Assembly (NCBI RefSeq): GCF_008362905.1
Contig: NZ_VFJB01000010.1
Span: forward strand, 1-64,000
Length of the DNA stretch: 64,000 bases
From: Deferribacter autotrophicus
GTDB taxonomy: Bacteria > Chrysiogenota > Deferribacteres > Deferribacterales > Deferribacteraceae
Reading direction: 5' to 3'
The position numbers were made by a program, and so were the translations under genes. Positions within the stretch are counted from its first letter, which is position 1; each line of letters starts with the position of its first letter. Below the pieces are notes generated by a model, which worked only from the letters and a program-made list of their open reading frames with translations, did no database searches and was not told the DNA's origin. Positions 1-64,000 of this stretch are shown piece after piece.

Positions 1-52
1 TGCCCGTATCGCTTTATTCGGACACCCGTATCGCTATCATTCGGACACTTTA
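1..52. repeat. IS21 left-end terminal repeats
   Basis: Two tandem copies of the unit CCGTATCGCT-N3/4-ATTCGGACA are present. They match the inverted units at the other end of the element and are the expected binding sites for the IstA transposase. Confidence 0.8.
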
Positions 53-111
53 GACACTAATTTTAAGACCCCTTCTATGCAAAACTAACCTCACGGTATT
101 TTTTAGTATCA

Positions 112-849
112 CTAAACTATATTCTCCTCTGATTTCAGTTTTCTAACACTTTCTCCGCTAAGTTTTATCTTATGACTGCTATGTACCAATCTGTCAAGTA
201 TTGCATCTGCCACAGTGGCATTCTTTAGACAATCATACCAGTTATCAATTGGTAATTGAGAAGTAACTATTGTTGAATTCACGCCAACTCTATCCTCTAT
301 TACTTCTAATAAATCATTAGCTTCATCAGCCTCAAACGCACTGATACCAAAATCATCTAAAATGAGAAGATTAAACCTTGCAAGACGGGAAAGCATTTTT
401 ATATAATCACCTTCTAACCTTGCCAGTTTTAATTCTTCCATTAATCTGGGAACCCTGTAATATCTCGCAGTATAACCATCAAGAATTGCTCTGTTTGCCA
501 GTGCTTGAGCTATATAGCTCTTCCCCGTACCAGTAGGCCCAGTAATAATTATGTTCTGTTTTCTTCTCAAATAATCACCTCCTATCAGAGAAGTCATTAT
601 ACTTTTATTCAATCCCCGTTGAATACCGTAATCGATATCTTCCACCCTTGCCATCTTCTCTTTCAGTTTTGCGGCAGCCAAGTTTCTTTTAATCTTTCGA
701 TTCAGCCTTTCCGATAGTTCGGCTTGAAGTAACTGAATTAATCTTTCTTCAAAGGGCATTTCGTTGTAAACTGGGTTTTCTTGTTGTTTGGTAAGTGCAG
801 CACTAAACCCTTTTAAACTTAATTGTGATAAAAGATTATCAAGTTCCAT
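112..849 (-). CDS. istB: IstB, IS21 transposition helper ATPase
   Basis: This 245-residue protein is the AAA+ ATPase partner of the IS21 transposase; it is related to DnaC and helps select target DNA. The Walker A motif GPTGTGKS is near residue 104 and the Walker B motif LLILDDFG near residue 163. Length is normal for the family. Its start codon overlaps the istA stop codon by one base, so translation is probably coupled. An identical C-terminal fragment lies at 62100-62394. The identification is secure; activity is inferred from intact motifs. Confidence 0.95.
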   Translation of the reverse strand: MELDNLLSQLSLKGFSAALTKQQENPVYNEMPFEERLIQLLQAELSERLNRKIKRNLAAAKLKEKMARVEDIDYGIQRGLNKSIMTSLIGGDYLRRKQNIIITGPTGTGKSYIAQALANRAILDGYTARYYRVPRLMEELKLARLEGDYIKMLSRLARFNLLILDDFGISAFEADEANDLLEVIEDRVGVNSTIVTSQLPIDNWYDCLKNATVADAILDRLVHSSHKIKLSGESVRKLKSEENIV

Positions 850-2399
850 TACTTTTCCTCCTTCTCTTCCTTGTAGTATTGTTTACCCCTTATATTCTCA
901 TGCTTATTTAAAGGGGTGATATCTTTTTTCGGTCTTTGCTGATAAGATTTGGTCTTCAAGATAGTTTTTACGCTTTTTACTGTAAACGCTCCTATTGAAA
1001 TCGCTTTTTGACAGCTTAATTCCAATTCCTTTGCAGAGTATTCATCGGATAATTTTAATATCGCAATACAGGTTCTATAAGCATTTACAGGGTGATTCCT
1101 TGATTCCATTATCATTTTCATCAACTTAGTCGTATTTAAGCCTATTTTAGATGCCCAAAAAAATATTCTTTTTGGACTCCATCTTTCTTTACTCAATACG
1201 TGGTTAGGTGGCATATGTTCATCCAAAGTAGAAGCTTGACCTTTAATAAATAACCTGGGATGAACTGCTATTAATTTACCTTTGAAAAATATTTCTACGG
1301 TAGTGTTGGAATACCATACATCAACCTTTGATTTTATATATTGATAAGGAACAGAATAATAATTACCTGCAACTTCCACATGATAATCTAAATGAACCGT
1401 TCGTAATAAGTGCTCTCTATATTGGTAACGCTTCTTAGGTAATGGTAGCAATTCTTGACGCTCTAACTCCTCTAACAGCTCAAACCTACTCTTACCTATA
1501 CCCCTTATCTTTTTTTCATTGTATTGCTCCATAAGAGGCTTTATAACAGCATTTATCTCTTCTACTCCGTAAAACACCCTATTCCTCAATTTGGCTAATA
1601 TCCAGCGCTGTATCCCCTGAACTGCCTGCTCCACTTTCGCTTTATCCTTTGGATGGTTAGGTCTAGCTGGAATTATTACTGTATTGTAATATCTTGCCAT
1701 ATCTAAATAGCTGGAATTCAATTCAAGGGTTTCTCGAGTATTCTTTATTACTGCTGATTTTAAATTATCAGGAATTATTTGTCTCGGAACTCCTCCAAAA
1801 TATTCAAAAGCCAACGTATGAGACAATATAAACGAAGACTGCTTTTGATTAGGAGTCGCATGAACAAATACCGCACCCGAGGCTCCAAGTACTGCTACAA
1901 ATATTTGAACTGCTTTCTCCTCTCCTGTACTTACATCAACCATATTCATCGTTAATCCTGAATAATCAACAAACATCGTCTCCCCAGCATAATATATCTG
2001 ACGCATTGTAGGGGATAGTCTTTGAATATAATCTTGGCAATATTTCTTAAACTGAGTATAGTTGTAACCTTCCGGATGTCTTTCTTTGTATTCCTGCCAT
2101 AATAGTAACCATGTGACACCTTTTTTGCGTATCTCTTCAGCTATGTATGCAAAATCAGGTAATGGACGGTTGTTTCTTGACTTTGCTTTACGCTCTGGGA
2201 ATAGCTTATCTTCAAGCTCATTATCCAAAAGCTTTAGCCCTTCTTCTATCGATAATCCCGTTATTTGAAAACGTGTACAGTAATCTAATACCGTTGATTT
2301 GGGAACTCCTAAAGAACGGCTAATTGCCCGATACGATAACTTATTTTGAAATCTTAAACGTAAAACATCTTTTACCATAGCCATAGCTAACCTCTTCAT
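849..2399 (-). CDS. istA: IstA, IS21 transposase
   Basis: This 516-residue DDE transposase has an N-terminal helix-turn-helix (about residues 15-45, SYRAISRSLGVPKSTVLDY). The rve-type catalytic core shows D in FVDYSG (about 145), D in IPDNLKSA (about 208) and E in KAKVEQAV (about 254). A Mu-type C-terminal domain with SVPYQYI follows. The start is preceded by a GGGGGAG ribosome-binding site. All three catalytic acids are present and length is normal, so the element may still be mobile. Confidence 0.95.
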   Translation of the reverse strand: MKRLAMAMVKDVLRLRFQNKLSYRAISRSLGVPKSTVLDYCTRFQITGLSIEEGLKLLDNELEDKLFPERKAKSRNNRPLPDFAYIAEEIRKKGVTWLLLWQEYKERHPEGYNYTQFKKYCQDYIQRLSPTMRQIYYAGETMFVDYSGLTMNMVDVSTGEEKAVQIFVAVLGASGAVFVHATPNQKQSSFILSHTLAFEYFGGVPRQIIPDNLKSAVIKNTRETLELNSSYLDMARYYNTVIIPARPNHPKDKAKVEQAVQGIQRWILAKLRNRVFYGVEEINAVIKPLMEQYNEKKIRGIGKSRFELLEELERQELLPLPKKRYQYREHLLRTVHLDYHVEVAGNYYSVPYQYIKSKVDVWYSNTTVEIFFKGKLIAVHPRLFIKGQASTLDEHMPPNHVLSKERWSPKRIFFWASKIGLNTTKLMKMIMESRNHPVNAYRTCIAILKLSDEYSAKELELSCQKAISIGAFTVKSVKTILKTKSYQQRPKKDITPLNKHENIRGKQYYKEEKEEK

Positions 2400-2460
2400 T
2401 TTTACTCCCCCTTTGTTTACTTTATGGGGAGTTTAGAGGTTAGTTTCGCTTAACTCAAGG

Positions 2461-2552
2461 TGTCCGAATAGTAGCGCTATGGTGTCCGAATGTTTCCGAT
2501 ACGGTGTCCGAATAAAAACGATATCACTGTCCGAATGTCAGCGATACAGGCA
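2461..2552. repeat. IS21 right-end terminal repeats
   Basis: Four tandem units begin TGTCCGAAT at 2461, 2483, 2505 and 2528. Each continues to a variant of CGATAC/GCGCTAT, inverted relative to the units at the left end. The outermost unit ends in the element tip at 2552. Confidence 0.8.
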
Positions 2553-2630
2553 GCTCCATTAATTTTTTTATTTTGGCAACACAAAATTACAAATCTTCCA
2601 AACTAAAAATGTAATAACGCAAAATTCTTT

Positions 2631-3695
2631 TTACATTTTTTTCCAAACATTTTTTCTTCTGTTTTTTTTAGTAATGAGTTTTTCTTTTTTTAAATCATCG
2701 ATAACTTTTTTTATAAAATCGATTGGTATATCGGGAAACAGTTCACTTATCATCTCAAATGTAAATTCTTCTGGCAAGTCATCCATAATTTTCTTTTTTA
2801 TCTCATAATAGATTCCTCCTTTGATTACTGGCGTAGTTCCATATTCTTGTATTATTTCAGATATTTTTTCATGAGGAGTGTCATTTTCATGGGAATCTAC
2901 AGCTTCAAAAAATCTATATGTCCATTCGTTGGCAAGTTTACGATTACCAGCAAACACTATAGGAAGATTCGGGTGGAAAGCAAATAGTTCAGCAATGGCT
3001 TTTACCGCAAAAGAGGGTGTATAAAATTTTAATTTATCAGCTTTTAAAAAATCTGAGTAGTTTGCTTCAATAACAAGAGCTGAATATTTGTATGCTGAAA
3101 GTTCAGCAAGCTGTTGATGGAAAACTGACATTTTTCGAAATTCGGAAATCAGATTATCAAATGTTTTTCTTTCCACTACAGCAAGTATTTCATTATCTTT
3201 TAGTAATGCATAATCACCCACGGGTAATCTTGTTTTTTCGGTATTGCTATTTGAGAATTTCCATGGATATTTTTCATTAGTATCTATTAGAATATTTAAG
3301 TTTTCTGAGTGATAGGTTATTAACTTAACCCTTGGTTTCCTTTCCTTTAATGCTTGTTGTGTTCTCCAAAAAATTTGTTCGTATTCTCCATCTTTGGTTT
3401 TGTACTTTTTCTTAAGAAATAAAAAATCGCATCGTTTGTTTATTGGTCTATCAAGGACAACGACAAGTCTTTTGCCTATTCTTTTTAAAGATATGACAGG
3501 TACCCTTTCTATTTCTTCAATTGGTGGATCCATTTTTCTATTATCTTCACGAAGACAAAAAATATTACCTTTTTGTCCTGGCCATTTATCTTGTACTCTG
3601 AGTGCCAATAAGGTTTTATCCCCCTGTCTAATAGTCAGGCGGTATGGAAATTTTTCGTTATTAACTGATTCAAGAACGTAAAAAGTTGTTGCCAT
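2631..3695 (-). CDS. ERCC4-domain (XPF-type) nuclease
   Basis: This 354-residue protein carries the ERCC4 nuclease signature in its middle: D138 in LIDTNE, GDY at 160-162 and VVERK at 173-177, matching the GDX(n)ERKX3D core of XPF/Mus81 nucleases, with D180 following. The first 120 residues are basic and unassigned. The last 80 residues look like a winged helix (PEEFTFEMISELFPDIPIDFIKKVIDDL) that could bind DNA. ERCC4 proteins cut branched DNA or act in repair, but the substrate here is unknown. It stands alone between the IS21 element and tRNA-Arg, with no obvious operon partner. Confidence 0.8.
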   Translation of the reverse strand: MATTFYVLESVNNEKFPYRLTIRQGDKTLLALRVQDKWPGQKGNIFCLREDNRKMDPPIEEIERVPVISLKRIGKRLVVVLDRPINKRCDFLFLKKKYKTKDGEYEQIFWRTQQALKERKPRVKLITYHSENLNILIDTNEKYPWKFSNSNTEKTRLPVGDYALLKDNEILAVVERKTFDNLISEFRKMSVFHQQLAELSAYKYSALVIEANYSDFLKADKLKFYTPSFAVKAIAELFAFHPNLPIVFAGNRKLANEWTYRFFEAVDSHENDTPHEKISEIIQEYGTTPVIKGGIYYEIKKKIMDDLPEEFTFEMISELFPDIPIDFIKKVIDDLKKEKLITKKNRRKNVWKKM

Positions 3696-3801
3696 GGCTA
3701 ATTGCTCAGAGCTATATTTTCTCTTTAATAACTTGTTTATTAATTTATTTTATACAAAATTTTTTCTGTAGTCACTCTATTTTTTCAAAACCTTGTTTGA
3801 T

Positions 3802-3934
3802 TGTCTTTATGGAAAAACATTTTCTGGGTTCAAGTTCCCATAAAACCGACATGGACGGCGGTTTTAGAGGAACTTGCCTCGGAGCAAAACTGGACGTTTT
3901 GCGAGAATGAAGAAAATGTTTTTCCATAAACAAT
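3802..3934. repeat. cruciform-forming intergenic element
   Basis: A perfect 20-bp inverted repeat (3806-3825 with 3911-3930) encloses further nested stems: CAAGTTCC 3831-3838 with 3869-3876, AAAACCG 3842-3848 with CGGTTTT 3859-3865, and GCAAAAC 3884-3890 with GTTTTGC 3896-3902. Two loops contain TGGAC. Folded as RNA or single-stranded DNA this gives a branched structure with four stems. Both strands have open frames through it, but these are by-products of the symmetry. It may be a non-autonomous mobile repeat or a structured RNA. The remainder of 3696-4014 holds nothing else I recognise. Confidence 0.7.
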
Positions 3935-4014
3935 AAAGTGTAACTTTTTGAAATATAATCATAAATTATACTAGTAACCAAAAAAATGGGGTGACTCCAG
4001 AGGTAATTTTATTC

Positions 4015-4042
4015 TTGACTAAATTGGAAAAAACTATATATT
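4015..4042 (+). promoter_or_regulatory. candidate promoter of tRNA-Arg
   Basis: TTGACT at 4015-4020 and TATATT at 4037-4042 are separated by 16 bases, about 18 bases before the tRNA 5' end. Confidence 0.5.
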
Positions 4043-4059
4043 TGCATCTGCTTGAACAT

Positions 4060-4133
4060 GCGCCCTTAGCTCAACTGGATAGAGCATCTGACTACGGATC
4101 AGAAGGTTGGGGGTTCGACTCCTCCAGGGCGCG
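4060..4133 (+). tRNA. tRNA-Arg (anticodon ACG)
   Basis: The cloverleaf is complete. The acceptor stem GCGCCCT pairs with AGGGCGC, the D arm is GCTC/GAGC, the anticodon stem TCTGA/TCAGA carries loop CTACGGA, and the T arm has TTCGACT. The discriminator base is G and CCA is not encoded. A T-rich stretch follows. Confidence 0.95.
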
Positions 4134-4306
4134 TTTCCTTTTCTTAATTTTTCAATAAATTATCAAAATTCAAAATAGCCTAAAATAGCTCAAAATAAAC
4201 ATAAAAAATGATACAAAGACGTCACAGTTTTTTCATGAATTTTCCAATAGCTGAAATAAGGATGTTGTACAGTCATATACTCAACCTATAACATGCTGAT
4301 AGTGTT

Positions 4307-4384
4307 GAGATTGCTTCGCTAACGCTCAGGGTGACGCCTTTATGTTTTTAGTCATTGCGAGGAGCATTTGCGACGAAGCAATCT
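4307..4384. repeat. palindromic intergenic repeat (GATTGCTTC / GAAGCAATC type)
   Basis: GAGATTGCTTCG at 4307-4318 is inverted as CGACGAAGCAATCT at 4371-4384, with CATTGCGAGGAG inside. A related copy lies near 27478. This type of BIME-like palindrome occurs in many bacterial genomes. Nothing else is recognisable in 4134-4483. Confidence 0.6.
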
Positions 4385-4483
4385 ATTGTTTATCAATAAG
4401 TTACAAATCTATAATATCTTTTTTATTGTGCAATATTCTCGAAATATAAATTATTTATTTTAAACAGCTATTTTTTTCAACAT

Positions 4484-4735
4484 TTAATACTTCCCTTCAT
4501 CAATAGCCACAAGACACCACTCGAGATTTTCCCTACTGAAAGACAGCTCATAAATATTTTCTCCTTCTGTCACAGTATACTTATAAATCACATCTCGCCC
4601 TTCTCTTTCCTTCCACTGATAAATAATTTTTTTTATGAAAATTTTTGTGCCATAATATATAAACCACACAGGCTTTGGAAACCCCTCATAAAAGATAGCA
4701 CCGACCTTTATTTTCTCATTTAGCATCACCAACAT
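4484..4735 (-). CDS. small conserved protein of unknown function
   Basis: I chose the start at 4735 (83 residues, MLVMLNEKIKVG...) because a GGAGG site at 4745-4749 lies nine bases before it; a longer frame begins at 4804 without such a site. The protein has no signal peptide or membrane segment. It contains KPVWFIYYG followed by YQWKEREG and a C-terminal YELSFSRENLEWCLV, which reads as a small all-beta domain resembling DUF6504-like proteins. That resemblance is from memory and uncertain. It is a single-gene unit. Confidence 0.6.
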   Translation of the reverse strand: MLVMLNEKIKVGAIFYEGFPKPVWFIYYGTKIFIKKIIYQWKEREGRDVIYKYTVTEGENIYELSFSRENLEWCLVAIDEGKY

Positions 4736-4831
4736 ATTAAAAACCTCCATAGCAAACATATGTTCGCCTATACATTTTATACCATATCTCCTTTTAATTT
4801 TCAAGAAATCATTGAAATGTACTTTAATCTA

Positions 4832-4990
4832 ACGTCACTCCAATTTTTGTAAATATCCCTATTACTGCACAAATTGAGGAAATACATTTTTCGTTGTAAG
4901 GGTTGTAAGAGTAGTAAAAGTAGTAGGGGTAAAAGGGAAATAAGGAGATAGAAAAAGTTCAATAACTAAGATTCAATGTTTAAAATAGGT
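4832..4990 (-). repeat. composite intergenic repeat, copy a
   Basis: Read on the minus strand, this stretch contains GAACTTTTTCTATCTCC (near 4960-4940), then degenerate decamers of the TTACAACC type (4930-4890), and ends with GGAGTGACG near 4835. The same order of parts is seen at 23215-23375 on the plus strand. Confidence 0.55.
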
Positions 4991-5029
4991 TTATGTTGAA
5001 ATTAAAGAAGTAAATATGAAGTACCACTC

Positions 5030-5110
5030 ATACAGCTCTTATTACTCTTACAACCTTTACTACCCTTACGACCATTGACAACTATAAAGATAATCCTCCT
5101 GTTCATAAAG
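5030..5110 (+). repeat. composite intergenic repeat, partial copy in opposite orientation
   Basis: Degenerate decamers (CTCTTACAACC, CTACCCTTACGACC) are followed by CATTGACAACTATAAA. The second part closely matches CATTGCCAACCATAAA at 23321-23340. Together with 4832-4990 it makes a long imperfect palindrome in the 4736-5294 gap. Confidence 0.5.
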
Positions 5111-5294
5111 AACTGGAATACTCCAACACTTTAATCCATTGACTAACAATAAAAATAGAATAGTATGGTTAATATAAAATTTTTGGTGACAGCAGTCATG
5201 CCAGTTATTACAATTGAAGGAACAAAGGTAAATATAGGACAAAAAATAGGCCTGACAATGTAAGCATTGAGAGAAAACTTATCTCAGAGGGAAC

Positions 5295-5864
5295 ATGTTC
5301 ACTGTAGATGAAATAGTTACCGAAAAACTTGAAATAAAAAAATCCACATTCATATCATATCTTGTTCCGTATGATCAATTTGATAGTTATCATGCTTATC
5401 TGAAAAAAGAACATAAAAAAGCAAACCATATTGTATGGGCTTATAGATTTTTAAATGATTATAATCAGATAATAGAAAATCAAACAGATGATGGAGAACC
5501 AAAAAACACATCAGGTAAACCCACATTAAATGTATTGAAAGGGAAAAATCTTGTTAATGTAGCCATCTTTACTGTCAGGTATTTCGGTGGAATAAAACTT
5601 GGAACAGGTGGACTTGTCAAAGCATATACAGAATCTGCAGCCAAAGTGGTTTCTAAAGCTAGATTAATAGATATTGATAAATGTTACACAAAAGATTTTT
5701 TATTAGACTATAACAAACTAAATTTTTTTGAATATCTTATTAGAATAAATAATGTAAAAATAATTGATAAAAAATTTACAACAAATCAAGTTAATATCAA
5801 ACTACAAGGGGATAAAAAGGTTTTAGAAGAAATTGCGTTATCCATTGAAAACAAATTCCACTAA
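5295..5864 (+). CDS. yigZ: YigZ/IMPACT family protein (UPF0029)
   Basis: This 189-residue protein matches the UPF0029 family. The N-terminal IMPACT domain shows the conserved HIVWAYRF, DDGEPKNTSGKP and VRYFGGIKLGTGGLVKAY blocks (residues 45-115), followed by a small C-terminal ferredoxin-like domain. The family is linked to translation regulation by homology to eukaryotic IMPACT, but the bacterial role is not settled. The start is preceded by AGAGGG. The gene converges on rsmI and the two overlap by 27 bases. Confidence 0.9.
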   Translation: MFTVDEIVTEKLEIKKSTFISYLVPYDQFDSYHAYLKKEHKKANHIVWAYRFLNDYNQIIENQTDDGEPKNTSGKPTLNVLKGKNLVNVAIFTVRYFGGIKLGTGGLVKAYTESAAKVVSKARLIDIDKCYTKDFLLDYNKLNFFEYLIRINNVKIIDKKFTTNQVNIKLQGDKKVLEEIALSIENKFH

Positions 5865-6659
5865 GTTATAGGCATCATTTCTTTTCAAACCAAACGTTTT
5901 TAAAATCTTTACAATATCCTTTTTATCAAACCCTTCCTTATAAAGTCCTTTTATAATCTTTTTATAGTCAGCATAATTTGTTTTATTATAAGTCTCTTTG
6001 TTGTTATCTACAACTATAACAAATTCCCCTTTAACAGTAATATCTTCAACTTCATTAATATTATCTATAAAAACTGTTTCCTCATAAATTTTTGAAATCT
6101 CTCTTATAACAGCAAAAGGAGGAGTAAAATAATCAAAAAGAATCTTCAAAGTATCTTTAACTCTGTGAGGTGCTTCGTAAAATATCAAAGTAGATTTTAT
6201 GGTAGTTAATCGCTCAATCTCTTTTATCTTTTCACTTTTTTTATGTTTTAAAAACCCATAAAAGAAAAAATGGTCACTTGGAAATCCAGACATAATAAGG
6301 GCAGGAACGAATGCAGTAGCCCCTGGCAACACTTCAAACTTTAAATTATTTTTTATCAATTCCTTTATTATAAAATGACCTGGATCTGAAATACAGGGAG
6401 TACCGGCTTCACTTATTAAAGCAAGCCTCAATCCACTTTTAAGTTTAGAAAGAACAAGAGAAATATTTTTTTTTTCGTTGTCCTTGTGAAGAGAAGTTAT
6501 TTTTTTCTTAATTCCATAATGATTTAATAAATTTAAAGCCTTTCTTGTATCTTCAGCTAAAACCTCATCAACTTGCTTTAAAACTTCAATACTTCTTAAT
6601 GTAATATCACCCAAATTCCCAATAGGGGTAGGAACAACATAAAAAGAGGTTTCTATCAT
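5838..6659 (-). CDS. rsmI: RsmI, 16S rRNA C1402 2'-O-methyltransferase
   Basis: RsmI uses S-adenosylmethionine to methylate the ribose of C1402 in 16S rRNA. The 273-residue protein starts with VVPTPIGNLGDIT (residues 7-19). It continues with the tetrapyrrole-methylase-type fold motifs AEDTRKALNLLNHYG, SEAGTPCISDPG and YEAPHR, and has the short C-terminal RsmI helical domain. Length is typical. It is the last gene of the long minus-strand operon and its start overlaps the preceding gene by four bases. Confidence 0.95.
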   Translation of the reverse strand: MIETSFYVVPTPIGNLGDITLRSIEVLKQVDEVLAEDTRKALNLLNHYGIKKKITSLHKDNEKKNISLVLSKLKSGLRLALISEAGTPCISDPGHFIIKELIKNNLKFEVLPGATAFVPALIMSGFPSDHFFFYGFLKHKKSEKIKEIERLTTIKSTLIFYEAPHRVKDTLKILFDYFTPPFAVIREISKIYEETVFIDNINEVEDITVKGEFVIVVDNNKETYNKTNYADYKKIIKGLYKEGFDKKDIVKILKTFGLKRNDAYNLVEFVFNG

Positions 6660-7036
6660 TTAACAGTGAAACTGATTGAATCAATCATTTTCCCATCTTC
6701 CGAATAAATCTCCACTTTCCACTCACCTTTCCATTTTGGCAATATTTTTTTCGAACTATATGTACGCCATCTATTTGAATTAACTGCTAGAGGAACTTCT
6801 GCCATAATGTTATCCTTGTAAATCCATATATGAATCACCTTTGTAGGATATTTATCAGTTTTGATTTCTGTAAAACAGTAAAGTTTCCCTACATGGGAAT
6901 CAAAACTATCAGAAACTTCTACAGGCTCACGATTTTGAATCCCTTTTGCTATAGCTTTTCTGCTTACTTTAATATCTGCATAGGCAAAAGCATTCAACAA
7001 AAAAATGGTCAAAAATACTAATATTAGACGTTTCAC
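6656..7036 (-). CDS. secreted DUF2914 domain protein
   Basis: This 126-residue protein has a signal peptide (MKRLILVFLTIFLLNAFAYA, cleavage about residue 20). It then forms a compact DUF2914-type domain: LYCFTEIKT, HIWIYKD, RTYSSKKILPKWKGEWKVEIYSEDGKMID. The DUF2914 fold is a small beta-sandwich found in envelope proteins; its role is unknown. It sits between trxB and rsmI with almost no spacing, so it is probably co-expressed with them rather than functionally tied to either. Confidence 0.75.
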   Translation of the reverse strand: MKRLILVFLTIFLLNAFAYADIKVSRKAIAKGIQNREPVEVSDSFDSHVGKLYCFTEIKTDKYPTKVIHIWIYKDNIMAEVPLAVNSNRWRTYSSKKILPKWKGEWKVEIYSEDGKMIDSISFTVK

Positions 7037-8005
7037 TTAATCCTCCTGAGGATAATTTTCTTCAATATACCTTTCAGCCATCTTTGCAGCAACAGCTCCA
7101 TCTGACACAGCAGTCACAATCTGTCTAAGCTCTTTCTTTCTTACATCACCAGCAGCAAAAATACCCGGAATATTAGTTTTTGTAGTTTCATCTGCAATTA
7201 TGAAACCTGACTCATCCATCTCTATCAACCCTCTAAAAGCATCAGTATCTGCAGTCCACCCTATAAAAACAAATACACCATCAACTTTCAATTCACTTGT
7301 CTTACCTAGCTTTTTATCATAGAGGGTAATAGATTCAATTTTATCCTCACCATTTACCTTTTTAACAACACTATTCCAAATAAACTCTATCTTAGGATTT
7401 GCAAATGCCCTATCTTGTAAGATTTTTGCAGCTCTAAGCTTATCTCTTCTATGCACAATATAAACTTTTTTAGCAAATTTAGTCAAATAGTGTCCCTCTT
7501 CAACGGCAGAATCCCCTCCACCAATTACAGCCACCACTTTATCTTTATAAAATGCTCCATCACAAGTAGCACAAAATGATATTCCTCTACCAAGGAATTT
7601 ATTTTCACCAGGAACCTCAAGATTTTTTGGTTTTGCACCTGAAGCGATTATGATAGTTTTAGTTTTAATTTTTATATCCTTATATTGCAAACATACATAT
7701 TTATAACCATCACAAAACTCAACACCTCTACATATTCCATTCTTTATCTCTACTCCAAAATGCTTAGCATGCTGATAAAGTTTCTCAGTTAAATCTCCAC
7801 CTGAAATCCCTTCAACAAAACCTGGATAGTTTTCAATAATTTCAGTTATAGCTACCTGCCCCCCAGGAAAGTTCTTTTCTAAGATTAAAGTCTTTAAATT
7901 ATCCCTCGCAGCATAGATTCCAGCTGTGAGCCCAGCTGGTCCTCCACCAATTATCACTACATCGTACACTTCTTTTAAGTCATCAAAATTAAAAAAATCT
8001 TCCAT
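7037..8005 (-). CDS. trxB: TrxB, thioredoxin reductase
   Basis: This 322-residue flavoprotein transfers electrons from NAD(P)H to thioredoxin. It has the FAD-binding GGGPAGLTAGIYAA (residues 21-34), the redox-active CATC (about 147-150), the pyridine nucleotide motif GGGDSAVEEG (about 167-176) and the C-terminal FAD motif GIFAAGDVR. Length is typical. It directly follows a membrane-anchored thioredoxin-fold protein in the same operon. No thioredoxin gene is next to it. Confidence 0.95.
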   Translation of the reverse strand: MEDFFNFDDLKEVYDVVIIGGGPAGLTAGIYAARDNLKTLILEKNFPGGQVAITEIIENYPGFVEGISGGDLTEKLYQHAKHFGVEIKNGICRGVEFCDGYKYVCLQYKDIKIKTKTIIIASGAKPKNLEVPGENKFLGRGISFCATCDGAFYKDKVVAVIGGGDSAVEEGHYLTKFAKKVYIVHRRDKLRAAKILQDRAFANPKIEFIWNSVVKKVNGEDKIESITLYDKKLGKTSELKVDGVFVFIGWTADTDAFRGLIEMDESGFIIADETTKTNIPGIFAAGDVRKKELRQIVTAVSDGAVAAKMAERYIEENYPQED

Positions 8006-8524
8006 CTATTCCCCTCTCAATATTCTTTTTATCTCTTTCATTACAGGCACCTTAGATGCATAAATAAGCCTGTTCTTTTCATCTAAAATCACCAAAAATG
8101 GCCAACTGTTTATGCCAAAAATCTTCTCAACATTTTTTATATTAGTCAAATATAAATGTTTTTCAATAAGTTTATAACTTTTGTCAGAAACATATTTGAG
8201 GAGTGAATATTTATTCTGTCTAGTCTTGATAAACACCATTAAATATACATTCTCTTTTTCTGCTAAATAAACAATTCCCGCTAAGTTTTTCTTATAAAAT
8301 GTAGAAAAAATATTTCTTTTATTCAAAAAAATTATCATTTTTTTTAGCTTTACATCATAAAGATTAAACGAATTACCATCCAATGTCTTAACTTCAAAAT
8401 TAGGAATTACAGAATACAGAGGAGGTGGGTCGTTTTGTCTATATTTATAAAGATAATAAAAAGCGTAAGCTACAAGTATAAAAACTAATATGTTTTTTCC
8501 AGAAAAAAATCTTGCGCCTCTCAT
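8006..8524 (-). CDS. membrane-anchored thioredoxin-fold protein lacking cysteines
   Basis: This 172-residue protein has one N-terminal membrane segment (about residues 10-25, NILVFILVAYAFYYLY). It continues as a TlpA/AhpC-like thioredoxin fold: IPNFEVKTLDG, MIIFLNKRN at the usual active-site position, and FGINSWPFLVILDEKNRLIYAS with the cis-proline. No cysteine is present anywhere, so it cannot carry out thiol exchange. It lies immediately upstream of trxB. It could be a structural or chaperone derivative, or a decayed resA-like protein. Confidence 0.7.
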   Translation of the reverse strand: MRGARFFSGKNILVFILVAYAFYYLYKYRQNDPPPLYSVIPNFEVKTLDGNSFNLYDVKLKKMIIFLNKRNIFSTFYKKNLAGIVYLAEKENVYLMVFIKTRQNKYSLLKYVSDKSYKLIEKHLYLTNIKNVEKIFGINSWPFLVILDEKNRLIYASKVPVMKEIKRILRGE

Positions 8525-8784
8525 TACCAGATTTTGGAATCCACATCTTTTCCATATTTTGCTATTAAAATGTCTATTAACGTCTTATCATAAATTTTTG
8601 GACTGATAACGGATGTATCCACTTTTTCATTGAAAAGTTTTTTCCCTAATTCAATTTCCTCTTCCAAAACTTCAAAAACATTATCATTTTTAATCCCATC
8701 TACTACCTTTTCCTTATTGTATAAAACAATATCACTAACAATTGTTCTTGCCAATCTTTTCGCTTTTTCCAAATCCGTAATCAT
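8524..8784 (-). CDS. small conserved protein of unknown function
   Basis: This 86-residue, mainly helical, charged protein (AKRLARTIVSDIVLYNKEKVVDGI...) has no signal peptide. It resembles a short helical domain found fused or next to other proteins in Geobacter-like and Deferribacteres genomes, but I cannot name a function. It overlaps both neighbours by one to four bases, which supports it as a real gene translated in the operon. Confidence 0.65.
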   Translation of the reverse strand: MITDLEKAKRLARTIVSDIVLYNKEKVVDGIKNDNVFEVLEEEIELGKKLFNEKVDTSVISPKIYDKTLIDILIAKYGKDVDSKIW

Positions 8785-9623
8785 AGGAGCTCTCCAAATT
8801 TCATACTGATATCTACCGCTTTAAATCTGTTTGTCAGGGCGCCCACTGAAATGTAGTCAATAGGGAAATTTTTATACAAAGCCAACTTCTCTAATGTAAC
8901 ACCCCCTGATACTTCAATTCTAGCACGACCATTCACTATTTGGCAAGCCTCTTTGATTTTATCCAAAGGAAAATTATCAAGCATAATTATATCAGCACCG
9001 GCTTCCACAGCTTCTGCAACTTCATCTAAATTTCTTGTTTCAACCTCAATTTTTACCGTAATAGGTATACCTTCTCTTAATATTTCCACAGCTTTTCTAA
9101 TTGAACCAACCGCATCTATGTGAGTATCCTTTAACATAACTCCATCAAAAAGACCAATCCTGTGGTTTGTGCCACCACCTGTTCTTACAGCATACTTTTC
9201 AAGAACACGCATTCCAGGAGTAGTCTTCCTAGTATCTAAAATTTTTATATTTGTCCCTTCTAATGCTTTCACATATTTATAGGTATTTGTTGCTATTCCA
9301 GACAATCTTTGCAAAAAGTTTAAAACAGTTCTTTCCAGCTTTAAAATAGTCGCTGCTTCACCTGTAATTTCAGCCAAGATATCTCCCGGATTAACAAAGT
9401 CACCATCATTTTTTAGATAATTCACCATTACATTTTTATCGGCACTGTTAAATATTTTCTCCACTAAAGGCAAACCACAAACAACGAAATCTTCCTTTGC
9501 TAGCAAATAATATTTACTTCTTTTCAAAAAAGGCGCAATAAACTTTGTGGTCAAATCTCCACTGCCAATATCTTCAAGCAGTGCAAGTTCTATAATTTTG
9601 TCAACCAAAGCGGAATTTAACAT
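8781..9623 (-). CDS. nadC: NadC, nicotinate-nucleotide pyrophosphorylase
   Basis: NadC converts quinolinate and PRPP into nicotinate mononucleotide, CO2 and pyrophosphate in NAD synthesis. The 280-residue protein shows the expected order: EDIGSGDLTT near the start, LNFLQRLSGIAT, DTRKTTPGMR, GGGTNHRIGLFDGVMLKDTH, the barrel strand IMLDNF and the end motif ISVGALT. Length is normal. It overlaps the 3' end of valS by seven bases. Confidence 0.95.
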   Translation of the reverse strand: MLNSALVDKIIELALLEDIGSGDLTTKFIAPFLKRSKYYLLAKEDFVVCGLPLVEKIFNSADKNVMVNYLKNDGDFVNPGDILAEITGEAATILKLERTVLNFLQRLSGIATNTYKYVKALEGTNIKILDTRKTTPGMRVLEKYAVRTGGGTNHRIGLFDGVMLKDTHIDAVGSIRKAVEILREGIPITVKIEVETRNLDEVAEAVEAGADIIMLDNFPLDKIKEACQIVNGRARIEVSGGVTLEKLALYKNFPIDYISVGALTNRFKAVDISMKFGELL

Positions 9624-12244
9624 AGTTTCTTTAACCTTTCGATACTCTTTTCAATTTCTTCAAGCTTTATTTTAGCCTCTTCATATTTTTTCTTATCCTT
9701 CTCAATAATATGAGCAGGAGCCTTTTTAAGATACTCCTCATTTTGAAGTTTTTTCCCGTAAACTTTAATATCTTTTTCAAAAGATTTTTTCTCTTTTTCT
9801 AGTCGCTTAATTTCTTCTTCAAAATCCACAATACCTTCTAATGGTATATAAATTGTAAAATCTTTCTCCACCTGAACAGCTGACTTCTCTATCTCACTAT
9901 CTGTGAAAGAAATATTTTCAATCTTAGCCAACTTTTTAATGATTTCAGATTTCTCATTAATCAGATTTTTAAAATCATCTCCACATCTCACAAAAATATC
10001 AATCATTTTTGCAGGAGCAATATTATATTCGCCTCTAACTGTCCTTACATTTGTAATAAATGCAATAACTTTTTCGATATTATCAAAATCATCTTTAAAA
10101 TTAAACTCATGCTCAGGATATGGTCCAAAAGTGATTGTTTCATTACCAGTTAGATTTTTGTAGATAAACTCCGTCACAAAAGGCATAAATGGATGTAAAA
10201 TTTTCAATGACTCTTCCAGAACAAATCTCGCCACAGCAAGGGCATTCTTCTTATTCACATTATTGTAGATTCTGTGTTTAATAAATTCTATATACCAGTC
10301 ACATAATCTATGCCAGAAAAATTGATATATCGCATTTGCTGCTTCATTAAAGTCGTATGACTTGATATATTTTTCTACATTTTTCCCTGTTTCAGCAAGG
10401 TTTTCAAGGATCCATTTATCTTCCATTTCAAGTGCATCAAAATCTATATCATCCACACTACCATCTAAATTCATCATTATAAACCTTGATGCATTCCAGA
10501 TTTTATTTACAAAATTTTTATACCCTTCGATCCTATTCTCTGCCAACTTAATATCTCTACCCTGAGCAGCGAAGGCAGCTAGGGTAAACCTGAAAGCATC
10601 CGCACCATATTTATCAATCATTATCAGAGGATCAATTACATTGCCTTTTGATTTACTCATTTTCTGCCCATACTGATCTCTGACCAGAGCATGAATATAA
10701 ACATGTCTAAAAGGAACATCATTCATAAATTTGAGTCCCATCATAATCATTCTGGCAACCCAGAAAAATAGGATATCAAATCCAGTTACAAGACAACTTG
10801 TGGGGTAAAATTTTTCGAGGGTTTTCGTTTTTTCAGGCCACCCCATAGTTGAAAATGGCCAGAGTGCAGAAGAAAACCATGTATCAAGAACATCTGTTTC
10901 CTGACGTAACTTTTTGCTTCCACACTTCTCACAAGATTCAGGATCTTTATAATCTACATTTATATGACCACATTCATCACAATACCATGCAGGAATTCTG
11001 TGTCCCCACCAGATTTGTCTTGAAATACACCAATCTCTAATATTATACATCCATTCAAAATATGTTTTTGTCCACATTTCTGGAAATATCTTGATCTCCC
11101 CTTTTTCCACAGCCTCAATAGCCTTTTCTGCAAGTGGTTTAATCTTCACAAACCACTGCATTGAAATTCTAGGCTCAATCACTGTTTTACATCTATAACA
11201 ATGTCCAACAGAATGCTCATGTTTTTCTATTTTCTCAATAAGATTAAGTTCTTTCAACTCTTCAACTATTCTCTTTCTCGCCTCAAACCTATCAAGCCCC
11301 TTAAACTTACCCCCGTTTTCATTGATGATACCTGAATCATCCATTACGTTTATCTCTTCAAGCCCGTATTTTTTCCCTAATTCAAAGTCATTTGGATCGT
11401 GAGCAGGAGTAACTTTAAGTGCCCCTGTCCCAAATTCCATATCAACATATTCATCCGCAATTATGGGCAATCTTCTCCCCACAATGGGAAGTATCACATA
11501 TTTGCCAATTAGATGCTTATATCTATCATCATTAGGATTAACAGCTACAGCCGTATCTCCCAACATTGTTTCAGGTCTTGTGGTAGCAATAAGAAGTTTT
11601 TCATCGCTATCTTCCACCGGATAGTAAATATAATAAAGTGCTCCTTCCTTATCCTCATGCTCCACTTCAAGATCGCTTAAAGCCGTATGACACCTAGGAC
11701 ACCAGTTAATAATATAGTTTGACCTGTATATAAGCCCTTCCTTATATAGTGTCACAAAAACTGTACGAACAGCGTTTGACAAACCTTCATCCATTGTAAA
11801 ACGTTCTCTATCCCAATCACAACTTGCACCAAGCCTTTTCAACTGATTAATAATCTGTCCACCTGATTCCTCTCTCCATTTCCAAACTCTTTCTATAAAT
11901 TTCTCTCTTCCAAGATCGTGTCTTGAAATCCCCTCCTTCGCAAGCATCTTCTCCACCACATTCTGGGTGGCTATCCCCGCATGGTCAGTCCCTGGCAACC
12001 AAAGAACTTCATACCCTTTCATTCTATGAAATCTTATTAAAATATCCTGCAATGTATTATTCAAAGCATGCCCCATATGTAGGGAGCCTGTTACGTTTGG
12101 TGGTGGAATAACAATTGAATAAGGTGGTTTATCGGAATGCTCATTCGCATGAAAATACTTTTTTTCAAGCCATTCATTATAAAGCTTCTCTTCAAACTCT
12201 TTAGGATCAATGCGAGTAGGTAAGCTTGTCTCTTTCATCTTCAC
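9617..12244 (-). CDS. valS: ValS, valyl-tRNA synthetase
   Basis: This 875-residue class I synthetase charges tRNA-Val. It has PPPNVTGSLHMGH (residues 47-59, the HIGH motif), the large CP1 editing domain, zinc-type CXXC pairs (CPRC about 185, CYRC about 350, CDEC/CEKC about 415-435), KMSKS near 528, an anticodon-binding helical domain and a C-terminal coiled coil of about 65 residues. Length is typical. Its start is 38 bases after the preceding gene, the largest gap in the operon, so a secondary promoter there is possible. Confidence 0.97.
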   Translation of the reverse strand: MKMKETSLPTRIDPKEFEEKLYNEWLEKKYFHANEHSDKPPYSIVIPPPNVTGSLHMGHALNNTLQDILIRFHRMKGYEVLWLPGTDHAGIATQNVVEKMLAKEGISRHDLGREKFIERVWKWREESGGQIINQLKRLGASCDWDRERFTMDEGLSNAVRTVFVTLYKEGLIYRSNYIINWCPRCHTALSDLEVEHEDKEGALYYIYYPVEDSDEKLLIATTRPETMLGDTAVAVNPNDDRYKHLIGKYVILPIVGRRLPIIADEYVDMEFGTGALKVTPAHDPNDFELGKKYGLEEINVMDDSGIINENGGKFKGLDRFEARKRIVEELKELNLIEKIEKHEHSVGHCYRCKTVIEPRISMQWFVKIKPLAEKAIEAVEKGEIKIFPEMWTKTYFEWMYNIRDWCISRQIWWGHRIPAWYCDECGHINVDYKDPESCEKCGSKKLRQETDVLDTWFSSALWPFSTMGWPEKTKTLEKFYPTSCLVTGFDILFFWVARMIMMGLKFMNDVPFRHVYIHALVRDQYGQKMSKSKGNVIDPLIMIDKYGADAFRFTLAAFAAQGRDIKLAENRIEGYKNFVNKIWNASRFIMMNLDGSVDDIDFDALEMEDKWILENLAETGKNVEKYIKSYDFNEAANAIYQFFWHRLCDWYIEFIKHRIYNNVNKKNALAVARFVLEESLKILHPFMPFVTEFIYKNLTGNETITFGPYPEHEFNFKDDFDNIEKVIAFITNVRTVRGEYNIAPAKMIDIFVRCGDDFKNLINEKSEIIKKLAKIENISFTDSEIEKSAVQVEKDFTIYIPLEGIVDFEEEIKRLEKEKKSFEKDIKVYGKKLQNEEYLKKAPAHIIEKDKKKYEEAKIKLEEIEKSIERLKKLC

Positions 12245-12282
12245 TTCTTTTCCCTTATTGCTTTTAAACTTTTCTTAAAATC

Positions 12283-12555
12283 TTAATTTAATGTTACGTC
12301 TTTATTTTCCATATGGATAAAACTGCTAATAAGTTTGTTTAACTTATCGATGTATGATTCAATAACCTTTAATTTATACTGCAAAAATTTCCTTTCCTCA
12401 TCATCAATATCGTCACTCGTAAGCCTTTTATAAATTTTCTCCATCTCCGATAAAAACAGAGTTAAATCTTCCAATCCATCCTTTGCAATATTTACAGCAT
12501 TCAAATCTTTCGCCTTTAACTCTTTCAAAATATCAATTCCATCCACCTTCTTCAT
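12283..12555 (-). CDS. small helical protein of unknown function
   Basis: I prefer the ATG at 12555 (90 residues, MKKVDGIDILKELK...) because GAGGGTGG precedes it; a GTG at 12597 would add 14 residues. The product is charged and predicted to be coiled coil (LFLSEMEKIYKRLTSDDIDDEERKFLQYKLKVIESYIDKL). It has no recognisable motif or signal peptide. It overlaps the CPXCG gene by 23 bases in another frame. It is probably translated, but its function is unknown. Confidence 0.55.
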   Translation of the reverse strand: MKKVDGIDILKELKAKDLNAVNIAKDGLEDLTLFLSEMEKIYKRLTSDDIDDEERKFLQYKLKVIESYIDKLNKLISSFIHMENKDVTLN

Positions 12556-12745
12556 ATCCACCCTCTTCACCTTCCATTCCACCCATAACTTCTTCACCTT
12601 TTAAATATATTTTGTCAAAAACTTCTCCACAAGATTGACACTCATAATGAAAAATTATCCACAAATCGTTATCCACCATTATTTCAGTGGGATTTAATTC
12701 TTCAAGATTTTGCTCTCCACAATATGGACAAAATACTGGTTCCAT
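12533..12745 (-). CDS. CPXCG-motif cysteine-rich protein
   Basis: This 70-residue protein has CPYCGEQN at residues 6-13 and CQSCGEVF about residue 36-43, a four-cysteine zinc-ribbon arrangement. A glycine- and glutamate-rich tail follows. It belongs to the small CPXCG family, whose function is not known. It abuts tsaE with no spacing and overlaps the next gene. Confidence 0.75.
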   Translation of the reverse strand: MEPVFCPYCGEQNLEELNPTEIMVDNDLWIIFHYECQSCGEVFDKIYLKGEEVMGGMEGEEGGYEEGGWN

Positions 12746-13174
12746 CTACTCTCCTTTTTTATAAAAAATTTCAATGACTCTACTAAATTCACCTGTTTTC
12801 TCAATATTTATTTTAATATAGTTATCAAGCATACTTTCCAAGTTAACCCTTTCTGCCCATTCCACAAACTTTATACCATCCTCTTCTAAGTATTCAAAAA
12901 ATCCAAAATTTTCAAGTTCAATAAAATTTTTAATACGGTATAAATCGAAATGAAAAATGGTAAATTCTCCTCCTGAATATGTTTGCATAAGAGTAAAGGT
13001 TGGACTTGTAATTACATCTGAGCATCCTATACTTTTTGCAACAGATTTTACAAAAAACGTCTTTCCTGCTCCAAGATCCCCCTCAAGGAGTATAATTTCA
13101 CTGCCCTTTAAATTATTAGCAAACTGCTCTGCAATTTTTTCTGTATCATTTATACTATTACTGATATGCTTCAA
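12746..13174 (-). CDS. tsaE: TsaE, tRNA threonylcarbamoyladenosine biosynthesis ATPase
   Basis: TsaE is the ATPase that supports the TsaB-TsaD complex in making t6A37 on ANN-decoding tRNAs. The 142-residue protein has the family pattern LEGDLGAGKTFF (Walker A, about residues 33-44), SPTFTLMQTY, FDLYRI and FVEWAERV. Length is normal. It overlaps the end of nnr by 17 bases. Confidence 0.93.
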   Translation of the reverse strand: MKHISNSINDTEKIAEQFANNLKGSEIILLEGDLGAGKTFFVKSVAKSIGCSDVITSPTFTLMQTYSGGEFTIFHFDLYRIKNFIELENFGFFEYLEEDGIKFVEWAERVNLESMLDNYIKINIEKTGEFSRVIEIFYKKGE

Positions 13175-14669
13175 TTTTATTAAACCCTCTGTAAAGATTT
13201 TCGATTACTTCAGTAGTTTTTATACATTTTTCGTTTTTCTCTTCCATCAAAAGTGAAGCTGTCACATTCATCACAAAACATCCAATTTTGGCTGCATCTA
13301 CCAAAGAATATTTTTGAGCTATAAGACCTCCAATCACTCCAGCAAGACAGTCTCCACTGCCACCTTTTGCAAGAGCTGGTACTCCATTTGAAACTACAAA
13401 GAGTAAACCATCAGGTGTAGCAATGATAGTGTCAGCACTTTTCAAGACAAGCACTACACCATATTTTATCGCAAACTCCTTTGCAAGATTTATCCTATCT
13501 TTTAAAACCTCATCCTTTGAGACCCCAAGAAGCCTTGCAAACTCACCTATATGAGGAGTAAGCACCGCTCTGTACCTTAATTTTTCAAGCAAGATTTCAT
13601 CCAAATGAAAAAGCCCATCAGCATCAATTACTGTAAAATGGTCAGTTTTATCAATTAGTTCAGCCAAAAATTCTTTAATCTGATGGTTTCTACCCATCCC
13701 ACAACCTATAGTCAAAACATCTTTATCCTGCACAAAATCCACAATTGCATTAACTTCATTCAGTGTATAAAAATCTTTACCCTGTACAATGTATGCCATA
13801 ACTTCAGGATATCTTGACAGATAATAGTAATAATCTTCAAAAATTGCACAGGTTGTAAGGCCAGCTCCTGCCATCAGAGATGCATAGGCTGCCATCACAG
13901 GAGCTCCCATTTTTCCTTTTGAACCACCGATAACCACATTGTGCCCAAAATTGCCTTTATGAGAATCAGGCTCTCTCTTGTAAATCAAAGGTAAGTTTTC
14001 ATAGTTTAACATAAACAACTCAGGATTTACCTTTGAAACGGCAGAGTCCGGTATGGAAATATCCTTAACAACTACTTCACCACACATCTTTTTTGCAGGG
14101 TAAAAAACATGTACAATTTTAGGCCTTGCAAGGGTTACGGTCAAATCAGCTTTTACACATTTACCAAAAATTTCATAACTACTACCTGATAATCCGCTCG
14201 GTATATCCACTGCAATTTTAAATCCTCTTGAAAAATTAATTTTCTCAATGACCTGCTCAGCCACACCTTTTACTGCTTTGCCCAGTCCAGTACCGAAAAT
14301 CGCATCAAAAATCACATCATAACTGTCAAACTCAACATTTTCATCATATTGTATAAACTTAACCGGATACTTTTTCAAAATGTCATAATTTATTTTGGCA
14401 TCACCTTTAAAATCTTCAGGAGGGTAGATCAAAATAACATCCACAGAAAATCCGTTGTTGATAAGATGCCTTGCCACAGCAAGCCCATCTCCACCATTGT
14501 TCCCCTTCCCTACTACAACGGCAATTTTATCTTTTTTCACCTCACACTTTAAAAACTCTTCAAAAATCCCCTTTGCCGCATTCTCCATCAAAACAATAGA
14601 TGGAATTCCAATCTCTTCAATTGTATATCTATCAGCCTCCATCATCTGAGCAGAGCTAAGCACTTCCAT
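13158..14669 (-). CDS. nnr: bifunctional NAD(P)H-hydrate epimerase / ADP-dependent dehydratase
   Basis: This 503-residue fused enzyme repairs damaged NAD(P)H hydrates. The N-terminal YjeF_N domain (about 1-210) holds VVGKGNNGGDGLAVARHL and IFGTGLG. The C-terminal carbohydrate-kinase-like domain (about 230-500) has NVVIGGSKGKMGAP, GCGMGR, LTPHIGEFARL and the catalytic-loop motif AKGGSGDCLAGVIGGLIAQ. Both halves look complete. It overlaps rfaE1 upstream by 14 bases and tsaE downstream by 17. Confidence 0.95.
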   Translation of the reverse strand: MEVLSSAQMMEADRYTIEEIGIPSIVLMENAAKGIFEEFLKCEVKKDKIAVVVGKGNNGGDGLAVARHLINNGFSVDVILIYPPEDFKGDAKINYDILKKYPVKFIQYDENVEFDSYDVIFDAIFGTGLGKAVKGVAEQVIEKINFSRGFKIAVDIPSGLSGSSYEIFGKCVKADLTVTLARPKIVHVFYPAKKMCGEVVVKDISIPDSAVSKVNPELFMLNYENLPLIYKREPDSHKGNFGHNVVIGGSKGKMGAPVMAAYASLMAGAGLTTCAIFEDYYYYLSRYPEVMAYIVQGKDFYTLNEVNAIVDFVQDKDVLTIGCGMGRNHQIKEFLAELIDKTDHFTVIDADGLFHLDEILLEKLRYRAVLTPHIGEFARLLGVSKDEVLKDRINLAKEFAIKYGVVLVLKSADTIIATPDGLLFVVSNGVPALAKGGSGDCLAGVIGGLIAQKYSLVDAAKIGCFVMNVTASLLMEEKNEKCIKTTEVIENLYRGFNKIEAYQ

Positions 14670-15666
14670 CTGTAACCTCCATCATCTTTTTTAACAACAT
14701 AGGGAGGTTTTCTTTTAACTCATCTGTTGTTGTTGTAGCAGTTCCTACTTTTCCAACCACAATACCGGCAGCAGCATTTGAAAGGATCGCTGCATCTACA
14801 AAATTACCACCAGCAGCAAGCGCTGATGTAAACACAGAAATCACAGTATCACCAGCTCCAGTAACATCATAAACCTCTTTTGCCACTGCAGGAATATGTC
14901 TAACTTCTTCATCAACAAACACCGTCATCCCTTCCGCACCACGAGTGATAAGAAGTGATTTTGTCCCAAGTTTATTTAGAATATATTTCCCGCACTTAAT
15001 GAGAGATTCTTCATCCTCTATTTTTATATTAGTAGCTTGTGATGCCTCTTTGTTATTAGGAGTAAGAGAAGTGACATTTTTATAATAATAAAAATTTTCT
15101 ATCTTAGGATCAACTGTAATAATCTTTTCAGAAAAATTCTCTACAAGCTGTTCAATCAAATATTTAGTTATAACCCCTTTACCATAATCTGACACTATTA
15201 TAGCATCAAGTTCATCTTTTACTTCTTTTAAATAATCTATTATTTTATCAGTATCTTTCTTTTTTAGCTTATGTTTTTCTTCTTTATCAAATCTCACCAT
15301 CTGCTGGCTGTGTGCCACAATACGAGTTTTAGTGGATGTCATCCTGCCATCATCTATAAAAAATTGATTTTCAACCCCTCTTTCAACTAAAAGTTGTTCC
15401 AATATTTTACCATTACCATCTTTTCCCACAATACCACATAAAAAAACATTTACACCAAGAGCTCTCAAATTAGCCGCCACATTGGCAGCCCCTCCTGGCA
15501 TTAACACCTCTTTTTTAACATCCACCACAGGCACAGGAGCTTCTGGAGAAATCCTGTCTACAGTTCCATAAATAAAAACATCAAGCATCAAATCGCCAAT
15601 AACAAGAATTTTGAGTTCTTTAAAATTATCAATTAAAGAATAAAAATGCTTTAAATCAATACTCAT
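14656..15666 (-). CDS. rfaE1: D-glycero-beta-D-manno-heptose-7-phosphate kinase
   Basis: This 336-residue PfkB-family kinase phosphorylates heptose-7-phosphate in ADP-heptose synthesis for lipopolysaccharide. Motifs are GDLMLDVFIYG, RISPEAPVPV, MPGGAANVAANLRALG and the catalytic DVTGAGDTVISVF. The nucleotidyltransferase half found in the fused HldE enzyme is absent, so rfaE2 must be elsewhere. Its presence supports a Gram-negative envelope. It overlaps the Trm112-like gene by 11 bases. Confidence 0.9.
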   Translation of the reverse strand: MSIDLKHFYSLIDNFKELKILVIGDLMLDVFIYGTVDRISPEAPVPVVDVKKEVLMPGGAANVAANLRALGVNVFLCGIVGKDGNGKILEQLLVERGVENQFFIDDGRMTSTKTRIVAHSQQMVRFDKEEKHKLKKKDTDKIIDYLKEVKDELDAIIVSDYGKGVITKYLIEQLVENFSEKIITVDPKIENFYYYKNVTSLTPNNKEASQATNIKIEDEESLIKCGKYILNKLGTKSLLITRGAEGMTVFVDEEVRHIPAVAKEVYDVTGAGDTVISVFTSALAAGGNFVDAAILSNAAAGIVVGKVGTATTTTDELKENLPMLLKKMMEVTDGSA

Positions 15667-15841
15667 CTGTATTCTCTACCTCTTTTGCTTCATCAATAAG
15701 CATAACAGGAATATCTTCTCTTATTTCATAAAGAAGTTTGCAATTATCACATACTATCCATTTTTCATCTTTAGAAAGTCTAATATCACCTTTACATTTA
15801 GGACAAGCAAGTATATCAAGAAGCTCTTTATTGATTCCCAT
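15656..15841 (-). CDS. Trm112-family zinc-ribbon protein
   Basis: This 61-residue protein of the Trm112/YcaR (UPF0434) family has LACPKCKGDIRL (residues 11-22) and VCDNCKLLYEIREDIPVML. In bacteria it often sits beside lipid A or heptose genes, as here next to rfaE1, but its molecular role is not established. It is the first gene of the long minus-strand operon. Confidence 0.85.
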   Translation of the reverse strand: MGINKELLDILACPKCKGDIRLSKDEKWIVCDNCKLLYEIREDIPVMLIDEAKEVENTDEY

Positions 15842-15876
15842 AACACACCTCTATATTTTTGTTTGCAAACTTTATA

Positions 15877-15905
15877 TATCTAATTTATATTTGATTAAAA
15901 AACAA
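15877..15905 (-). promoter_or_regulatory. candidate promoter for the 13-gene minus-strand operon
   Basis: On the minus strand TTGTTT and TAGATA are separated by 17 bases, upstream of the first gene of the operon. The match to a housekeeping promoter is moderate. Confidence 0.35.
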
Positions 15906-15928
15906 GTGGTAAAATTAGTGGGAGTTTC

Positions 15929-16675
15929 TTGATGAATGCAATTTTTTACGGATTTTTAGGCAGTTTTATTGCAGGGCTTGCAACTACACTTGGAGCTTTA
16001 CCTCTTTTTATTATAAAAAATCCTTCGAGAGCTGCTCTAGATTTCATGTTAGGAATATCTGCAGGAATAATGCTCGCTGCCACCATATTCAGTTTGCTTA
16101 TCCCAGCCATGGATATAGGTGGAATAACCATTACAGTTATTGGATTCCTTGCGGGAGCCATTTTTCTAAATTACATGGAAAAATTTATTCCACATTACCA
16201 TGTAGAAAAAGGTTATGAAGGTCCTCCATCTAGAATGAGAAAAATTTGGCTTTTTGTACTTGCTATTACATTACATAATTTCCCTGAGGGGTTAGCTGTG
16301 GGAGTATCCTTTGGAGGAAACCAAATTCAAAATGGAATATCACTTACAATAGCCATCGGTTTACAAAATATCCCTGAAGGGTTGGCTGTGGCTGCAGCAC
16401 TTATTTCTGAAGGAAAAAGTATATGGTATGCTACTACCATCACCTTTTTATCTGGAATTGTTGAACCAATAGGAGGATTATTGGGAGCTGGAATCGTTTC
16501 AATTATGCTACCATTGTACCCCTTTTTCTTGTCGTTTGCTGCAGGTGCCATGTTTTTCGTAATAAGTGATGAAATTATACCTGAAACTCACAAAGGGGGA
16601 TATGAAAGACTTGCCACTTTTGGCATAATTGCTGGTTTTGTTGTAATGTTAATTCTTGATAATGCATTGGGATAA
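15929..16675 (+). CDS. ZIP-family metal transporter
   Basis: This 248-residue membrane protein has about eight hydrophobic segments. It carries the two diagnostic metal-site helices LHNFPEGLAVGVSFGG and LQNIPEGLAVAAALIS of the ZIP family. ZIP proteins bring Zn2+ and related divalent metals into the cytoplasm, and bacterial homologs include ZupT. A short histidine-containing loop (IPHYHVEKGYEG) separates the halves. It is divergent from the minus-strand operon, and the next gene follows after two bases. Confidence 0.85.
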   Translation: MMNAIFYGFLGSFIAGLATTLGALPLFIIKNPSRAALDFMLGISAGIMLAATIFSLLIPAMDIGGITITVIGFLAGAIFLNYMEKFIPHYHVEKGYEGPPSRMRKIWLFVLAITLHNFPEGLAVGVSFGGNQIQNGISLTIAIGLQNIPEGLAVAAALISEGKSIWYATTITFLSGIVEPIGGLLGAGIVSIMLPLYPFFLSFAAGAMFFVISDEIIPETHKGGYERLATFGIIAGFVVMLILDNALG

Positions 16676-16677
16676 TT

Positions 16678-17574
16678 ATGAGATATTATACATTCAGTGA
16701 ATTTCTTAAAAAAAGGTATGGAAAAAAGGTATGGAAAATACCTGTTGATGCCGGTTTTACCTGTCCAAACAGGGATGGCACAAAAGGTATTGGAGGATGT
16801 GCATATTGTAATGTCAGTTCTTTTTCAAACATAAGCACTGATGAAATAAAAGATCAGATTTTAACTAAAATAGCAAAACTTGAAAGGCGCAAAATAAACA
16901 AATTTATAGTTTATTTCCAGTCATATTCAAATACTCATGCACCAATTAATATAATCAAAGAAAAAATCGAATCAGCACTTGTCGACGACAGAATTGTGGC
17001 ATTATACGTGGGTACTAGGCCTGACTGTATCGACGAAGAAAAACTTGAATACTTTAAGAATTTAAGCAAAAAAATTGATATAGTGATGGAATACGGACTT
17101 CAAACCATCCACAATGTAACACTACAGAAAATAAACCGTGCAAGTACCTTTGAAGAGTTTGACAATGCTTTAAAACTAACCAGAAAATACGAATTACCTG
17201 TTTGCGCACATATAATATTAGGTCTACCTGGTGAAAATGAATCAATGATGTACGAAACAGTTAAATATTTAGCAAAAGAGAAGATAGACTTTATTAAATT
17301 TCACCACCTTCATATTGTAAAAAATACTAAAATGTGTACAGATTACCAAAAAGGTAAAATAAAGTTATTATCAGAAGATCAGTACATAAAAATTCTTGCT
17401 CACAGTATATCTCTCTTGCCTGAAAATACTGTAATAGCAAGGGTTGTAGGAGATGCACCCAACGATTTTCTTATTGCTCCAAATTGGCCAGCAAATAAAA
17501 GCGAATTTTTAAAAAAACTTAATAATTATATGGAGACAAATAATCTCTTTCAGGGTAAACTTAAACAATGTTAA
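16678..17574 (+). CDS. radical SAM protein, YhcC/TIGR01212 type
   Basis: This 298-residue protein contains CPNRDGTKGIGGCAYC (residues 27-42), the CX(n)CXXC cluster-binding pattern of the YhcC subgroup. YFQSYSNTHAP, GTRPDCID and MEYGLQT follow, all conserved in TIGR01212 proteins. It binds a 4Fe-4S cluster and SAM; the reaction of this family is not settled. Length is typical. It overlaps the cardiolipin synthase gene by seven bases. Confidence 0.9.
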   Translation: MRYYTFSEFLKKRYGKKVWKIPVDAGFTCPNRDGTKGIGGCAYCNVSSFSNISTDEIKDQILTKIAKLERRKINKFIVYFQSYSNTHAPINIIKEKIESALVDDRIVALYVGTRPDCIDEEKLEYFKNLSKKIDIVMEYGLQTIHNVTLQKINRASTFEEFDNALKLTRKYELPVCAHIILGLPGENESMMYETVKYLAKEKIDFIKFHHLHIVKNTKMCTDYQKGKIKLLSEDQYIKILAHSISLLPENTVIARVVGDAPNDFLIAPNWPANKSEFLKKLNNYMETNNLFQGKLKQC

Positions 17575-18974
17575 CCATTTTAGAGTTTATATTTCAATAT
17601 ATCGGTTTAATAATCTCTTTTGTTTTCGCTCTTATAATTTTGTCAGGTAGAAGAGAGGCAAGAGCTACCCTTGCCTGGCTTCTGGTGGTTATATTTTTCC
17701 CCTATATTGGTGCCATTTTTTACATTTTTTTTGGCAATTACAGATTAAAAAGAATTGTTGAAAGAAAAATTAGAGATTCAAAAAGAATTCATGTTACTCA
17801 GTACCATAGCTATTTACCTGAATATGAACAGAACAAGTTTGGAAAAATTGTAGAGAAAATAACAGGGCTTGAGCCATTTTTATGCAGTGAAATGGAACTT
17901 TTACCAAGTGCAATTGAAAAATATTCAAAACTTTTTCAGGATATAAATAATGCAAAAAATTATATTTTACTGGAATACTATGTCTTTCGCCAAGACGATG
18001 TTGGAAAATTTTTAATAAAACTTCTGACAAAAAAAGCACGTGAAGGGGTAAAAGTTTTTCTTATTTACGATGGAATTGGTGCTATCGGACTTACACTTAA
18101 AAAAACACTTAATCCTTTAATTGAGGCAGGTGGAAAATGTGCTCCTTTTCTATCCCCTTTAAGTTTCAAGACCTTTTCAAGGGTAAATTTTAGAAACCAT
18201 AGAAAAATCGCCATAATTGATGGAGAAGTCTGTTATACCGGTGGGATAAATATAGGGAATGAGTATGTAGGCGATTTGTTTAATGAACAAAAATGGTACG
18301 ATGCACATATAAGATTTAGAGGTAATGGGGTAAGATTTGTTGAAGAAATTTTTGCTGAAGATTGGTACTTCATAACCAATGAAGATATCACTGAACTTTT
18401 CGATACAAGAGAAATAAAAGGCGGAGATACTACTGTTCATATAATTCCTTCTGGACCAGATCAAGAATCTCCTTACATCTATGATACCCTCTTTACAGTT
18501 TTTAATCAGGCCGAACAATCCATTGAAATTATTACTCCCTATCTTGTTCCTGATGCACCCATAATGGAATCACTGAAAAATGCCGCCAAGAGAGGAGTTT
18601 TAGTAAAATTAATACTTCCTGGGAAAAATAACCATCCAATGGTGGCTGCGGCAGGTCGCTCATATTATGAAGAATTGCTAGCAGCTGGTGTAAAAATCTA
18701 CGAAATGAAAGATATCATGCTCCATGCTAAAATAATAAAAGTGGACAATAATTGGGTTACAGTTGGTTCAGCTAATCTTGATATCAGAAGTTTCAGACTT
18801 AATTTTGAGCTCAATGTAGTTATTTATTCAAGTGATTTTTCTTACCAGGCTACTCAGCTATTTAACTATTATCTGAACATGTCAAAAGAGATAAATTATG
18901 AATATGTAATAAACAGACCATATCGTGTAAGAATCTTTGAAGGTATCTGTCGCACCCTTTCCCCTGTGTTATAA
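17568..18974 (+). CDS. cls: cardiolipin synthase
   Basis: This 468-residue phospholipase D superfamily enzyme makes cardiolipin from phosphatidylglycerol. It has two N-terminal membrane helices (about residues 5-25 and 35-57) and two HXK motifs, FRNHRKIAIIDGEVCYTGGIN (about 205-225) and LHAKIIKVDNNWVTVGSANLD (about 385-405). Length is normal. It is the third gene of a tight plus-strand group, with the promoter probably upstream of the ZIP gene. Confidence 0.93.
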   Translation: MLTILEFIFQYIGLIISFVFALIILSGRREARATLAWLLVVIFFPYIGAIFYIFFGNYRLKRIVERKIRDSKRIHVTQYHSYLPEYEQNKFGKIVEKITGLEPFLCSEMELLPSAIEKYSKLFQDINNAKNYILLEYYVFRQDDVGKFLIKLLTKKAREGVKVFLIYDGIGAIGLTLKKTLNPLIEAGGKCAPFLSPLSFKTFSRVNFRNHRKIAIIDGEVCYTGGINIGNEYVGDLFNEQKWYDAHIRFRGNGVRFVEEIFAEDWYFITNEDITELFDTREIKGGDTTVHIIPSGPDQESPYIYDTLFTVFNQAEQSIEIITPYLVPDAPIMESLKNAAKRGVLVKLILPGKNNHPMVAAAGRSYYEELLAAGVKIYEMKDIMLHAKIIKVDNNWVTVGSANLDIRSFRLNFELNVVIYSSDFSYQATQLFNYYLNMSKEINYEYVINRPYRVRIFEGICRTLSPVL

Positions 18975-19051
18975 TAAAGTAATTCACAATGCAAAATATT
19001 ACCCCTTATGGTATAATTAATTAGTAGGAGCATCTTATCAGGAGTTTATTA

Positions 19052-20362
19052 ATGAAAATAGTAATTATTGGTGGCATTGCAGGCGGTTTGACTTGCGCCA
19101 GCAACATAAAAAGAAAGAAGAAAGACTTTGAAGTGGTAGTTTTTGAAAAAGGTGGTGATGTCTCATATGGAGCATGTGGCATGCCGTACAATCTTATGTT
19201 TCCTGATATACCTCCAGAAGAACTGTACGCACTCAGTTTGGATGAAATCATCAATAAACGTGGTGTAGATTACAGGTTAAATCATGAAGTTATAGAGGTG
19301 GATTTAAGTTCAAAAATTGTCACTGTGAAAAATGATAAAGGAACATTTCAAGAGAAATATGATAAGCTTGTCATTGCAACAGGAGCAAGAAGTAACAAAA
19401 TTCCGATATTTAACAATGAACCAGATTCATTCTATTTCAAGACATTGGAAGATTTAAAAAAGGTCAAAGGATATCTCCAAAATAAAGAAGTAAAAACAGT
19501 GTGCCTAATCGGTGCCGGTTATGTCAATTTGGAATTAGCAGAAGTTTTTAGTGAAATGGGTAAAAAAATAATAATCCTTGAAAAAATGGATAAAATTTTA
19601 CCTGCATTTTGTGATGAAGTGAGAAAAAAAGTTTATCACAAGATGAAAGAAAAAAATATCGATTTACATCTGAATGTAGATATCATCTCAAAAACAAAAG
19701 GAAAATTGGAAACAAACAAAGGTACATTTGAAGCCGATATGTTCATTATATCAGCTGGAGTGACTCCAAATAGCGAAATGTTTGATGTGGAAAAAGGGGT
19801 AAAAAACGCCATAAAGGTAAACAGATATCAACAAACCAACGTAGAAGATGTATATGCCGTAGGAGATGTAACATTAGCATATAATAGAATCATCGATGAT
19901 TATGTGTATTACCCTCTTGGCACCACAGCCAATAAACAGGGGCGAGTTGCAGCCCACAACATCGTTTATGGAAACACTCTCGAATTTTTCGGCATTGTTC
20001 AAACCGCTGTTTTCAAATTTTTTGAATATACAGTCGCCACCACAGGATTAAATGAATTCCAGATGAATCAACTAGATATAGATTTTGAAAAAACTGTCAT
20101 TATCTCCCATACAAGGGGAGCATACCCTGGCAGAGGACGCTTATCCGTAATTCTATATCACGACAAGGAATCAAGAAAAATACTTGGCTGTCAGATGGTT
20201 GGTGAAGATGTTGTAGCAAAAAGAATTGATATTGTGGCTACTGCTATAAGTATGGGAGCTACTGTGGATGAATTTGCATGGTTTGACCTCTCTTATTCTC
20301 CACCTTTTTCCCCAGTGTGGGATCCTGTGCTTATTGCAGCACAGAAGGCTATGAAAAAATAA
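19052..20362 (+). CDS. FAD-dependent CoA-disulfide reductase / NADH oxidase family protein
   Basis: This 436-residue flavoprotein has the FAD motif GGIAGGLTCASN (residues 7-18). The single redox cysteine C42 is in SYGACGMPYN, and the NAD(P)H motif IGAGYVNLELAEVF and DVYAVGDVT follow. The C42 setting matches the single-cysteine group (CoA-disulfide reductase, NADH oxidase, NAD(P)H sulfur reductase). The exact acceptor cannot be decided from sequence. A TATAAT-like box at 19012-19017 precedes it. A second member of this family is at 45126. Confidence 0.85.
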   Translation: MKIVIIGGIAGGLTCASNIKRKKKDFEVVVFEKGGDVSYGACGMPYNLMFPDIPPEELYALSLDEIINKRGVDYRLNHEVIEVDLSSKIVTVKNDKGTFQEKYDKLVIATGARSNKIPIFNNEPDSFYFKTLEDLKKVKGYLQNKEVKTVCLIGAGYVNLELAEVFSEMGKKIIILEKMDKILPAFCDEVRKKVYHKMKEKNIDLHLNVDIISKTKGKLETNKGTFEADMFIISAGVTPNSEMFDVEKGVKNAIKVNRYQQTNVEDVYAVGDVTLAYNRIIDDYVYYPLGTTANKQGRVAAHNIVYGNTLEFFGIVQTAVFKFFEYTVATTGLNEFQMNQLDIDFEKTVIISHTRGAYPGRGRLSVILYHDKESRKILGCQMVGEDVVAKRIDIVATAISMGATVDEFAWFDLSYSPPFSPVWDPVLIAAQKAMKK

Positions 20363-20380
20363 AATAAAAGGAGGTCTGTA

Positions 20381-20833
20381 ATGTTCAAACCAAAAAAAAT
20401 ACTAGTTCCAGTTGATTTTTCAGACGGATCTGAAATATGTTTTGCAAAAGCCTTTGAAATTGCTGAAAATGCTGGCTCAAAAATTGTATTACTTCACGTG
20501 ATTGAAAAAAAAGATAACGAATTAATTCAAATGTATCTCACAAAAGAACAGATTGAAAAAGTCAATAAAGACATAAAAGAGTATGCCGAGAAAAAAATGG
20601 ATTCACTCTTAGAACAAGTTGGAACAGGTAAAACAGTAGATGTAGAAAAAAGAATCATTTTTGGAATTTCTTACAATGAAATAGTTGCAGCTACTGAAAA
20701 TGAAGATTTTGACCTTGTGATAATTGCATCACACGGTAAAAGCAGTATGGAAAAATTCTTCTGTGGTAGTACTACAGAAAAGGTAGTGAGAAGAGCTGCC
20801 TGCTCCGTATTAGTGGTAAAAGAGAAAAAATAA
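20381..20833 (+). CDS. universal stress protein (UspA family)
   Basis: This 150-residue single-domain Usp has PKKILVPVDFSDGSE at the start. The nucleotide-binding signature SHGKSSMEKFFCGSTTEKVVRRAACSVLVV is at residues 113-143, indicating an ATP-binding type. AAAAGGAGG precedes the ATG. It lies 18 bases after the flavoprotein gene, so the two are likely co-transcribed. A hairpin terminator follows. Confidence 0.9.
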   Translation: MFKPKKILVPVDFSDGSEICFAKAFEIAENAGSKIVLLHVIEKKDNELIQMYLTKEQIEKVNKDIKEYAEKKMDSLLEQVGTGKTVDVEKRIIFGISYNEIVAATENEDFDLVIIASHGKSSMEKFFCGSTTEKVVRRAACSVLVVKEKK

Positions 20834-20855
20834 AAGAGGGCACCCCCTCTTTTTA
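20832..20855. terminator. bidirectional rho-independent terminator
   Basis: AGAGGG pairs with CCCTCT around a CACC loop, with A-run and T-run on the two sides. It sits between the convergent usp and racemase genes. Confidence 0.8.
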
Positions 20856-20858
20856 TTG

Positions 20859-21563
20859 TCAACTAACAGACTGATCCAAGCAAAATGAAACCACATGTTT
20901 CGCCAGAGATTCTGTCGCATCAAAAATATCTACATTTTTATTTTTTTCAATATATGGGAGTAAAATGGGAATTTCAGTACAACCGGCAATTAAACAATCG
21001 TAATCTTCGTCTACAATCTTCTCAAATACATCTTTAAAAATATCCACAGCTTTTGTAAAATCTCCAGCCTTTAAAGTATAAATTGAGTTCATTATACTTT
21101 GTTGAATTTTGTCATTAAAATCAACTATTTCCAAACCTTTTAACTCAAAAGGGGTATGGTACACTTTTCCGATAAAAGTACCATCTGTTGCCATAAGGCC
21201 TATTTTTTTATATTCTTTTTTACTTTTCAAAATATCGCTTAACACAGCTTCCACAATACTTATAAAGGTTACCTGTGTCCGCTTTCTTAACTCTTCTATA
21301 AAATAGTGTGCGGTATTGCACGGCATACACAAACAATCGACTCCTGCCTTTTCCAACCGCTCCATTGACTCTAACAAATAAGGAAGCGGATTTTCACCTT
21401 TACCATAAAGAAAAGCTGTTCTGTCAGGTATTTGCGGATAATTATCTATTACTACAGGAATATGCTCTTGATCCTTTTTAGCAGGAGTATTTTTTATAAT
21501 TTTTTTAAAAAGGTCCAGAGTTGCCTCTGGACCCATACCACCGATAATTCCGGCTCTTTTCAT
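20859..21563 (-). CDS. aspartate/glutamate racemase family protein
   Basis: This 234-residue enzyme belongs to the Asp/Glu racemase superfamily. GIIGGMGPEATLDLF opens the protein, and the two catalytic cysteines lie in MPCNTAHYF (C82) and AGCTEIPILL (about 195). The family interconverts L- and D-aspartate (or glutamate) without cofactor. Its start codon touches the stop codon of the Na+/dicarboxylate-type symporter, so the pair probably works on the same acidic amino acid. Confidence 0.88.
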   Translation of the reverse strand: MKRAGIIGGMGPEATLDLFKKIIKNTPAKKDQEHIPVVIDNYPQIPDRTAFLYGKGENPLPYLLESMERLEKAGVDCLCMPCNTAHYFIEELRKRTQVTFISIVEAVLSDILKSKKEYKKIGLMATDGTFIGKVYHTPFELKGLEIVDFNDKIQQSIMNSIYTLKAGDFTKAVDIFKDVFEKIVDEDYDCLIAGCTEIPILLPYIEKNKNVDIFDATESLAKHVVSFCLDQSVS

Positions 21564-22846
21564 TATTTTTCCAATATATTAAAGTCAACTTCGTTTTCAA
21601 ACTTGGCAACAACAGTTGTACATGTCAAGTCCCCTGCAACGTTGAGAGCTGTTCTACCCATATCAAGTAACGCATCCACACCTAAAATCATAGCATATGC
21701 CAAAGACACAGGGCTACTTGCTGAAAGATCTAATCCAACAGAATTTAATACCATGAGAAGCATAATCGCACCGGCTCCAGGAACACCTGCAGTACCGATA
21801 GAAGCTAAAACTGCCGTAACAATTACAGTAAGCTGTTGAGAAAAAGTTAAATCCATACCTGTAGCAAAAGCCACAAACATAACACAAACACCTTGATAAA
21901 TGGCAGTTCCGTCCATGTTAATTGTGGCACCAAGAGGCAATGTAAAGGAATATACACCTTTTGAAACACCAAGCTGATTTTTTGCCACATTCATTGTTAC
22001 AGGCAATGTCCCACTACTACTTCTTGTAACAAAAGCTGTAATAATAGCTTCTTTTGCTTTACTGAAAAATTTTACAGGTGAAATGCCGGTTACTTTCAAC
22101 AGGCCTCCATATATTAAAACAAGATGTACAATCAATGCCAAATACACCGTAAGTGTCACAGCACCTAAAGGACCAAAAGCCTTTGCCCCTTGCTTTGCAA
22201 ACACAATCGCAATAAGCGCAAAAACACCAATAGGTGCATATTCTAAAATCCATTTAACTATTCTGTAAATTACTTCAGCAGCACCGTCAAAGAAATTGAA
22301 TACAGTTTCAGCTGAATTTCTAATTCTGCTATCTTCACTGCCCCTTAAAAAAGCAAGACCAATACCAATCAGCATGGAAAAGAATATGGTTGGTAAGATT
22401 TGTCCTTTGGCAATTGCAGCAAAAGGATTTTTAGGAATAATATTCAAAATTGTATCAACTAAACTAGGAGCATTCGCTTTTTTTACAACTCCTTGTCCAA
22501 CTGTAGCAAGATCAACACTTGTTCCAGGATGTAACAAATTACCAAAGAACAAACCAATAGCCACAGCAAAAGCTGATGTAACAAGGTAAATAACTAAAAC
22601 TTTTACACCAATCTTACCTATTCTTGATGGATGAATACTAGCTGAACCTACTATTAAAGATGTAATAACCACAGGCAACACTATCATTTTTAACAGCCTT
22701 ACGAAGACATCACCGAAAGGCTTCACCCAAAGTATCTTTTCACCAAAAATAATACCACATACTGCACCCAATATTAATCCTATAAGGATTCTTAATAAAA
22801 GGTTTGACTTAAAATACAAAGACAACAAAGATTCTCTTTGATTCAT
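21563..22846 (-). CDS. Na+/H+:dicarboxylate or acidic amino acid symporter (DAACS family)
   Basis: I chose the start at 22846 (427 residues) because GGAGG lies six bases before it; an upstream ATG adds five residues. The protein is a GltP/DctA-type transporter with about eight membrane helices. Conserved motifs include TRSSSGTLPVTM, LPLGATINMDGTAIY, GVPGAGAIML and VDALLDMGRTALNVAGD, the substrate and cation sites of the family. The linked racemase and GltI-like sensor protein favour aspartate or glutamate as substrate over C4 dicarboxylates. It is preceded by a sigma-54 promoter. Confidence 0.9.
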   Translation of the reverse strand: MNQRESLLSLYFKSNLLLRILIGLILGAVCGIIFGEKILWVKPFGDVFVRLLKMIVLPVVITSLIVGSASIHPSRIGKIGVKVLVIYLVTSAFAVAIGLFFGNLLHPGTSVDLATVGQGVVKKANAPSLVDTILNIIPKNPFAAIAKGQILPTIFFSMLIGIGLAFLRGSEDSRIRNSAETVFNFFDGAAEVIYRIVKWILEYAPIGVFALIAIVFAKQGAKAFGPLGAVTLTVYLALIVHLVLIYGGLLKVTGISPVKFFSKAKEAIITAFVTRSSSGTLPVTMNVAKNQLGVSKGVYSFTLPLGATINMDGTAIYQGVCVMFVAFATGMDLTFSQQLTVIVTAVLASIGTAGVPGAGAIMLLMVLNSVGLDLSASSPVSLAYAMILGVDALLDMGRTALNVAGDLTCTTVVAKFENEVDFNILEK

Positions 22847-22877
22847 TATACACCTCCACAAATTTTAATTTTTAATT

Positions 22878-22893
22878 TGCAAAAAAGGTGCCA
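22878..22893 (-). promoter_or_regulatory. sigma-54 promoter of the symporter-racemase operon
   Basis: Minus-strand TGGCACCTTTTTTGCA matches the consensus TGGCAC-N5-TTGCA with exact GG/GC spacing. It lies 32 bases before the symporter start. An NtrC-type activator gene lies nearby. Confidence 0.85.
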
Positions 22894-22956
22894 GAAAGCT
22901 AATTACTATAACTGATTGATATTTCTGAACACTTATGAAAAGATAAATCAAAATTT

Positions 22957-22971
22957 TGTGCGCTTTCACAC
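22957..22971. promoter_or_regulatory. candidate activator site (proximal)
   Basis: TGTGCGCTTTCACAC is an imperfect dyad about 65 bases upstream of the -24 element. It resembles the TGTGCG-N4-CGCACA sites known for DctD. Confidence 0.6.
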
Positions 22972-22978
22972 CCCTGGC

Positions 22979-22992
22979 GTGCTATTTCGCAC
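22979..22992. promoter_or_regulatory. candidate activator site (distal)
   Basis: GTGCTATTTCGCAC is a second dyad centred about 21 bases from the first, so both would lie on the same DNA face. Confidence 0.6.
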
Positions 22993-23214
22993 AACCCATA
23001 ACTAGCGCTTGCTGAAAAAAATCCCAATGTTTTGTTACAATTGTGTTTTTTAGAAAAACAAACTAAATTTCCCTCAGTTTTTTCTATAATTTATAATGAA
23101 AACAGGGGTGTTTTTTAATGAATATTTGCTATAAGCCATTCACTTTACTCAGAGCAACGATAAATTTCTCCCTCCCTATCTCCCTATTCCCCTCAACCTT
23201 ATCCTGCCCCTATT

Positions 23215-23375
23215 TTGAACATTTAACTTTTTCTATCTCCCCATTTCCCTTTTACCCTTACAACCTCTACAACCCCTACTACTTTTACTACCCATACTAC
23301 CCTTACAACTCTTACAACCATTGCCAACCATAAAAACAATTCTCATACTCATAAAAAACAGGGGTGACGCCAGAC
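23215..23375 (+). repeat. composite intergenic repeat, copy b
   Basis: The order is TTTAACTTTTTCTATCTCCC, then many degenerate decamers (CTTACAACC, CTACAACC, CTACTACTTTTA), then CATTGCCAACCATAAA, ending in GGGGTGACGCCAG at 23362-23374. The ORFs across it are low-complexity and not genes. The rest of 22994-23214 shows nothing recognisable. Confidence 0.6.
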
Positions 23376-23421
23376 TTCTCATCCAATTCTATGAAGCAAT
23401 CTTATTCCTAACTCAATCAAA

Positions 23422-24774
23422 CTATAATAAATTATATTTTTTCATTTTTCTTAATAAAGCATACCTACTGATTCCTAACTTTTCAGCAGCCTTTGTTTTA
23501 ACAAAATCACTTTCTTCCAATGCCTTTATAATCATTTCTCTTTCCAGCTTATTAATTTCTATAACACTTTTACTTTCTGATAAAGAAAGTCCTTGATAAT
23601 TATCATCACATTTTATCACAAAATGTTCCGTAGTAATAACCGGCTCATTGGATAAGATAACTGCCCTTTCAATAAGGTTTCTTAGCTCTCTGATATTTCC
23701 AGGCCATCGGTATCTCTTAAGAATTGAAATAACCTCTTCATCAAACACCAGCTTTTTATTATATTTTTTCGTGTATTGCTCCAAAAAAAAGTTAGCTAGT
23801 TCTATAATATCCTCTCCTCTTTCTCTCAAAGGAGGTATTTTAATATTAATTACATTCAGACGATAATATAAATCTTCACGAAACTTTTTATCTCTCACAA
23901 GTTGTTCCAAATCTCTATTTGTAGAAGCTATAACCCTAACATCTATATTAAATTCTTTCACACCTCCAACTCTTCTAAATGTCTTGTTCTCTAAAAAAGA
24001 AAGAAGCTTTGCCTGCATATCAAAAGGGATTTCTGCCACTTCATCCAAAAAAAGTGTTCCTTTATCAGCAAGTTCTACTAGCCCTTTTTTACTATTCTTA
24101 GCATCTGTAAAAGCCCCTTTTTCAAATCCGAAAAGCTCACTTTCAATCAAATTATCAGGAATAGAAGCACAATTTACCTCTATAAAAGGATTCTCTTTTC
24201 TTTTACTCAAGTTATGTATAATTCTAGCGAATAAATTTTTCCCGGTACCGCTTTCTCCCTGAATCAATACCGTTACATCATCCGCATCAGCCACCATCAT
24301 CAAAAGCTTTTTCAAATCCTTCATTTTTGCACTTGAACCGATCAGCGAATCAATCTCCACACACTCATACTCTTTATTTCTTCTAAAATTCAACTCTTCT
24401 AAAATTTTCTTTCTTTCCAACGCCCTTTTTATTATCAAAATAATTTCATCTAACCCGAAAGGCTTATTGATATAATCGTAACAACCCATTTTTATCGCTT
24501 CTACTGCTGTATCAAGATTGCCATGAGCAGTTATAACAATTACTTGGGTCAAATTGTTTGATTTTAAAATTTTAGGATAAAGGCTTAGACCATGGCAATC
24601 AGGCAAACTCAAATCAAGCAAAACTACATCGGGATCATAGTTTTCCAAATATTTCAGAAAACTGGAACCATCAAAAAATATATCAACAAGAAAATTCTCG
24701 TTTCTTAAATTTTTTGCTAAAAATCTTGCAAAATTAACTTCATCATCAACTACTGCAATTCTATACATCTTCAT
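23422..24774 (-). CDS. sigma-54-dependent response regulator (NtrC/DctD family)
   Basis: I place the start at 24774 (450 residues). The order is a receiver domain with phospho-acceptor D54 in LLDLSLPDCHG, an AAA+ sigma-54 activation domain with GESGTGKN (about 170), LFLDEVAEIP and a C-terminal Fis-type helix-turn-helix (KAAEKLGISRYALLRKMKKY). The sigma-54 contact loop reads GAFTDA instead of GAFTGA. It overlaps the kinase gene by 14 bases. Its likely target is the sigma-54 promoter at 22878, which drives the symporter and racemase. Confidence 0.93.
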   Translation of the reverse strand: MKMYRIAVVDDEVNFARFLAKNLRNENFLVDIFFDGSSFLKYLENYDPDVVLLDLSLPDCHGLSLYPKILKSNNLTQVIVITAHGNLDTAVEAIKMGCYDYINKPFGLDEIILIIKRALERKKILEELNFRRNKEYECVEIDSLIGSSAKMKDLKKLLMMVADADDVTVLIQGESGTGKNLFARIIHNLSKRKENPFIEVNCASIPDNLIESELFGFEKGAFTDAKNSKKGLVELADKGTLFLDEVAEIPFDMQAKLLSFLENKTFRRVGGVKEFNIDVRVIASTNRDLEQLVRDKKFREDLYYRLNVINIKIPPLRERGEDIIELANFFLEQYTKKYNKKLVFDEEVISILKRYRWPGNIRELRNLIERAVILSNEPVITTEHFVIKCDDNYQGLSLSESKSVIEINKLEREMIIKALEESDFVKTKAAEKLGISRYALLRKMKKYNLL

Positions 24775-26332
24775 CACACCTTTTAAATTTTAATATAACT
24801 TCGGTACCAACCCCTTCATCACTTTTTATATCAAATTCTATATCATTTTCTCTACAAAGACTATAAACAATGGATAACCCCAAGCCAGTCCCGGAATGTT
24901 TTGTGGTAAAAAAAGGATCAAAAATCTTTGATATAATCTCTTTTTTAATCCCTTTTCCATTATCAATAATTTTCAATATATATCCTTCCTCGCACCTAAA
25001 ACCTTTAATATCAATTTCACCATTCTCATCAATTGCTTGAATTGAATTTAGGAGAATATTCAACAATATCTGCTGAAAATGATTTTTATCAAGAAAATAC
25101 ACATATTTTTCTAAATCTAGTTCAACTTTTACTCTTTTAGTATCCATTTGATGTTTCAGCAACCTCAAACAACTTTTTATCTCATTAGATATTTCCACTT
25201 TTGTTTTCATCGCTGGAGATGGCTTTGCAAAATTAAGTAGATCAACAATTAACTTACTGACTCTATCTATCTCGTTGTTTAAAATCTCAATAGTCTCCAA
25301 ATCACAACTTACAGAATCCCTTTTTAAAGACTCCAACCCCATCTTAATACTAGCAAGTGGATTTTTAATCTCATGAGCAATACCTGCGCTTAAAAGCCCT
25401 AAAGAAGAAAGTTTTTCAATCTGGATAATTTTTTCCTGAGTTTTTTTCAATTTATCAAGCATTTGATTGAACTGCTCGTAAACGAAATTTATCTCTTTAC
25501 TGTGAGAATCTGTGATTTTATAATTCAAATTCCCTTTTGCAACTATATCGTAGCTCTCTAACAACGTCTTGTACGGCATCGTAATCCAATTCAAAAAATA
25601 AAAACTAAAAATTATAGACAAAAAAACAAAAGATAAAATTAACGCAACAATGGTAACGATTTTGCTTTTATAATTTATAAATACAGCTTTTCTATCAATA
25701 TAATAATTTAGTTTTATCGGTGCATTTTTTAAAGCCAAAGAAAATATTAAAGGGTCAACTAGTTTTTTATTCTCTTTGTAAAAATAGTTATCGTTAAATA
25801 TAATCTCTTTTCTTGTTTTATAATTTTTATCGATTGTAAAATCGATAAAAGATTTCAATAACTTTTGCAATTTCACATAGGTACAAACATATCCCAACAA
25901 CTTTTTATCAAAACTAATTATCGGCTCTTTAAAACTTAAAAAATCATTATCCATTTTACCTTTAGTTTCAATCAAAACTTTTCCGTTTTCTCTTACCAAA
26001 GAAACAGAATCAAAACCGAAATAATCACCAAACTCTTTTAATCTCTTATTTAAAAAATCCTTCTTCAAAGGAGAAAGATATTCGGTCATACTCGCTTTGA
26101 TAATCGATAACTGAGCAATAGCAAACGTACTCTTTCTATATCCGTCTATTTTTTCGTCAATAGAAACGGATATGTTTTTAAGAGAACTGGAAACACTACT
26201 TTGCAACTCATTCAAAAAGCTGTTAATGTATTCCTGGGTATAATAATACGTCAAAAGAAGTAATGGTAACAAACCTGTCGCAATATAAAATAAAAAAATA
26301 TAATATCTTAATCTTACGCCCTTTTTCAGCAT
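24761..26332 (-). CDS. membrane sensor histidine kinase (DctB/NtrB-like)
   Basis: This 523-residue kinase has membrane helices at about residues 9-31 and 222-246. The extracytoplasmic region between them is about 190 residues. A HAMP-like linker, the HisKA site AGIAHEIKNPLASIK and an HATPase domain with NILLNSIQAI, DNGKGIKKEI and GTGLGLSIVYSL follow. It should phosphorylate the regulator it overlaps. The large periplasmic domain, together with the divergent GltI-like gene, suggests sensing of acidic amino acids, possibly through that binding protein. Confidence 0.92.
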   Translation of the reverse strand: MLKKGVRLRYYIFLFYIATGLLPLLLLTYYYTQEYINSFLNELQSSVSSSLKNISVSIDEKIDGYRKSTFAIAQLSIIKASMTEYLSPLKKDFLNKRLKEFGDYFGFDSVSLVRENGKVLIETKGKMDNDFLSFKEPIISFDKKLLGYVCTYVKLQKLLKSFIDFTIDKNYKTRKEIIFNDNYFYKENKKLVDPLIFSLALKNAPIKLNYYIDRKAVFINYKSKIVTIVALILSFVFLSIIFSFYFLNWITMPYKTLLESYDIVAKGNLNYKITDSHSKEINFVYEQFNQMLDKLKKTQEKIIQIEKLSSLGLLSAGIAHEIKNPLASIKMGLESLKRDSVSCDLETIEILNNEIDRVSKLIVDLLNFAKPSPAMKTKVEISNEIKSCLRLLKHQMDTKRVKVELDLEKYVYFLDKNHFQQILLNILLNSIQAIDENGEIDIKGFRCEEGYILKIIDNGKGIKKEIISKIFDPFFTTKHSGTGLGLSIVYSLCRENDIEFDIKSDEGVGTEVILKFKRCDEDV

Positions 26333-26385
26333 AAACTCCCTTTACTTTGCAATACTATTGATTTTAGCAAAAGTCTATAATATAT

Positions 26386-27273
26386 TTGCGTATGCTTGTT
26401 TACAGACTTTTTTTCATTATTTTTCTTTTCATCTATTCAACATCAATTTTTGCCGAAGATATTATGAGCAAAATAGAAAAAAATGGAATGATAAAAATAG
26501 GTTTTAGAGATCATTTATATCCTTTTTCATATATTGACTCACAAAACAAATTCAGAGGATTTGCAGTTGACTTTGCCAACCTCCTTGTTGAAAAACTAAG
26601 TGATCATTTCGGCAAACCAATTAAGCTAATCCCGGTCCAAATTACCACACAAAATAGATTTAATAAAATTGTTAATAACGATATTGACATCGAAATGGGA
26701 TCAACAACTTATAGTTTTGATAGAGAAAAAATCGTAGATTTCAGCATAATATATTTCTTTTCCGAAACCACCATAATACATAATAAACACAGCATTAAAA
26801 ACACAAACGACTTAAACGGTAAGATAGTTGCCGTCACCATGAATACAACCAATTATCACTTTTTGATAAAATTCTTGAAAAATCATGATGTTAAACTCAA
26901 AAAGCTTATACTTTTGAATGAGCATTTCGATTCACTCCCATTGTTAGAGGAAAGAAAAATTGATGCATTTTGCTCTGATAGAACGATTTTATTAGGTATT
27001 ATAAAAAAAATAAAAAATAAAGATGATTTCATCATCTCAAATACACCCATCGGCTATGAGCCATATGCTTTTATGCTGCCTGAAAACAACTCCGATTTCA
27101 GAGATTTTGTTAACAATTTTTTAATATGGACAATTAAAACAAACATTTATTTCGATATCTATAAAAAATGGTTTAAAATCAATGATACAATAATCCCTAT
27201 TTCCCCATATTTGAGAGAATATTTATCCGTCATCTCTTTTGATCTACCAGACAACTGGTGGGAAAAAAACTAG
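26386..27273 (+). CDS. orphan GltI-like periplasmic amino acid-binding protein
   Basis: This 295-residue protein has a signal peptide (MRMLVYRLFFIIFLFIYSTSIFA, cleavage about 23). It then forms a family-3 solute-binding domain: GMIKIGFRDHLYPFSY, GFAVDFANLLVEKL, NRFNKIVNNDIDIEMGSTTYSFDREKIVDFS. The QNR and CGSTT-like blocks resemble the E. coli glutamate/aspartate-binding protein GltI. No ABC permease or ATPase is nearby. It is divergent from the kinase gene with a 53-base gap, so it is a candidate ligand presenter for that sensor. Confidence 0.8.
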   Translation: MRMLVYRLFFIIFLFIYSTSIFAEDIMSKIEKNGMIKIGFRDHLYPFSYIDSQNKFRGFAVDFANLLVEKLSDHFGKPIKLIPVQITTQNRFNKIVNNDIDIEMGSTTYSFDREKIVDFSIIYFFSETTIIHNKHSIKNTNDLNGKIVAVTMNTTNYHFLIKFLKNHDVKLKKLILLNEHFDSLPLLEERKIDAFCSDRTILLGIIKKIKNKDDFIISNTPIGYEPYAFMLPENNSDFRDFVNNFLIWTIKTNIYFDIYKKWFKINDTIIPISPYLREYLSVISFDLPDNWWEKN

Positions 27274-27419
27274 TTACTTATCATTGAAAAAATCATTTAA
27301 GAGGTTGTCTGGCACCTCAGTTGAATAAAATCAAAAAAGGATGAAGTTATATATGAATAAATACAATTATTCGAGTAAATTCCTTGAGATGCTCGATCAC
27401 TTCGTTCCTCGCAAAAAAA

Positions 27420-27515
27420 CGTAACGCGTTACGTGTCACACATTACGCGTTACGTTTCACGCATCACGGTATTATAGTCATTGCGAGCGCGAGTGAAGCA
27501 ATCTCATTCACTCAT
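27420..27515. repeat. intergenic palindromic repeats
   Basis: ACGCGTTACGT occurs twice (27423-27433 and 27445-27455), followed by CATTGCGAGCGCGAG and GAAGCAATCTC, which belongs to the same palindrome type as 4307-4384. No gene is visible between 27274 and 27795. Confidence 0.5.
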
Positions 27516-27580
27516 ATTTTCATTACATCTTTATCCTTAACCTTACTTAACCTCAACCTATTTCAAACCTTGAACTATGA

Positions 27581-27676
27581 ACACATGTAATAAAGCATTT
27601 GAATAGTATATCGACCACGCATAACTCAAGTTACATTGTTCGGAAATTACAATACGTACGGTGTTATTACACATGT
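27581..27676. repeat. small inverted-repeat-bounded insertion in a repeat tract
   Basis: ACACATGTAATAA at 27581-27593 is nearly inverted as TTATTACACATGT at 27664-27676. Between them lie about 70 bases of unrelated sequence. Both sides are flanked by the TTGAACC decamer tract, as if a short element had inserted there. Confidence 0.45.
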
Positions 27677-27755
27677 TGAACCTTGAACTTTGAACCTTGA
27701 ACCTTGAACTTTCTATATCTCTCCCTCCACAAAAAATGAGATGACGCCAGTTACC
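27677..27755 (+). repeat. composite intergenic repeat, copy c
   Basis: The decamers TTGAACC and TTGAACTTTG are repeated five times, followed by CTTTCTATATCTCTCCC and ending in GATGACGCCAG near 27743. The TTACAACC part is missing in this copy. Confidence 0.5.
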
Positions 27756-27795
27756 TTTCTATTAATTTAGAATTATCCTTAATTAGCCTAAATCA

Positions 27796-30700
27796 CTATG
27801 TCACAAAATAGTTTGCCTCCGGATGATGAACAATTATAGCGCTTGTGGTATATTCAGGCACCATTTCATAACCCTCAGTCAATTCCACACCGATTTCTTT
27901 ACCATTAAGCAATTTATGAACTATTAAATTACCCTCTAAATCAGGACAGGATGGATACCCAAAGCTATACCTTCTTCCTTGATATCTCATATTTAAAATC
28001 TGCTCTACAGAAAGATCTTCATTCTCAATACCAAGTTCTTTTCTAATAACATGATGCCAGTATTCTGCTAAAGCCTCCGTCAATTCTGTAAAAAAGCCGT
28101 GATACAAAAAGTATTCTTTATATTTATTCTCATTAAAAAGCTTTTTGGTGTAATTTACAGGCTTCTCTCCTATAGTCACAAGCTGAATCGGCAGGATATC
28201 GAACTTATCAGATTCTAGATCATGAAAATAATCGGCAACACACAGATAAGGGCTTTTTTTCTGTCTTGGAAATTTCATTGTAGCAATATGTTTCTCATCA
28301 TTATCATAAACAAGTAAATATCTCCCATTACTTTTTACTTTGTAATATCCATAAGCAACGGATAGTTCACAAAGATTTTCTCCAACAATAGTATTTTTAA
28401 TTTTTTCAAGCTCAGGATAAGCCACTTTCTTCAGCAAATTATTATATTCTTCATCACTCATATCTTTCTTCTTGTAACTCCACCTTGTATAAAAAAGTGT
28501 GTAAAGATTCATAAATTTTACCACATCCTCAAAGCTTATGTTTCTCACAACAGCATTTCCAAAAAATGGTGGCTTAGGTGGACTATCCACAGGCTTTATA
28601 TCACTTCTCACATCCAACTCCTCTTCAACAATTATTTTTTCAACTCTACTTGACTTTTTGTCTATCAAGTTGTTGTTATCATCATCCTTCTTTTCAAGGT
28701 ATTTAAGGGCGTCAAAAGCATCTCTACAATAAAAAACTTGTCCAGGTAAAATAGGTTCACATTCATTTTTTACAAACCCCTCGGTTAATGCAGCACCGCC
28801 TAATAAAATTTTTGCTTTTAAATTATGCCTTTTAATTTCATCAATATTATCTTTCATCACGGTAGTTGATTTCACAAGGAGACCACTCATCCCTATAGCA
28901 TCCGCATTTACCTCTTTTGCCTTTAAAATCATATCTTCCACTGATACTTTTATCCCGAGATTATACACCTTATATCCATTGTTCGATAAGATTATATCCA
29001 CAAGATTTTTTCCGATATCATGCACATCCCCTTTTACAGTAGCAAGCACAATAACTCCTTTATTTTCGGAGTCATCTTTCTCCATAAAATTTTCAAGATA
29101 AAGTACAGATTTTTTCATCACCTCTGCTGATTGAAGAACAAAAGGTAGTAACATTTTCCCTGCACCGAAAAGATCCCCCACCTCTTTCATCGCCACAATA
29201 AGAATATTGTTAATAATATCAATGGGAGAATACTTTTTCAAAAGCTCATCAAGTAATTCTTCCAGTCCCGATTTATCTCCTCTTAAGACCTTCTTCTTCA
29301 ACTGCTCTTCAGGGGTTAATTTCTCAGCTAATTTATTATCTTCACTCTCATCCACCCTTTTACTGAAATAATCTAGAAATCTTTCAAGAGCTTTTTCTTT
29401 ACCATAAATCAAATCCAAGCAAAGAGTTACCTCATTTTCAGAAATTCTAGAAAGAGGAATCACTTTTGCAGGATTAACAATTGCCATATCAAGGCCACAT
29501 TTTACAGCTTCATTCAAAAAAACCGAGTTCAAAATATGTCTTGAATGTGGTGCCAGTCCAAAGGATACATTGCTTACTCCTAAAACCGTTTTAGCGCCCT
29601 GTAAGTTCTCTTTTATCATTTTGATAGCATTAAGAGTTTCAGCTGCAGCAAAGGTAAGAGTCTCATCCCCACTACCAATGGAAAAAGTCAGAGGATCAAA
29701 TATGAGGTCTTCTGGATTAAGCTCGTAATCCTTTGTCCATACATCATATATTCTCTTTGCTATCTGAAACTTTTTTTCAGCCGTCATAGCCATGCCATCT
29801 TCATCAATGGTTAGAGCTATAACAGCCGCAGGAAATTTCTTTACAATTTTTAAAATCTTGTGAAGTTTTTCTCCTCCGTCTTCAAAATTAATGGAGTTGA
29901 TTACAGGTTTTCCTGCATATCTTTTAAGAGCATTTTCAATAACAAGTGGCTCCGTAGAATCAATGACTATAGGTATAGTCAAAGCAGTATTTATCATCGA
30001 AACAAATCTACTCATATCATTTACTTCATTGCGCTCGGCATAAGCCACACACACATCTATTAAATGAGCACCAGCATCTTCCTGCTCTTTAGCCACATTT
30101 ACCATTCCATCAAAATCATCTTTTAACAAAAGTTCCCTAAACGCTTTACTCCCATTAGCATTTGCTCTCTCGCCAATAAGGGTTGGTGGTGGTGATTGCA
30201 TAAGCTTTGTGGATGTATACAGACTTGCAGCTTCTCCTTTGTATTCGTATCTTTTTTTAGCTTTAGGTTTAAAAGAGTTTGCCACCATCCTCAAAGCCGC
30301 AATATGTTCATAGGTGGTTCCACAACACCCACCAATTAGATCCAACCCATATTTCTCACATAAATCAGCCATAATTTCAGCCATCTTTTCAGGAGTAAGA
30401 TCATATACAAATTTCCCATTTATATTCTGAGGCAATCCGGCATTCGGGATACATGAAATCTTTCTATCCCACAACTCACTCAACTGTTTTAACGGCTCAT
30501 ACATCAAATCAGGTCCCACAGCACAGTTTATTCCTAAAGAAAAAATAGGATAATCTCTCAATACCGTAGTCACAGCGCTTAAATCCGATCCTAAAAGCAT
30601 TGTTCCGTTCTGCTCTATTGTCACGGATACCATTACGGGCAGTTCTTTATCTTTTTTATTCAACGTATTAAATGCAGCAAGTAGTGCTGATTTTATCTGC

Positions 30701-31170
30701 AATAAGTCTTGACACGTTTCGATTAAAAGCAAATCCACACCACCGTCGATCAGTCCCGAAATCTGCTCCTCATACATTTTATACAAATCATCAAAAGAAA
30801 TCTGTCCAAGACTCGGCAATTTGGTGCCCGGACCTATAGAACCTGCCACAAATTTATTTTCAAATTTATCTGCAGCTTTTCTTGCGATTTTTGCTGCAGT
30901 AAAATTTATATCATAAACTTTATCTTCGAGATTATACTCTGAAAGGACAAGTCTTGACGCACCAAAAGTATTTGTCTCCACTACATCTGCGCCAGCTTTA
31001 AAAAACCCGGTATGAATATCTTCAATTATTTCAGGGTAAGTAAGATTCAATACTTCATTACAACCAACTCTTCCATTCCACTTGTCCTCAGGAATTTCTA
31101 ATTTCTGAATAGAAGTCCCCATCCCTCCATCAAAAAGAACTACGTTATCTTTAGCAAACTCCCTAAACAT
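27796..31170 (-). CDS. metH: MetH, cobalamin-dependent methionine synthase
   Basis: I place the start at 31170 (1124 residues, MFREFAKDN...) because AGAGGTG precedes it. The domains are complete. The homocysteine-binding barrel (1-310) has GINCAVGP and GGCCGTTYEH as zinc ligands. The pterin-binding barrel (about 330-600) has GERANANGSKAFREL. The cobalamin domain (about 640-870) has DVHDIGKNLV, and the reactivation domain (about 900-1124) has RYSFGYPSCPDLE. It transfers a methyl group from methyl-tetrahydrofolate to homocysteine. I saw no cobalamin riboswitch upstream. Confidence 0.97.
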   Translation of the reverse strand: MFREFAKDNVVLFDGGMGTSIQKLEIPEDKWNGRVGCNEVLNLTYPEIIEDIHTGFFKAGADVVETNTFGASRLVLSEYNLEDKVYDINFTAAKIARKAADKFENKFVAGSIGPGTKLPSLGQISFDDLYKMYEEQISGLIDGGVDLLLIETCQDLLQIKSALLAAFNTLNKKDKELPVMVSVTIEQNGTMLLGSDLSAVTTVLRDYPIFSLGINCAVGPDLMYEPLKQLSELWDRKISCIPNAGLPQNINGKFVYDLTPEKMAEIMADLCEKYGLDLIGGCCGTTYEHIAALRMVANSFKPKAKKRYEYKGEAASLYTSTKLMQSPPPTLIGERANANGSKAFRELLLKDDFDGMVNVAKEQEDAGAHLIDVCVAYAERNEVNDMSRFVSMINTALTIPIVIDSTEPLVIENALKRYAGKPVINSINFEDGGEKLHKILKIVKKFPAAVIALTIDEDGMAMTAEKKFQIAKRIYDVWTKDYELNPEDLIFDPLTFSIGSGDETLTFAAAETLNAIKMIKENLQGAKTVLGVSNVSFGLAPHSRHILNSVFLNEAVKCGLDMAIVNPAKVIPLSRISENEVTLCLDLIYGKEKALERFLDYFSKRVDESEDNKLAEKLTPEEQLKKKVLRGDKSGLEELLDELLKKYSPIDIINNILIVAMKEVGDLFGAGKMLLPFVLQSAEVMKKSVLYLENFMEKDDSENKGVIVLATVKGDVHDIGKNLVDIILSNNGYKVYNLGIKVSVEDMILKAKEVNADAIGMSGLLVKSTTVMKDNIDEIKRHNLKAKILLGGAALTEGFVKNECEPILPGQVFYCRDAFDALKYLEKKDDDNNNLIDKKSSRVEKIIVEEELDVRSDIKPVDSPPKPPFFGNAVVRNISFEDVVKFMNLYTLFYTRWSYKKKDMSDEEYNNLLKKVAYPELEKIKNTIVGENLCELSVAYGYYKVKSNGRYLLVYDNDEKHIATMKFPRQKKSPYLCVADYFHDLESDKFDILPIQLVTIGEKPVNYTKKLFNENKYKEYFLYHGFFTELTEALAEYWHHVIRKELGIENEDLSVEQILNMRYQGRRYSFGYPSCPDLEGNLIVHKLLNGKEIGVELTEGYEMVPEYTTSAIIVHHPEANYFVT

Positions 31171-31273
31171 TTTCACCTCTAAAAAATTACTTTTATATTT
31201 ATAATTGTTTGTTTTTAACAATGAAATGATAACTTTTCAACAAATTATTAAGATTTCTAAGACTTTAAAAAAC

Positions 31274-31308
31274 TTTGTAGGGTGTGGTTTTATACCACAC
31301 CCTACAAA
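31274..31308. repeat. perfect 15-bp hairpin in the metH upstream gap
   Basis: TTTGTAGGGTGTGGT at 31274-31288 pairs perfectly with 31294-31308 around the loop TTTAT. No T-run follows on either strand, so it is not a classical terminator. The motif resembles dispersed palindromes seen in other genomes. Confidence 0.6.
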
Positions 31309-31355
31309 TCCATAATCTACCACCTAATAATCTTTAATTTAAAATTCAAGCCATC

Positions 31356-31772
31356 TTACACAGCGTACAATCCTAACCTCATAAATTCTTTATAAATACA
31401 TTTATCCATGATAATAGGAACGCCTGCTTCTTCGGCAATTTTTTTAGCCTCTTCAGAATAAACCTCTTCCTGCAGCCAGATTAACTTTGCACCTTTTTTT
31501 ATGGATTCTTTCACAATCTCCGGAGCAAATTCGCTTCTTCTAAAAACATCCACTATATCCGGTGTAACAGGAACATCAGAAATTGATTTATATGCCTTAA
31601 CACCTAAAACTTCTTCCTCTTTAGGATTTACGGGAAAACAGTTATACCCCTTTTGCATCAAAAATTTCATAATACCGTTACTTGCCCTCTCAGGATTATT
31701 TGAAGCGCCCACAATAACAATATTTTTTGCATTTTCTAAGAACTCTTTCAAGAAATCATCTGTAATTTGCAT
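31356..31772 (-). CDS. CoA-binding protein (YccU family)
   Basis: This 138-residue Rossmann-fold protein matches the CoA_binding_2 family. It has NIVIVGASNNPERASNGIMKFLMQKGY, VNPKEEEVLGVKAY, DVFRRSEFAPEIV and the end motif GVPIIMDKCIYKEF with the conserved cysteine. Binding of CoA is inferred from the related CoA-ligase domain; the physiological role is unknown. It follows the flagellar-type gene after 12 bases on the same strand. Confidence 0.88.
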   Translation of the reverse strand: MQITDDFLKEFLENAKNIVIVGASNNPERASNGIMKFLMQKGYNCFPVNPKEEEVLGVKAYKSISDVPVTPDIVDVFRRSEFAPEIVKESIKKGAKLIWLQEEVYSEEAKKIAEEAGVPIIMDKCIYKEFMRLGLYAV

Positions 31773-31784
31773 CTTATCATCCCC

Positions 31785-32402
31785 CTATGTAGTAAGATTA
31801 TCTATGATGGTACCCAGCATTTCATCCGCTGTCTTTATACTTTTCATATTTGCTTGAAAATATCTTTGATTAACTATCATATTTACTATTTCTCTTGCCA
31901 TATCTACATTGGAAGCTTCAAGATAACCAGGCAAAATTTCATAACTATTTTCGGGGATCTTTTTTCCCGATGAGCTAAATATCTCGATTTTACCCAAAGG
32001 TTCTTTATCGATATACACCGTCCCATCAGGAGCAACTCTCACCTCTCCTGTTTTCCCGATACTTAACAAAATTCTTCCATTACTATCCACTATATTTCCA
32101 TCTTTATCCATCTTAAAATTACCGTTTCTTGTGAAAACTTCTCCATTATTATCTGCAAGTTTAAAATAACCGTTACCATTAATTGCCAAATCAAGATTTC
32201 TTCCGGTATAAATTAAATATCCAGGTGACTTAGTATCTCGCAGAGAATAAACTTTTACGCCATCTTTTGAGAGTTCCTGATTATATGTTACTATTTTTTT
32301 ATATCCAGGCGTATTTACATTAGCTATATTGTTAGCCGTATTTTCCTGATATACTGTGGCAGCATTTAATGCACTTAAAGCACTGTACAACCCTTTTATC
32401 AT
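31785..32402 (-). CDS. flagellar basal-body rod / hook-type protein (FlgF/FlgG family)
   Basis: This 205-residue protein has the N-terminal rod signature MIKGLYSALSALNAATVYQENTANNIANVNTPGYKK and the C-terminal heptad region SNVDMAREIVNMIVNQRYFQANMKSI. The central D1 region LAINGNGYFKLADNNGEVFTRNGNF is also typical of FlgF/FlgG. At 205 residues it is shorter than the usual 240-260. No other flagellar gene is nearby, so assignment to FlgF rather than FlgG is open. Confidence 0.8.
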   Translation of the reverse strand: MIKGLYSALSALNAATVYQENTANNIANVNTPGYKKIVTYNQELSKDGVKVYSLRDTKSPGYLIYTGRNLDLAINGNGYFKLADNNGEVFTRNGNFKMDKDGNIVDSNGRILLSIGKTGEVRVAPDGTVYIDKEPLGKIEIFSSSGKKIPENSYEILPGYLEASNVDMAREIVNMIVNQRYFQANMKSIKTADEMLGTIIDNLTT

Positions 32403-32449
32403 ACTCCTAATCTAATTCACTCAAAAACTTTTTTCAACAAATATGATAT

Positions 32450-32740
32450 ACAATGTTCAATGTTCAACGTTCAAAGTTATAATTCAAAATTCAAAATCCA
32501 AAATTAATTCATTATCTTTCTACTTTCCTACATACCATTACAAAGCAAAGCAATCTAAGTACTATCAGTAAGTCATGACTCGACACTCTTCAGTACAACA
32601 CCCCCGATTCGCGAATCGAATACCATACACTCACCATTCGTTCTGCCTAAACTTCAACCTTGAACTTTGAACGTTGAACATTGAACATTGAACTTTTTCT
32701 ATCTTCCACTACTTTTAACACATTACAACCTTATTTCATT
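32450..32740. repeat. composite intergenic repeat, copy d, with inverted TTCAA tracts
   Basis: TTCAATGTTCAACGTTCAA at 32455-32475 is inverted as tandem TTGAACNTTGAAC units at 32650-32690. These run into CTTTTTCTATCTTCC and CATTACAACC (32692-32730). No reading frame of interest is present. Confidence 0.5.
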
Positions 32741-32745
32741 AAAAT

Positions 32746-32786
32746 TTGACTATAATCAAAGAAAAAGATAAATCTACTCCTATTAT
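32746..32786 (+). promoter_or_regulatory. FNR/DNR-type box and promoter of the SBP-GTPase-ABC cluster
   Basis: TTGACTATAATCAA at 32746-32759 matches the FNR-family consensus TTGAT-N4-ATCAA at nine of ten positions. A TATTAT -10 box follows at 32781-32786. A start site near 32794 would place the box centre at -41.5, the class II activation position. The regulator itself is not in the window. Confidence 0.6.
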
Positions 32787-32821
32787 TAGTTGCAGAATAA
32801 AATAAAGAGGTGAAAAGAAAA

Positions 32822-34024
32822 ATGAAACCAGATATAAAAATAAAGGATCTTTTACAGAAAAAACCAAAAGCTGTAAATTTTTTCAAAAGTATTGGTTTTA
32901 AAAATATCGAAAAGGAAAATAGCCCTTTAAGATTGCTCACATTAAACTCTTTAGCCAATATGAAAAAGATAAATGTGGATACTCTAATAAGCCAATTGGA
33001 AGAATATCTTGAAATAGAAGAAAACAAAGCAGATATCACTCTCTTAGAGCAAAATAAAAAAGGTGATATAACCATTGCCGGTGTATTACCATGCCCTGTA
33101 AGAATACCTTTACTTGAGAAAATTAACGAAAAGATAGAAGAATTTGAACTCTCCAAAAATCATCAGGTAAACATTAACCTTGAGTCCGCATCAAAAGGCC
33201 TTGAATGGATGAAAGAAATAATAGACTTTGATAACCCTGATACTATCCCTGACATCTCTATTTCTGCAGGCTTTGAATTCTTTTTATACGAAAAATCCAA
33301 AAAATTAATCAAAAAAGGTTTTTTTGAAGATGTGGTACCAACCCCTTTAAATAGCGATTTTGAAGATATAAATCTCAAAGATCCTTACAATGCACTCTCC
33401 GTTTTTTCCGTGGTACCTGCCATCTTTATGGTAAATTTGGAAGAGTTAAATGGCAGGGAAATACCAAAATCATGGAAAGATCTCATTTTCGGTGATTATG
33501 AAAATCTTGTTTCAATACCCGTTGGAGATTTTGACTTGTTCAACAGTATATTAATCCACATCTATGCTGATTATGGTGAGGAAGGGATTGAAAGATTACA
33601 AAAAATCATGTTTACTGGACTTCATCCGACGGTTGCGGTAAAAACTCAGCAAATGAAAAACAGTCAAAAACCTGCTGTAACCGTTATGCCTTACTTCTTT
33701 TCCAGAATGGTGGGCAACTTACAAACGGTAAAAATTATCTGGCCAGAAGATGGAGCAATTATCAGTCCTATCTTTGCTCTTGTTAGAAAAGATAAAAAAG
33801 ATAAAATAAAACCTCTTACTGATGCTCTCATATCAAAAGAAGTGGGTGAAATATTATCTCACAGAGGACTTTTCCCATCTTTAAACCCTGAAGTAAAAAA
33901 CACACTTATTGAGCCCGGAAACTTCAAATGGGTGGGCTGGAACTATTTATTTGAAAACAATGTTGAAGAGTTAATAATTAGACTTAATAAACGTTTCGAA
34001 TCATTAGCAGGAGTTGTCAAATGA
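32822..34024 (+). CDS. cytoplasmic substrate-binding-protein-like protein with N-terminal DUF1858-like domain
   Basis: I place the start at 32822 (400 residues), with AAAGAGG upstream; a GTG 12 bases earlier is possible. Residues 1-75 form a helical DUF1858-like domain (IKDLLQKKPKAVNFFKSIGF). The remainder resembles iron-type periplasmic binding proteins: PDISISAGFEFFLY, PYNALSVFSVVPAIFMVN, PKSWKDLIFGDYENLVSIPVG. No signal peptide or membrane helix exists, so it should stay in the cytoplasm. The stop overlaps the GTPase start. DUF1858 is often linked to hybrid-cluster proteins, but no function is established here. Confidence 0.7.
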   Translation: MKPDIKIKDLLQKKPKAVNFFKSIGFKNIEKENSPLRLLTLNSLANMKKINVDTLISQLEEYLEIEENKADITLLEQNKKGDITIAGVLPCPVRIPLLEKINEKIEEFELSKNHQVNINLESASKGLEWMKEIIDFDNPDTIPDISISAGFEFFLYEKSKKLIKKGFFEDVVPTPLNSDFEDINLKDPYNALSVFSVVPAIFMVNLEELNGREIPKSWKDLIFGDYENLVSIPVGDFDLFNSILIHIYADYGEEGIERLQKIMFTGLHPTVAVKTQQMKNSQKPAVTVMPYFFSRMVGNLQTVKIIWPEDGAIISPIFALVRKDKKDKIKPLTDALISKEVGEILSHRGLFPSLNPEVKNTLIEPGNFKWVGWNYLFENNVEELIIRLNKRFESLAGVVK

Positions 34025-34710
34025 AACTTATAACAGTAAGCGGTCCTCCATCATCAGGGAAAACAAGTATTATTATTAAAGCCACTGATGAACTGCAAAA
34101 TAGAGGTTTAAAAGTAGCAGTGGTAAAATTTGACTGTCTTTCCACTGATGATGATAAGATTTATGCTAAAAAAGGTGTACTTGTAAAAAAAGGATTATCA
34201 GGCTCCATCTGTCCAGATCATTATTTTGTAAGTAATATTGAGGAATGTTTTAATTGGGCAAAAGAGCAAAATGTTGATATCCTGATAAGTGAAAGTGCAG
34301 GACTTTGCAACAGATGTTCACCACATATAAAAGACATTTTAGCTGTTTGCGTTATCGATAATTTATCAGGGATTAACACCCCAAAAAAAATCGGCCCAAT
34401 GCTTAAAGGTGCCGATATAGTCGTCATTACAAAGGGTGATATCGTATCTCAAGCTGAAAGAGAGGTTTTTGCATTGAAAGTCAAAATCGTTAATCCAAAG
34501 GCATTCATTATGCATGTAAACGGCATCACAGGCCAGGGAGCAAATGAACTTGTAAACCTTCTTTTAAAAGCAAAAGATACAGACTCAATCACTGAAAATA
34601 AATTAAGATTTCCCATGCCGGCAGCTGTTTGCTCTTATTGCCTTGGTGAAACAAGAATCGGCAAACAGTATCAAATGGGAAATGTAAGAAAAATGGAAAT
34701 GGGTGAGTAA
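34021..34710 (+). CDS. HypB/UreG-like SIMIBI-class GTPase
   Basis: This 229-residue protein begins with the P-loop VSGPPSSGKTSI (residues 5-16) and has a switch-like ISESAGLCNRCSPH region (about 94-107). VITKGDIVSQAE provides the guanine-specificity TKGD motif. The C-terminus ends with CSYCLGETRIG. The cysteine pairs CNRC and CSYC could bind metal. Homologs HypB and UreG load nickel into enzymes. The linked SBP-like and ABC genes suggest a metal- or cofactor-handling role, which is inference. Confidence 0.75.
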   Translation: MKLITVSGPPSSGKTSIIIKATDELQNRGLKVAVVKFDCLSTDDDKIYAKKGVLVKKGLSGSICPDHYFVSNIEECFNWAKEQNVDILISESAGLCNRCSPHIKDILAVCVIDNLSGINTPKKIGPMLKGADIVVITKGDIVSQAEREVFALKVKIVNPKAFIMHVNGITGQGANELVNLLLKAKDTDSITENKLRFPMPAAVCSYCLGETRIGKQYQMGNVRKMEMGE

Positions 34711-34711
34711 T

Positions 34712-35704
34712 ATGAAGTTGAATGAACTTTTAGAAAAATATCCTTACGTAAAAGATATTTTCGACAGTTATAATTTAACATTAGAAAACCTGGACATAAC
34801 TCTGGATCAATTCTTAGAATCGATCAATGAAGATGAATTACAAGAACATGGTGTCACAAAAAATGAGATCCTTGCTACAATAAACAATCTCATAGAAGAA
34901 ATTAAAGAAATTGAAGAGGAAGAAGCTAAATTTAATGTGGAAACCCTTACAATTCTCGGTGGTTTTGACAAGTCAGGACAGAAGGAAGATGTGGAAATAA
35001 CCATTAAAAAAGGCGAGATCATCTCTGTTGTGGGCCCAACAGGTTCAGGAAAAAGTAGATTGCTTGCTGATATCGAATGGTTGGCACAGGGCGATACGAA
35101 TACAAAAAGAACCATTTTAATAAACGGTCAAAAACCTTCTCTGGATTTTAGGTATTCCACAGATAAAAAACTTGTAGCCCAACTTTCACAAAACATGAAT
35201 TTTGTTGTGGATTTAACAGTCAGAGAGTTTATCACCCTTCATGCGGAAAGCCGAATGGTTTTAAATACAGAAAAAGTGGTGCAACTAATTTATGAAAAAG
35301 CCAATGAGCTTGCAGGTGAAAGGTTTGACTTTGATGTACCCATTACCTCTTTAAGTGGTGGTCAATCAAGAGCATTGATGATAGCAGATACAGCATTTTT
35401 AAGTAAATCTCCCATTGTGCTTATTGACGAAATTGAAAATGCAGGAATAAACAGAAAAAAAGCTTTGGAGATATTAGTCAGCAACGACAAAATTGTTATC
35501 ATGGCTACTCATGATCCAATCCTTGCTCTATTGGCTGATAAGAGGCTTGTTATAAACAATGGAAAAATTGCAAAAATAATTGAAACAACGAAAGAAGAAA
35601 AAGAAATTTTACCAGCTTTGGAGAAAATAGATCAAAAACTTTTGAGTATTAGAAACAAGCTTCGTGATGGCTTTGTAATAAACGAAATATATATGGAGGT
35701 ATAA
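34712..35704 (+). CDS. ABC-type ATPase without a permease partner
   Basis: I place the start at the ATG 34712 (330 residues) after GGGTGA; a GTG nine bases upstream is possible. Residues 1-70 form a DUF1858-like helical domain (LNELLEKYPYVKDIFDSYNL) like that of the SBP-like protein. The ATPase domain has VVGPTGSGKSRLL, LSGGQSRALMIAD and PIVLIDEIENAG with the H-loop ATHDP. No membrane protein is encoded in the cluster. It may work as a soluble ABC ATPase with the GTPase and SBP-like protein. Confidence 0.75.
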   Translation: MKLNELLEKYPYVKDIFDSYNLTLENLDITLDQFLESINEDELQEHGVTKNEILATINNLIEEIKEIEEEEAKFNVETLTILGGFDKSGQKEDVEITIKKGEIISVVGPTGSGKSRLLADIEWLAQGDTNTKRTILINGQKPSLDFRYSTDKKLVAQLSQNMNFVVDLTVREFITLHAESRMVLNTEKVVQLIYEKANELAGERFDFDVPITSLSGGQSRALMIADTAFLSKSPIVLIDEIENAGINRKKALEILVSNDKIVIMATHDPILALLADKRLVINNGKIAKIIETTKEEKEILPALEKIDQKLLSIRNKLRDGFVINEIYMEV

Positions 35705-35705
35705 T

Positions 35706-35948
35706 ATGCACGAAGGATGTAGTGGAAATTTTGAAAATGGAAAACAGGTAGTAAATAAACTAAGAATGATGGGTTTTAGCAATCAATACATGCCCATGCC
35801 TATGAAAATAAAATGTAAAAACTGTGAAGAAGAGTTTATGATGGAAACTTTTGAGGCAAAATGTCCGAAATGTAGAATGACTTATGGAGTAACCCCCTGT
35901 CACGCTTTTTCTCCAGAAAATGTCAAGGAAGCAGGAATAGATTATTGA
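35706..35948 (+). CDS. small zinc-ribbon protein
   Basis: This 80-residue protein has the four-cysteine ribbon CKNCEEEF...CPKCRMTYG (about residues 38-63). Additional cysteines lie near the start (HEGCSGN) and in GVTPCHAFSP. It begins one base after the ABC ATPase gene with ATATGGAGG-type spacing, so it belongs to the same operon. Metal binding is likely; function is unknown. Confidence 0.7.
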   Translation: MHEGCSGNFENGKQVVNKLRMMGFSNQYMPMPMKIKCKNCEEEFMMETFEAKCPKCRMTYGVTPCHAFSPENVKEAGIDY

Positions 35949-35989
35949 GAACCGATAAATTTAACTGTTAACTGGAGGCAGAATTTTAA

Positions 35990-36322
35990 ATGTTTAAAAG
36001 AACACTAAGCAAAGAAAAAAGGATAAAAAAAGACGCAAAAGTTCTAAAAAAATTTATAAAGGTCTATTGTAAGAAAAATCACTTAAAAAACGGTGTAAAA
36101 GAGTACAAAGAAGGATATTGTGAAGATTGTTACGACCTTCTACATTATGCTTTAAAAAGAAATGAAAAATGTCCTTTAGATCCTAAACCTCAATGTAAAC
36201 ATTGCACTATTCACTGTTATAAACCCGAATACAGAGCAAAAATCAAAGAAGTCATGAAATTTAGTGGAATTTATTTCCTAAAAAGAGGCAGACTTGATTG
36301 GGTATTTCATTATTTCTTCTGA
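35990..36322 (+). CDS. YgbA-family protein (nitrous oxide-stimulated promoter family)
   Basis: This 110-residue protein matches the YgbA family. It has FIKVYCKKNH, YCEDCYDLLHYALKR, CPLDPKPQCKHCTIHCYKPEYR and MKFSGIYFLKRGRLDWVFHYF. In enterobacteria ygbA is induced by nitric oxide through NsrR, and homologs occur by nitrosative-stress genes. The conserved cysteines may hold metal or an Fe-S cluster. Its place at the end of the SBP-GTPase-ABC operon, behind an FNR-type box, suggests that the whole set responds to NO or low oxygen. Confidence 0.85.
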   Translation: MFKRTLSKEKRIKKDAKVLKKFIKVYCKKNHLKNGVKEYKEGYCEDCYDLLHYALKRNEKCPLDPKPQCKHCTIHCYKPEYRAKIKEVMKFSGIYFLKRGRLDWVFHYFF

Positions 36323-36331
36323 TGAAAATAC

Positions 36332-36364
36332 AAAAAAAGCCCCTCAAAAGAGGGGCTTTTTTTT
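36332..36364. terminator. bidirectional rho-independent terminator
   Basis: GCCCCTC (36339-36345) pairs with GAGGGGC (36350-36356) around AAAA. A seven-A run lies on one side and an eight-T run on the other. It separates two convergent genes. Confidence 0.9.
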
Positions 36365-36384
36365 ATTGATATAACAACTATTCC

Positions 36385-36906
36385 TTATTTTTTTAGAGCA
36401 CTTTTATAAACTATAGAATACCTATCATCAGTAAAAGCATGCATTGTAGGAAACTTACCAAAAACCCAACCATCAAAAACAAGCTGTTTATCTTTATAAA
36501 TTTTCACTTTAACAGCCGGATTATTTTCTTCAGCACTTTTAGATGTCATTACGCCACTTTCATCCATAACAAAGTCAGGTAAAAACGCTTCCACTTGAAT
36601 TGATAGAGGGGTTCCTGATACTTCAGAAGTTTGCCCAATAATTATTTCAGTGTCGATATCCTTTTTTTCTTGATTATCTTTAACAGCGATAATTACACTT
36701 TTAAATTTCTTTGCTACTTCATCTGGAACAACAATTCTTTTCTCTACTTTTTGTTCTGTTTCATGAGGACTTTCAGCCTTTACGGTTGTTTCTTGCTGAA
36801 CTGGTTTAGCATGTATATCAGTCTTACTTTCTCCTTCATCTTTCATTGTGTTTTGTGAACACGCAATTGCAATTGCTAAAAAAATAAACAAAAGTTTTTT
36901 CATCAT
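36385..36906 (-). CDS. DUF2155 lipoprotein
   Basis: This 173-residue protein has a lipoprotein signal peptide (MMKKLLFIFLAIAIACSQ, lipid-modified C16). A charged linker of about 45 residues follows, then a DUF2155 domain with VEAFLPDFVMDE, NNPAVKVKIY and FDGWVFGKFPTMHAFTDDRY. The family is found in envelope proteins of Gram-negative bacteria; its role is unknown. GGAGG precedes the start. It is a single-gene unit with its own promoter and a shared terminator. Confidence 0.82.
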   Translation of the reverse strand: MMKKLLFIFLAIAIACSQNTMKDEGESKTDIHAKPVQQETTVKAESPHETEQKVEKRIVVPDEVAKKFKSVIIAVKDNQEKKDIDTEIIIGQTSEVSGTPLSIQVEAFLPDFVMDESGVMTSKSAEENNPAVKVKIYKDKQLVFDGWVFGKFPTMHAFTDDRYSIVYKSALKK

Positions 36907-36973
36907 TACCTCCTGAAATAATCGAACACGAAAAGGGTAAATTCAACCCCTCACCGCAATATTATTTTTGATA

Positions 36974-37002
36974 TGTATAGTTATAAAAATTATTTAAATC
37001 AA
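36974..37002 (-). promoter_or_regulatory. candidate promoter of the DUF2155 lipoprotein gene
   Basis: On the minus strand TTGATT and TATACA are separated by 17 bases, about 70 bases upstream of the gene. Confidence 0.45.
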
Positions 37003-37029
37003 GTGTTTTTTGAACTAGGCATCATCACA

Positions 37030-37130
37030 GTTTTTGCAAATAAGTTGTAAAGGTCGTAAGGATAGTAGGAGTTATAAAGGTTGTATGGATAAAAAATAAT
37101 TTCCTAGTTAACAAAAAGTTAGGTGATGCT
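37030..37130 (-). repeat. composite intergenic repeat, copy e (partial)
   Basis: Degenerate GTTGTAAAGG/TCGTAAGGA decamers run from 37039 to 37080, the reverse complement of the TTACAACC tract. AGGTGATGCTAG follows at 37122. Confidence 0.4.
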
Positions 37131-37219
37131 AGATAATTTTGGATTAAAAAAATCGATTAAATATTTTTGAAAACTTTCTCTGATTCGTCCCTGAAAACTA
37201 AAATGTGGAATTTTATAGA

Positions 37220-37313
<94 letters not shown>

Positions 37314-37325
37314 ATAAAAAAATGG

Positions 37326-37414
37326 CGGAGGGGGTAGGATTCGAACCCACGGTGGGCGTCAACCCACAGCGGTTTTCAAGACCGCCGCCTTAAGCCAGAC
37401 TCGGCCACCCCTCC
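37326..37414 (-). tRNA. tRNA-Ser (anticodon TGA)
   Basis: The 89-base class II tRNA has acceptor stem GGAGGGG/CCCCTCC, anticodon loop CTTGAAA and a variable arm GTGGG/CCCAC. It lies 12 bases upstream of tRNA-Ser(GCT) and is probably transcribed with it. Confidence 0.95.
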
Positions 37415-37535
37415 GAAGAGCGAGTCATTATATAATACAACAAAAAAAATTTTTCAACAATTTTATTTTTGAAAATTATTTTTTTGTAAAAATCACTTTA
37501 TTATAAAGAAAATTTTATTGAAAAGAAATAGTTTA

Positions 37536-37563
37536 TTTACAATTTGTTATAATTTATTATAAA
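37536..37563 (+). promoter_or_regulatory. candidate promoter of tRNA-Ser(CGA)
   Basis: TTTACA and TATAAA are separated by 16 bases, with the -10 box ending 12 bases before the tRNA. Confidence 0.5.
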
Positions 37564-37574
37564 GATTTATATAT

Positions 37575-37665
37575 GGAGAGGTGCCGGAGCCTGGCTTATC
37601 GGGCCTGACTCGAAATCAGGTGTCCGACCTTTGTCGGACCGCGGGTTCAAATCCCGCCCTCTCCG
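37575..37665 (+). tRNA. tRNA-Ser (anticodon CGA)
   Basis: The 91-base class II tRNA has acceptor stem GGAGAGG/CCTCTCC, anticodon loop CTCGAAA, a variable arm GTCCGAC/GTCGGAC and T-loop TTCAAAT. Confidence 0.95.
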
Positions 37666-37839
37666 TATTCTTTATAATATTCTTTATCAATCAATAACAT
37701 ATAAGAAACTGTTCGCCCCACCCTCTCCTTCTTCTTGTGATTTTAGAAATGGCTGAAAGATAAAAACGTAAGAAAATTGAAAACAGCAATTACTTTATGA
37801 CAGCACTGAATAAGAAACGATAAGAAAAATATGGTAGAT

Positions 37840-38073
37840 TAAGGTAATAAACATTTTTCCAATATAGGCATATCTGATATAAAAAATAGTTTGAAATCTA
37901 TAGGTTTCTTTAGAACTCACAAAAGTTATCTTATAAATTTACAATATTTAAGTGAAATGGAATGTGAAGGAAATAAATGTCAATTAATTCTTAAAACACC
38001 TAAAAAGACCTTTATTATTCCATTAAGTAGGCGTAATAAAACAAAATTAAAGGGTAATTTGTCCATTCGTTAG
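37840..38073 (+). pseudogene. LytTR DNA-binding domain remnant
   Basis: The frame starting after a stop near 37840 encodes about 75 residues. The C-terminal part is a recognisable LytTR domain: GFFRTHKSYLINLQYLSEM and FIIPLSRRNKTKLKG. Only a TTG start with no ribosome-binding site is available, and the N-terminal half of the domain and any sensor domain are missing. It is most likely the tail of a decayed regulator. Its position directly before the carbon monoxide cluster recalls RcoM, a CO-sensing PAS-LytTR activator, but the PAS part cannot be found here. Confidence 0.6.
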
Positions 38074-38139
38074 AGTATTTTACCACTAATTATCCTTTTT
38101 CAACCTGTTAATACATGTAATCACCCAGGTATCATTCAA

Positions 38140-38168
38140 TTGACAAACTATGTTTTAATATGTTTAAA
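38140..38168 (+). promoter_or_regulatory. candidate promoter of the CODH operon
   Basis: TTGACA at 38140-38145 and TTTAAA at 38163-38168 are separated by 17 bases, 23 bases before the cooF-like start codon. I saw no clear CRP/CooA-type dyad. Confidence 0.45.
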
Positions 38169-38190
38169 TGTTTAAATAAGGGGGTGCTAA

Positions 38191-38799
38191 ATGAAAGCCG
38201 TACTTATTTTTCCGGAAAGGTGCATTGGTTGTAAACATTGTGAACTATCGTGTGCTATTGCACATTCTCAAACAAAAAGTCTGTTTAGCATGTTTTCAGA
38301 GAAAATTATTTCAAAACCTAGAATTCATGTAGAAGTTGGTGAAGATCTTCTAACATTTCCAAACAAATGCAGACACTGTAATCCTGCTCCTTGCATAGAA
38401 ATTTGTCCTACAAATGCTATTGTAAGAGATGAAAGTACCGAATTTGTTTTGGTGGAATATAGTAAATGTATAACATGTGGCATGTGTGCCATAGCTTGTC
38501 CTTTTGGAATAATCACATTTGATAAGACACCAAATGTAATGACTAACAGGAGTGTTAATCTAAAATGTGACAATTGTATTGAGAGAGTGGAAGAAGGTAA
38601 AGAACCTGCATGTGTTGAAGCATGCAAAACAAATGCTTTGGTATTTGGAGAAATAAATAATTTAATCGGCAAAAAACGGAAAAATATTACTAAAACAGTT
38701 ACAAAATCTCCGGATGAAGCAGAGGAATTTGAATTACCAGAAAATATTAAATTGTGGCGAAGCATGTTAAAGCATGAAGCCCACTCAAACAAAAATTAA
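38191..38799 (+). CDS. cooF: CooF-like four-cluster ferredoxin
   Basis: This 202-residue iron-sulfur protein has four cysteine groups: CIGCKHCELSC (11-21), CRHCNPAPCIEICP, CITCGMCAIACP and CDNCIERVEEGKEPACVEAC. This is the DMSO reductase subunit B/CooF arrangement. CooF takes electrons from CooS and hands them to a partner oxidoreductase. It is cytoplasmic, with no signal peptide. GGGGG lies upstream of the start. It is the first gene of the CO operon, 18 bases before cooS. Confidence 0.88.
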   Translation: MKAVLIFPERCIGCKHCELSCAIAHSQTKSLFSMFSEKIISKPRIHVEVGEDLLTFPNKCRHCNPAPCIEICPTNAIVRDESTEFVLVEYSKCITCGMCAIACPFGIITFDKTPNVMTNRSVNLKCDNCIERVEEGKEPACVEACKTNALVFGEINNLIGKKRKNITKTVTKSPDEAEEFELPENIKLWRSMLKHEAHSNKN

Positions 38800-38817
38800 T
38801 CAAATAAGGAGGTAAAA

Positions 38818-40698
38818 ATGCCTAAAAATTGGAAACCTGAAGATAAATCTATAGATCAGGCAACTCAAGAAATGATAAAAAAAGCAGAAAAAGAAAATAT
38901 TGAAACTATATGGGATAGGTTGGAAGCTCAACAGCCACAATGCGGTTACGGTCAGCTGGGTATATGTTGTAAAAATTGTTTTCAGGGACCTTGTAGAATA
39001 GATCCTTTTGGTGATGGACCTAAGAAAGGGGTATGTGGAGCAACCGCAGATACCATAGTAGCAAGAAATTTAGCGAGAATGATAGCTGCGGGCGCTGCGG
39101 CTCATTCAGATCACGGTAGACATGTTGTCATAGCGATGTACGAAGCGATTGAACATGGTGCACCCTATCCTATAAAAGACGAAAAGAAATTAAAATCCGT
39201 TGCTAAAAAGCTTGGTATAGCCGTGGATAATAGGGAAATCAAAGAAATTGCAAAAGATGTAATAAAAAAAGCATTCGAAGACTTTGGGAAACAAGATGAT
39301 AGTATCATAAATTTTGCTGATGCCTATGCAAATGATAAAAGGAAGCAAACATGGAAAGATGCTGGAGTTGCACCAAGAAATATTGACAGAGAAGTAGTAG
39401 AGATAATGCACAGAACAACTATGGGAGTTGATCATGACACCGTTTCTTTAATCGCTCAAGGTATAAAAGCTTCTCTTGGAGATGGATGGGGCGGATCTTT
39501 AATAGCCACTGAATTTCAGGATATACTTTTTGGAACACCGCAAATAGGAAAAAGAGAAGCAAATTTAGGCGTTCTTAAAGAAGATTATGTTAATATTGTT
39601 GTACATGGACATGAGCCTGTTCTTTCAGAAAAAATAATTGAGGCTGCACAAGATCCAGAGCTTATAGAGCTTGCAAAAAAATATGGCGCCAAAGGTATAA
39701 ATGCAGTTGGAATGTGCTGTACAGGTCTTGAACTTTTGGTAAGACATGGCACTCCCATAGCTGGTAATTACTTACAACAGGAATTAGCTATAGTTACAGG
39801 TGCAGTTGAGGCAATGGTAGTTGATGTGCAATGTATAATGCCTTCTTTAGTAGATGTGGCAAGATGCTTCCATACAAAAATTATTGATACAAGCTCGTTG
39901 GCTACTTTTCCTGGTGCTACCCATATCAAATTTGATGAAAGAAAAGCAGACGAAATAGCAAAAGAAATAGTTAGAACAGCCGTTGAAAATTTTTCAAATA
40001 GAGAAAAAAACAAAGTTCAGATTCCAAAAGGCAAAAGTGAAGCAATAGGTGGTTTTTCCGTTGAAGCTACTCTTGAAGCATTAGGTGGCAGCTTACAACC
40101 ACTAGAGGATGCAATAAAATCCGGTACAATTAGAGGAATAGTTGGTATAGTTGGCTGCAATAATGTTAAGGTAAAACATAATTATAATCATATTACTCTC
40201 ACCAATGAGCTTATAAAAAACGATATTCTCATCATTGGAACCGGCTGTTGGGCAACAGCATGTGCGGAATACGGTATATTCTTACCTGAGTATGCGAAAA
40301 ATGCTGGCGATGGATTAAGAACTATTTGCGAATCACTTGGTATTCCACCGGCTTTAAATATGGGCTCGTGTGTTGATTGTTCAAGGATGCTTGTACTTGC
40401 AGATTTGATGGCAAGAGATTTAGGGGTTGATATTTCGGATTTACCTCTTGCAGGTTCTGCTACTGAAGCAATGACGGAAAAAGCAGTTTCCATAGGGACA
40501 TATTTTGTTGCTTCAGGAATATTCACCCATTTGGGTACTACACCTCCGGTTCTTGGCAGTCAAGAAGTTGTAAAAGTATTGACAGAAAATGCTTTTGATA
40601 TTGTGGGTGGAGCATTTTATGTCGAACCGGATCCGGTAAAAGCAGCCAAAACTTTAACCGAGTATATAGAGAAAAAGAGAAAAGCTTTGGGAATTTAA
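38818..40698 (+). CDS. cooS: CooS, anaerobic Ni-containing carbon monoxide dehydrogenase
   Basis: This 626-residue enzyme oxidises CO with water to CO2, giving two electrons. Cluster B/D cysteines are C42, C50, C51, C54 and C59 (QCGYGQLGICCKNCFQGPC). C-cluster ligands are visible as HGHEPVLSE, GMCCTGLEL, VDVQCIMP, VGCNNVK, GTGCWATACAEYG and GSCVDCSRM. Length matches monofunctional CODH, and no acetyl-CoA synthase genes are nearby, so the role is CO oxidation rather than acetyl-CoA synthesis. AAGGAGG precedes the start. The maturation factor CooC is encoded downstream in the same run. Confidence 0.97.
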   Translation: MPKNWKPEDKSIDQATQEMIKKAEKENIETIWDRLEAQQPQCGYGQLGICCKNCFQGPCRIDPFGDGPKKGVCGATADTIVARNLARMIAAGAAAHSDHGRHVVIAMYEAIEHGAPYPIKDEKKLKSVAKKLGIAVDNREIKEIAKDVIKKAFEDFGKQDDSIINFADAYANDKRKQTWKDAGVAPRNIDREVVEIMHRTTMGVDHDTVSLIAQGIKASLGDGWGGSLIATEFQDILFGTPQIGKREANLGVLKEDYVNIVVHGHEPVLSEKIIEAAQDPELIELAKKYGAKGINAVGMCCTGLELLVRHGTPIAGNYLQQELAIVTGAVEAMVVDVQCIMPSLVDVARCFHTKIIDTSSLATFPGATHIKFDERKADEIAKEIVRTAVENFSNREKNKVQIPKGKSEAIGGFSVEATLEALGGSLQPLEDAIKSGTIRGIVGIVGCNNVKVKHNYNHITLTNELIKNDILIIGTGCWATACAEYGIFLPEYAKNAGDGLRTICESLGIPPALNMGSCVDCSRMLVLADLMARDLGVDISDLPLAGSATEAMTEKAVSIGTYFVASGIFTHLGTTPPVLGSQEVVKVLTENAFDIVGGAFYVEPDPVKAAKTLTEYIEKKRKALGI

Positions 40699-40726
40699 AG
40701 GAAGGGCAGTCCCCTCCCTTTAAATT
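40692..40726 (+). promoter_or_regulatory. intercistronic hairpin between cooS and the nuoE-like gene
   Basis: Arms 40692-40706 and 40712-40726 form a 15-bp stem with one mismatch and a five-base loop. It is followed by AATTTTAA rather than a long T-run, so it could be a partial terminator or an RNA-processing site that sets the ratio of CooS to the diaphorase subunits. Confidence 0.6.
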
Positions 40727-40740
40727 TTAAGAGGTAAACA

Positions 40741-41232
40741 ATGGATGCAAAAACCATAGATGAAATTATCGAAAAGTATAAAAATCCATCAGGTATGGTG
40801 TTAGGTATTTTGGAAGAAATACAAAATATCAATAAGTATTTATCTAAAGATGCATTGATTTATGTTTCAAAAAAAATCAATGTACCTTTTTCTCAATTGT
40901 ATAGTGTGGCAACGTTTTATTCGTTTTTTAATTTAAATCCCGTAGGTGAACACATTATAAGCGTTTGTACGGGTACTGCATGTCATGTGAAAGGTGCTGC
41001 CGAGATACTTAAATCGCTGGAATACCTGCTTGGTATAACCAAAGAAGAATCTACAGAGGATTCGAAGTTTTTTTTAACCACTCATGATGGATGTTTTTCC
41101 CTAAATGCGGCTCGTTGTTTTGGTTGTTGCTCTATGGCACCTGTCATAAAGGTGGATGATAAAATGTATGGCTATGTAACAATCCAGAATCTACCAAAAA
41201 TACTTAAAGAGTATGGCTGGAGTAAAAAATGA
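40741..41232 (+). CDS. NuoE-like [2Fe-2S] subunit of a CO-linked NAD(P)H oxidoreductase
   Basis: This 163-residue protein belongs to the 24-kDa complex I/HydC family. An N-terminal helical bundle is followed by a thioredoxin-fold domain with ligands in CTGTACHVKGA (about 79-89) and CFGCCSMAP (about 128-136). It carries a [2Fe-2S] cluster beside the flavin subunit. GAGG lies ahead of the ATG, and the stop overlaps the next start by four bases. With the NuoF-like protein it should form the NAD(P)-reactive part that receives electrons from CO. Confidence 0.9.
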   Translation: MDAKTIDEIIEKYKNPSGMVLGILEEIQNINKYLSKDALIYVSKKINVPFSQLYSVATFYSFFNLNPVGEHIISVCTGTACHVKGAAEILKSLEYLLGITKEESTEDSKFFLTTHDGCFSLNAARCFGCCSMAPVIKVDDKMYGYVTIQNLPKILKEYGWSKK

Positions 41233-43148
41233 AAATTACGTCATTGGAGGATTTGGAAAATATAGCCAGAAAAGGTTTAAAAAAATTAAATCCCGATAAC
41301 AAAGTACGCATAAGTGTAGGATTTGCGACATGCGGTATTTCGGTAGGAGGGGATGATGTTTTTAAAACCTTTAAAGAGAAAATATATGAAAGAAAACTTA
41401 ATAACTTAGAACTATGTAAGACAGGTTGTATAGGTTTTTGCGGAGAAGAACCTCTTGTAAATATAAAGATGCCGGGCAAAAGTATAGTAGTGCTACATAG
41501 AGTAACACCTAATGATGTGGATGATATATTGCAAAAAATAGAAAATGAAACATACGAGTTTCATAAGGCTTTCTTTAAAATAGATGATTGGGATCACGTA
41601 ACATCCAAAATACATTATGGTGACGGTTATGAAAATATACCTAAATGGAATGAAATAAAATTTTTTAAACCTACTAAAAGAGTCGTGTTAAGAAATTCTG
41701 GAATTATAAATCCCGAAGATATCGATGAATATATTGCTGTGGGCGGATACAGATCCCTTTATAAAGTTATAAAAAGTATGACTCCTGATGAGATAATTGA
41801 AGAAGTAAAAAAATCCGGATTAAGAGGTAGAGGAGGAGCAGGATTTCCAACCGGATTGAAATGGGAATTTGCAAAGAAAGAACAAAGTGATGTCAAATAT
41901 GTTATATGCAATGCGGATGAAGGTGATCCGGGTGCTTATATGAATCGAAATGAAATGGAATCTGATCCACATATGATAATTGAGGGAATGATAATAGGAG
42001 CCTATGCGACAGGGGCAACCGAAGGTATAATTTATATAAGAGCCGAATATCCTCTGGCTGTAGAAAGGTTTAAAAAGGCTATAAATGACGCCAAGAAGTA
42101 CGGATTATTGGGAGAAAAGATATTGGGAAGTAACTTTAATTTTGACATAATAGTAACAGAAGGAGCAGGTGCTTTTGTATGTGGTGAAGAAACAGCTTTA
42201 ATAGCTTCTGTGGAAGGGGAAATAGGAAGACCGAGATTAAAACCACCGTATCCTGCTCAAAAAGGGTTATGGGGTAAACCGACAAATATTAACAACGTTG
42301 AAACATGGAGTAATGTCCCCGTAATAATAGCAAAGGGTGGTGATTGGTTTTCCAAACTTGGGACCCAAAAAAGTCCTGGTACAAAAGTATTTTCTCTTGT
42401 TGGAAAAGTTAAGAACGTTGGTTTAGTTGAAGTGGAGTTAGGAACCACTATTGATAGGATAGTTAATTATATAGGAAATGATGGCGTTAACAACGGGAAA
42501 ATTAAGGCAGTTCAGACGGGAGGTCCCTCAGGCGGATGTATCCCTGAAAATTTGTTTAATACTCCGATAGATTATGAACATCTTGCTGCGGTAGGATCTA
42601 TTATGGGTTCCGGTGGAATAGTAGTGATGGATGATGATACTTGTATGGTAGATACAGCAAAATACTTTCTTGATTTCTCTATAGATGAATCATGCGGTAA
42701 ATGTGTATCTTGCAGAGAAGGATTAAAACATATGCATGATATATTGGATGATATTACAAAAGGAAAAGCGACATTTGAAGATATTGATACATTGAAAGAA
42801 CTTGCTCAAACTGTAAAAGTAACATCTCTTTGCGGTCTAGGAAAAACCGCCTCAAATCCTGTTTTAACTACATTGAAGTATTTTTATAAAGAGTATGAAG
42901 AGCATGTGAAACATAAACGCTGTTTTGCTAGAGTATGTAAAGATTTGATTCGGTATGTAATAGCCAAAGATGAATGTACGGGATGTACCATTTGTGCGAA
43001 AAGATGTCCCGTAAATGCCATCAACGGAGAAAAAGGCAAGCCTCACATCATTAGTCAAAATGTATGTGTAAAATGTGGAATATGTTATGACGTATGTAAA
43101 TTTAATTCAGTTAAAAAATTATCTGAAGCTATAGGCGGTGAGAAATGA
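41229..43148 (+). CDS. NuoF/HydB-like FMN- and NAD(P)-binding subunit
   Basis: This 639-residue protein has three parts. A thioredoxin-like [2Fe-2S] domain (about 1-110) has ATCGIS and CKTGCIGFCG. The NuoF core (about 140-560) has the NAD(P)/FMN motif GRGGAGFPTGLKW, CGEETALIASVEG and the N3 cluster CGKCVSCREG...CGLG. A C-terminal two-cluster ferredoxin has CTGCTICAKRCP and CVKCGICYDVC. This architecture is that of HydB in electron-bifurcating hydrogenases and of NADP-reducing complexes. Here no hydrogenase subunit follows, so NAD(P)+ reduction with CO-derived electrons is the likely function. Confidence 0.92.
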   Translation: MKITSLEDLENIARKGLKKLNPDNKVRISVGFATCGISVGGDDVFKTFKEKIYERKLNNLELCKTGCIGFCGEEPLVNIKMPGKSIVVLHRVTPNDVDDILQKIENETYEFHKAFFKIDDWDHVTSKIHYGDGYENIPKWNEIKFFKPTKRVVLRNSGIINPEDIDEYIAVGGYRSLYKVIKSMTPDEIIEEVKKSGLRGRGGAGFPTGLKWEFAKKEQSDVKYVICNADEGDPGAYMNRNEMESDPHMIIEGMIIGAYATGATEGIIYIRAEYPLAVERFKKAINDAKKYGLLGEKILGSNFNFDIIVTEGAGAFVCGEETALIASVEGEIGRPRLKPPYPAQKGLWGKPTNINNVETWSNVPVIIAKGGDWFSKLGTQKSPGTKVFSLVGKVKNVGLVEVELGTTIDRIVNYIGNDGVNNGKIKAVQTGGPSGGCIPENLFNTPIDYEHLAAVGSIMGSGGIVVMDDDTCMVDTAKYFLDFSIDESCGKCVSCREGLKHMHDILDDITKGKATFEDIDTLKELAQTVKVTSLCGLGKTASNPVLTTLKYFYKEYEEHVKHKRCFARVCKDLIRYVIAKDECTGCTICAKRCPVNAINGEKGKPHIISQNVCVKCGICYDVCKFNSVKKLSEAIGGEK

Positions 43149-43954
43149 CTGAATATGTGAATATCTACATAAACGGTAGGAAATATGAGGCGAAAAATGG
43201 AGAAATGCTTTTATCAGTAGCAAGAAGAAACGGTATATATGTACCTTCCTTATGTTATGAAGAAGCTCTCGGCGCTTATGGATCATGCCGTATGTGTATT
43301 GTTGAAGTGATAGCAGGAGAGCAAAAAGGTATTACTACTTCTTGTTCGCTTGCTTGCACAAAAGATTTAAAAGTAGAAACAGATACTCAGGAAATAATCA
43401 AACACCGTAAGATACTTATAGAACTATATTTAGCTCAAGCCCCAAACTCTGAGAAAATTCGTGAATTAGCAAATAAATATGGCGTTAAGAATACTAGATT
43501 TAAAAGAAAAATAGAAAAAAAAGATCCTTTGGATAATAAATGTATTCTCTGCGGTCTATGTGTTAGAACATGTAATGAGTTAATTGGAAGAGGTGTAATA
43601 AATTTTATAAATAGAGGTTACAAAACAAAAGTTAATACGCCGTATTTCGAATCCAGCGAAATATGTATGGGATGTAAAGCATGTCTAGAAGTATGCCCTA
43701 CTGATGCCATAACTATAACGGATAAAGGAGATACAAGGATACTATCATCTTGGAGTAATACAACCGTTAAAATGGAAAAATGTATAGGATGTGGTAAGTT
43801 TTCTGTGCCTGAGCCAATAAGAAAAAAAATGGATTCTAAATTTTTCTATGAAGATGAAGTATTAAAGAATTTATGTCCGGATTGTAGAAAAAAACTTATA
43901 ACGAAAAAAGTAACATTAATAAGTGAGAAAAAGGTGGAACAATATGTCAAGTAA
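43145..43954 (+). CDS. NuoG-like iron-sulfur subunit, short form
   Basis: This 269-residue protein corresponds to the N-terminal electron-transfer part of NuoG/HydA. A [2Fe-2S] domain (about 1-80) has PSLCYEEALGAYGSCRMC and SCSLAC. It is followed by a two-[4Fe-4S] domain with CILCGLCVRTC and CMGCKACLEVCP. The HX3CXXCX5C cluster usual between them is absent (AQAPNSEKIREL at that place). A C-terminal CIGCG...CPDC pair of motifs adds four cysteines. No H-cluster or molybdopterin domain exists. It overlaps its neighbours and probably links CooF to the flavin subunit. Confidence 0.85.
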   Translation: MTEYVNIYINGRKYEAKNGEMLLSVARRNGIYVPSLCYEEALGAYGSCRMCIVEVIAGEQKGITTSCSLACTKDLKVETDTQEIIKHRKILIELYLAQAPNSEKIRELANKYGVKNTRFKRKIEKKDPLDNKCILCGLCVRTCNELIGRGVINFINRGYKTKVNTPYFESSEICMGCKACLEVCPTDAITITDKGDTRILSSWSNTTVKMEKCIGCGKFSVPEPIRKKMDSKFFYEDEVLKNLCPDCRKKLITKKVTLISEKKVEQYVK

Positions 43955-44825
43955 GGAAAAAGAAAAATTATTTAGCGTAGCAAAAAAGTTAAAGGAAAAA
44001 ACCAATAATGATAATGAAAATCTAGAGTTTAAAATTGTTGTTACAGGTAAAGGTGGTGTTGGAAAAACAACTACTTCGGCTATTTTATCGCATTTGTTTG
44101 CAAAGGATGGATACAATGTGTTGGCAATAGATGAAGACCCTCAGATGAATTTACCATACTCATTGGGATTGGATGAAAAAAAGGCGAGCAAAATTATACC
44201 TTTATCACATAACCTTGACTATATAGAGGAAAAAACAGGTGCAAGACCTGGTACATCATGGGGATTGTTTTTAAGTCTTACCCCTGATGTTAAAGATGTG
44301 GTGGAAAAATTCGGAGTAAAGGTAAATGATAAAATCAGCGTGTTTGTTATGGGGACGGTAGTTCAGGCTGCAACAGGCTGTCTTTGTCCCGAAAATGCCT
44401 TGCTCGATGCTGTTATAAGATACATCTCTTTAAGGAAAAATGAAATAATTATTATGGATACTCAAGCCGGGGTTGAACATTTCGGCAGAGCTTTGGCAAA
44501 GGGTTTTAGACATTGTGTTGTTGTAACGGACTATACTTTCAATGCAATTGAGGTTGCCAAACATACAGCTAAGTTGGCTCAACAAATTGGAATCCCAAAC
44601 ATATATCTGTTAGTAAACAAAATTAGGAAAGAAAGAGACATTGAAAAAGCCAATGAATATTTACAAAGCTGTAACGGTCTATTTAAAGAGGTGTTTTTCG
44701 GAAAACACAGTGATTATATACTGGACAATGAGCCGTTTGTTACACCAGTTATAGATGTAAATGACGAATATATAATAACATTACAAAAACTAAAAACTAC
44801 ACTACAAAGAAATAATATAAACTAA
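43944..44825 (+). CDS. cooC: CooC, CODH nickel-insertion ATPase
   Basis: I place the start at 43944 (293 residues), where AGGTGG lies six bases before the ATG; a GTG at 43923 would add seven residues. This MinD/ParA-type ATPase inserts nickel into CooS. The deviant P-loop GKGGVGKTT is at 35-43, and the CXC metal-binding motif TGCLCPENA (C146, C148) matches CooC proteins. A basic 30-residue N-terminal extension precedes the P-loop. The gene overlaps the NuoG-like gene by 11 bases and closes the CO operon. Confidence 0.92.
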   Translation: MSSKEKEKLFSVAKKLKEKTNNDNENLEFKIVVTGKGGVGKTTTSAILSHLFAKDGYNVLAIDEDPQMNLPYSLGLDEKKASKIIPLSHNLDYIEEKTGARPGTSWGLFLSLTPDVKDVVEKFGVKVNDKISVFVMGTVVQAATGCLCPENALLDAVIRYISLRKNEIIIMDTQAGVEHFGRALAKGFRHCVVVTDYTFNAIEVAKHTAKLAQQIGIPNIYLLVNKIRKERDIEKANEYLQSCNGLFKEVFFGKHSDYILDNEPFVTPVIDVNDEYIITLQKLKTTLQRNNIN

Positions 44826-45066
44826 TTTGTATTACTCGTATAATTGTTTTTAAAACCAATAATTTTCTGGTGCTTTTTATTAGTGTTTTAATAAAAATTT
44901 TGGCTTCAGAGTGTTGTGTTAGAATTGTGATAAGATTCATTACCATATTATTTTAACGTAGTCTTAATCTACTAGATAACTCAACTTATTTATAATTAAA
45001 TGCAATTATAAATATACTTAAAATTATGGTTAGAATCCCATCCTTTCTGTATTTCCAAACTTTTTA

Positions 45067-45094
45067 TTGACATATGTTCATTATTTGCTATCTT
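45067..45094 (+). promoter_or_regulatory. candidate promoter of the NADH oxidase gene
   Basis: TTGACA and TATCTT are separated by 16 bases, about 32 bases before the start codon. The rest of 44826-45125 shows no gene. Confidence 0.5.
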
Positions 45095-45125
45095 CTTCTG
45101 AAAAAGCAACAATAAGGAGGTTGTT

Positions 45126-46466
45126 ATGAAAGTAGTGGTTATTGGCGGAGGACCTGGAGGTATTCAAGCAACAAGAACAATTAAAATGCATAATCCTGAC
45201 ATTGATGTGACAGTGATTAGACCTGAACCATACAGTGTAATTTATTGTGCTCTTCCATATGTGATAGAAAATCTTGTTGAAAGGGAAAAAATTAGAAAAA
45301 GTGATGAATTAGTTACAGGTGTTGGAGCAAAACTCATCAAAGACAAAGCAACCAAAGTAGATTTTGATACTAAGACTATCCATACCGAAAAAAGTGGAAA
45401 CTTTAACTATGACAAATTAATTATTGCAACAGGTGCAAATCCATTTGTACCCCCAATCCCTGGTCATGACCTTTGTAATATAGCAACAGTAAAAACCGAA
45501 AATGATTTAGAAAACATTTTAAAATATTTAGAATCAGGAGCAAAAAAAGCAGTAGTTGTGGGAGCTGGAAATATCGGTATTGAAATGGCTGTTGCTATGA
45601 AAGAAAGGGGTTTGGAAACATACCTTATTGAAATGCAAAATAGAGTTTTACCAAATTTGCTAGATAAAGATTTTTCAAAATATCCAGAAGAAGACATCCG
45701 AGAAAAAGGGATAAATTTGCTTCTAAATACAAAGGTGGAGGCCCTTGAAGGTCAAAAATATGTTGAAAAAGTAATACTTTCCACTGGTGAAACAATAAAT
45801 TTGGGTGAACATGATCTAGTAATTTTTGCAGTGGGCGTAAAGGCAAATGTAGAAATTTTTAAAGATACAAATTTAAATATTGATAACTCTGGTATAGTTG
45901 TAGATGCCCACATGAGAACTAACATAGAAGATGTATATGCCGTAGGAGATGTAGCATCATTCATCTCTTTTATCGATAAAAAACCGATAGGAGGAAAACT
46001 CGCCACAAATGCGGTTCCAATGGGCAAAATTGCTGCATACAATATTTTAGGAAGAAATTACAAATATCAAGGATTTATAAATGGAGCCATCACTAAGGCA
46101 ATTAAATGGAGAATGGGTGGTACCGGTTTTACTGAAGAAGTAGCTAAACAACGTGGTTTTGAAATTGTCTCAGCTGTGGGAGAAACTACAACAAGATTTC
46201 CTATAATCCCAGGTGCTAAAAAAGTATACGTAAAACTTATAGCTGATAAAAAAACTAAAAAGATTATTGGTGGTCAAGTGGTTGCCGGAGAAGGTGTTCC
46301 TGGCAGAATAGATACAATCTCACTAGCAATACAAAATAAAAATACAGTATATGACCTTTTTAATTTTAGCTACTGTGCTCAACCTTTCCAAACATTTTTC
46401 CCTGCTAACAACGCCATTACAATGGCAGCAGAAAAACTAATGAATTATTTTGAAAAAAATGCTTAA
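45126..46466 (+). CDS. FAD-dependent NADH oxidase / pyridine nucleotide-disulfide oxidoreductase
   Basis: This 446-residue flavoprotein has GGGPGGIQATRTI (7-19), the single cysteine C41 in SVIYCALPYVIE, the NAD-binding VGAGNIGIEMAVAM and the C-terminal FAD motif DVYAVGDVASF. It belongs to the same broad group as 19052-20362 but is clearly divergent. Related genes often lie beside cooS in other genomes, where a role in oxygen or peroxide protection or in electron flow to NAD has been suggested. GGAGG precedes the start. It has its own promoter. Confidence 0.85.
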   Translation: MKVVVIGGGPGGIQATRTIKMHNPDIDVTVIRPEPYSVIYCALPYVIENLVEREKIRKSDELVTGVGAKLIKDKATKVDFDTKTIHTEKSGNFNYDKLIIATGANPFVPPIPGHDLCNIATVKTENDLENILKYLESGAKKAVVVGAGNIGIEMAVAMKERGLETYLIEMQNRVLPNLLDKDFSKYPEEDIREKGINLLLNTKVEALEGQKYVEKVILSTGETINLGEHDLVIFAVGVKANVEIFKDTNLNIDNSGIVVDAHMRTNIEDVYAVGDVASFISFIDKKPIGGKLATNAVPMGKIAAYNILGRNYKYQGFINGAITKAIKWRMGGTGFTEEVAKQRGFEIVSAVGETTTRFPIIPGAKKVYVKLIADKKTKKIIGGQVVAGEGVPGRIDTISLAIQNKNTVYDLFNFSYCAQPFQTFFPANNAITMAAEKLMNYFEKNA

Positions 46467-46469
46467 CAA

Positions 46470-46495
46470 AAAGAGGAGGGGGTCCCCTCCCCTTT
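46470..46495 (+). terminator. candidate terminator
   Basis: GGAGGG pairs with CCCTCC around GGTC, followed by CCTTTAAAT. The T-run is weak. Confidence 0.5.
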
Positions 46496-46633
46496 AAATC
46501 ACACAATTATTAATGGTTACCTCCATAATGGTATAATTATTTTTCTCAGAATCTTCTTAAAATCTTTTTAAATTTTAAGAATTAGGAAAGAGTTGTTTGT
46601 TGAATAAAAAATGCTTAATGTTTTTGTACATAT

Positions 46634-47884
46634 CTATGTTGATGCTTTTTTGAATTCTTGAACAATAAAATCTACACAAAGTATGTAATGCTTAGAATTT
46701 TTATTTTTAAAAACCACCGAAAGCGTTCTGCATAAATTCCCAGTTGCGTGAGAAATATATTCATCTGAAAAATAAAATGGTAATCCCAACTTTTTTAAAT
46801 AGTAGTAATATTCTTTCAATGAATGGTCAGTACCAATTTTTGCTGGCTGAAATATTTTATGCTTTCTTTGAGGTATTTCGTTAGAATCATAAGTTGTTAT
46901 GCTGATCTGTATACCATCCATATTCAAAATATATATACATTCTACATCCTCAAGGCCCTTTTGGATATTAGCTATTTCTTGATTAAAATTCTCTGGTTTT
47001 GCTTTTTTTAGTTTAAGCAATATCTTTTCTAACATTGCTAAATATTTTTGTTTATTTTGCTGATTTTTGAAAAGTTTCTCTTGTAAGTATAAATTTATGG
47101 AGTTAACCGTTTTTTCGATTTTTTTTAAGCAATGTTCTTCAAAGTTATTTACATCGTTTGTTGGTTCTGAAAAATAATATCCCTGAAAATGGCTAATTCC
47201 CATCTCGTAACATTTTATAACTTCTTCTTCAGTCTCAATTCCTTCAGCTAGCGTTATTGCTCCTATTTTGTTGGACAAGTGTATTATAGAATTTATAATG
47301 GATTGTTTGAAATAATCCTTGTCAACTCGCTTAACCAACTCTTTGTCAATTTTAATGATATCTGGTTTTACCTGTACTATTCTATCCAAGTTCGAATGAT
47401 TTGCACCAAAATCATCCAAAACAATTAGAAACCCGTTATTTTTACAATCCTCAACAAATTTAATCAGTTTTTCAATAGATCTGATCCTAGTTTCCACAAT
47501 TTCTATAGCAATAGAATTAAATGCAATACCAGCACTTTCAGCTAGCCTTTTTGTCCATCCTGGGATAATATTAGGTCTATCGAGAATAGAAGAATCAATG
47601 TTCATAAAAAGGATATAATTACTGATATGCTGTAACCTAATAAAACTTTCGATGGCTTTTTTCCTGCATATTCTGTCTATTTCTAAACTTTTTCCCAACA
47701 CTTTTGCTTCATTAAATAATTTCATTGGAGAAATAATCTTCCCTGTCCCTGGCTCTATACCCCGGCTTAATGCCTCAACACCCACAATTTTCTTTTCTTT
47801 AATGTTGATTATTGGTTGAAATACAGTAATTATATTTTCTTGCTCAATAACCTCAATTACCTCAGAATAACTACTATTAATCAT
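46634..47884 (-). CDS. EAL-domain c-di-GMP phosphodiesterase with YkuI-like C-terminal sensor
   Basis: This 416-residue cytoplasmic protein has an EAL domain at residues 10-265 with the catalytic set visible: EALSRG (37-42), NIDSS, IEIVETRI, LDDFGANHSN, IKIDKEL and AEGIETEEE. It is therefore probably an active phosphodiesterase. After a helical linker comes a domain of about 120 residues (YILNMDGIQISITTYD, TLSVVFKNKNSKHYILCVDF) that resembles the PAS-like YkuI C-terminal sensor. No membrane segment is seen. It is a single-gene unit convergent with the NADH oxidase. Confidence 0.88.
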   Translation of the reverse strand: MINSSYSEVIEVIEQENIITVFQPIINIKEKKIVGVEALSRGIEPGTGKIISPMKLFNEAKVLGKSLEIDRICRKKAIESFIRLQHISNYILFMNIDSSILDRPNIIPGWTKRLAESAGIAFNSIAIEIVETRIRSIEKLIKFVEDCKNNGFLIVLDDFGANHSNLDRIVQVKPDIIKIDKELVKRVDKDYFKQSIINSIIHLSNKIGAITLAEGIETEEEVIKCYEMGISHFQGYYFSEPTNDVNNFEEHCLKKIEKTVNSINLYLQEKLFKNQQNKQKYLAMLEKILLKLKKAKPENFNQEIANIQKGLEDVECIYILNMDGIQISITTYDSNEIPQRKHKIFQPAKIGTDHSLKEYYYYLKKLGLPFYFSDEYISHATGNLCRTLSVVFKNKNSKHYILCVDFIVQEFKKAST

Positions 47885-48125
47885 GGATTATTTTCCCATA
47901 AAATTATTTTTAATATCAAGTTTAGTTAATGCAAATAAAATGCCACAATAAAAATAGCCAATTAATATAAAAAAAATGTATTTTATGGCTGACATATGGC
48001 TAACAACTAGAACCTTCTAATAGATTATAACTTTAATCAAATGATTATTTTTTGACTTAATTTGTATAATCATTAATCAATATGACTAACAACTATAAAA
48101 TACTTATAGAGTGTTTTTCCATTTT

Positions 48126-48171
48126 AGAACCTCCCGTATTTTTCTTAAGGGCTCACAGGAGGTTCTTTTTA
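48126..48171 (+). terminator. terminator-like hairpin without a clear upstream gene
   Basis: AGAACCTCC (48126-48134) pairs perfectly with GGAGGTTCT (48158-48166) and TTTTT follows. No plus-strand gene ends just before it; the nearest upstream coding region is on the minus strand. The remainder of 47885-48237 shows nothing else. Confidence 0.55.
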
Positions 48172-48237
48172 TCTAAACAACAGACACAATTAAAGTTACA
48201 CTAAATATTTAACTCTTCAGATTTCTTATACAAATAA

Positions 48238-49553
48238 AGGATGTTGCACAGTAAATTTTAATAACCAATTGATATTCTTTGTAATATTCACTAAAATAGC
48301 ATTGATTTTTAAAGAATAAGGGGGGGAGAAATGCCTGAAAGAAAGATAATGGGTCTAACAGTAGCCGATTTAGCAACTCAGGATAAATTGTCAAAACAAA
48401 AGAAGAACAGACTAAGATTGATAAAAGAACTCATAGATTTTTCAAGGATAGATAAGATATTACGCAAGCATTATAAATACACAAAGAATGCGAGTGGTCA
48501 TTCCGCCTATCCTCCATTATTACTGTTCAAGATACTGTTTTTGCAGAATTTGTATAATTTAAGTGATTACGAGATAGAAGAGTGTTTGCACGACCGATTG
48601 AGTTTTATGGACTTTGTGGGTTTATCGATGGAAGATGAAGTTCCAGATCATTCTACGATATGCCGTTTTAGACAGAGATTATCTAAACTTAATTTGGATA
48701 AGAAATTATTCAAAGAGATAAACCGTCAATTAAAGAAGCATGGCTTTATATTGGAGAAGGGTGTGATAGTAGATGCTACAGTTGTGGAAGCAAAAAGCCG
48801 TCCTGATAAGCATATAGAAATAAAAGATCAAGAATTTTCAGAGGATGAGCATTCAGATACGGATACAGATATTTCTAATACAGATGTAGAGATAAAATAT
48901 CCATTAGAAGAGGATGCTAATTGGTTGAAAAAGGGTAAAAAGTCTTATTATGGTTACAAGGCACATGTAGCAGTGGACAGTGCTCACGGATTTGTATTAT
49001 CAGTAGGAATTACTGGCGCTAACGTTCATGAATCTAGATATTTGAGATATTTGGTAAATGATTTAAAGAGTAACGGGTTAAATATAGAGAGATTATTTGC
49101 GGATAAGGGTTATAGTAGCAGAGCTAATCGTGCTTTTTTACGAGCAAATGCTATAGAAGATTTAATAATGCATAAGAGAGTTAAAGGAGGCGGATTGACG
49201 GAATTGCAGGAAGAATTGAACAGGCTGTGTCGCAAATTTCGTTACAAGATAGAGAGAAGTTTTGGGACATTGAAAACGAATTATGGATTGGGTAGATTTA
49301 GGTACAGGGGGCTTCGCAAAGTATTGTATGAATTTTTAATGAAATCGCTATGTTTTAATGTTGTTAAGGCGTTGAGATTATGTTTTTAGGAGGTTTTGAC
49401 AGTGGAATTGCGTCCAAAATCGGAGATTTTGGGCGTAAATATGGTTTTTAATAACGAAAATTGGCTGTAAGAATGAATTTTTTTTAAATTTTAGGTGATA
49501 AAAAAATCAAAAAAAACTGAAATTTTAAAAATATCCTTGCTGTGCAATGTCCT
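48238..49553 (+). mobile_element. complete IS5-family insertion sequence
   Basis: The inverted ends are AGGATGTTGCACAG (48238-48251) and, in reverse complement, AGGACATTGCACAG (ending at 49553), 12 of 14 identical. A three-base direct repeat TAA flanks the element (48235-48237 and 49554-49556), fitting the TNA target duplication of the IS1031-like IS5 subgroup. Length is 1316 bases and the single transposase gene is intact. Confidence 0.85.
48331..49389 (+). CDS. IS5-family DDE transposase
   Basis: This 352-residue protein has the N-terminal DUF772-type domain (YPPLLLFKILFLQNLYNLSDYEIEE). The DDE core shows VIVDATVVEAKSRP (D about 150), LFADKGYSSRANR (D about 254) and the C-terminal ERSFGTLKTNYGLGRFRYRG (E about 309). 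GGGGGGAG precedes the ATG. All catalytic acids are present and the ends are intact, so the element is probably a recent insertion. Confidence 0.93.
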   Translation: MPERKIMGLTVADLATQDKLSKQKKNRLRLIKELIDFSRIDKILRKHYKYTKNASGHSAYPPLLLFKILFLQNLYNLSDYEIEECLHDRLSFMDFVGLSMEDEVPDHSTICRFRQRLSKLNLDKKLFKEINRQLKKHGFILEKGVIVDATVVEAKSRPDKHIEIKDQEFSEDEHSDTDTDISNTDVEIKYPLEEDANWLKKGKKSYYGYKAHVAVDSAHGFVLSVGITGANVHESRYLRYLVNDLKSNGLNIERLFADKGYSSRANRAFLRANAIEDLIMHKRVKGGGLTELQEELNRLCRKFRYKIERSFGTLKTNYGLGRFRYRGLRKVLYEFLMKSLCFNVVKALRLCF

Positions 49554-49668
49554 TAAGATTTATTGTACTAAATAAAAATTTCGTTGCATAGCATAATTTA
49601 CTATTAAACAATTTGTTAAATAACTTGTTTTTTTATAATATAATTTTTATTCTATATTATCAAATAAC

Positions 49669-49686
49669 AAAGGGGGATTTCCCCCT
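49669..49686 (-). terminator. candidate terminator of the importer-dehydrogenase operon
   Basis: AAAGGGGGA pairs with TCCCCCTTT around a minimal loop just after the aldehyde dehydrogenase stop codon. The T-run on the minus strand is interrupted. Nothing else is visible between 49557 and 49668. Confidence 0.5.
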
Positions 49687-49687
49687 T

Positions 49688-51112
49688 TTAGCTTAAATTG
49701 AATACCACCATCCTAACTTCTGTCATTTCATCTACAGCGTATTTCACACCCTCACGGCCAAGGCCTGAAAGCTTAACACCGCCATAAGGCATATTGTCAA
49801 CCCTGAATGTTGGAACGTCATTCACTATTACACCACCAAAGTCAAGCCTATTAATCAGATAAAAAGCAGTATTTATATCCTGAGTAAACACACCCACCTG
49901 CAACCCGTATTTTGTATCATTAACAAGCCTGATTGCCTCATCTAAATTATTATATTTAAACAAACTTACTACAGGTGCAAAGACTTCATCCTTAACCACC
50001 TTCATATCGCTTGTGCAATTTTCAAGCACTGTAGGATAATAAATACTGCCTTTTCTCTTTCCACCTACAAGTATTTTGGCCCCCTGGCTAACAGCTTCAT
50101 TCACCCACTGTTCAACCCTTTCAGCCTCTTTTAAATCTATCATAGGGCCAACTACAACATCATCTTTCAACTGGTCACCTACTCCCATCCCTTCCAGACT
50201 TTTTACATACATATCTTTAAATTCATCATAAATACTCTCATGGATATAAATCCTCTGCACACTTATACACACCTGACCAGAATTTGCAAACCCGCCAACC
50301 ACACATGTGGGCAAAGCTTTTGCAATATCAGCATCTTTATGAACAATTACAGGCCCATTATTTCCAAGCTCTAATGTAACTCTCTTAGTCCCTGATTTTG
50401 CCTTTATCTGTAGTCCCACTTCAGGAGAACCTGTAAATGTAATTTTAGCCACTTTATCTGATTCAACTAAAGCATTACCCACCGTTGAACCAGAACCAAC
50501 GACAATATTTATCCCTTCTGCAGGAAATCCTGCTTCAAGAATCACTTCCACAAGCTTGATTGCTGTAATTGGCGTAGATGAGGCAGGTTTCAAAACAACA
50601 GGGCAACCAGCAGCAATACCAGGGCCTACTTTATGAGCAACAAGGTTCAGTGGAAAATTAAATGGAGTAATAGCACCCACAACCCCAATAGGATGCCTCT
50701 TATAATATCCAAACCTGTTTTTACCACTTGCCGCAGCATCAAGAGCAACTACTTCTCCATTATCACTTCTTGCTACATCAGCACTAAATTTAAATGTCTC
50801 GATAGCACGTGCCACTTCCCCTCTTGCAAATTTGATCGCTTTACCAGACTCTAGTGAAATTGTTTTTGCAAAATCCTCTGCTCTATCCTGAAGAAGCATT
50901 GCAATTTTTTCAAGGATCTCCCCTCTTTCTTTTGCTGTTAGGGAAGCAACTTTTTCCCTTGCCGCATATGCTGTATTTATAGCAAACTCAACCTCTTTTT
51001 TACTTGCTTCATAAACTCTTGCTATAACTTCTCCATTATAAGGATTAGTTACATCAAGAACTTTTTCTGTTTCTCTCCACTTTCCTCCAAAAAACAATTT
51101 TTTTGTTTCCAT
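49688..51112 (-). CDS. NAD(P)-dependent aldehyde dehydrogenase
   Basis: This 474-residue enzyme oxidises an aldehyde to the acid. It shows GVVGAITPFNFPLNLVAHKVGPGIAAGCPVVLKP, TFTGSPEVG, the general base in TLELGNNGP and the catalytic cysteine in NSGQVCISVQRIYIH. The end motif GGVKLSGLGREG is also present. It resembles the lactaldehyde/glyceraldehyde-type branch, but substrate cannot be fixed. It is the last gene of the importer operon, 39 bases after the alcohol dehydrogenase, so it probably acts on the aldehyde made by that enzyme. Confidence 0.92.
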   Translation of the reverse strand: METKKLFFGGKWRETEKVLDVTNPYNGEVIARVYEASKKEVEFAINTAYAAREKVASLTAKERGEILEKIAMLLQDRAEDFAKTISLESGKAIKFARGEVARAIETFKFSADVARSDNGEVVALDAAASGKNRFGYYKRHPIGVVGAITPFNFPLNLVAHKVGPGIAAGCPVVLKPASSTPITAIKLVEVILEAGFPAEGINIVVGSGSTVGNALVESDKVAKITFTGSPEVGLQIKAKSGTKRVTLELGNNGPVIVHKDADIAKALPTCVVGGFANSGQVCISVQRIYIHESIYDEFKDMYVKSLEGMGVGDQLKDDVVVGPMIDLKEAERVEQWVNEAVSQGAKILVGGKRKGSIYYPTVLENCTSDMKVVKDEVFAPVVSLFKYNNLDEAIRLVNDTKYGLQVGVFTQDINTAFYLINRLDFGGVIVNDVPTFRVDNMPYGGVKLSGLGREGVKYAVDEMTEVRMVVFNLS

Positions 51113-51151
51113 GTTATCCTCCTGTTTTTTTTCAAAATTTATCTTAATTTA

Positions 51152-52309
51152 TTAAAAAGCAGCTTTATAAATGCTATATGCATCTTCTTTTTTTAATTCT
51201 CTAGGATTATTAACCAATAACCTTTCTTGCTTCATTGCATCTTCTGCCATCATTTCTAAATCCGACTCACCTACACCAACTTCTCTTAACTTAGTTGGCA
51301 AATTTAATTTTTTAATCAACCCTTCTAATTCTTCTATGTATTTCTCGGCTATTTCTTCGTTAGAACCTTTAAAATCAATATTTGGGAAAGTAACCCTTGC
51401 TAATTCCGCATAATATTTTGATGCAAGAGGTAAGTTAAATCTCATAACATGTGGTAAAACTAATGAATTACTTAACCCATGAGGCACATGAAAATGCCCA
51501 CCAATAGGATAAGCTAACGCATGGACAGCAGCAACAGGTGAATTTGCAAATGAAATACCTGCTATAGTTGCGCCTAACAGCATATTTGACCTTGCTTCAA
51601 CATCACTTCCAGTGAATACAGCTTTTTCAATATTTGTTCCAAGCAAATTCAAGGCCTCTTTAGCAAAAGCATCTGAAATTTTATTCTTTTTATATTTGCT
51701 TGTATAAGATTCAATAGCATGTACCATAGCATCAATGCCAGTCATCGCTGTAATTTTAGGCGGTAAATTCAAAGTTAAAATAGGATCAAGTAAGGCAACA
51801 TCAGCATATAATATTTTAGAGACAACACCCTTTTTCTCGTTTATACCTGTAGTAACTATTGCTATAGGCGTAACTTCTGATCCTGTACCTGCCGTTGTAG
51901 GTATTTGAATTAAAGGAAGCCTTTCACCTTTTGCTTTATCAACTCCATAAATATTTTCTAAATTTTGTTCAGAAATTGATAAAAATGAAACTAGCTTAGC
52001 AACATCCATTGAGCTACCACCACCAAAACCAATTATACCATCAACAGATTCTTTTTTAGCAGTGTCAACAGCTCTTAATACAATTTCTTCTGGTGGATCT
52101 GCTACCACTTCAGAAAATATACAATAATCTAATCCTCCCTCTATCAAAACTTTTTCAACATTATCAACTAATTCATTCTCAATCAAACCTTTGTCAGTCA
52201 CAATTAAAAACTTTTTAATCCCATACTCGCTAGCTAAATCATTAAGCTTAGTTAATGAATTAACTCCAAATATTAAATTTTTCACAGTTTGAAATGAAAA
52301 CTCTTTCAT
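51152..52309 (-). CDS. iron-containing (group III) alcohol dehydrogenase
   Basis: This 385-residue enzyme has the NAD-binding GFGGGSSMDVAKLVSFL (about 94-110), QIPTTAGTGSEVTPIAI and metal ligands in ALLDPILT, GIDAMVHAIESY and GLSNSLVLPHVM. HALAYPIGGHFHVPHG carries the histidine ligands. Length is normal. It should interconvert an alcohol and aldehyde with NAD(H). It follows the livF-type gene by 12 bases and works in series with the aldehyde dehydrogenase. Confidence 0.93.
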   Translation of the reverse strand: MKEFSFQTVKNLIFGVNSLTKLNDLASEYGIKKFLIVTDKGLIENELVDNVEKVLIEGGLDYCIFSEVVADPPEEIVLRAVDTAKKESVDGIIGFGGGSSMDVAKLVSFLSISEQNLENIYGVDKAKGERLPLIQIPTTAGTGSEVTPIAIVTTGINEKKGVVSKILYADVALLDPILTLNLPPKITAMTGIDAMVHAIESYTSKYKKNKISDAFAKEALNLLGTNIEKAVFTGSDVEARSNMLLGATIAGISFANSPVAAVHALAYPIGGHFHVPHGLSNSLVLPHVMRFNLPLASKYYAELARVTFPNIDFKGSNEEIAEKYIEELEGLIKKLNLPTKLREVGVGESDLEMMAEDAMKQERLLVNNPRELKKEDAYSIYKAAF

Positions 52310-52321
52310 AATTATCTCCTT

Positions 52322-52978
52322 TTAATTAATATTTTCCTGCTTTACAATCGTACCCCTTTCTATATAAAAAATCATATCCAATAATCCTACAGCATGTTTA
52401 TACTCTGACTCAGTTATTAATATTGTAGTACCTAGTGATTTTAACTTTTGAAGTAGTTCAAGTAATCTTTTTGCTAACGCTGGAGCTACCCCTTCAAAAG
52501 GCTCGTCTAATAATAATATGCTTTTTCCAACAACAAGAGCCCTAGCTAAAGCAACCAATTTTTGTTGTCCACCACTCAACTGCGAAGCTTTTTTTTTAGC
52601 AAATTTTTTTATTTCTGGAATCATTGAATAAATTAAATCAAGCTTCTCATCATAATTATTTGATTTAAGGGACCACAATGGAAGCAATATATTTTCCTGC
52701 ACGGTTAAATCAGGAACTAATCTTCTATCTTCAGGCATATAACCGATACCATATTTAATACGATTATATGGTGGATAATTTACAATATTTTCATTATTAA
52801 ACAATATTTCTCCAGATTTTATTTTTAAAACCCCCATAATAGATCTTAATAATGTAGTTTTGCCAGCTCCATTTCTACCAACTAAACCTGCAAAAATACC
52901 ATTTGGTATTGATAATGAAAGTTTCCTAATTATTGGTATCTTATTAATTTCAACATCTAACTCCTTAATTTCTAACAT
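52322..52978 (-). CDS. livF: LivF-type ABC importer ATPase
   Basis: This 218-residue ATPase has GLVGRNGAGKTTLLRSIMG (Walker A), the LivF-type PEDRRLVPDLTVQENI, the signature SQLSGGQQKLVALARAL and SILLLDEPFEGVAP. It powers a branched-chain amino acid-type (HAAT) importer together with the LivG-type protein. The family also moves amides, urea and other small molecules, so the name gives class rather than substrate. Confidence 0.92.
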   Translation of the reverse strand: MLEIKELDVEINKIPIIRKLSLSIPNGIFAGLVGRNGAGKTTLLRSIMGVLKIKSGEILFNNENIVNYPPYNRIKYGIGYMPEDRRLVPDLTVQENILLPLWSLKSNNYDEKLDLIYSMIPEIKKFAKKKASQLSGGQQKLVALARALVVGKSILLLDEPFEGVAPALAKRLLELLQKLKSLGTTILITESEYKHAVGLLDMIFYIERGTIVKQENIN

Positions 52979-52999
52979 CTTGAACTCCTCTTGATATCC

Positions 53000-53737
53000 T
53001 TATCCTATAACATATTTTCTTACTAATTCATCTTTCAACACTTCATTTTTATGCCCATCTGCTATAATCCTACCTTCATGAAATGCAATAACTCTCTTAG
53101 AATATCGTTCTATTAATTCCATATCATGTTCTATAAACAGACATGTAGAATTCATATTCGAAACCACTTGAAATATTCTGTCCATTAATGGAATTTTTTC
53201 ATCAGCAGCAACACCACTTGTTGGCTCATCTAAAATGATAACCTCAGAATTTCCAAGGGTTGCCATACATATATCTAATAATTTTCTTACCCCTTGTGGT
53301 AGAGCTGAAACAAAATGATCTTTGTAGTCAATTAAGCCAAAGTTCTCAAGTTGCACAATACATTTTTGGACTCTATCATCATTCTTTATCAATTTAAAGA
53401 AAGCTAGTTTCTCATTATTTAAAAGAGCTTCAGCAATAAGCATATTTTCTAATACAGTTAAGCTAGTAAAAAGCTGTGATATTTGAAAAGAACGTCTAAT
53501 TCCAAGTTTGACAATATACTCAATATTATAATGAGTAATATCTTTCTTTTTATATAATACTTTTCCATGATCTGGTTTTAGATATCCCGTGATGATATTA
53601 ACAAAAGTTGTTTTCCCAGCCCCATTTGAGCCAATAATTCCTATCAATTCATTCTTTTTAATCACGACGTTGATATCATTTAGTGCCACACTACCACTAA
53701 AATTCTTCTTTACATTTAACGTTTCTATAATTGTCAC
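53000..53737 (-). CDS. livG: LivG-type ABC importer ATPase
   Basis: This 245-residue ATPase has GIIGSNGAGKTTFVNIITG, VKLGIRRSFQISQLF, EVIILDEPTSGVAADE and the H-loop FIEHDME. The signature reads SALPQGVRKLLDICMA instead of the usual LSYGQQR-like form, an unusual variant. The C-terminal KRVIAFHEGRIIADG tail is typical for LivG. It is encoded between livF and livM with short gaps. Confidence 0.92.
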   Translation of the reverse strand: MTIIETLNVKKNFSGSVALNDINVVIKKNELIGIIGSNGAGKTTFVNIITGYLKPDHGKVLYKKKDITHYNIEYIVKLGIRRSFQISQLFTSLTVLENMLIAEALLNNEKLAFFKLIKNDDRVQKCIVQLENFGLIDYKDHFVSALPQGVRKLLDICMATLGNSEVIILDEPTSGVAADEKIPLMDRIFQVVSNMNSTCLFIEHDMELIERYSKRVIAFHEGRIIADGHKNEVLKDELVRKYVIG

Positions 53738-53746
53738 ATTACCCCC

Positions 53747-54697
53747 CTAATTATTAACAACTTTTTTAAATTTCTTAAACACTGATAAAATTCCATTAGG
53801 TAAAAATATTATAATTATTAATAATGAAATTCCTAAAATTAACTGCCATAAATAAGGGAAGTAATTATAAGCATAAGTACGTATTAACTCATAAACAATG
53901 CTTGCAAATAAAGGACCAAATACATTATAAATTCCACTCATTAACCCAATAAAAACAAACTCTCCAGATGTGCTCCAATATGCCAAATCTGGATCAACAT
54001 GCCCTGTCACTAAAGCAACTAATGCCCCTCCAATACCAGCTAAAATGGAAGAAAAAATATAATTTGCATACACAAGCTTGAAAACATTACCACCTAAATA
54101 CTCAACTCTAATCTCATTTTCTTTAATTCCAAACGCTACAAAACCAAACTCTGAATTAAAAAATTTATAATTAACAATAGTTATTAACATAGATAAAACT
54201 AAACAATAACTAATTAACACTATATCTTTTATATTACCTATTAACGTAACACCAAACACAGTAACTTTATCAATATTAAAGCCATCTGTACTACCTAAAT
54301 ATGGAATTTTTACAATTAAGGCATATAAAATCATTGACAACGCCATAGTAAACATAGCAAAAAAGATATCTCTGTATTTACATAATATTAAACCTGTTAT
54401 AACACTAACCAACACTACTGTTATTATCGTAATAATAAGAATTAAATTTATTTCGTATACCATAAAATTATTAATTAATAATCCCACAACATAACCACCT
54501 ATACCATAGAAGAATCCTTGACCAAAAGAAACTAACCCCATTCTCATTAATAGTACTATTCCAACTACAACAATTCCTTTTGCTAATGATATTTTAAGTA
54601 TAAAACTCAACCATTCAGGAACAACAAAACTTAATACAAATAATAAAATATAAACGATTAAAATCATTAAATAGTCTTTGCTTTTCTCAAACATCAT
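53747..54697 (-). CDS. livM: LivM-type ABC importer permease
   Basis: This 316-residue protein has about nine or ten hydrophobic segments. The LivM pattern is visible: LLMRMGLVSFGQGFFYGIGGYVVG, FNIDKVTVFGVTL and the EAA-like coupling loop RVEYLGGNVFKLVYANYIFSSILAGIGGAL. It forms the membrane channel with the LivH-type protein. It overlaps livH by four bases. Confidence 0.9.
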   Translation of the reverse strand: MMFEKSKDYLMILIVYILLFVLSFVVPEWLSFILKISLAKGIVVVGIVLLMRMGLVSFGQGFFYGIGGYVVGLLINNFMVYEINLILIITIITVVLVSVITGLILCKYRDIFFAMFTMALSMILYALIVKIPYLGSTDGFNIDKVTVFGVTLIGNIKDIVLISYCLVLSMLITIVNYKFFNSEFGFVAFGIKENEIRVEYLGGNVFKLVYANYIFSSILAGIGGALVALVTGHVDPDLAYWSTSGEFVFIGLMSGIYNVFGPLFASIVYELIRTYAYNYFPYLWQLILGISLLIIIIFLPNGILSVFKKFKKVVNN

Positions 54698-55587
54698 ATT
54701 TTCCTCACAACTGATTTGTAAAATAAACCTTGAGGTCTAAATAATAACACCAATGCCATAACTACATAAATAACAAAGAGATCAAATTGAGGAAAATAAT
54801 GTATAGCAAAAGATCTCGCAAGTCCTACAATTAGTGCCCCTAATAAAGAACCTTCAATACTTCCCAATCCCCCTATCACAACAACAGCAAACGAAACAAT
54901 AATTACTTCAACACCAATACCGGGCACAACAGAAATTGCAGGTGCAGTTAAGGCTCCTGCTACTGCACTTAAACTACATCCTAATAAAAACGTAAACAGA
55001 AATATTTTTGATACATTTATTCCTAAACAAACACTTACTTCCCTATCAAAAATAACTGCTAGTATCTTTTTACCAACTATAGTTTTGTTGATCATAAACC
55101 ATAGCAAAAACCCAATTAATAAAGCTACCAAAATCAAAAATAAATCATACCCAACAAATGAGACATTACCTAGACTTATATTTCCAAACATTGTATACGG
55201 CTGATATGCAAAATACCCATCTACTCCCCACACTAATTTTATAATATCTTCAAACATCAACAATACTGCATAAGTAACTAAAACCATAAGTACTTCATCA
55301 TTCCCATACATATAACGCAATAAAAACTTTTCCAAAATAAATCCTGTAATAATTGCTATAATAATAGAACTAACTATATACAATAAAAGTGCTATAAAAT
55401 TATTCGTGTAATATCCATAATACCAAACTATTATAGAGGCTGCTGTATATGCTCCAATGGCATAAAAGCTCCCGTGCGCCATATTCAAAATTCTCATTAC
55501 ACCATATATTAAAGTCAATCCCACAGCTATTAAAAATATCCAAGAAGAATATATTAAAGCATCCACAAGCACTATCAATACTTCCAT
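54694..55587 (-). CDS. livH: LivH-type ABC importer permease
   Basis: I place the start at 55587 (297 residues) because GGAGG lies just before it; an ATG five codons upstream lacks this. The protein has about eight membrane segments and the LivH motifs LIAVGLTLIYGVMRILNMAHGSFYAIGAY and the coupling region SVCLGINVSKIFLFTFLLGCSLSAVAGAL. FAVVVIGGLGSIEGSLLGALIVG is also conserved. It pairs with LivM. Confidence 0.9.
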   Translation of the reverse strand: MEVLIVLVDALIYSSWIFLIAVGLTLIYGVMRILNMAHGSFYAIGAYTAASIIVWYYGYYTNNFIALLLYIVSSIIIAIITGFILEKFLLRYMYGNDEVLMVLVTYAVLLMFEDIIKLVWGVDGYFAYQPYTMFGNISLGNVSFVGYDLFLILVALLIGFLLWFMINKTIVGKKILAVIFDREVSVCLGINVSKIFLFTFLLGCSLSAVAGALTAPAISVVPGIGVEVIIVSFAVVVIGGLGSIEGSLLGALIVGLARSFAIHYFPQFDLFVIYVVMALVLLFRPQGLFYKSVVRKI

Positions 55588-55655
55588 GACTCCTCCAATC
55601 ATAATCCAGACCGGCTATAGATACCGGTCTGAATTTAACTACAATTCGTATATAT

Positions 55656-56954
55656 TTAATTACATTTAGCACCAGGAAATCCTTGATTAATCCAATCTAG
55701 TGTTTTAACTCCGTCAGGAGGGCTAACGCATTCTGGAGAAAATATTACTACGTCTTTAACTGAAGGTTTACCATCTTTTTTAGTAAATTTTCCAACAGGA
55801 ATTTCTTGAACTGCTTGATGTCCCTTACCAAGTCTCATATAAACTTTTCCACTTGGTGCTTCAAATTCAGCATATTCAAAAGCCTTAACAATTTTTTCTT
55901 TATCTTTAACACCAGCTTTGTCTACAGCATACTTAAGTCCAAGTATCGCTTGAGCCATTTTATAAGCAGGATATGTTGGAGGGATTCCATATTTTTTAAT
56001 AAAATTTTTCCTAAACCATCTGTTCAACTCATTATCAGGGGCATAAACTCCAAACCTTCCTCTTCCAGCACCTAATATAGCACCTTCAGGCATTTGACCT
56101 TTTAACCTAAACATAGCAGTTTCACCACAAGAAAGAATTGGTGTCTGTTTTTTAAATAAACCTCTTGCAGATGCTTGTAATATGAATGCCTCCATATCTC
56201 CACCCCAGAAACTGCTATGAATATATTGAGCAGGTTTACTCATTAAAGTAGAAATTTCAGCACCATATTGCCCTGCAAATAATTTTGGAAAAAGGACGGC
56301 CTTGAACTCTATATCTGGTTTTAATGTTTTTAATGCAGAGGAAAACTCATTCCAAGAATCTATTCCCCATGAATAGTTTTGATTTATTGCAGATACATAT
56401 TTTAAATTAGGATCTGTCTTAATTAAATATCTTGCTAATGCAATACTCTCTATTGCTGAATGAGTGCCTGTACGAAATACGTATTTATATGAATTTTCTT
56501 CAAAAATTCTATGTGTACCACAATCAAAAAATACTGTGATTGTACCAAGCTCATCAGCTACAGGAGCTATAGCTAAACAATCTCCGCTTGATATATAGCC
56601 TACAACTGCATCAACTTTTTCTCTTAAAACTAAATTTTTAAATTCTGCAACTTGCTTTGTTGTCCCTCCAGCTTCATCTATAACAACTGGAATTATTTTC
56701 ATGCCAGCAAAGCCTTTTGAATTATAAGGTGCAGGTAATTTTCCTTTATTAATAGCATCAACCACTAAATCTGCAGCATTTTTTGCAGGAACACCAAAAG
56801 GTCCAGCTGCTGCTCCTGATAGAAAGGTTACAACGCCTAATTTAAATACTTCTGCTTTTACTGAACTATTAACTAAGCTTATTAAAAATATAAAGATCAT
56901 AAAAAATGATGCAATCTTGCTTAAGCTCTTAAACATAAAACTCATAATACGCAT
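55656..56954 (-). CDS. LivK/AmiC-type periplasmic substrate-binding protein
   Basis: This 432-residue protein has a signal peptide (hydrophobic stretch about 12-28, cleavage near residue 35). A type I periplasmic binding fold with LGVVTFLSGAAAGPFG, EAGGTTKQVAEFKNL, SSGDCLAIAPVADELG and YSWGIDSWNEF follows. GGAGG precedes the start. It is the first gene of the importer operon. Ligand cannot be named; linkage to alcohol and aldehyde dehydrogenases suggests a small alcohol or related compound. It is a paralogue of the sensor-associated protein at 58530-59804. Confidence 0.88.
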   Translation of the reverse strand: MRIMSFMFKSLSKIASFFMIFIFLISLVNSSVKAEVFKLGVVTFLSGAAAGPFGVPAKNAADLVVDAINKGKLPAPYNSKGFAGMKIIPVVIDEAGGTTKQVAEFKNLVLREKVDAVVGYISSGDCLAIAPVADELGTITVFFDCGTHRIFEENSYKYVFRTGTHSAIESIALARYLIKTDPNLKYVSAINQNYSWGIDSWNEFSSALKTLKPDIEFKAVLFPKLFAGQYGAEISTLMSKPAQYIHSSFWGGDMEAFILQASARGLFKKQTPILSCGETAMFRLKGQMPEGAILGAGRGRFGVYAPDNELNRWFRKNFIKKYGIPPTYPAYKMAQAILGLKYAVDKAGVKDKEKIVKAFEYAEFEAPSGKVYMRLGKGHQAVQEIPVGKFTKKDGKPSVKDVVIFSPECVSPPDGVKTLDWINQGFPGAKCN

Positions 56955-57001
56955 GACATCCTCCTTTACTTTTATTTACTACACAGCTGCATTTTTTTAT
57001 T

Positions 57002-57017
57002 TGCAATTTTGATGCCA
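57002..57017 (-). promoter_or_regulatory. sigma-54 promoter of the importer-dehydrogenase operon
   Basis: Minus-strand TGGCATCAAAATTGCA fits TGGCAC-N5-TTGCA with one mismatch and exact GG/GC spacing. It lies 48 bases before the binding-protein gene. Confidence 0.8.
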
Positions 57018-57069
57018 TCAAAAAAACCCTGTTCTATTAATGGATACTATTATTCTTTTCTATCTAATG

Positions 57070-57096
57070 ATGAGCGCTTTTTTACCAATATGAGCG
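57070..57096. promoter_or_regulatory. candidate activator-binding direct repeats
   Basis: ATGAGCG occurs at 57070-57076 and 57090-57096, each followed within one base by a T-run. The 20-base period and the place about 55-80 bases upstream of the sigma-54 promoter suit NtrC-type activator sites. Confidence 0.4.
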
Positions 57097-57174
57097 GTTT
57101 TGAACTATCATTAATGTGTTGATTTTATTGTTTTTTTGTATTATATTTTTTGAAAAATATAGGTAACTAAATCT

Positions 57175-58527
57175 ATGTTATATAATAAAAGTGTTTTAAT
57201 TATTGACGACGAAAAAAAATTAGTCAAATCATTGTCTATAACATTAGAAAATCTAGGTATATCAACATATAAAGCATATAATGGGAAAACTGGTTTTGAA
57301 ATTGCCTTAAAAACAAAACCAAAAATAATTTTATTAGATATGCGTTTGCCAGATATTAATGGTTTAGAACTACTTAAAGATCTAAAAACTGAACTACCTG
57401 ATACTGTTGTTGTAATTATTTCAGCTTACGGTGATGTTCGTACAGCAATAAACGCCGCCAAAAATGGTGCTACTGATTTTCTAACTAAACCGTTTGATAT
57501 CAATGATATCATTAATTTAATAAAGGATGTTAACACCTTAAACAATAACTGTAATGACATTGAAATTCTAAATCAACTTATTGGAGAATCTCAAATAATA
57601 AAAAATCTAAAAAACAATTTAGTTAGGATTGCAAAAAGTTCCACTGACAAAATCCTTATTTATGGAGAAACAGGAACTGGAAAATCCTTAATTGCTCGTG
57701 CAATACATGAACTATCAAATCGTAAAAATAATCCTTTTGTAGAACTTAATTGTTCAACTATTCCTACTGAATTATTTGAAGCAGAACTTTTTGGTGCTGA
57801 AAAAGGCTCATACACAGGTGCAATTACAAGAAGAGAAGGTTTAGTGGAATTAGCCAATAACGGTACACTTTTTTTAGATGAAATATCAGAATTGCCTCTT
57901 AATCTTCAATCAAAATTCCTAAGTTTTTTAGAAAATAAAAAGTTTCGTCCCTTAGGATCTAAAAATGAACTATATGCAAATGTACGAATTATAGCGGCGA
58001 CTAATAAAGATCTTAGTGACTTAGTTGAATATGGAGAATTTAGAGCTGATCTTTATTATAGATTAAACATAATAACTGTACATATTCCTCCATTGCGTGA
58101 GAGAATTGAAGATATACCTTTACTTTGCGAATATTTTGTAAATCATTTTGCATTTAAAGAAAATACCAAAAAAATTGTTTTAACAGATGAAGTTTTAAAA
58201 ATTTTCAAGAACTATATGTGGCCAGGTAACATAAGAGAGCTTAGAAATTTAATTGAACGTTTAACAATATTATATCCTGGAGAAACAATCACTCAACAAC
58301 ATCTACCACCTGAATTTTACCATACACAAGATAACTTTAAACACGATAGTCAATTAAAAGCACATAACTCTGATAGTATATTAAAAGAAAAATTAATGAC
58401 TACTGAGTATAACTTAATCTTAGAAGCATTAAAAACAACTAACTATCATAAAAGTAAAGCTGCAGAATTATTAGGAATTTCTCGTCATGCACTGAAAAGA
58501 AAATTAAAAAAATACGGTATTAGTTAA
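57175..58527 (+). CDS. sigma-54-dependent response regulator (NtrC family)
   Basis: This 450-residue protein has a receiver domain (IIDDEKKLVKSL, phospho-acceptor D53 in LLDMRLPDING). The AAA+ domain has GETGTGKSLIA, the sigma-54 contact loop GSYTGA and LFLDEISELP. The C-terminal Fis helix-turn-helix is KAAELLGISRHALKRKLKKY. It is divergent from the importer operon whose sigma-54 promoter lies in the shared gap, so that operon is the likely target. The next gene starts after two bases. Confidence 0.94.
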   Translation: MLYNKSVLIIDDEKKLVKSLSITLENLGISTYKAYNGKTGFEIALKTKPKIILLDMRLPDINGLELLKDLKTELPDTVVVIISAYGDVRTAINAAKNGATDFLTKPFDINDIINLIKDVNTLNNNCNDIEILNQLIGESQIIKNLKNNLVRIAKSSTDKILIYGETGTGKSLIARAIHELSNRKNNPFVELNCSTIPTELFEAELFGAEKGSYTGAITRREGLVELANNGTLFLDEISELPLNLQSKFLSFLENKKFRPLGSKNELYANVRIIAATNKDLSDLVEYGEFRADLYYRLNIITVHIPPLRERIEDIPLLCEYFVNHFAFKENTKKIVLTDEVLKIFKNYMWPGNIRELRNLIERLTILYPGETITQQHLPPEFYHTQDNFKHDSQLKAHNSDSILKEKLMTTEYNLILEALKTTNYHKSKAAELLGISRHALKRKLKKYGIS

Positions 58528-58529
58528 AC

Positions 58530-59804
58530 ATGAAATCTATTAAATTAATCATCTTAATTTTTTTATTAACATTCTCGTTTAACTCTTATAGTAATGGAAC
58601 ATTGATTTTAGGGTTTCCACCAAAGTCAGCAAATGTTAGAGTTGGTTGTCTTTATCCTCTAAGTGGTCGTAATAAATTATATGGTTTAGATAGCATAGAA
58701 GCTATTAAGTTAGCTTTAAAAGAAAATAACAATACATCATTAAAAATCAGTGTTATAATTGAAAATACAAAATCAAAACCATATATTGCTGCTAAATTAG
58801 CTAATTATTTAATAAAAAAGTATAAAGTTAATTTTTTATGCGGTGTAGTAAGTTCAGCAGTTGCTCTTACTGTAACCAAAATTGCTAAAAATGAAAAAAT
58901 ACCTTTTTTAGGTACAGATCATTCATCTTCAAGATTAACAATTGAAGAGTTTCATAAGTATTACTTTCGAGTAACTAACAATACCTTACAATCAATGAGT
59001 GCTGGAGCTTTATTTTTAAAAGAATTAAAAGAAAAACTTAAATGGAAAACAATTGCTTTTATTGGCCCTGATTATGAGTATGGACATAGAGCCTGGATGG
59101 ATTTAAAATTAGCATTAAAAAGTCTTAATATTAAATTTAAAATTGTTGGTGAATATTGGCCGAAATTATTTGAACCTGATTATACATTATACATTCAAAA
59201 TTTATTAAGAAATAAACCAGATATTCTTATTAATGCTCATTGGGGACAGGATTTAGTTGCCTTTTTGAGGCAAGCAAAAAATTTTGGTCTTTTAGATAAA
59301 GTCATATTTTGTAATTTTGATACTGGAGGAAACTATGAGGTAATGGCTTCTCTTCAAAGTGAATTACCCTCGGGACTTATTTTAGGCGCAAGGCATTATA
59401 ATAACTGGCCTCAAACAAAAGATAATATAAACTTTGTAAATTCTTTTTTTAAACAAACAAATAGATATCCCAGTTATGTTGCACACGGTGCTTATGCAGG
59501 TATAAAAGTGATTTTCGAAGTATTAAAAAAAGTTAAACACATTAACAACAAAGAAGAAATTATAAAAGCATTAGAACATTTAAAAATTAAATTGCCTAAA
59601 GATCCAGATAATTTTACATCATTTTTTAATCCAAAGACTCATCAAATAATGCAAGTCATAGCACTTGGTGAGACAGTTCCTAATTTTAATTATCCACCTG
59701 CTACACGCATGTTAGGTAATTGGAAAATATACTATCCTACAGCTTTAGAACAAATAATAAATAGTGTAAGAAATAAATATCTAACTCAAAATGTCAATTA
59801 TTAA
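58530..59804 (+). CDS. LivK-like periplasmic binding protein in a two-component operon
   Basis: This 424-residue protein has a signal peptide (MKSIKLIILIFLLTFSFNSYS). A type I periplasmic binding fold with VGCLYPLSGRNKLYGLDSIEA, VVSSAVALTVTKIA, GPDYEYGHRAWMDL and INAHWGQDLVAFLRQAKNFGL follows. The same blocks occur in the importer's binding protein (WGIDSWNEF, HSSFWGGDMEAFILQASARGL), so the two are paralogues and may bind related ligands. It lies between regulator and kinase genes and overlaps the kinase by 14 bases, which suggests a sensor role. Confidence 0.85.
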   Translation: MKSIKLIILIFLLTFSFNSYSNGTLILGFPPKSANVRVGCLYPLSGRNKLYGLDSIEAIKLALKENNNTSLKISVIIENTKSKPYIAAKLANYLIKKYKVNFLCGVVSSAVALTVTKIAKNEKIPFLGTDHSSSRLTIEEFHKYYFRVTNNTLQSMSAGALFLKELKEKLKWKTIAFIGPDYEYGHRAWMDLKLALKSLNIKFKIVGEYWPKLFEPDYTLYIQNLLRNKPDILINAHWGQDLVAFLRQAKNFGLLDKVIFCNFDTGGNYEVMASLQSELPSGLILGARHYNNWPQTKDNINFVNSFFKQTNRYPSYVAHGAYAGIKVIFEVLKKVKHINNKEEIIKALEHLKIKLPKDPDNFTSFFNPKTHQIMQVIALGETVPNFNYPPATRMLGNWKIYYPTALEQIINSVRNKYLTQNVNY

Positions 59805-61506
59805 AGTTTTAATTCAAAAACCTTTAAATTTTATAAAATTCTTTAACAAGTCGATAACACGAAAGTATCTTGTTTTAGCATTATTAACAACACTTTTACC
59901 AACATTCCCCATATTTATGTTATATGATAAATACACCATAAAACTTATCAATAAACTTAATAAAAACCAATTAAATGGTTTATTAACTGTAGCAGCCAAC
60001 AAAATGCAAAATTATCTAAATTCAAAGATATCACAGATTCAATCTATTGCAGATTTACCATCTATTATCAATTTCTTAGAAAGCAAAAATATTAAAATTC
60101 TTCAAAATTCCACTATAGATATTATTTCTTATGAAATAGATAAAAGTGATACTTTTGGCTTAATAATTTTCGATGAAAAAGATAATATTATTATATCATT
60201 TCCTGGCCAAATTGCATCAGGTCCTCCGTATTTCGGATCATCAAATTTGGATTTAACTAATTTATATATTACAAAATTTAAAAATGATATAGAAATTGTC
60301 GGCCCATATCCACCAAATAAAGGTTATTCTGGTTGGTTTTTAATTCGCAAAATCATAAAAAAAAATAATACTATACTAGGAAGTGTAGCTTTACATTTAC
60401 GATTAGCATCGCTGACTGAAATTATTGGTAATTTATCTACTTCAAAATACTATAGATTCATTTTACTTACCCCTGATAACATTTACTCCAGTATAGGTAT
60501 CCCAATATCAGAAAGATATCTTCCTGATATTATAACAGGTTATCCCATAATTCCAGGATGGTATTCAGGTGTTATAAAAATCAATTTAAGCTCATCTAAT
60601 TTCGGAATAATTCGAGAATATTTATTAGTTTTATATATAATAAGCATTATAATTATAATTTTTATATTTCATAGACTTTCTCAAAGAATGAAACAAGATA
60701 TATTTCCTTTAATTAAAGCTGCTAAAAAAATCGCAAATGGTGATTTGAATTATAAAATAAATATAAAAGGGGAAAATGAAATTTCATCTTTAGCTCAAGA
60801 ATTAGAAAAAATGAGAAAACAATTAAAATATTTCATAGATAATAAAATTTATAATGAAAGAAAAATGCTTATGGGGCAACTATCAATTAACATTGCCCAT
60901 GAATTAAAAAACCCATTAGCAACCATAAAAACAAGCATCCAATCATTGCTTTTTAGAGAATCTGATTTTCAAAAAAAAGAATTATATATTATGATTGTAG
61001 AAGAAATTGACCGTATTAACATCATTATCAATGAACTTTTATTATTCTCTAATTCCAAGAAACCCAAAATAACTATATTTGTACTTAAAAACCTAATTAA
61101 TAAAATTGAAGTTCTTTTTAAGTCAACTTTTTCTAATAATAATATTAAGTTCATCAAAAAAGGTAACTTTGAAATTAAAATTAAAGCCGACAAAAATCAT
61201 ATTTTTCAAATTTTATATAATTTAATTATTAACTCCATAGAAGCTATGCCAAATGGTGGATTACTAGTAATATCTTGTAAAGCTGCTAATAATGAAGCAA
61301 AAATAGAAATTAGAGATACTGGTTCTGGAATACCTAAAAAATATTTAGATTTAATAACTACACCTTTTTTTACAACAAAGAAAAATGGACAAGGACTTGG
61401 ATTGTCAATAGCTTTAGAATTAACAAAAATTAACAATGGAAAACTAGAATTCATTAGTACCTTGGGTAAAGGGACAACAGCTATACTTACCCTTCCCTTA
61501 AAATAA
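59791..61506 (+). CDS. membrane sensor histidine kinase
   Basis: This 571-residue kinase has membrane helices at about residues 28-47 and 271-291, with an extracytoplasmic Cache-like region of about 220 residues between them. A HAMP segment (KKIANGDLNYKINIKGENEISSL) follows. The phospho-acceptor is in INIAHELKNPLATIK, and the ATPase boxes are YNLIINSIEAMPNGG, DTGSGIPKKY and GQGLGLSIALELTK. It is the partner of the regulator at 57175. The adjacent binding protein probably delivers the signal to its periplasmic domain. Confidence 0.92.
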   Translation: MSIIKVLIQKPLNFIKFFNKSITRKYLVLALLTTLLPTFPIFMLYDKYTIKLINKLNKNQLNGLLTVAANKMQNYLNSKISQIQSIADLPSIINFLESKNIKILQNSTIDIISYEIDKSDTFGLIIFDEKDNIIISFPGQIASGPPYFGSSNLDLTNLYITKFKNDIEIVGPYPPNKGYSGWFLIRKIIKKNNTILGSVALHLRLASLTEIIGNLSTSKYYRFILLTPDNIYSSIGIPISERYLPDIITGYPIIPGWYSGVIKINLSSSNFGIIREYLLVLYIISIIIIIFIFHRLSQRMKQDIFPLIKAAKKIANGDLNYKINIKGENEISSLAQELEKMRKQLKYFIDNKIYNERKMLMGQLSINIAHELKNPLATIKTSIQSLLFRESDFQKKELYIMIVEEIDRINIIINELLLFSNSKKPKITIFVLKNLINKIEVLFKSTFSNNNIKFIKKGNFEIKIKADKNHIFQILYNLIINSIEAMPNGGLLVISCKAANNEAKIEIRDTGSGIPKKYLDLITTPFFTTKKNGQGLGLSIALELTKINNGKLEFISTLGKGTTAILTLPLK

Positions 61507-61713
61507 ACATTGGATCATAAGACTCCGTAACAAAAACAGTCAAATCCTTCTTAGTTTATGTTAACTAAAAATAAGATCTAAAACCTAAAAATGAGGTTAT
61601 TTAGTCATTGCTGAAAAACATCTAATATTTTGATATTACTTGCAAAAATAAGATTTCAGTGCTAATATTCCCCTAGAAAATACCTCAATTTTGTCAAAAA
61701 ACTGGGGGATGAA

Positions 61714-61988
61714 ATGAAATCAAAAAAACAAGAACATATGATAGAACAACTAGTAAAACCAGTTTTAGTTAACATGATAGACTTAAAACATCCTTTAGTA
61801 GAATTAGCAGATTCTATAGATTGGGAAAAGCTAGAAGAAATATTCGGTAAACTTTACCATGAAAATCAAGGTCGTCCAGGAATAAAAATTAGATTGATGA
61901 TAGGTCTTCATTATTTGAAATACACCTATAATATGAGTGACAGAGAAGTGTTATATCGTTGGTTAGAGAATCCATATTGGCAATATTT
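61714..61988 (+). pseudogene. IS5-type transposase, 5' fragment interrupted by IS21
   Basis: The first 92 residues match the N-terminal DUF772-type region of IS5-family transposases (GRPGIKIRLMIGLHYLKYTYNMSDREVLYRWLENPYWQYFA). The IS21 left end then begins at 61989 and the frame continues into it by chance. The catalytic part is not in the window. It differs from the IS5-type transposase at 48331. The 61507-61713 stretch before it shows no gene. Confidence 0.85.
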
Positions 61989-62394
61989 TGCCCGTATCGC
62001 TTTATTCGGACACCCGTATCGCTATCATTCGGACACTTTAGACACTAATTTTAAGACCCCTTCTATGCAAAACTAACCTCACGGTATTTTTTAGTATCAC
62101 TAAACTATATTCTCCTCTGATTTCAGTTTTCTAACACTTTCTCCGCTAAGTTTTATCTTATGACTGCTATGTACCAATCTGTCAAGTATTGCATCTGCCA
62201 CAGTGGCATTCTTTAGACAATCATACCAGTTATCAATTGGTAATTGAGAAGTAACTATTGTTGAATTCACGCCAACTCTATCCTCTATTACTTCTAATAA
62301 ATCATTAGCTTCATCAGCCTCAAACGCACTGATACCAAAATCATCTAAAATGAGAAGATTAAACCTTGCAAGACGGGAAAGCATTTTTATATAA
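61989..62394 (-). mobile_element. truncated IS21 copy (left 406 bases)
   Basis: The sequence is identical to bases 1-406 of the window, including the terminal repeats and the 3' part of istB. Identity stops abruptly at 62394, where an IS1634-type element begins. The rest of this copy may continue beyond the right edge of the window. Confidence 0.92.
62100..62394 (-). pseudogene. istB: istB 3' fragment
   Basis: About 98 C-terminal residues of IstB are kept, including the Walker B motif LLILDDFG; the P-loop half is missing. It is cut by the neighbouring IS1634-type element. Confidence 0.9.
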
Positions 62395-64000
62395 CCCAAG
62401 TTTGACAGTTGATTTTGCAAATGATATTGTTTATTAATAAGATAGCGAAAACAAAAAGTGAAATTATTTACTACAAATGTCTCAACTTAGGTATAGGACA
62501 ACCCAGAGCCTTAAATATCTTCTTTTGCCTATCAGTTACACGAGTAAGCGATATACCCCTTATCCCAGAATTCGTAAGATAACTCACTGTCTTCAATTTC
62601 CTCAGCTCAAATAATGCCTTCTCCCAGCTCAAATCTACACCAGCATCTTTCAATCTCTTCTCCATTATACTCGTTACCAACATTGATAGAAAACATAAGA
62701 ATATATGACCCCTTATCCGATTCTCGCTAAAATGATACATCGGACGAACTTCAAGTGAATGCTTTAACTCCCTAAATCCATGCTCCACTCTCCATAACTT
62801 CTTGTAACTCTCTATTATCTCTTCCTTACTATAGTCAAGCTTACTTAAATTACTTACAACCATAAACCAGCCAAAACCAGATTCCAAACGATTAAGTACT
62901 TCCATATTAGGCTCTACATCAATCTTTCCATCTGATAATGAAAGTTTATACCACCTGCTCATGCCTTGCGACTTTAAAAAAGATTTCAACAGATGATACT
63001 TATCCGTAACACTTATCCGCTTCTTATTTATCTCTTGAAATTTGTTCTCAAAAAGAGATAACTTCTCACGATAACGCTTCATATTCAACCTGTAAGTCTC
63101 AGGATTAAACGATAATACATACCTCAATTTTGCCAATTTACCATTAGAGGTCTCATAATCCAATTCCTTCTCAAAAATAAATTCCTCTTCCTTATTTCTC
63201 TGATTCAAGTTTGCTTCTGATAAAATTTCTCTGCTAATCTTCTTATTCTTATCCTCTCCTATAATAAATGTCTGATCTCCTTCTATAAGCTTATCCAAAT
63301 TTGAAGAACTTATCATTCCCTTATCTGTCACTATCGATACCTCTATAAGCTCTCCAAATCTCAACTTAATATCCTCAATAACTGATATTAACGTTGTCTT
63401 ATCTACTCTATTACCTTCAAAAACATAATGACATAATGGAATACCTTCTTCTGTCATTACAACTCCTATCGTTACCTGTACCCTGTCAGGACGATTATCC
63501 CTAGAATATCCATACCTCCTAATATCCGATGAATCTAACTCTGATGAAGTCTCAAAATAGCTCGACGTTATATCATAAAAACACATCTTCAAATTCAAAT
63601 CAAACATAGTCAACACTCTTTTAGCCAACTTATTCTCAATCTCTTTCTTATGTTTTATCAAAAAATCCATCGTACGTAGTAAATTCTCATAACTTATATC
63701 TTTTCTCTTCAATCCTGGAATATATACCGTCTCAAGCCAAGAAAGTAACTTTAGTTTACTCGATGGCTCCGATATCCTATTCGTCAATAATGCTTTAAAA
63801 TGTGATACCACATCAAACTGTATCTTACTCTCCTTATCCTGCTTCTTTTTCAATTCTTGAAATAATTTCAGCTCCTTCAATATCGATAAAACCACAAATA
63901 TATCACCAAAATCTTTGCTCTCACCAAATTCCTTTATGCTTTCGTAAAAAACTTCACCTTTTAATTTCATTATACTATCTACAAATTTATCTGCATCAGT
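62395..64000 (-). mobile_element. IS1634-type insertion sequence, left part
   Basis: The element begins with CCCAAGTTTGACAGTTG directly after the broken istB. It carries one large transposase gene on the minus strand that runs off the window. The right end, and so the inverted repeat and target duplication, cannot be seen. Confidence 0.75.
62471..64000 (-). CDS. IS1634-family transposase, 5' end outside the window
   Basis: At least 510 codons are open to the window edge; an internal ATG at 63970 would give 499 residues, but ten further in-frame codons precede it. The IS4-superfamily core is visible: FYDITSSYFETSSE, GVVMTEEGIPLCHYVFEGNRVDKTTL, VTDKGMISSSNL (second Asp) and the YREKL-type region. 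The C-terminal KLWRVEHGFRELKHSLEVRPMYHFSENRIRGHIFLCFL block is characteristic of IS1634. Catalytic acids in the visible part look intact. Confidence 0.9.
   Translation of the reverse strand, partial: TDADKFVDSIMKLKGEVFYESIKEFGESKDFGDIFVVLSILKELKLFQELKKKQDKESKIQFDVVSHFKALLTNRISEPSSKLKLLSWLETVYIPGLKRKDISYENLLRTMDFLIKHKKEIENKLAKRVLTMFDLNLKMCFYDITSSYFETSSELDSSDIRRYGYSRDNRPDRVQVTIGVVMTEEGIPLCHYVFEGNRVDKTTLISVIEDIKLRFGELIEVSIVTDKGMISSSNLDKLIEGDQTFIIGEDKNKKISREILSEANLNQRNKEEEFIFEKELDYETSNGKLAKLRYVLSFNPETYRLNMKRYREKLSLFENKFQEINKKRISVTDKYHLLKSFLKSQGMSRWYKLSLSDGKIDVEPNMEVLNRLESGFGWFMVVSNLSKLDYSKEEIIESYKKLWRVEHGFRELKHSLEVRPMYHFSENRIRGHIFLCFLSMLVTSIMEKRLKDAGVDLSWEKALFELRKLKTVSYLTNSGIRGISLTRVTDRQKKIFKALGCPIPKLRHL

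What the first reader, a model, noticed from the sequence alone, without database searches (positions are those of the whole stretch)
3802..3934. Branched cruciform element with TGGAC loops
A perfect 20-bp outer stem encloses two or three inner stems, two of which present TGGAC loops. It is too elaborate for a terminator. Options are a MITE-like repeat mobilised by a transposase acting on hairpins, or a structured RNA.
Basis: partly seen in the sequence, partly recalled or inferred. Interest (0 to 1): 0.5.

Follow-up and report, generated by a model that had tools for sequence, protein, structure and literature searches.

The report
Mobile hairpin element parked at promoters
The branched hairpin is the core of a 235-base mobile DNA element present in dozens of copies in this bacterium; it resembles a known RNA family of unknown function and tends to land a fixed three bases in front of gene promoters, which is unusual and testable.

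Summary
The structure is real: in 22 intact genomic copies, 29 of 48 base pairs show compensatory double changes, and unpaired bases are more conserved than paired ones. It is the core (3804-3933) of a MITE at 3766-4000 with ~20-bp terminal inverted repeats CTGGNRTCACCCCATTTTTT and 8-10-bp target duplications. The core is a divergent relative of Rfam RF01731 (TwoAYGGAY; best copy 42.6 bits, gathering score 43). In Clostridia RF01731 is itself repetitive, and in one genome clearly a MITE with different TIRs. The probable mobiliser is an IS4-family transposase: an Aminicenantes IS has the same TIRs, and a relic survives here. The unexpected finding is the target. In 20 of 24 elements with a duplication, TTG of a -35-like box starts exactly 3 bp beyond it; nine readable IS ends in other genomes show TTG at a similar distance. 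An IS110 element with matching candidate guide sequence repeatedly inserts at one site in the core. RF01731 has been proposed to bind CsrA. In Clostridia the two co-occur, but both Deferribacter genomes searched lack CsrA, so a CsrA sponge cannot be the present function here. Transcription is untested.

The parts
3766..4000 (+). whole MITE copy, 235 bp
   Evidence: TIR pair found; other simple copies 226-240 bp
3766..3785 (+). left terminal inverted repeat CTGTAGTCACTCTATTTTTT (3 mismatches to consensus)
   Evidence: consensus from 90 genome matches, 0 in reversed control
3981..4000 (-). right terminal inverted repeat (no mismatch to CTGGNRTCACCCCATTTTTT on - strand)
3805..3825 (+). outer stem P1, 5' arm
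   Evidence: 20/20 for 3806-3825; 16 of 21 pairs with double changes
3826..3879 (+). hairpin 1 (stem 3826-3850 / 3857-3879, loop ATGGAC 3851-3856)
   Evidence: GGA kept in 18 of 22 copies
3884..3902 (+). hairpin 2 (GCAAAAC-TGGAC-GTTTTGC, loop 3891-3895)
   Evidence: GGA kept in 20 of 22 copies
3903..3910 (+). unpaired GAGAATGA, 91-100% conserved; site at which an IS110-family element is inserted in other copies
3911..3931 (+). outer stem P1, 3' arm
3797..3939 (+). full-length sub-threshold match to Rfam RF01731 TwoAYGGAY (28.3 bits; gathering 43)
4015..4042 (+). sigma70-type promoter-like site next to the insertion: TTGACT (4015-4020), 16-nt spacer, TATATT (4037-4042)
4059..4134 (+). tRNA-Arg(acg), the gene next to which this copy sits

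Best explanation
A non-autonomous transposable element (MITE). SHOWN: 226-240-bp copies with ~20-bp TIRs and 8-10-bp target duplications; a conserved, covarying three-helix core of the TwoAYGGAY (RF01731) type with two GGA loops; integration with one cut mostly exactly 3 bp upstream of a TTG (commonly TTGAAA or TTGACA), often with a -10-like box 16-18 nt further on and a gene running away from it. INFERRED: it was mobilised in trans by an IS4-family DDE transposase whose autonomous element has decayed here; that transposase recognises the -35 region directly (or promoter-bound RNA polymerase), fixing the promoter-proximal cut and letting the other cut vary by 8-10 bp, so copies settle upstream of promoters without destroying genes. 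The core was kept under selection as RNA of the + strand, probably because a GGA-loop-binding protein of the CsrA type bound it in earlier hosts. In Deferribacter, which lacks CsrA, it is now passenger sequence or serves another partner.
For: Copies: 38 core matches, 90 TIR matches with 0 in the reversed control. TSDs: 24 of 40 TIR pairs by the stricter rule, 25 of 40 by the looser one. Target: TTG exactly at TSD+3 in 20 of 24 (binomial P 6e-24); TTGA at 10-14 nt outside 31 of 98 ends against 1-5 in each of nine other 5-nt bins and 3.9% of random positions. Promoter nature: a gene runs away on 21 of 28 TTG sides against 13 of 44 other sides (Fisher 2e-4); TATAAT with at most 1 mismatch at 16-18 nt in 13 of 46 against 4.6% of 9225 TTGs and 0-4 of 46 off register. 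Mobiliser: an Aminicenantes IS with the same TIR, 9-bp TSD plus CAT plus TTGACA-17-TATAAA, DDE_Tnp_1, Y(2)R(3)E(6)K read from the alignment (IS4 hallmark, PMC2266710); relic transposase C-terminus next to a TIR at C3:74912. All nine readable IS ends outside this genome have TTG at 11-14 nt. Core; RF01731 best copy 42.6 bits, E 1.6e-5.
Against: No intact mobiliser was found in this genome, so mobilisation in trans rests on shared TIRs and one relic. 16 of 40 TIR pairs have no duplication by the stricter rule, and 9 of 40 have no TTG at 11-13 nt, including the window copy, whose TTG is at 14 and whose TSD is not recognisable. No copy reaches the gathering score of RF01731. Four IS loci had no identifiable ends and could not be used (L125, L127, L128/L131, L130). 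No transcript data; the role of the core is inference, and CsrA is absent.
Confidence: 0.85

Rival explanations
1. A host CsrA-sequestering small RNA (CsrB/RsmY-like), as Gardner and Eldai proposed for TwoAYGGAY; copies would be sponge genes.
For: Two hairpins with GGA loops; the proposal is in print (PMC4333381, passages read). In Clostridia, 27 of 32 RF01731-positive genomes have CsrA against 4 of 20 negatives (Fisher 6e-6). Unpaired positions are more conserved than paired ones.
Against: CsrA (PF02599) has no match in either Deferribacter genome, although 46 of 59 genomes in the same search have it. Copies are mobile, with TIRs and TSDs. The window copy lies between a divergent ORF and a tRNA, with no promoter-like site for the core inside the element; one + strand site lies outside it at 3689-3718.
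Confidence: 0.2
2. The -35 register reflects selection: insertions occur anywhere and only those upstream of promoters survive.
For: Insertions in genes would be lost; intergenic regions are short and contain promoters. Promoter context is enriched.
Against: Selection would not be expected to fix the position to the base: TTG is at TSD+3 in 20 of 24 while TSD length varies from 8 to 10, and a similar distance appears in unrelated hosts.
Confidence: 0.1
3. Stem complementarity is maintained by a mutational process (template switching or cruciform correction), not by selection on RNA.
For: Perfect long inverted repeats are prone to it (general knowledge); P1 has 16 of 21 double-changed pairs.
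Against: It would not conserve loops and joints, yet unpaired core columns average 92% identity against 78% for paired ones. G-U cells exceed A-C cells (18 to 12, plus one pair that is G-U in 20 of 22; my count from the table), favouring RNA of the + strand.
Confidence: 0.1
4. An IS200/IS605- or REP-type element mobilised through its hairpins.
For: Branched palindromes resemble such ends (recalled).
Against: Mobile units are defined by TIRs and 8-10-bp TSDs. TIR-bounded elements without the core exist, and hairpin cores with quite different TIRs exist in a Clostridia genome.
Confidence: 0.03

Closest known systems
TwoAYGGAY RNA, Rfam RF01731 (Weinberg et al. 2010, PMC2864571: one table row seen)
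   Same: Outer stem plus two hairpins with AYGGAY-like loops; full-length alignments 1-168; best copy 42.6 bits, E 1.6e-5
   Different: No copy reaches the gathering score of 43. Host is Deferribacterota (the 2010 table lists human gut, gamma-Proteobacteria, Clostridiales). Lies inside a MITE, which the passages I read do not mention
IS4-family insertion sequences (PMC2266710, passages and section 6 read)
   Same: DDE enzyme with Y(2)R(3)E(6)K in relatives; TSD 8-10 bp; CT ends as in subgroups IS10, IS50 and ISPepr1
   Different: TIR CTGGNGTCACCCC and -35 targeting match no subgroup description in the text read. The paper mentions strong target-arm specificity for some elements, but its figure could not be viewed
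Bacterial MITEs with folded cores such as ERIC or Correia elements (recalled)
   Same: Short, dispersed, TIR-bounded, palindromic
   Different: Different sequence, covarying GGA-loop core, promoter-register insertion
IS110/IS621 elements that insert into REP repeats by bridge RNA (PMC11208160 and PMC1525189: search listing and abstract starts only)
   Same: An IS110 relative inserts at one fixed site in a repeated palindromic element, with candidate guide complementarity
   Different: The target here is the MITE core, not a REP
CsrB/RsmY-type CsrA sponges (PMC4333381 and PMC4383904, passages)
   Same: Paired GGA-loop hairpins
   Different: Mobile; CsrA absent from both genomes of this genus searched

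Membership tests
MITE (non-autonomous DNA transposon) | Terminal inverted repeats | tested here: met
   90 TIR matches, 0 control; 40 paired elements
MITE (non-autonomous DNA transposon) | Target-site duplication | tested here: met
   24 of 40 pairs, 8-10 bp; not recognisable for the window copy itself
MITE (non-autonomous DNA transposon) | Shares TIRs with an autonomous element | tested here: met
   Aminicenantes IS L061; relic in own genome
MITE (non-autonomous DNA transposon) | Mobilised in trans by that transposase | not testable with these tools
   needs an experiment
RF01731 TwoAYGGAY RNA | Score at or above the Rfam gathering threshold | tested here: not met
   best copy 42.6 of 43 bits; window copy 28.3
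RF01731 TwoAYGGAY RNA | Covarying outer stem and two hairpins with AYGGAY loops | tested here: met
   loop 1 AYGGAY in 18 of 22, loop 2 NGGAY in 20 of 22
RF01731 TwoAYGGAY RNA | Transcribed RNA | not testable with these tools
   no transcript data
CsrA-binding sRNA | CsrA in the same cell | tested here: not met
   0 of 2 Deferribacter genomes
IS4 family (mobiliser) | DDE with Y(2)R(3)E(6)K | tested here: met
   DDE_Tnp_1 hit; motif read by eye in the aligned transposases L061, L123 and L124 (L124 has D where the consensus spacing puts E's neighbour, i.e. YLTRWKCDENYRFLK still fits Y(2)R(3)D/E). No NCBIfam IS4 model reached its cut-off
IS4 family (mobiliser) | About one-helix-turn TSD | tested here: met
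   8-10 bp
IS701 family (considered) | 4-bp TSD, incomplete YREK | tested here: not met
   NCBIfam IS701 models scored best but far below cut-off

The most novel reading that the evidence does not exclude
A bacterial transposon family that finds sigma70 promoters, possibly by docking on RNA polymerase holoenzyme or sigma region 4, and inserts a fixed 3 bp upstream of the -35 box, a bacterial counterpart of yeast Ty elements reading Pol III promoters (recalled). Its MITEs disperse a CsrA-type GGA-hairpin RNA, so the TwoAYGGAY family is a mobile RNA module rather than a set of host sRNA genes.
Probability: 0.25. Interest if true: 0.85.

Novelty: new variant of a known kind. Interest (0 to 1): 0.64.

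Why it matters
It gives an RNA family of unknown function a natural history: TwoAYGGAY is, at least in Deferribacter and one Clostridia genome, the core of mobile elements. It also shows an IS4-family lineage whose insertions lie in fixed register with -35 boxes, which makes promoter-guided transposition in bacteria directly testable and might offer a way to mark active promoters. The nested IS110 insertion is a natural case of candidate guide sequence matched to a MITE.

Tried and rejected
Terminator: rejected. Single-copy sRNA gene: rejected. Hairpin-acting transposase: rejected (TIR units without the core). IS701 as mobiliser: rejected on TSD length and YREK motif. CsrA sponge as present function in this host: rejected for lack of CsrA. 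The -35 rule as a property of the core: rejected, because Clostridial RF01731 MITEs in G692 have other TIRs and none of the five copies with a TSD has TTG at TSD+3. TIR and TSD were found automatically in only 5 of 20 Clostridial regions, all in G692 (5 of its 7 copies); for G1022, G857 and G968 no clear unit was found, and the one other hit (L165) is an inner stem. In G001 the single core match has no TIR; the matches in G020 and G027 (E about 5e-4) are short fragments and were not pursued. Isolated TIR matches L065 and L066 appear to lie in coding sequence, with no transposase relative in their genomes, and were left out of the nine external ends. Plasmid, viral and further transposase searches found nothing. 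Paper searches for -35 targeting by insertion sequences and for CsrA with MITEs listed no paper whose title or shown abstract start reports it; from these lists I opened only PMC2266710 and PMC4383904, and subscription journals are mostly not held. The 8-nt half of the IS110 guide match is not significant alone (263 of 1000 shuffles reach 8); the 14-nt half is (0 of 1000).

Full report
What is there. Window 3806-3825 and 3911-3930 form a perfect 20-bp stem around two hairpins with loops ATGGAC and TGGAC. The fold is far below shuffles (z -8.5).

Copies. The core has 38 matches in the genome at E <= 0.001 (63 candidates, 40 scored). The TIR pattern has 90 matches with at most 2 mismatches and none when read backwards. 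From the stretches I fetched I collected 110 TIR ends (at most 4 mismatches) and 40 facing pairs. Unit lengths are 226-240 bp for the simple form, about 1509 bp where an IS110 element is inside, and other lengths where other repeats are nested or the core is missing. 24 of 40 pairs have a duplication of 8-10 bp by the stricter rule. Two copies on different contigs share an identical 130-bp core.

Structure. On 22 distinct intact cores, RNAalifold gives 48 pairs; 29 have at least one double compensatory change. One further near-full-length element (C9:23510) has a rearranged core and was left out. 94.9% of cells pair; no shuffle of 500 reaches this; slid registers drop to 37-53%. These are related copies, so shuffles alone overstate the case, but the slid controls keep relatedness. 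Unpaired core columns average 92% identity and paired ones 78%: stems vary with compensation while loops and joints stay fixed. GGA is kept in loop 1 in 18 of 22, loop 2 in 20 of 22, both in 17 of 22. One closing pair is G-U in 20 of 22; elsewhere G-U cells number 18 and A-C cells 12 (my count). This points to RNA of the + strand.

Rfam. The window copy matches RF01731 TwoAYGGAY end to end at 28.3 bits. Genome-wide, 23 matches at E <= 10 appear; the best is 42.6 bits, E 1.6e-5, gathering score 43; the control set of 14 genomes rings once, below cut-off. So it is a divergent relative, short of formal membership.

RF01731 elsewhere. In 391 genomes drawn from the class of the Eubacteriales genome G063 (Clostridia), 32 have matches at E <= 1e-4; 22 of the 32 have two or more (my count), with at most 7 scored per genome. 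In G692 seven copies are 93-99% alike over about 280 bp; five of seven have 284-285-bp units with TIR CTGCRATTCGTAATAT and 8-10-bp duplications. RF01731 is thus a mobile core there too, with unrelated TIRs. I could not define units in the three other Clostridia genomes looked at.

Mobiliser. An exact TIR search over the public genome collection gave six stretches. L061 (Candidatus Aminicenantes) is a 1.45-kb IS with the same TIR and a 443-aa transposase, DDE_Tnp_1. Its flanks read TSD CATGTCGTT, CAT, TTGACA, 17 nt, TATAAA. The aligned transposases keep the Y-R-E/D-K spacing of the YREK motif, the IS4-family hallmark (PMC2266710, section 6). In this genome only a C-terminal relic remains, beside a TIR at C3:74912 with TTGACA 12 nt outside it.

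Target rule. Outside 98 TIR ends, TTGA starts at 10-14 nt in 31, against 1-5 in each other 5-nt bin and 3.9% of random positions in the same segments. Where a duplication is visible, TTG begins exactly 3 nt beyond it in 20 of 24, whether it is 8, 9 or 10 bp long (P 6e-24). Overall 31 of 40 pairs have TTG at 11-13 nt on a side (counted). Mechanically called ORFs run away from the element on 21 of 28 TTG sides against 13 of 44 others (P 2e-4). A TATAAT-like box stands 16-18 nt on in 13 of 46, against 4.6% of all TTGs and 0-4 of 46 off register. The window copy itself is looser: TTGACT at 14 nt, TATATT 16 nt further, then tRNA-Arg(acg), and its duplication is not recognisable. Outside this genome nine IS ends could be read, in eight genomes: L061, L124, L123, L126, L129, two in Pelobacter G062 (L118, L064), L063 and L062; all nine have TTG at 11-14 nt. 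Four further IS loci had no readable ends. The transposases of L123 and L124 are only 26-27% identical to L061, so the rule looks old.

Function of the core. Gardner and Eldai proposed that TwoAYGGAY binds CsrA (PMC4333381, passages). In Clostridia, 27 of 32 RF01731-positive genomes have CsrA against 4 of 20 negatives (P 6e-6); the negatives are the 20 listed of 359, and size and phylogeny are not controlled. Against it, neither Deferribacter genome has a CsrA match, while 46 of 59 genomes in that search do. So CsrA cannot be the partner here now; either the core is a relic of earlier hosts or another protein reads the loops.

Nested IS110. Nine of the 30 core loci (L008-L012, L015, L016, L018, L025) run into the same IS110-family element at the same point, GAGAATG; L044 holds another right end. 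The element encodes a 337-aa DEDD transposase. Its 243-nt upstream region, read on the transposase strand, contains a 14-nt reverse-complement match to the target side AATGAGAAAAATGT (0 of 1000 shuffles) and an 8-nt same-strand match TGAGAATG (not significant alone) facing each other in one predicted hairpin, as expected of a bridge RNA (general knowledge of the IS110 family; PMC11208160 seen as listing only). This is inference from sequence.

Verdict. A MITE with a TwoAYGGAY-type RNA-like core, mobilised by an IS4-family lineage whose insertions keep a fixed register with -35 boxes. Shown: anatomy, mobility signs, covariation, target register. Inferred: the mobiliser in trans, promoter recognition, RNA function.

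Noticed in passing
L009 1612-2889 and same site in L008, L010-L012, L015, L016, L018, L025: IS110-family element inserted at one fixed position of the MITE core, with candidate bridge-RNA guides matching the MITE.
   Followed up: partly
L015, L019, L025, L029, L084, L088: A second ~100-bp palindromic-ended insert (TCAGGGTGTTGCACA...TGTGCTACACCCTGA) sits at the same place in hairpin 1 of six core copies from different subfamilies; site-specific and unidentified.
   Followed up: no
window 4300-4390; also L037, L042, L045, L046, L097: Another dispersed repeat, GATTGCTTCG...CGCAATGAC, near and nested inside these MITEs.
   Followed up: no
window 23355-23373 and 27732-27750: Two further right-end TIR matches (2 mismatches) in the window without a convincing left end within 420 bp; decayed or core-less copies.
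   Followed up: partly
window 112-2399 (-): IS21-type transposase/IstB pair (rve, Mu-transpos_C_2, IstB_IS21).
   Followed up: no
window 2631-3695 (-): 354-aa protein with an ERCC4 nuclease domain, divergent from the MITE.
   Followed up: no
G000 and G001 (genus Deferribacter): CsrA is missing from both genomes although it is found in most genomes of the order in the same search.
   Followed up: partly

Follow-up and report, generated by a model that had tools for sequence, protein, structure and literature searches.

At positions 32810-36322 of the window, the 64,000-nucleotide stretch of Deferribacter autotrophicus DNA analyzed here, gene calls and Pfam place five tightly spaced genes on the forward strand, encoding a substrate-binding-protein (SBP)-like protein, a CobW/HypB/UreG-type GTPase, an ABC ATPase, a zinc-ribbon protein and a YgbA-family protein. 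The original prediction had described such a tight set without a membrane protein, and gene calls, Pfam and hydropathy all agree with it. It took the locus to begin at 32746, which is base 1 of an exact TTGAC-N4-ATCAA box. This predicted HcpR1/FNR-type operator (TTGACTATAATCAA, 32746-32759) lies 64 bp upstream of the first gene; the exact sequence TTGAYNNNNRTCAA occurs once in the 64-kb window, at 32746-32759, and 17 times in the whole genome. The operon appears to end at an intrinsic (bidirectional) terminator hairpin recognized in the sequence (AAAAAAAGCCCCTCAAAAGAGGGGCTTTTTTT, 36332-36363).

The first gene (32810-34024, or from an ATG at 32822) encodes an N-terminal DUF1858 domain (Pfam, 2e-11) and an SBP_bac_6 domain (1e-67), and its AF2 model (pLDDT 88.7) resembles FbpA, FutA and P5PA (Foldseek E ~1e-12, TM 0.5-0.7). 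While it shares the SBP fold with FbpA and FutA, the ferric-binding proteins of ABC importers, it differs from them in carrying DUF1858, in having neither signal peptide nor permease, and in two features of its binding region. The adjacent Tyr-Tyr iron ligands of FbpA are absent in the alignment, where invariant Phe292-Phe293 occupy the YY positions of C. jejuni 1y4t; with the Tyr pair lost, we rejected a ferric-iron carrier as unlikely. In addition, a Cys-Pro in the cleft region (residues 95-96, GTG numbering) is invariant in alignments of relatives and, in the alignment and the AF2 model, sits where a helix begins after the SBP domain's first strand. By a hydropathy count, 97 of 98 SBP homologues lack a membrane segment at the N-terminus, as expected from the signal-peptide-free protein first proposed. 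For one relative, a TGA was flagged in the SBP match (L022), and a DUF1858 selenoprotein is listed in a review; we set a selenoprotein reading aside, as gene calling in that genome gave a full-length frame of 395 aa (L046).

The GTPase gene (34021-34710) matches the CobW/HypB/UreG domain at 1e-12 (Pfam). Its two CXXC motifs are CNRC and CSYC, the cysteines of which are invariant in nine relatives. Equally invariant in these relatives is a CPDH that lines up with the CP motif of UreG when the protein is aligned with UreG and HypB structures, and that is a putative counterpart of the CPH/CH motif by which the G domains of HypB and UreG bind metal and are recognized. The protein falls below the curated cut-offs of both families (hypB 55.6 versus 121.2 bits; ureG 40.5 versus 204.2 bits). 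The third gene (34703-35704, or from an ATG at 34712) encodes a soluble ABC ATPase (Pfam ABC_tran 9e-16, with a weak DUF1858 match at 0.003) in which Walker A, Q-loop, LSGGQ, Walker B and H-loop are all conserved, and the hydropathy count found no membrane segment in 101 homologues. Consistent with the suggestion that it and the SBP-like protein both carry DUF1858-like helices, their N-termini are homologous (hhalign 96%, E 2e-9).

The zinc-ribbon gene (35706-35948) encodes 80 aa, and an alignment of 25 homologues revealed an MH[DE]GC N-terminus followed by CXXC...CXXC...PCH. HypA is the commonest Pfam match of these homologues, sub-threshold (19 of 25 at E<=0.01), and the window protein itself is under the HypA cut-off (21.7 versus 28.9 bits). 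Its structural model gave no significant fold match, with HypA absent among the Foldseek matches listed, leaving a mini-HypA as a lead hinted at by sequence. The GTPase family, the CP(D)H motif and a zinc-ribbon partner with a HypA-like match and MH[DE] start thus recall the HypA-HypB/UreG nickel GTPases, whereas the extra CXXC pairs, scores far below the cut-offs, a zinc ribbon without a HypA fold match, and an SBP and ABC ATPase as partners do not. The last gene (35990-36322) encodes a YgbA-family protein (Pfam YgbA_NO 8e-23) above both curated cut-offs (NF007714, 113.2 versus 88 bits; PF11756, 81 versus 25 bits), with invariant Cys and His residues in the alignment. The presence of both small genes in the set, as originally proposed, is upheld by Pfam and NCBIfam for YgbA and by the 25-homologue alignment for the zinc ribbon.

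A neighborhood scan identified at least 550 relatives and showed that about 96 loci, spread over many phyla, hold the SBP, GTPase and ABC genes as a fixed-order triad. Because this gene order repeats in so many loci, the set is far from chance. Co-occurrence of all five families, which the original prediction implied, holds for the triad and extends to the zinc-ribbon gene in 59 of 96 loci; it is limited for YgbA, which is a frequent partner in Deferribacterota yet is present in only 20 of 96 loci and is therefore accessory rather than a core member. A regularly neighboring permease was looked for by comparing recurring neighbor clusters, and none was found in the ~96 loci, in line with the predicted lack of a permease for the ATPase. 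Neither hallmark of an ABC importer, a co-encoded transmembrane permease or an exported SBP with a signal peptide or lipobox, was found. These sequence features support a cytosolic location of the triad proteins and the absence of a permease partner, and therefore contradict an importer.

In 48 of 93 loci the triad is preceded by an exact box of HcpR1 or HcpR2 type, as against 1-2% of neighboring genes, and the boxes mostly lie ~35-95 bp upstream. HcpR1-type boxes precede 36 of 93 loci versus 2.1% of 838 neighboring genes (p~2e-26), and HcpR2-type boxes 12 of 93 versus 1.1% (p~7e-8), the loci being phylogenetically non-independent in both comparisons; for 27 of the HcpR1-type and 12 of the HcpR2-type boxes, no divergent hcp shares the box. 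The recognition residues of the accompanying regulators co-vary with the box in three classes: at positions 180/181, R-P goes with GTAAC, R-E with CRP-like boxes and P/A-E with TTGAY. This obeys the published rule linking regulator residues to box type in the HcpR regulon (hcp, frdX; Rodionov et al. 2005, PMC1274295), which has the same HcpR1, HcpR2 and CRP-like box types as the triad loci and likewise includes hcp; the main text of that study names no GTPase or ABC transporter target. Two loci (L111 and L122) are exceptions, with an HcpR2-type regulator and no exact box.

Supporting a link to nitric oxide (NO), hcp often shares an operon with the triad or lies divergently beside it (23 of 96 loci, from several phyla), and the hcp gene of the D. 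autotrophicus genome is preceded by the same box as the triad operon. Across 196 Clostridia, Hcp was present in 13 of 13 triad genomes versus 101 of 196 overall (52%; p 1e-4); among triad genomes of all groups it was found in 26 of 30 and not seen in four, which are perhaps incomplete. Because boxes, regulator match, the genome's own hcp box and Hcp co-occurrence agree, the predicted membership of the triad operon in the NO-responsive HcpR regulon is well supported. The NO and non-importer halves of the original reading thus stand. Family resemblance (a UreG-like CPDH, a zinc ribbon HypA-like by sequence, an FbpA-like fold) suggests its other half, metal or cofactor handling, and we infer that the biochemistry is that of a cytosolic metallocenter repair or maturation machine.

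Together our results favor, at a little short of an even chance, an HcpR-controlled nitrosative-stress operon of anaerobes, the likeliest task of which would be repair of NO-damaged metallocenters. An HcpR-type NO-responsive Crp/Fnr-family regulator is predicted to activate both hcp and the triad. The SBP-like protein may have been recruited as a cytosolic carrier, the ligand of which would contact the conserved Cys-Pro, near the FbpA N-lobe ligand position, and would not be ferric iron held by a Tyr pair. The ABC ATPase, docking via the DUF1858-like domain common to both, could open and close or unload the carrier, and the HypB/UreG-like GTPase could pass a metal ion to the product, with help from the zinc-ribbon protein and, in loci that have it, from YgbA. 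Fe-S centers or the Hcp hybrid cluster would thereby be repaired or rebuilt while Hcp removes NO.

The triad might instead consist of dedicated Hcp maturation or reactivation factors that build or restore the Fe-S-O hybrid cluster. We regard this as unlikely, if worth weighing: hcp is often its operon partner or divergent neighbor and Hcp accompanies it in every triad Clostridium and in 26 of 30 triad genomes, but 88 of the 183 other Clostridia have Hcp and no triad, so that the triad is dispensable for Hcp in general, and no Hcp was seen in the four (perhaps incomplete) triad genomes. E. coli, in which we know of no triad, also has Hcp (control search). Somewhat more doubtful is a scavenging role, in which a Cys-Pro/Phe-Phe pocket of the SBP binds a dinitrosyl-iron or S-nitrosothiol adduct, to be freed or broken down by the ATPase and GTPase; the invariant Cys-Pro after the first SBP-domain strand, the invariant Phe in place of iron tyrosines and the NO-regulon boxes and regulator residues would suit it, but it explains a metal-type GTPase less directly. 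A general anoxia (FNR) regulon with an NO-unspecific housekeeping metal function is less probable again. TTGAY-N4-RTCAA is also the FNR consensus and triad hosts are mostly anaerobes; against this, the single full-length Crp/Fnr-family match in the D. autotrophicus genome is cysteine-free and therefore not an Fe-S FNR, loci in Firmicutes, Bacteroidota and Fusobacteria carry HcpR2-type GTAAC-N4-GTTAC boxes, and the partner gene is hcp. An ordinary importer with its permease encoded elsewhere is highly improbable: SBPs and ABC ATPases normally work in importers, but permeases do not recur beside the triad, nearly all SBPs have no signal segment, and the ATPase shares the SBP's kind of N-terminal domain. 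Equally improbable are nickel-insertion factors for the CO dehydrogenase (CODH) 2.5 kb downstream (CooS, 38818-40698), a client suggested by the HypB/UreG-type GTPase and HypA-like zinc ribbon, and rejected since CODH is not beside the triad in a same-genus genome or other relatives, its co-occurrence is not significant (5 of 13 triad Clostridia versus 38 of 196, p 0.08) and an HcpR box precedes the operon.

Returning to metallocenter repair, soluble ABC ATPases acting on metallocofactors are a known principle, as in SufBCD, although the triad operon has no SufB/SufD-type partner and its ATPase has a different N-terminal domain. To our knowledge, the SBP-GTPase-ATPase set is not part of the NsrR regulon. 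This NO-induced regulon of E. coli and Salmonella (ygbA, ytfE, hcp-hcr) likewise holds ygbA and hcp (PMC2884951, PMC5320621), under the sensor NsrR rather than HcpR. Literature searches found no prior description of the triad, and the available parts of two NO/hcpR studies (PMC12915319, PMC5701242) do not mention it; nor did we find a described precedent for what appears from sequence to be an importer binding protein and ATPase operating with a HypB-like GTPase and no membrane part. It is conceivable, though tentative and somewhat less than evenly probable, that across anaerobic phyla these proteins represent a new class of cytosolic machine, in which a binding protein and an ABC ATPase of importer type have turned inward and, with a metallo-GTPase, perform energy-driven repair of the Hcp hybrid cluster or of metallocenters damaged by NO. 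How strict anaerobes survive NO beyond Hcp, and how NO-damaged metal centers are rebuilt, are poorly known, and a widespread, compact and genetically tractable three-gene set under the regulator of hcp allows a direct test of both questions. Triad loci include the host-associated genera Fusobacterium, Peptostreptococcus and Treponema. Counting against the favored reading, a second triad subfamily is box-less, which shows that this kind of machine also works outside the HcpR regulon.

The five genes form a plus-strand operon (32810-36322) in which neighbours overlap or stand no more than 41 bp apart, and a hairpin terminator follows at 36332-36363. They encode, in order, a DUF1858 domain ahead of an SBP_bac_6 substrate-binding protein domain (SBP, from 32810), a CobW/HypB/UreG-type GTPase, an ABC ATPase, a zinc-ribbon protein of 80 residues, and YgbA (to 36322). 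This order, spacing and domain content agree with the original prediction, and an alignment of relatives bears out the two CXXC motifs that it assigned to the GTPase. Homology also links the N-termini of the SBP and ATPase (hhalign 96%, E 2e-9). TTGAAC/GTTCAA-type words recur in a cluster 5' of the operon, at 32410-32740.

We found no published description of this gene set, whose first three members form an SBP-GTPase-ATPase triad. An SBP match occurred in 23 of 40 genomes (the host and relatives), and a scan with one genome per species yielded at least 550 GTPase relatives, the best 80 of which come from Deferribacterota, Desulfuromonadales, Firmicutes, Bacteroidota, Acidobacteriota, Spirochaetes, Fusobacteria, Cloacimonadota, Fermentibacteria, Krumholzibacteria and others. 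Gene order within the triad is nearly constant across about 96 loci, with the zinc-ribbon gene next in 59 and YgbA present in 20. If the triad were an ordinary importer, a permease should be regularly adjacent or a signal segment present in SBP homologues. Membrane genes judged by eye do recur: syntenic Deferribacterota loci share Rnf subunits and a DMT transporter, and Bacteroidales loci an ABC-2-like gene. No recurrent permease family adjoined the triad in the roughly 96 loci, and 97 of 98 SBPs had no N-terminal membrane segment; an importer is therefore disfavoured.

We searched up to 250 bp 5' of the SBP gene at 93 loci for operator types described in PMC1274295, using 838 other genes from the same loci as background. 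An exact TTGAYNNNNRTCAA box was found at 36 loci (versus 2.1% of background genes) and an exact GTAACNNNNGTTAC box at 12 (versus 1.1%), with zero overlap between the two sets; in most cases the distance from the box to the start is 35-95 bp. At four Halanaerobium loci a CRP-like box takes their place. Nine of the 36 TTGAYNNNNRTCAA boxes sit in an intergenic region common to the triad and a divergent hcp, the hybrid-cluster protein (Hcp) gene, and most of these regions contain two boxes, so that each gene may have its own. The box upstream of the operon (TTGAC-N4-ATCAA, 32746-32759) is the sole exact one within the 64 kb. The host hcp has TTGACTCAAATCAA 76 bp upstream, one of 17 such sites in the genome, mostly intragenic. 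An exact TTGAC-N4-ATCAA box also lies at L151:1501 (G000:C6:178140 in the host genome), 52 bp from where an iron-sulfur protein gene starts; that gene may also belong to the regulon.

The Crp/Fnr regulators adjoining the triad fall into three classes whose recognition residues fit the box type: Arg-Pro with GTAAC boxes (loci L056, L103 and L130, the first two each one mismatch off the exact box), Arg-Glu with the CRP-like box (4/4 Halanaerobium loci) and Pro-Glu with TTGAY boxes (L038, L063). The exact box is absent at L111 and L122 despite an Arg-Pro regulator. Box p-values overstate the independent evidence because the loci share ancestry; the box-regulator match across several phyla does not hinge on their independence. 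The host's single full-length Crp/Fnr-family match has Ala-Glu and no cysteine, and is therefore not an Fe-S FNR. HcpR-dependent NO induction of hcp has been demonstrated experimentally elsewhere (PMC12915319). Single-gene DUF1858 proteins have been tied to NO, one under NnrR in Bradyrhizobium (PMC6710368), and ygbA is an NsrR target (PMC2884951; PMC5320621). Together, the boxes and matching regulator residues are independent regulatory evidence that much strengthens the predicted link to NO. Rrf2-family (NsrR/IscR-like) regulators lie near the triad at L101, L110, L115, L116, L124, L066 and L131, and the one read as an example has a cysteine cluster, which suggests that the triad answers there to a different NO or Fe-S sensor.

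The co-occurrence with hcp proposed as a check was also found. Hcp adjoins the triad in 23 loci, directly downstream and co-directional in Firmicutes, Spirochaetales and Cloacimonadota and divergent in Desulfuromonadales; the proteins tested, four of these 23 and the host's own, far exceed the NCBIfam Hcp cut-off. A 24th member of the neighbour cluster proved to be the window's own CO dehydrogenase (CODH). Among 196 Clostridia genomes, Hcp occurs in 101 and the GTPase in 13, all 13 of which have Hcp (p 1e-4; 2e-4 without the centre genome), whereas CODH, a nickel enzyme used as comparison, occurs in 5 of the 13 versus 38 of 196 overall (p 0.08). Hcp is near-universal in Desulfuromonadales (106/118 genomes), and lies within 10 kb of the GTPase in 12 of 24 genomes with a close GTPase (>420 bits). 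Many genomes have Hcp but no triad, so the triad supplements Hcp and is not required for it. Around the host hcp (L137:1-12644, G000:C6), by eye, are a molybdopterin oxidoreductase of nitrate-reductase (NapA-like) size, ferredoxin-type proteins and multihaem cytochromes, surroundings in keeping with nitrate/nitrite reduction.

Protein features make a metal-handling role plausible. The AlphaFold2 model of the SBP (pLDDT 88.7) resembles ferric-binding proteins and a PLP-binding protein in a fold search, but where C. jejuni FbpA has its Tyr-Tyr iron pair, the aligned SBP position has an invariant Phe292-Phe293 (numbered from Met at 32822). Cys91-Pro92, also invariant, lies at a helix start beyond the first SBP-domain strand, presumably, from the fold, near the site of FbpA His9. 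Walker A, Q-loop, LSGGQ, Walker B and H-loop are all retained in the ATPase. In an alignment with UreG, the CPDH motif of the GTPase falls on the metal-binding CP(H). The zinc-ribbon protein, whose N-terminus reads MH[DE]GC, matches HypA weakly in 19 of 25 homologues, more often than any other Pfam family, and its model had no significant fold match. We propose that a cytosolic machine driven by ATP and GTP would handle a metal or metal-thiol ligand during NO stress, its simplest task being perhaps to rebuild damaged metallocentres.

A second, paralogous triad subfamily in Deferribacterota relatives (L049-L053) has CP[FVI]K in place of the SBP motif CPVR and lacks the HcpR box, zinc ribbon and YgbA, which suggests that the machine is reused elsewhere. 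RND efflux genes lie among its neighbours, as does a catalase-like gene in L050. Two CO dehydrogenases are encoded in the host genome: one, with ferredoxin and NuoE/NuoF-like genes at 38191-44825, lies some 2.5 kb beyond the operon, and the other is at G000:C10:76410-78122 with a CooC-like ATPase and ferredoxin.
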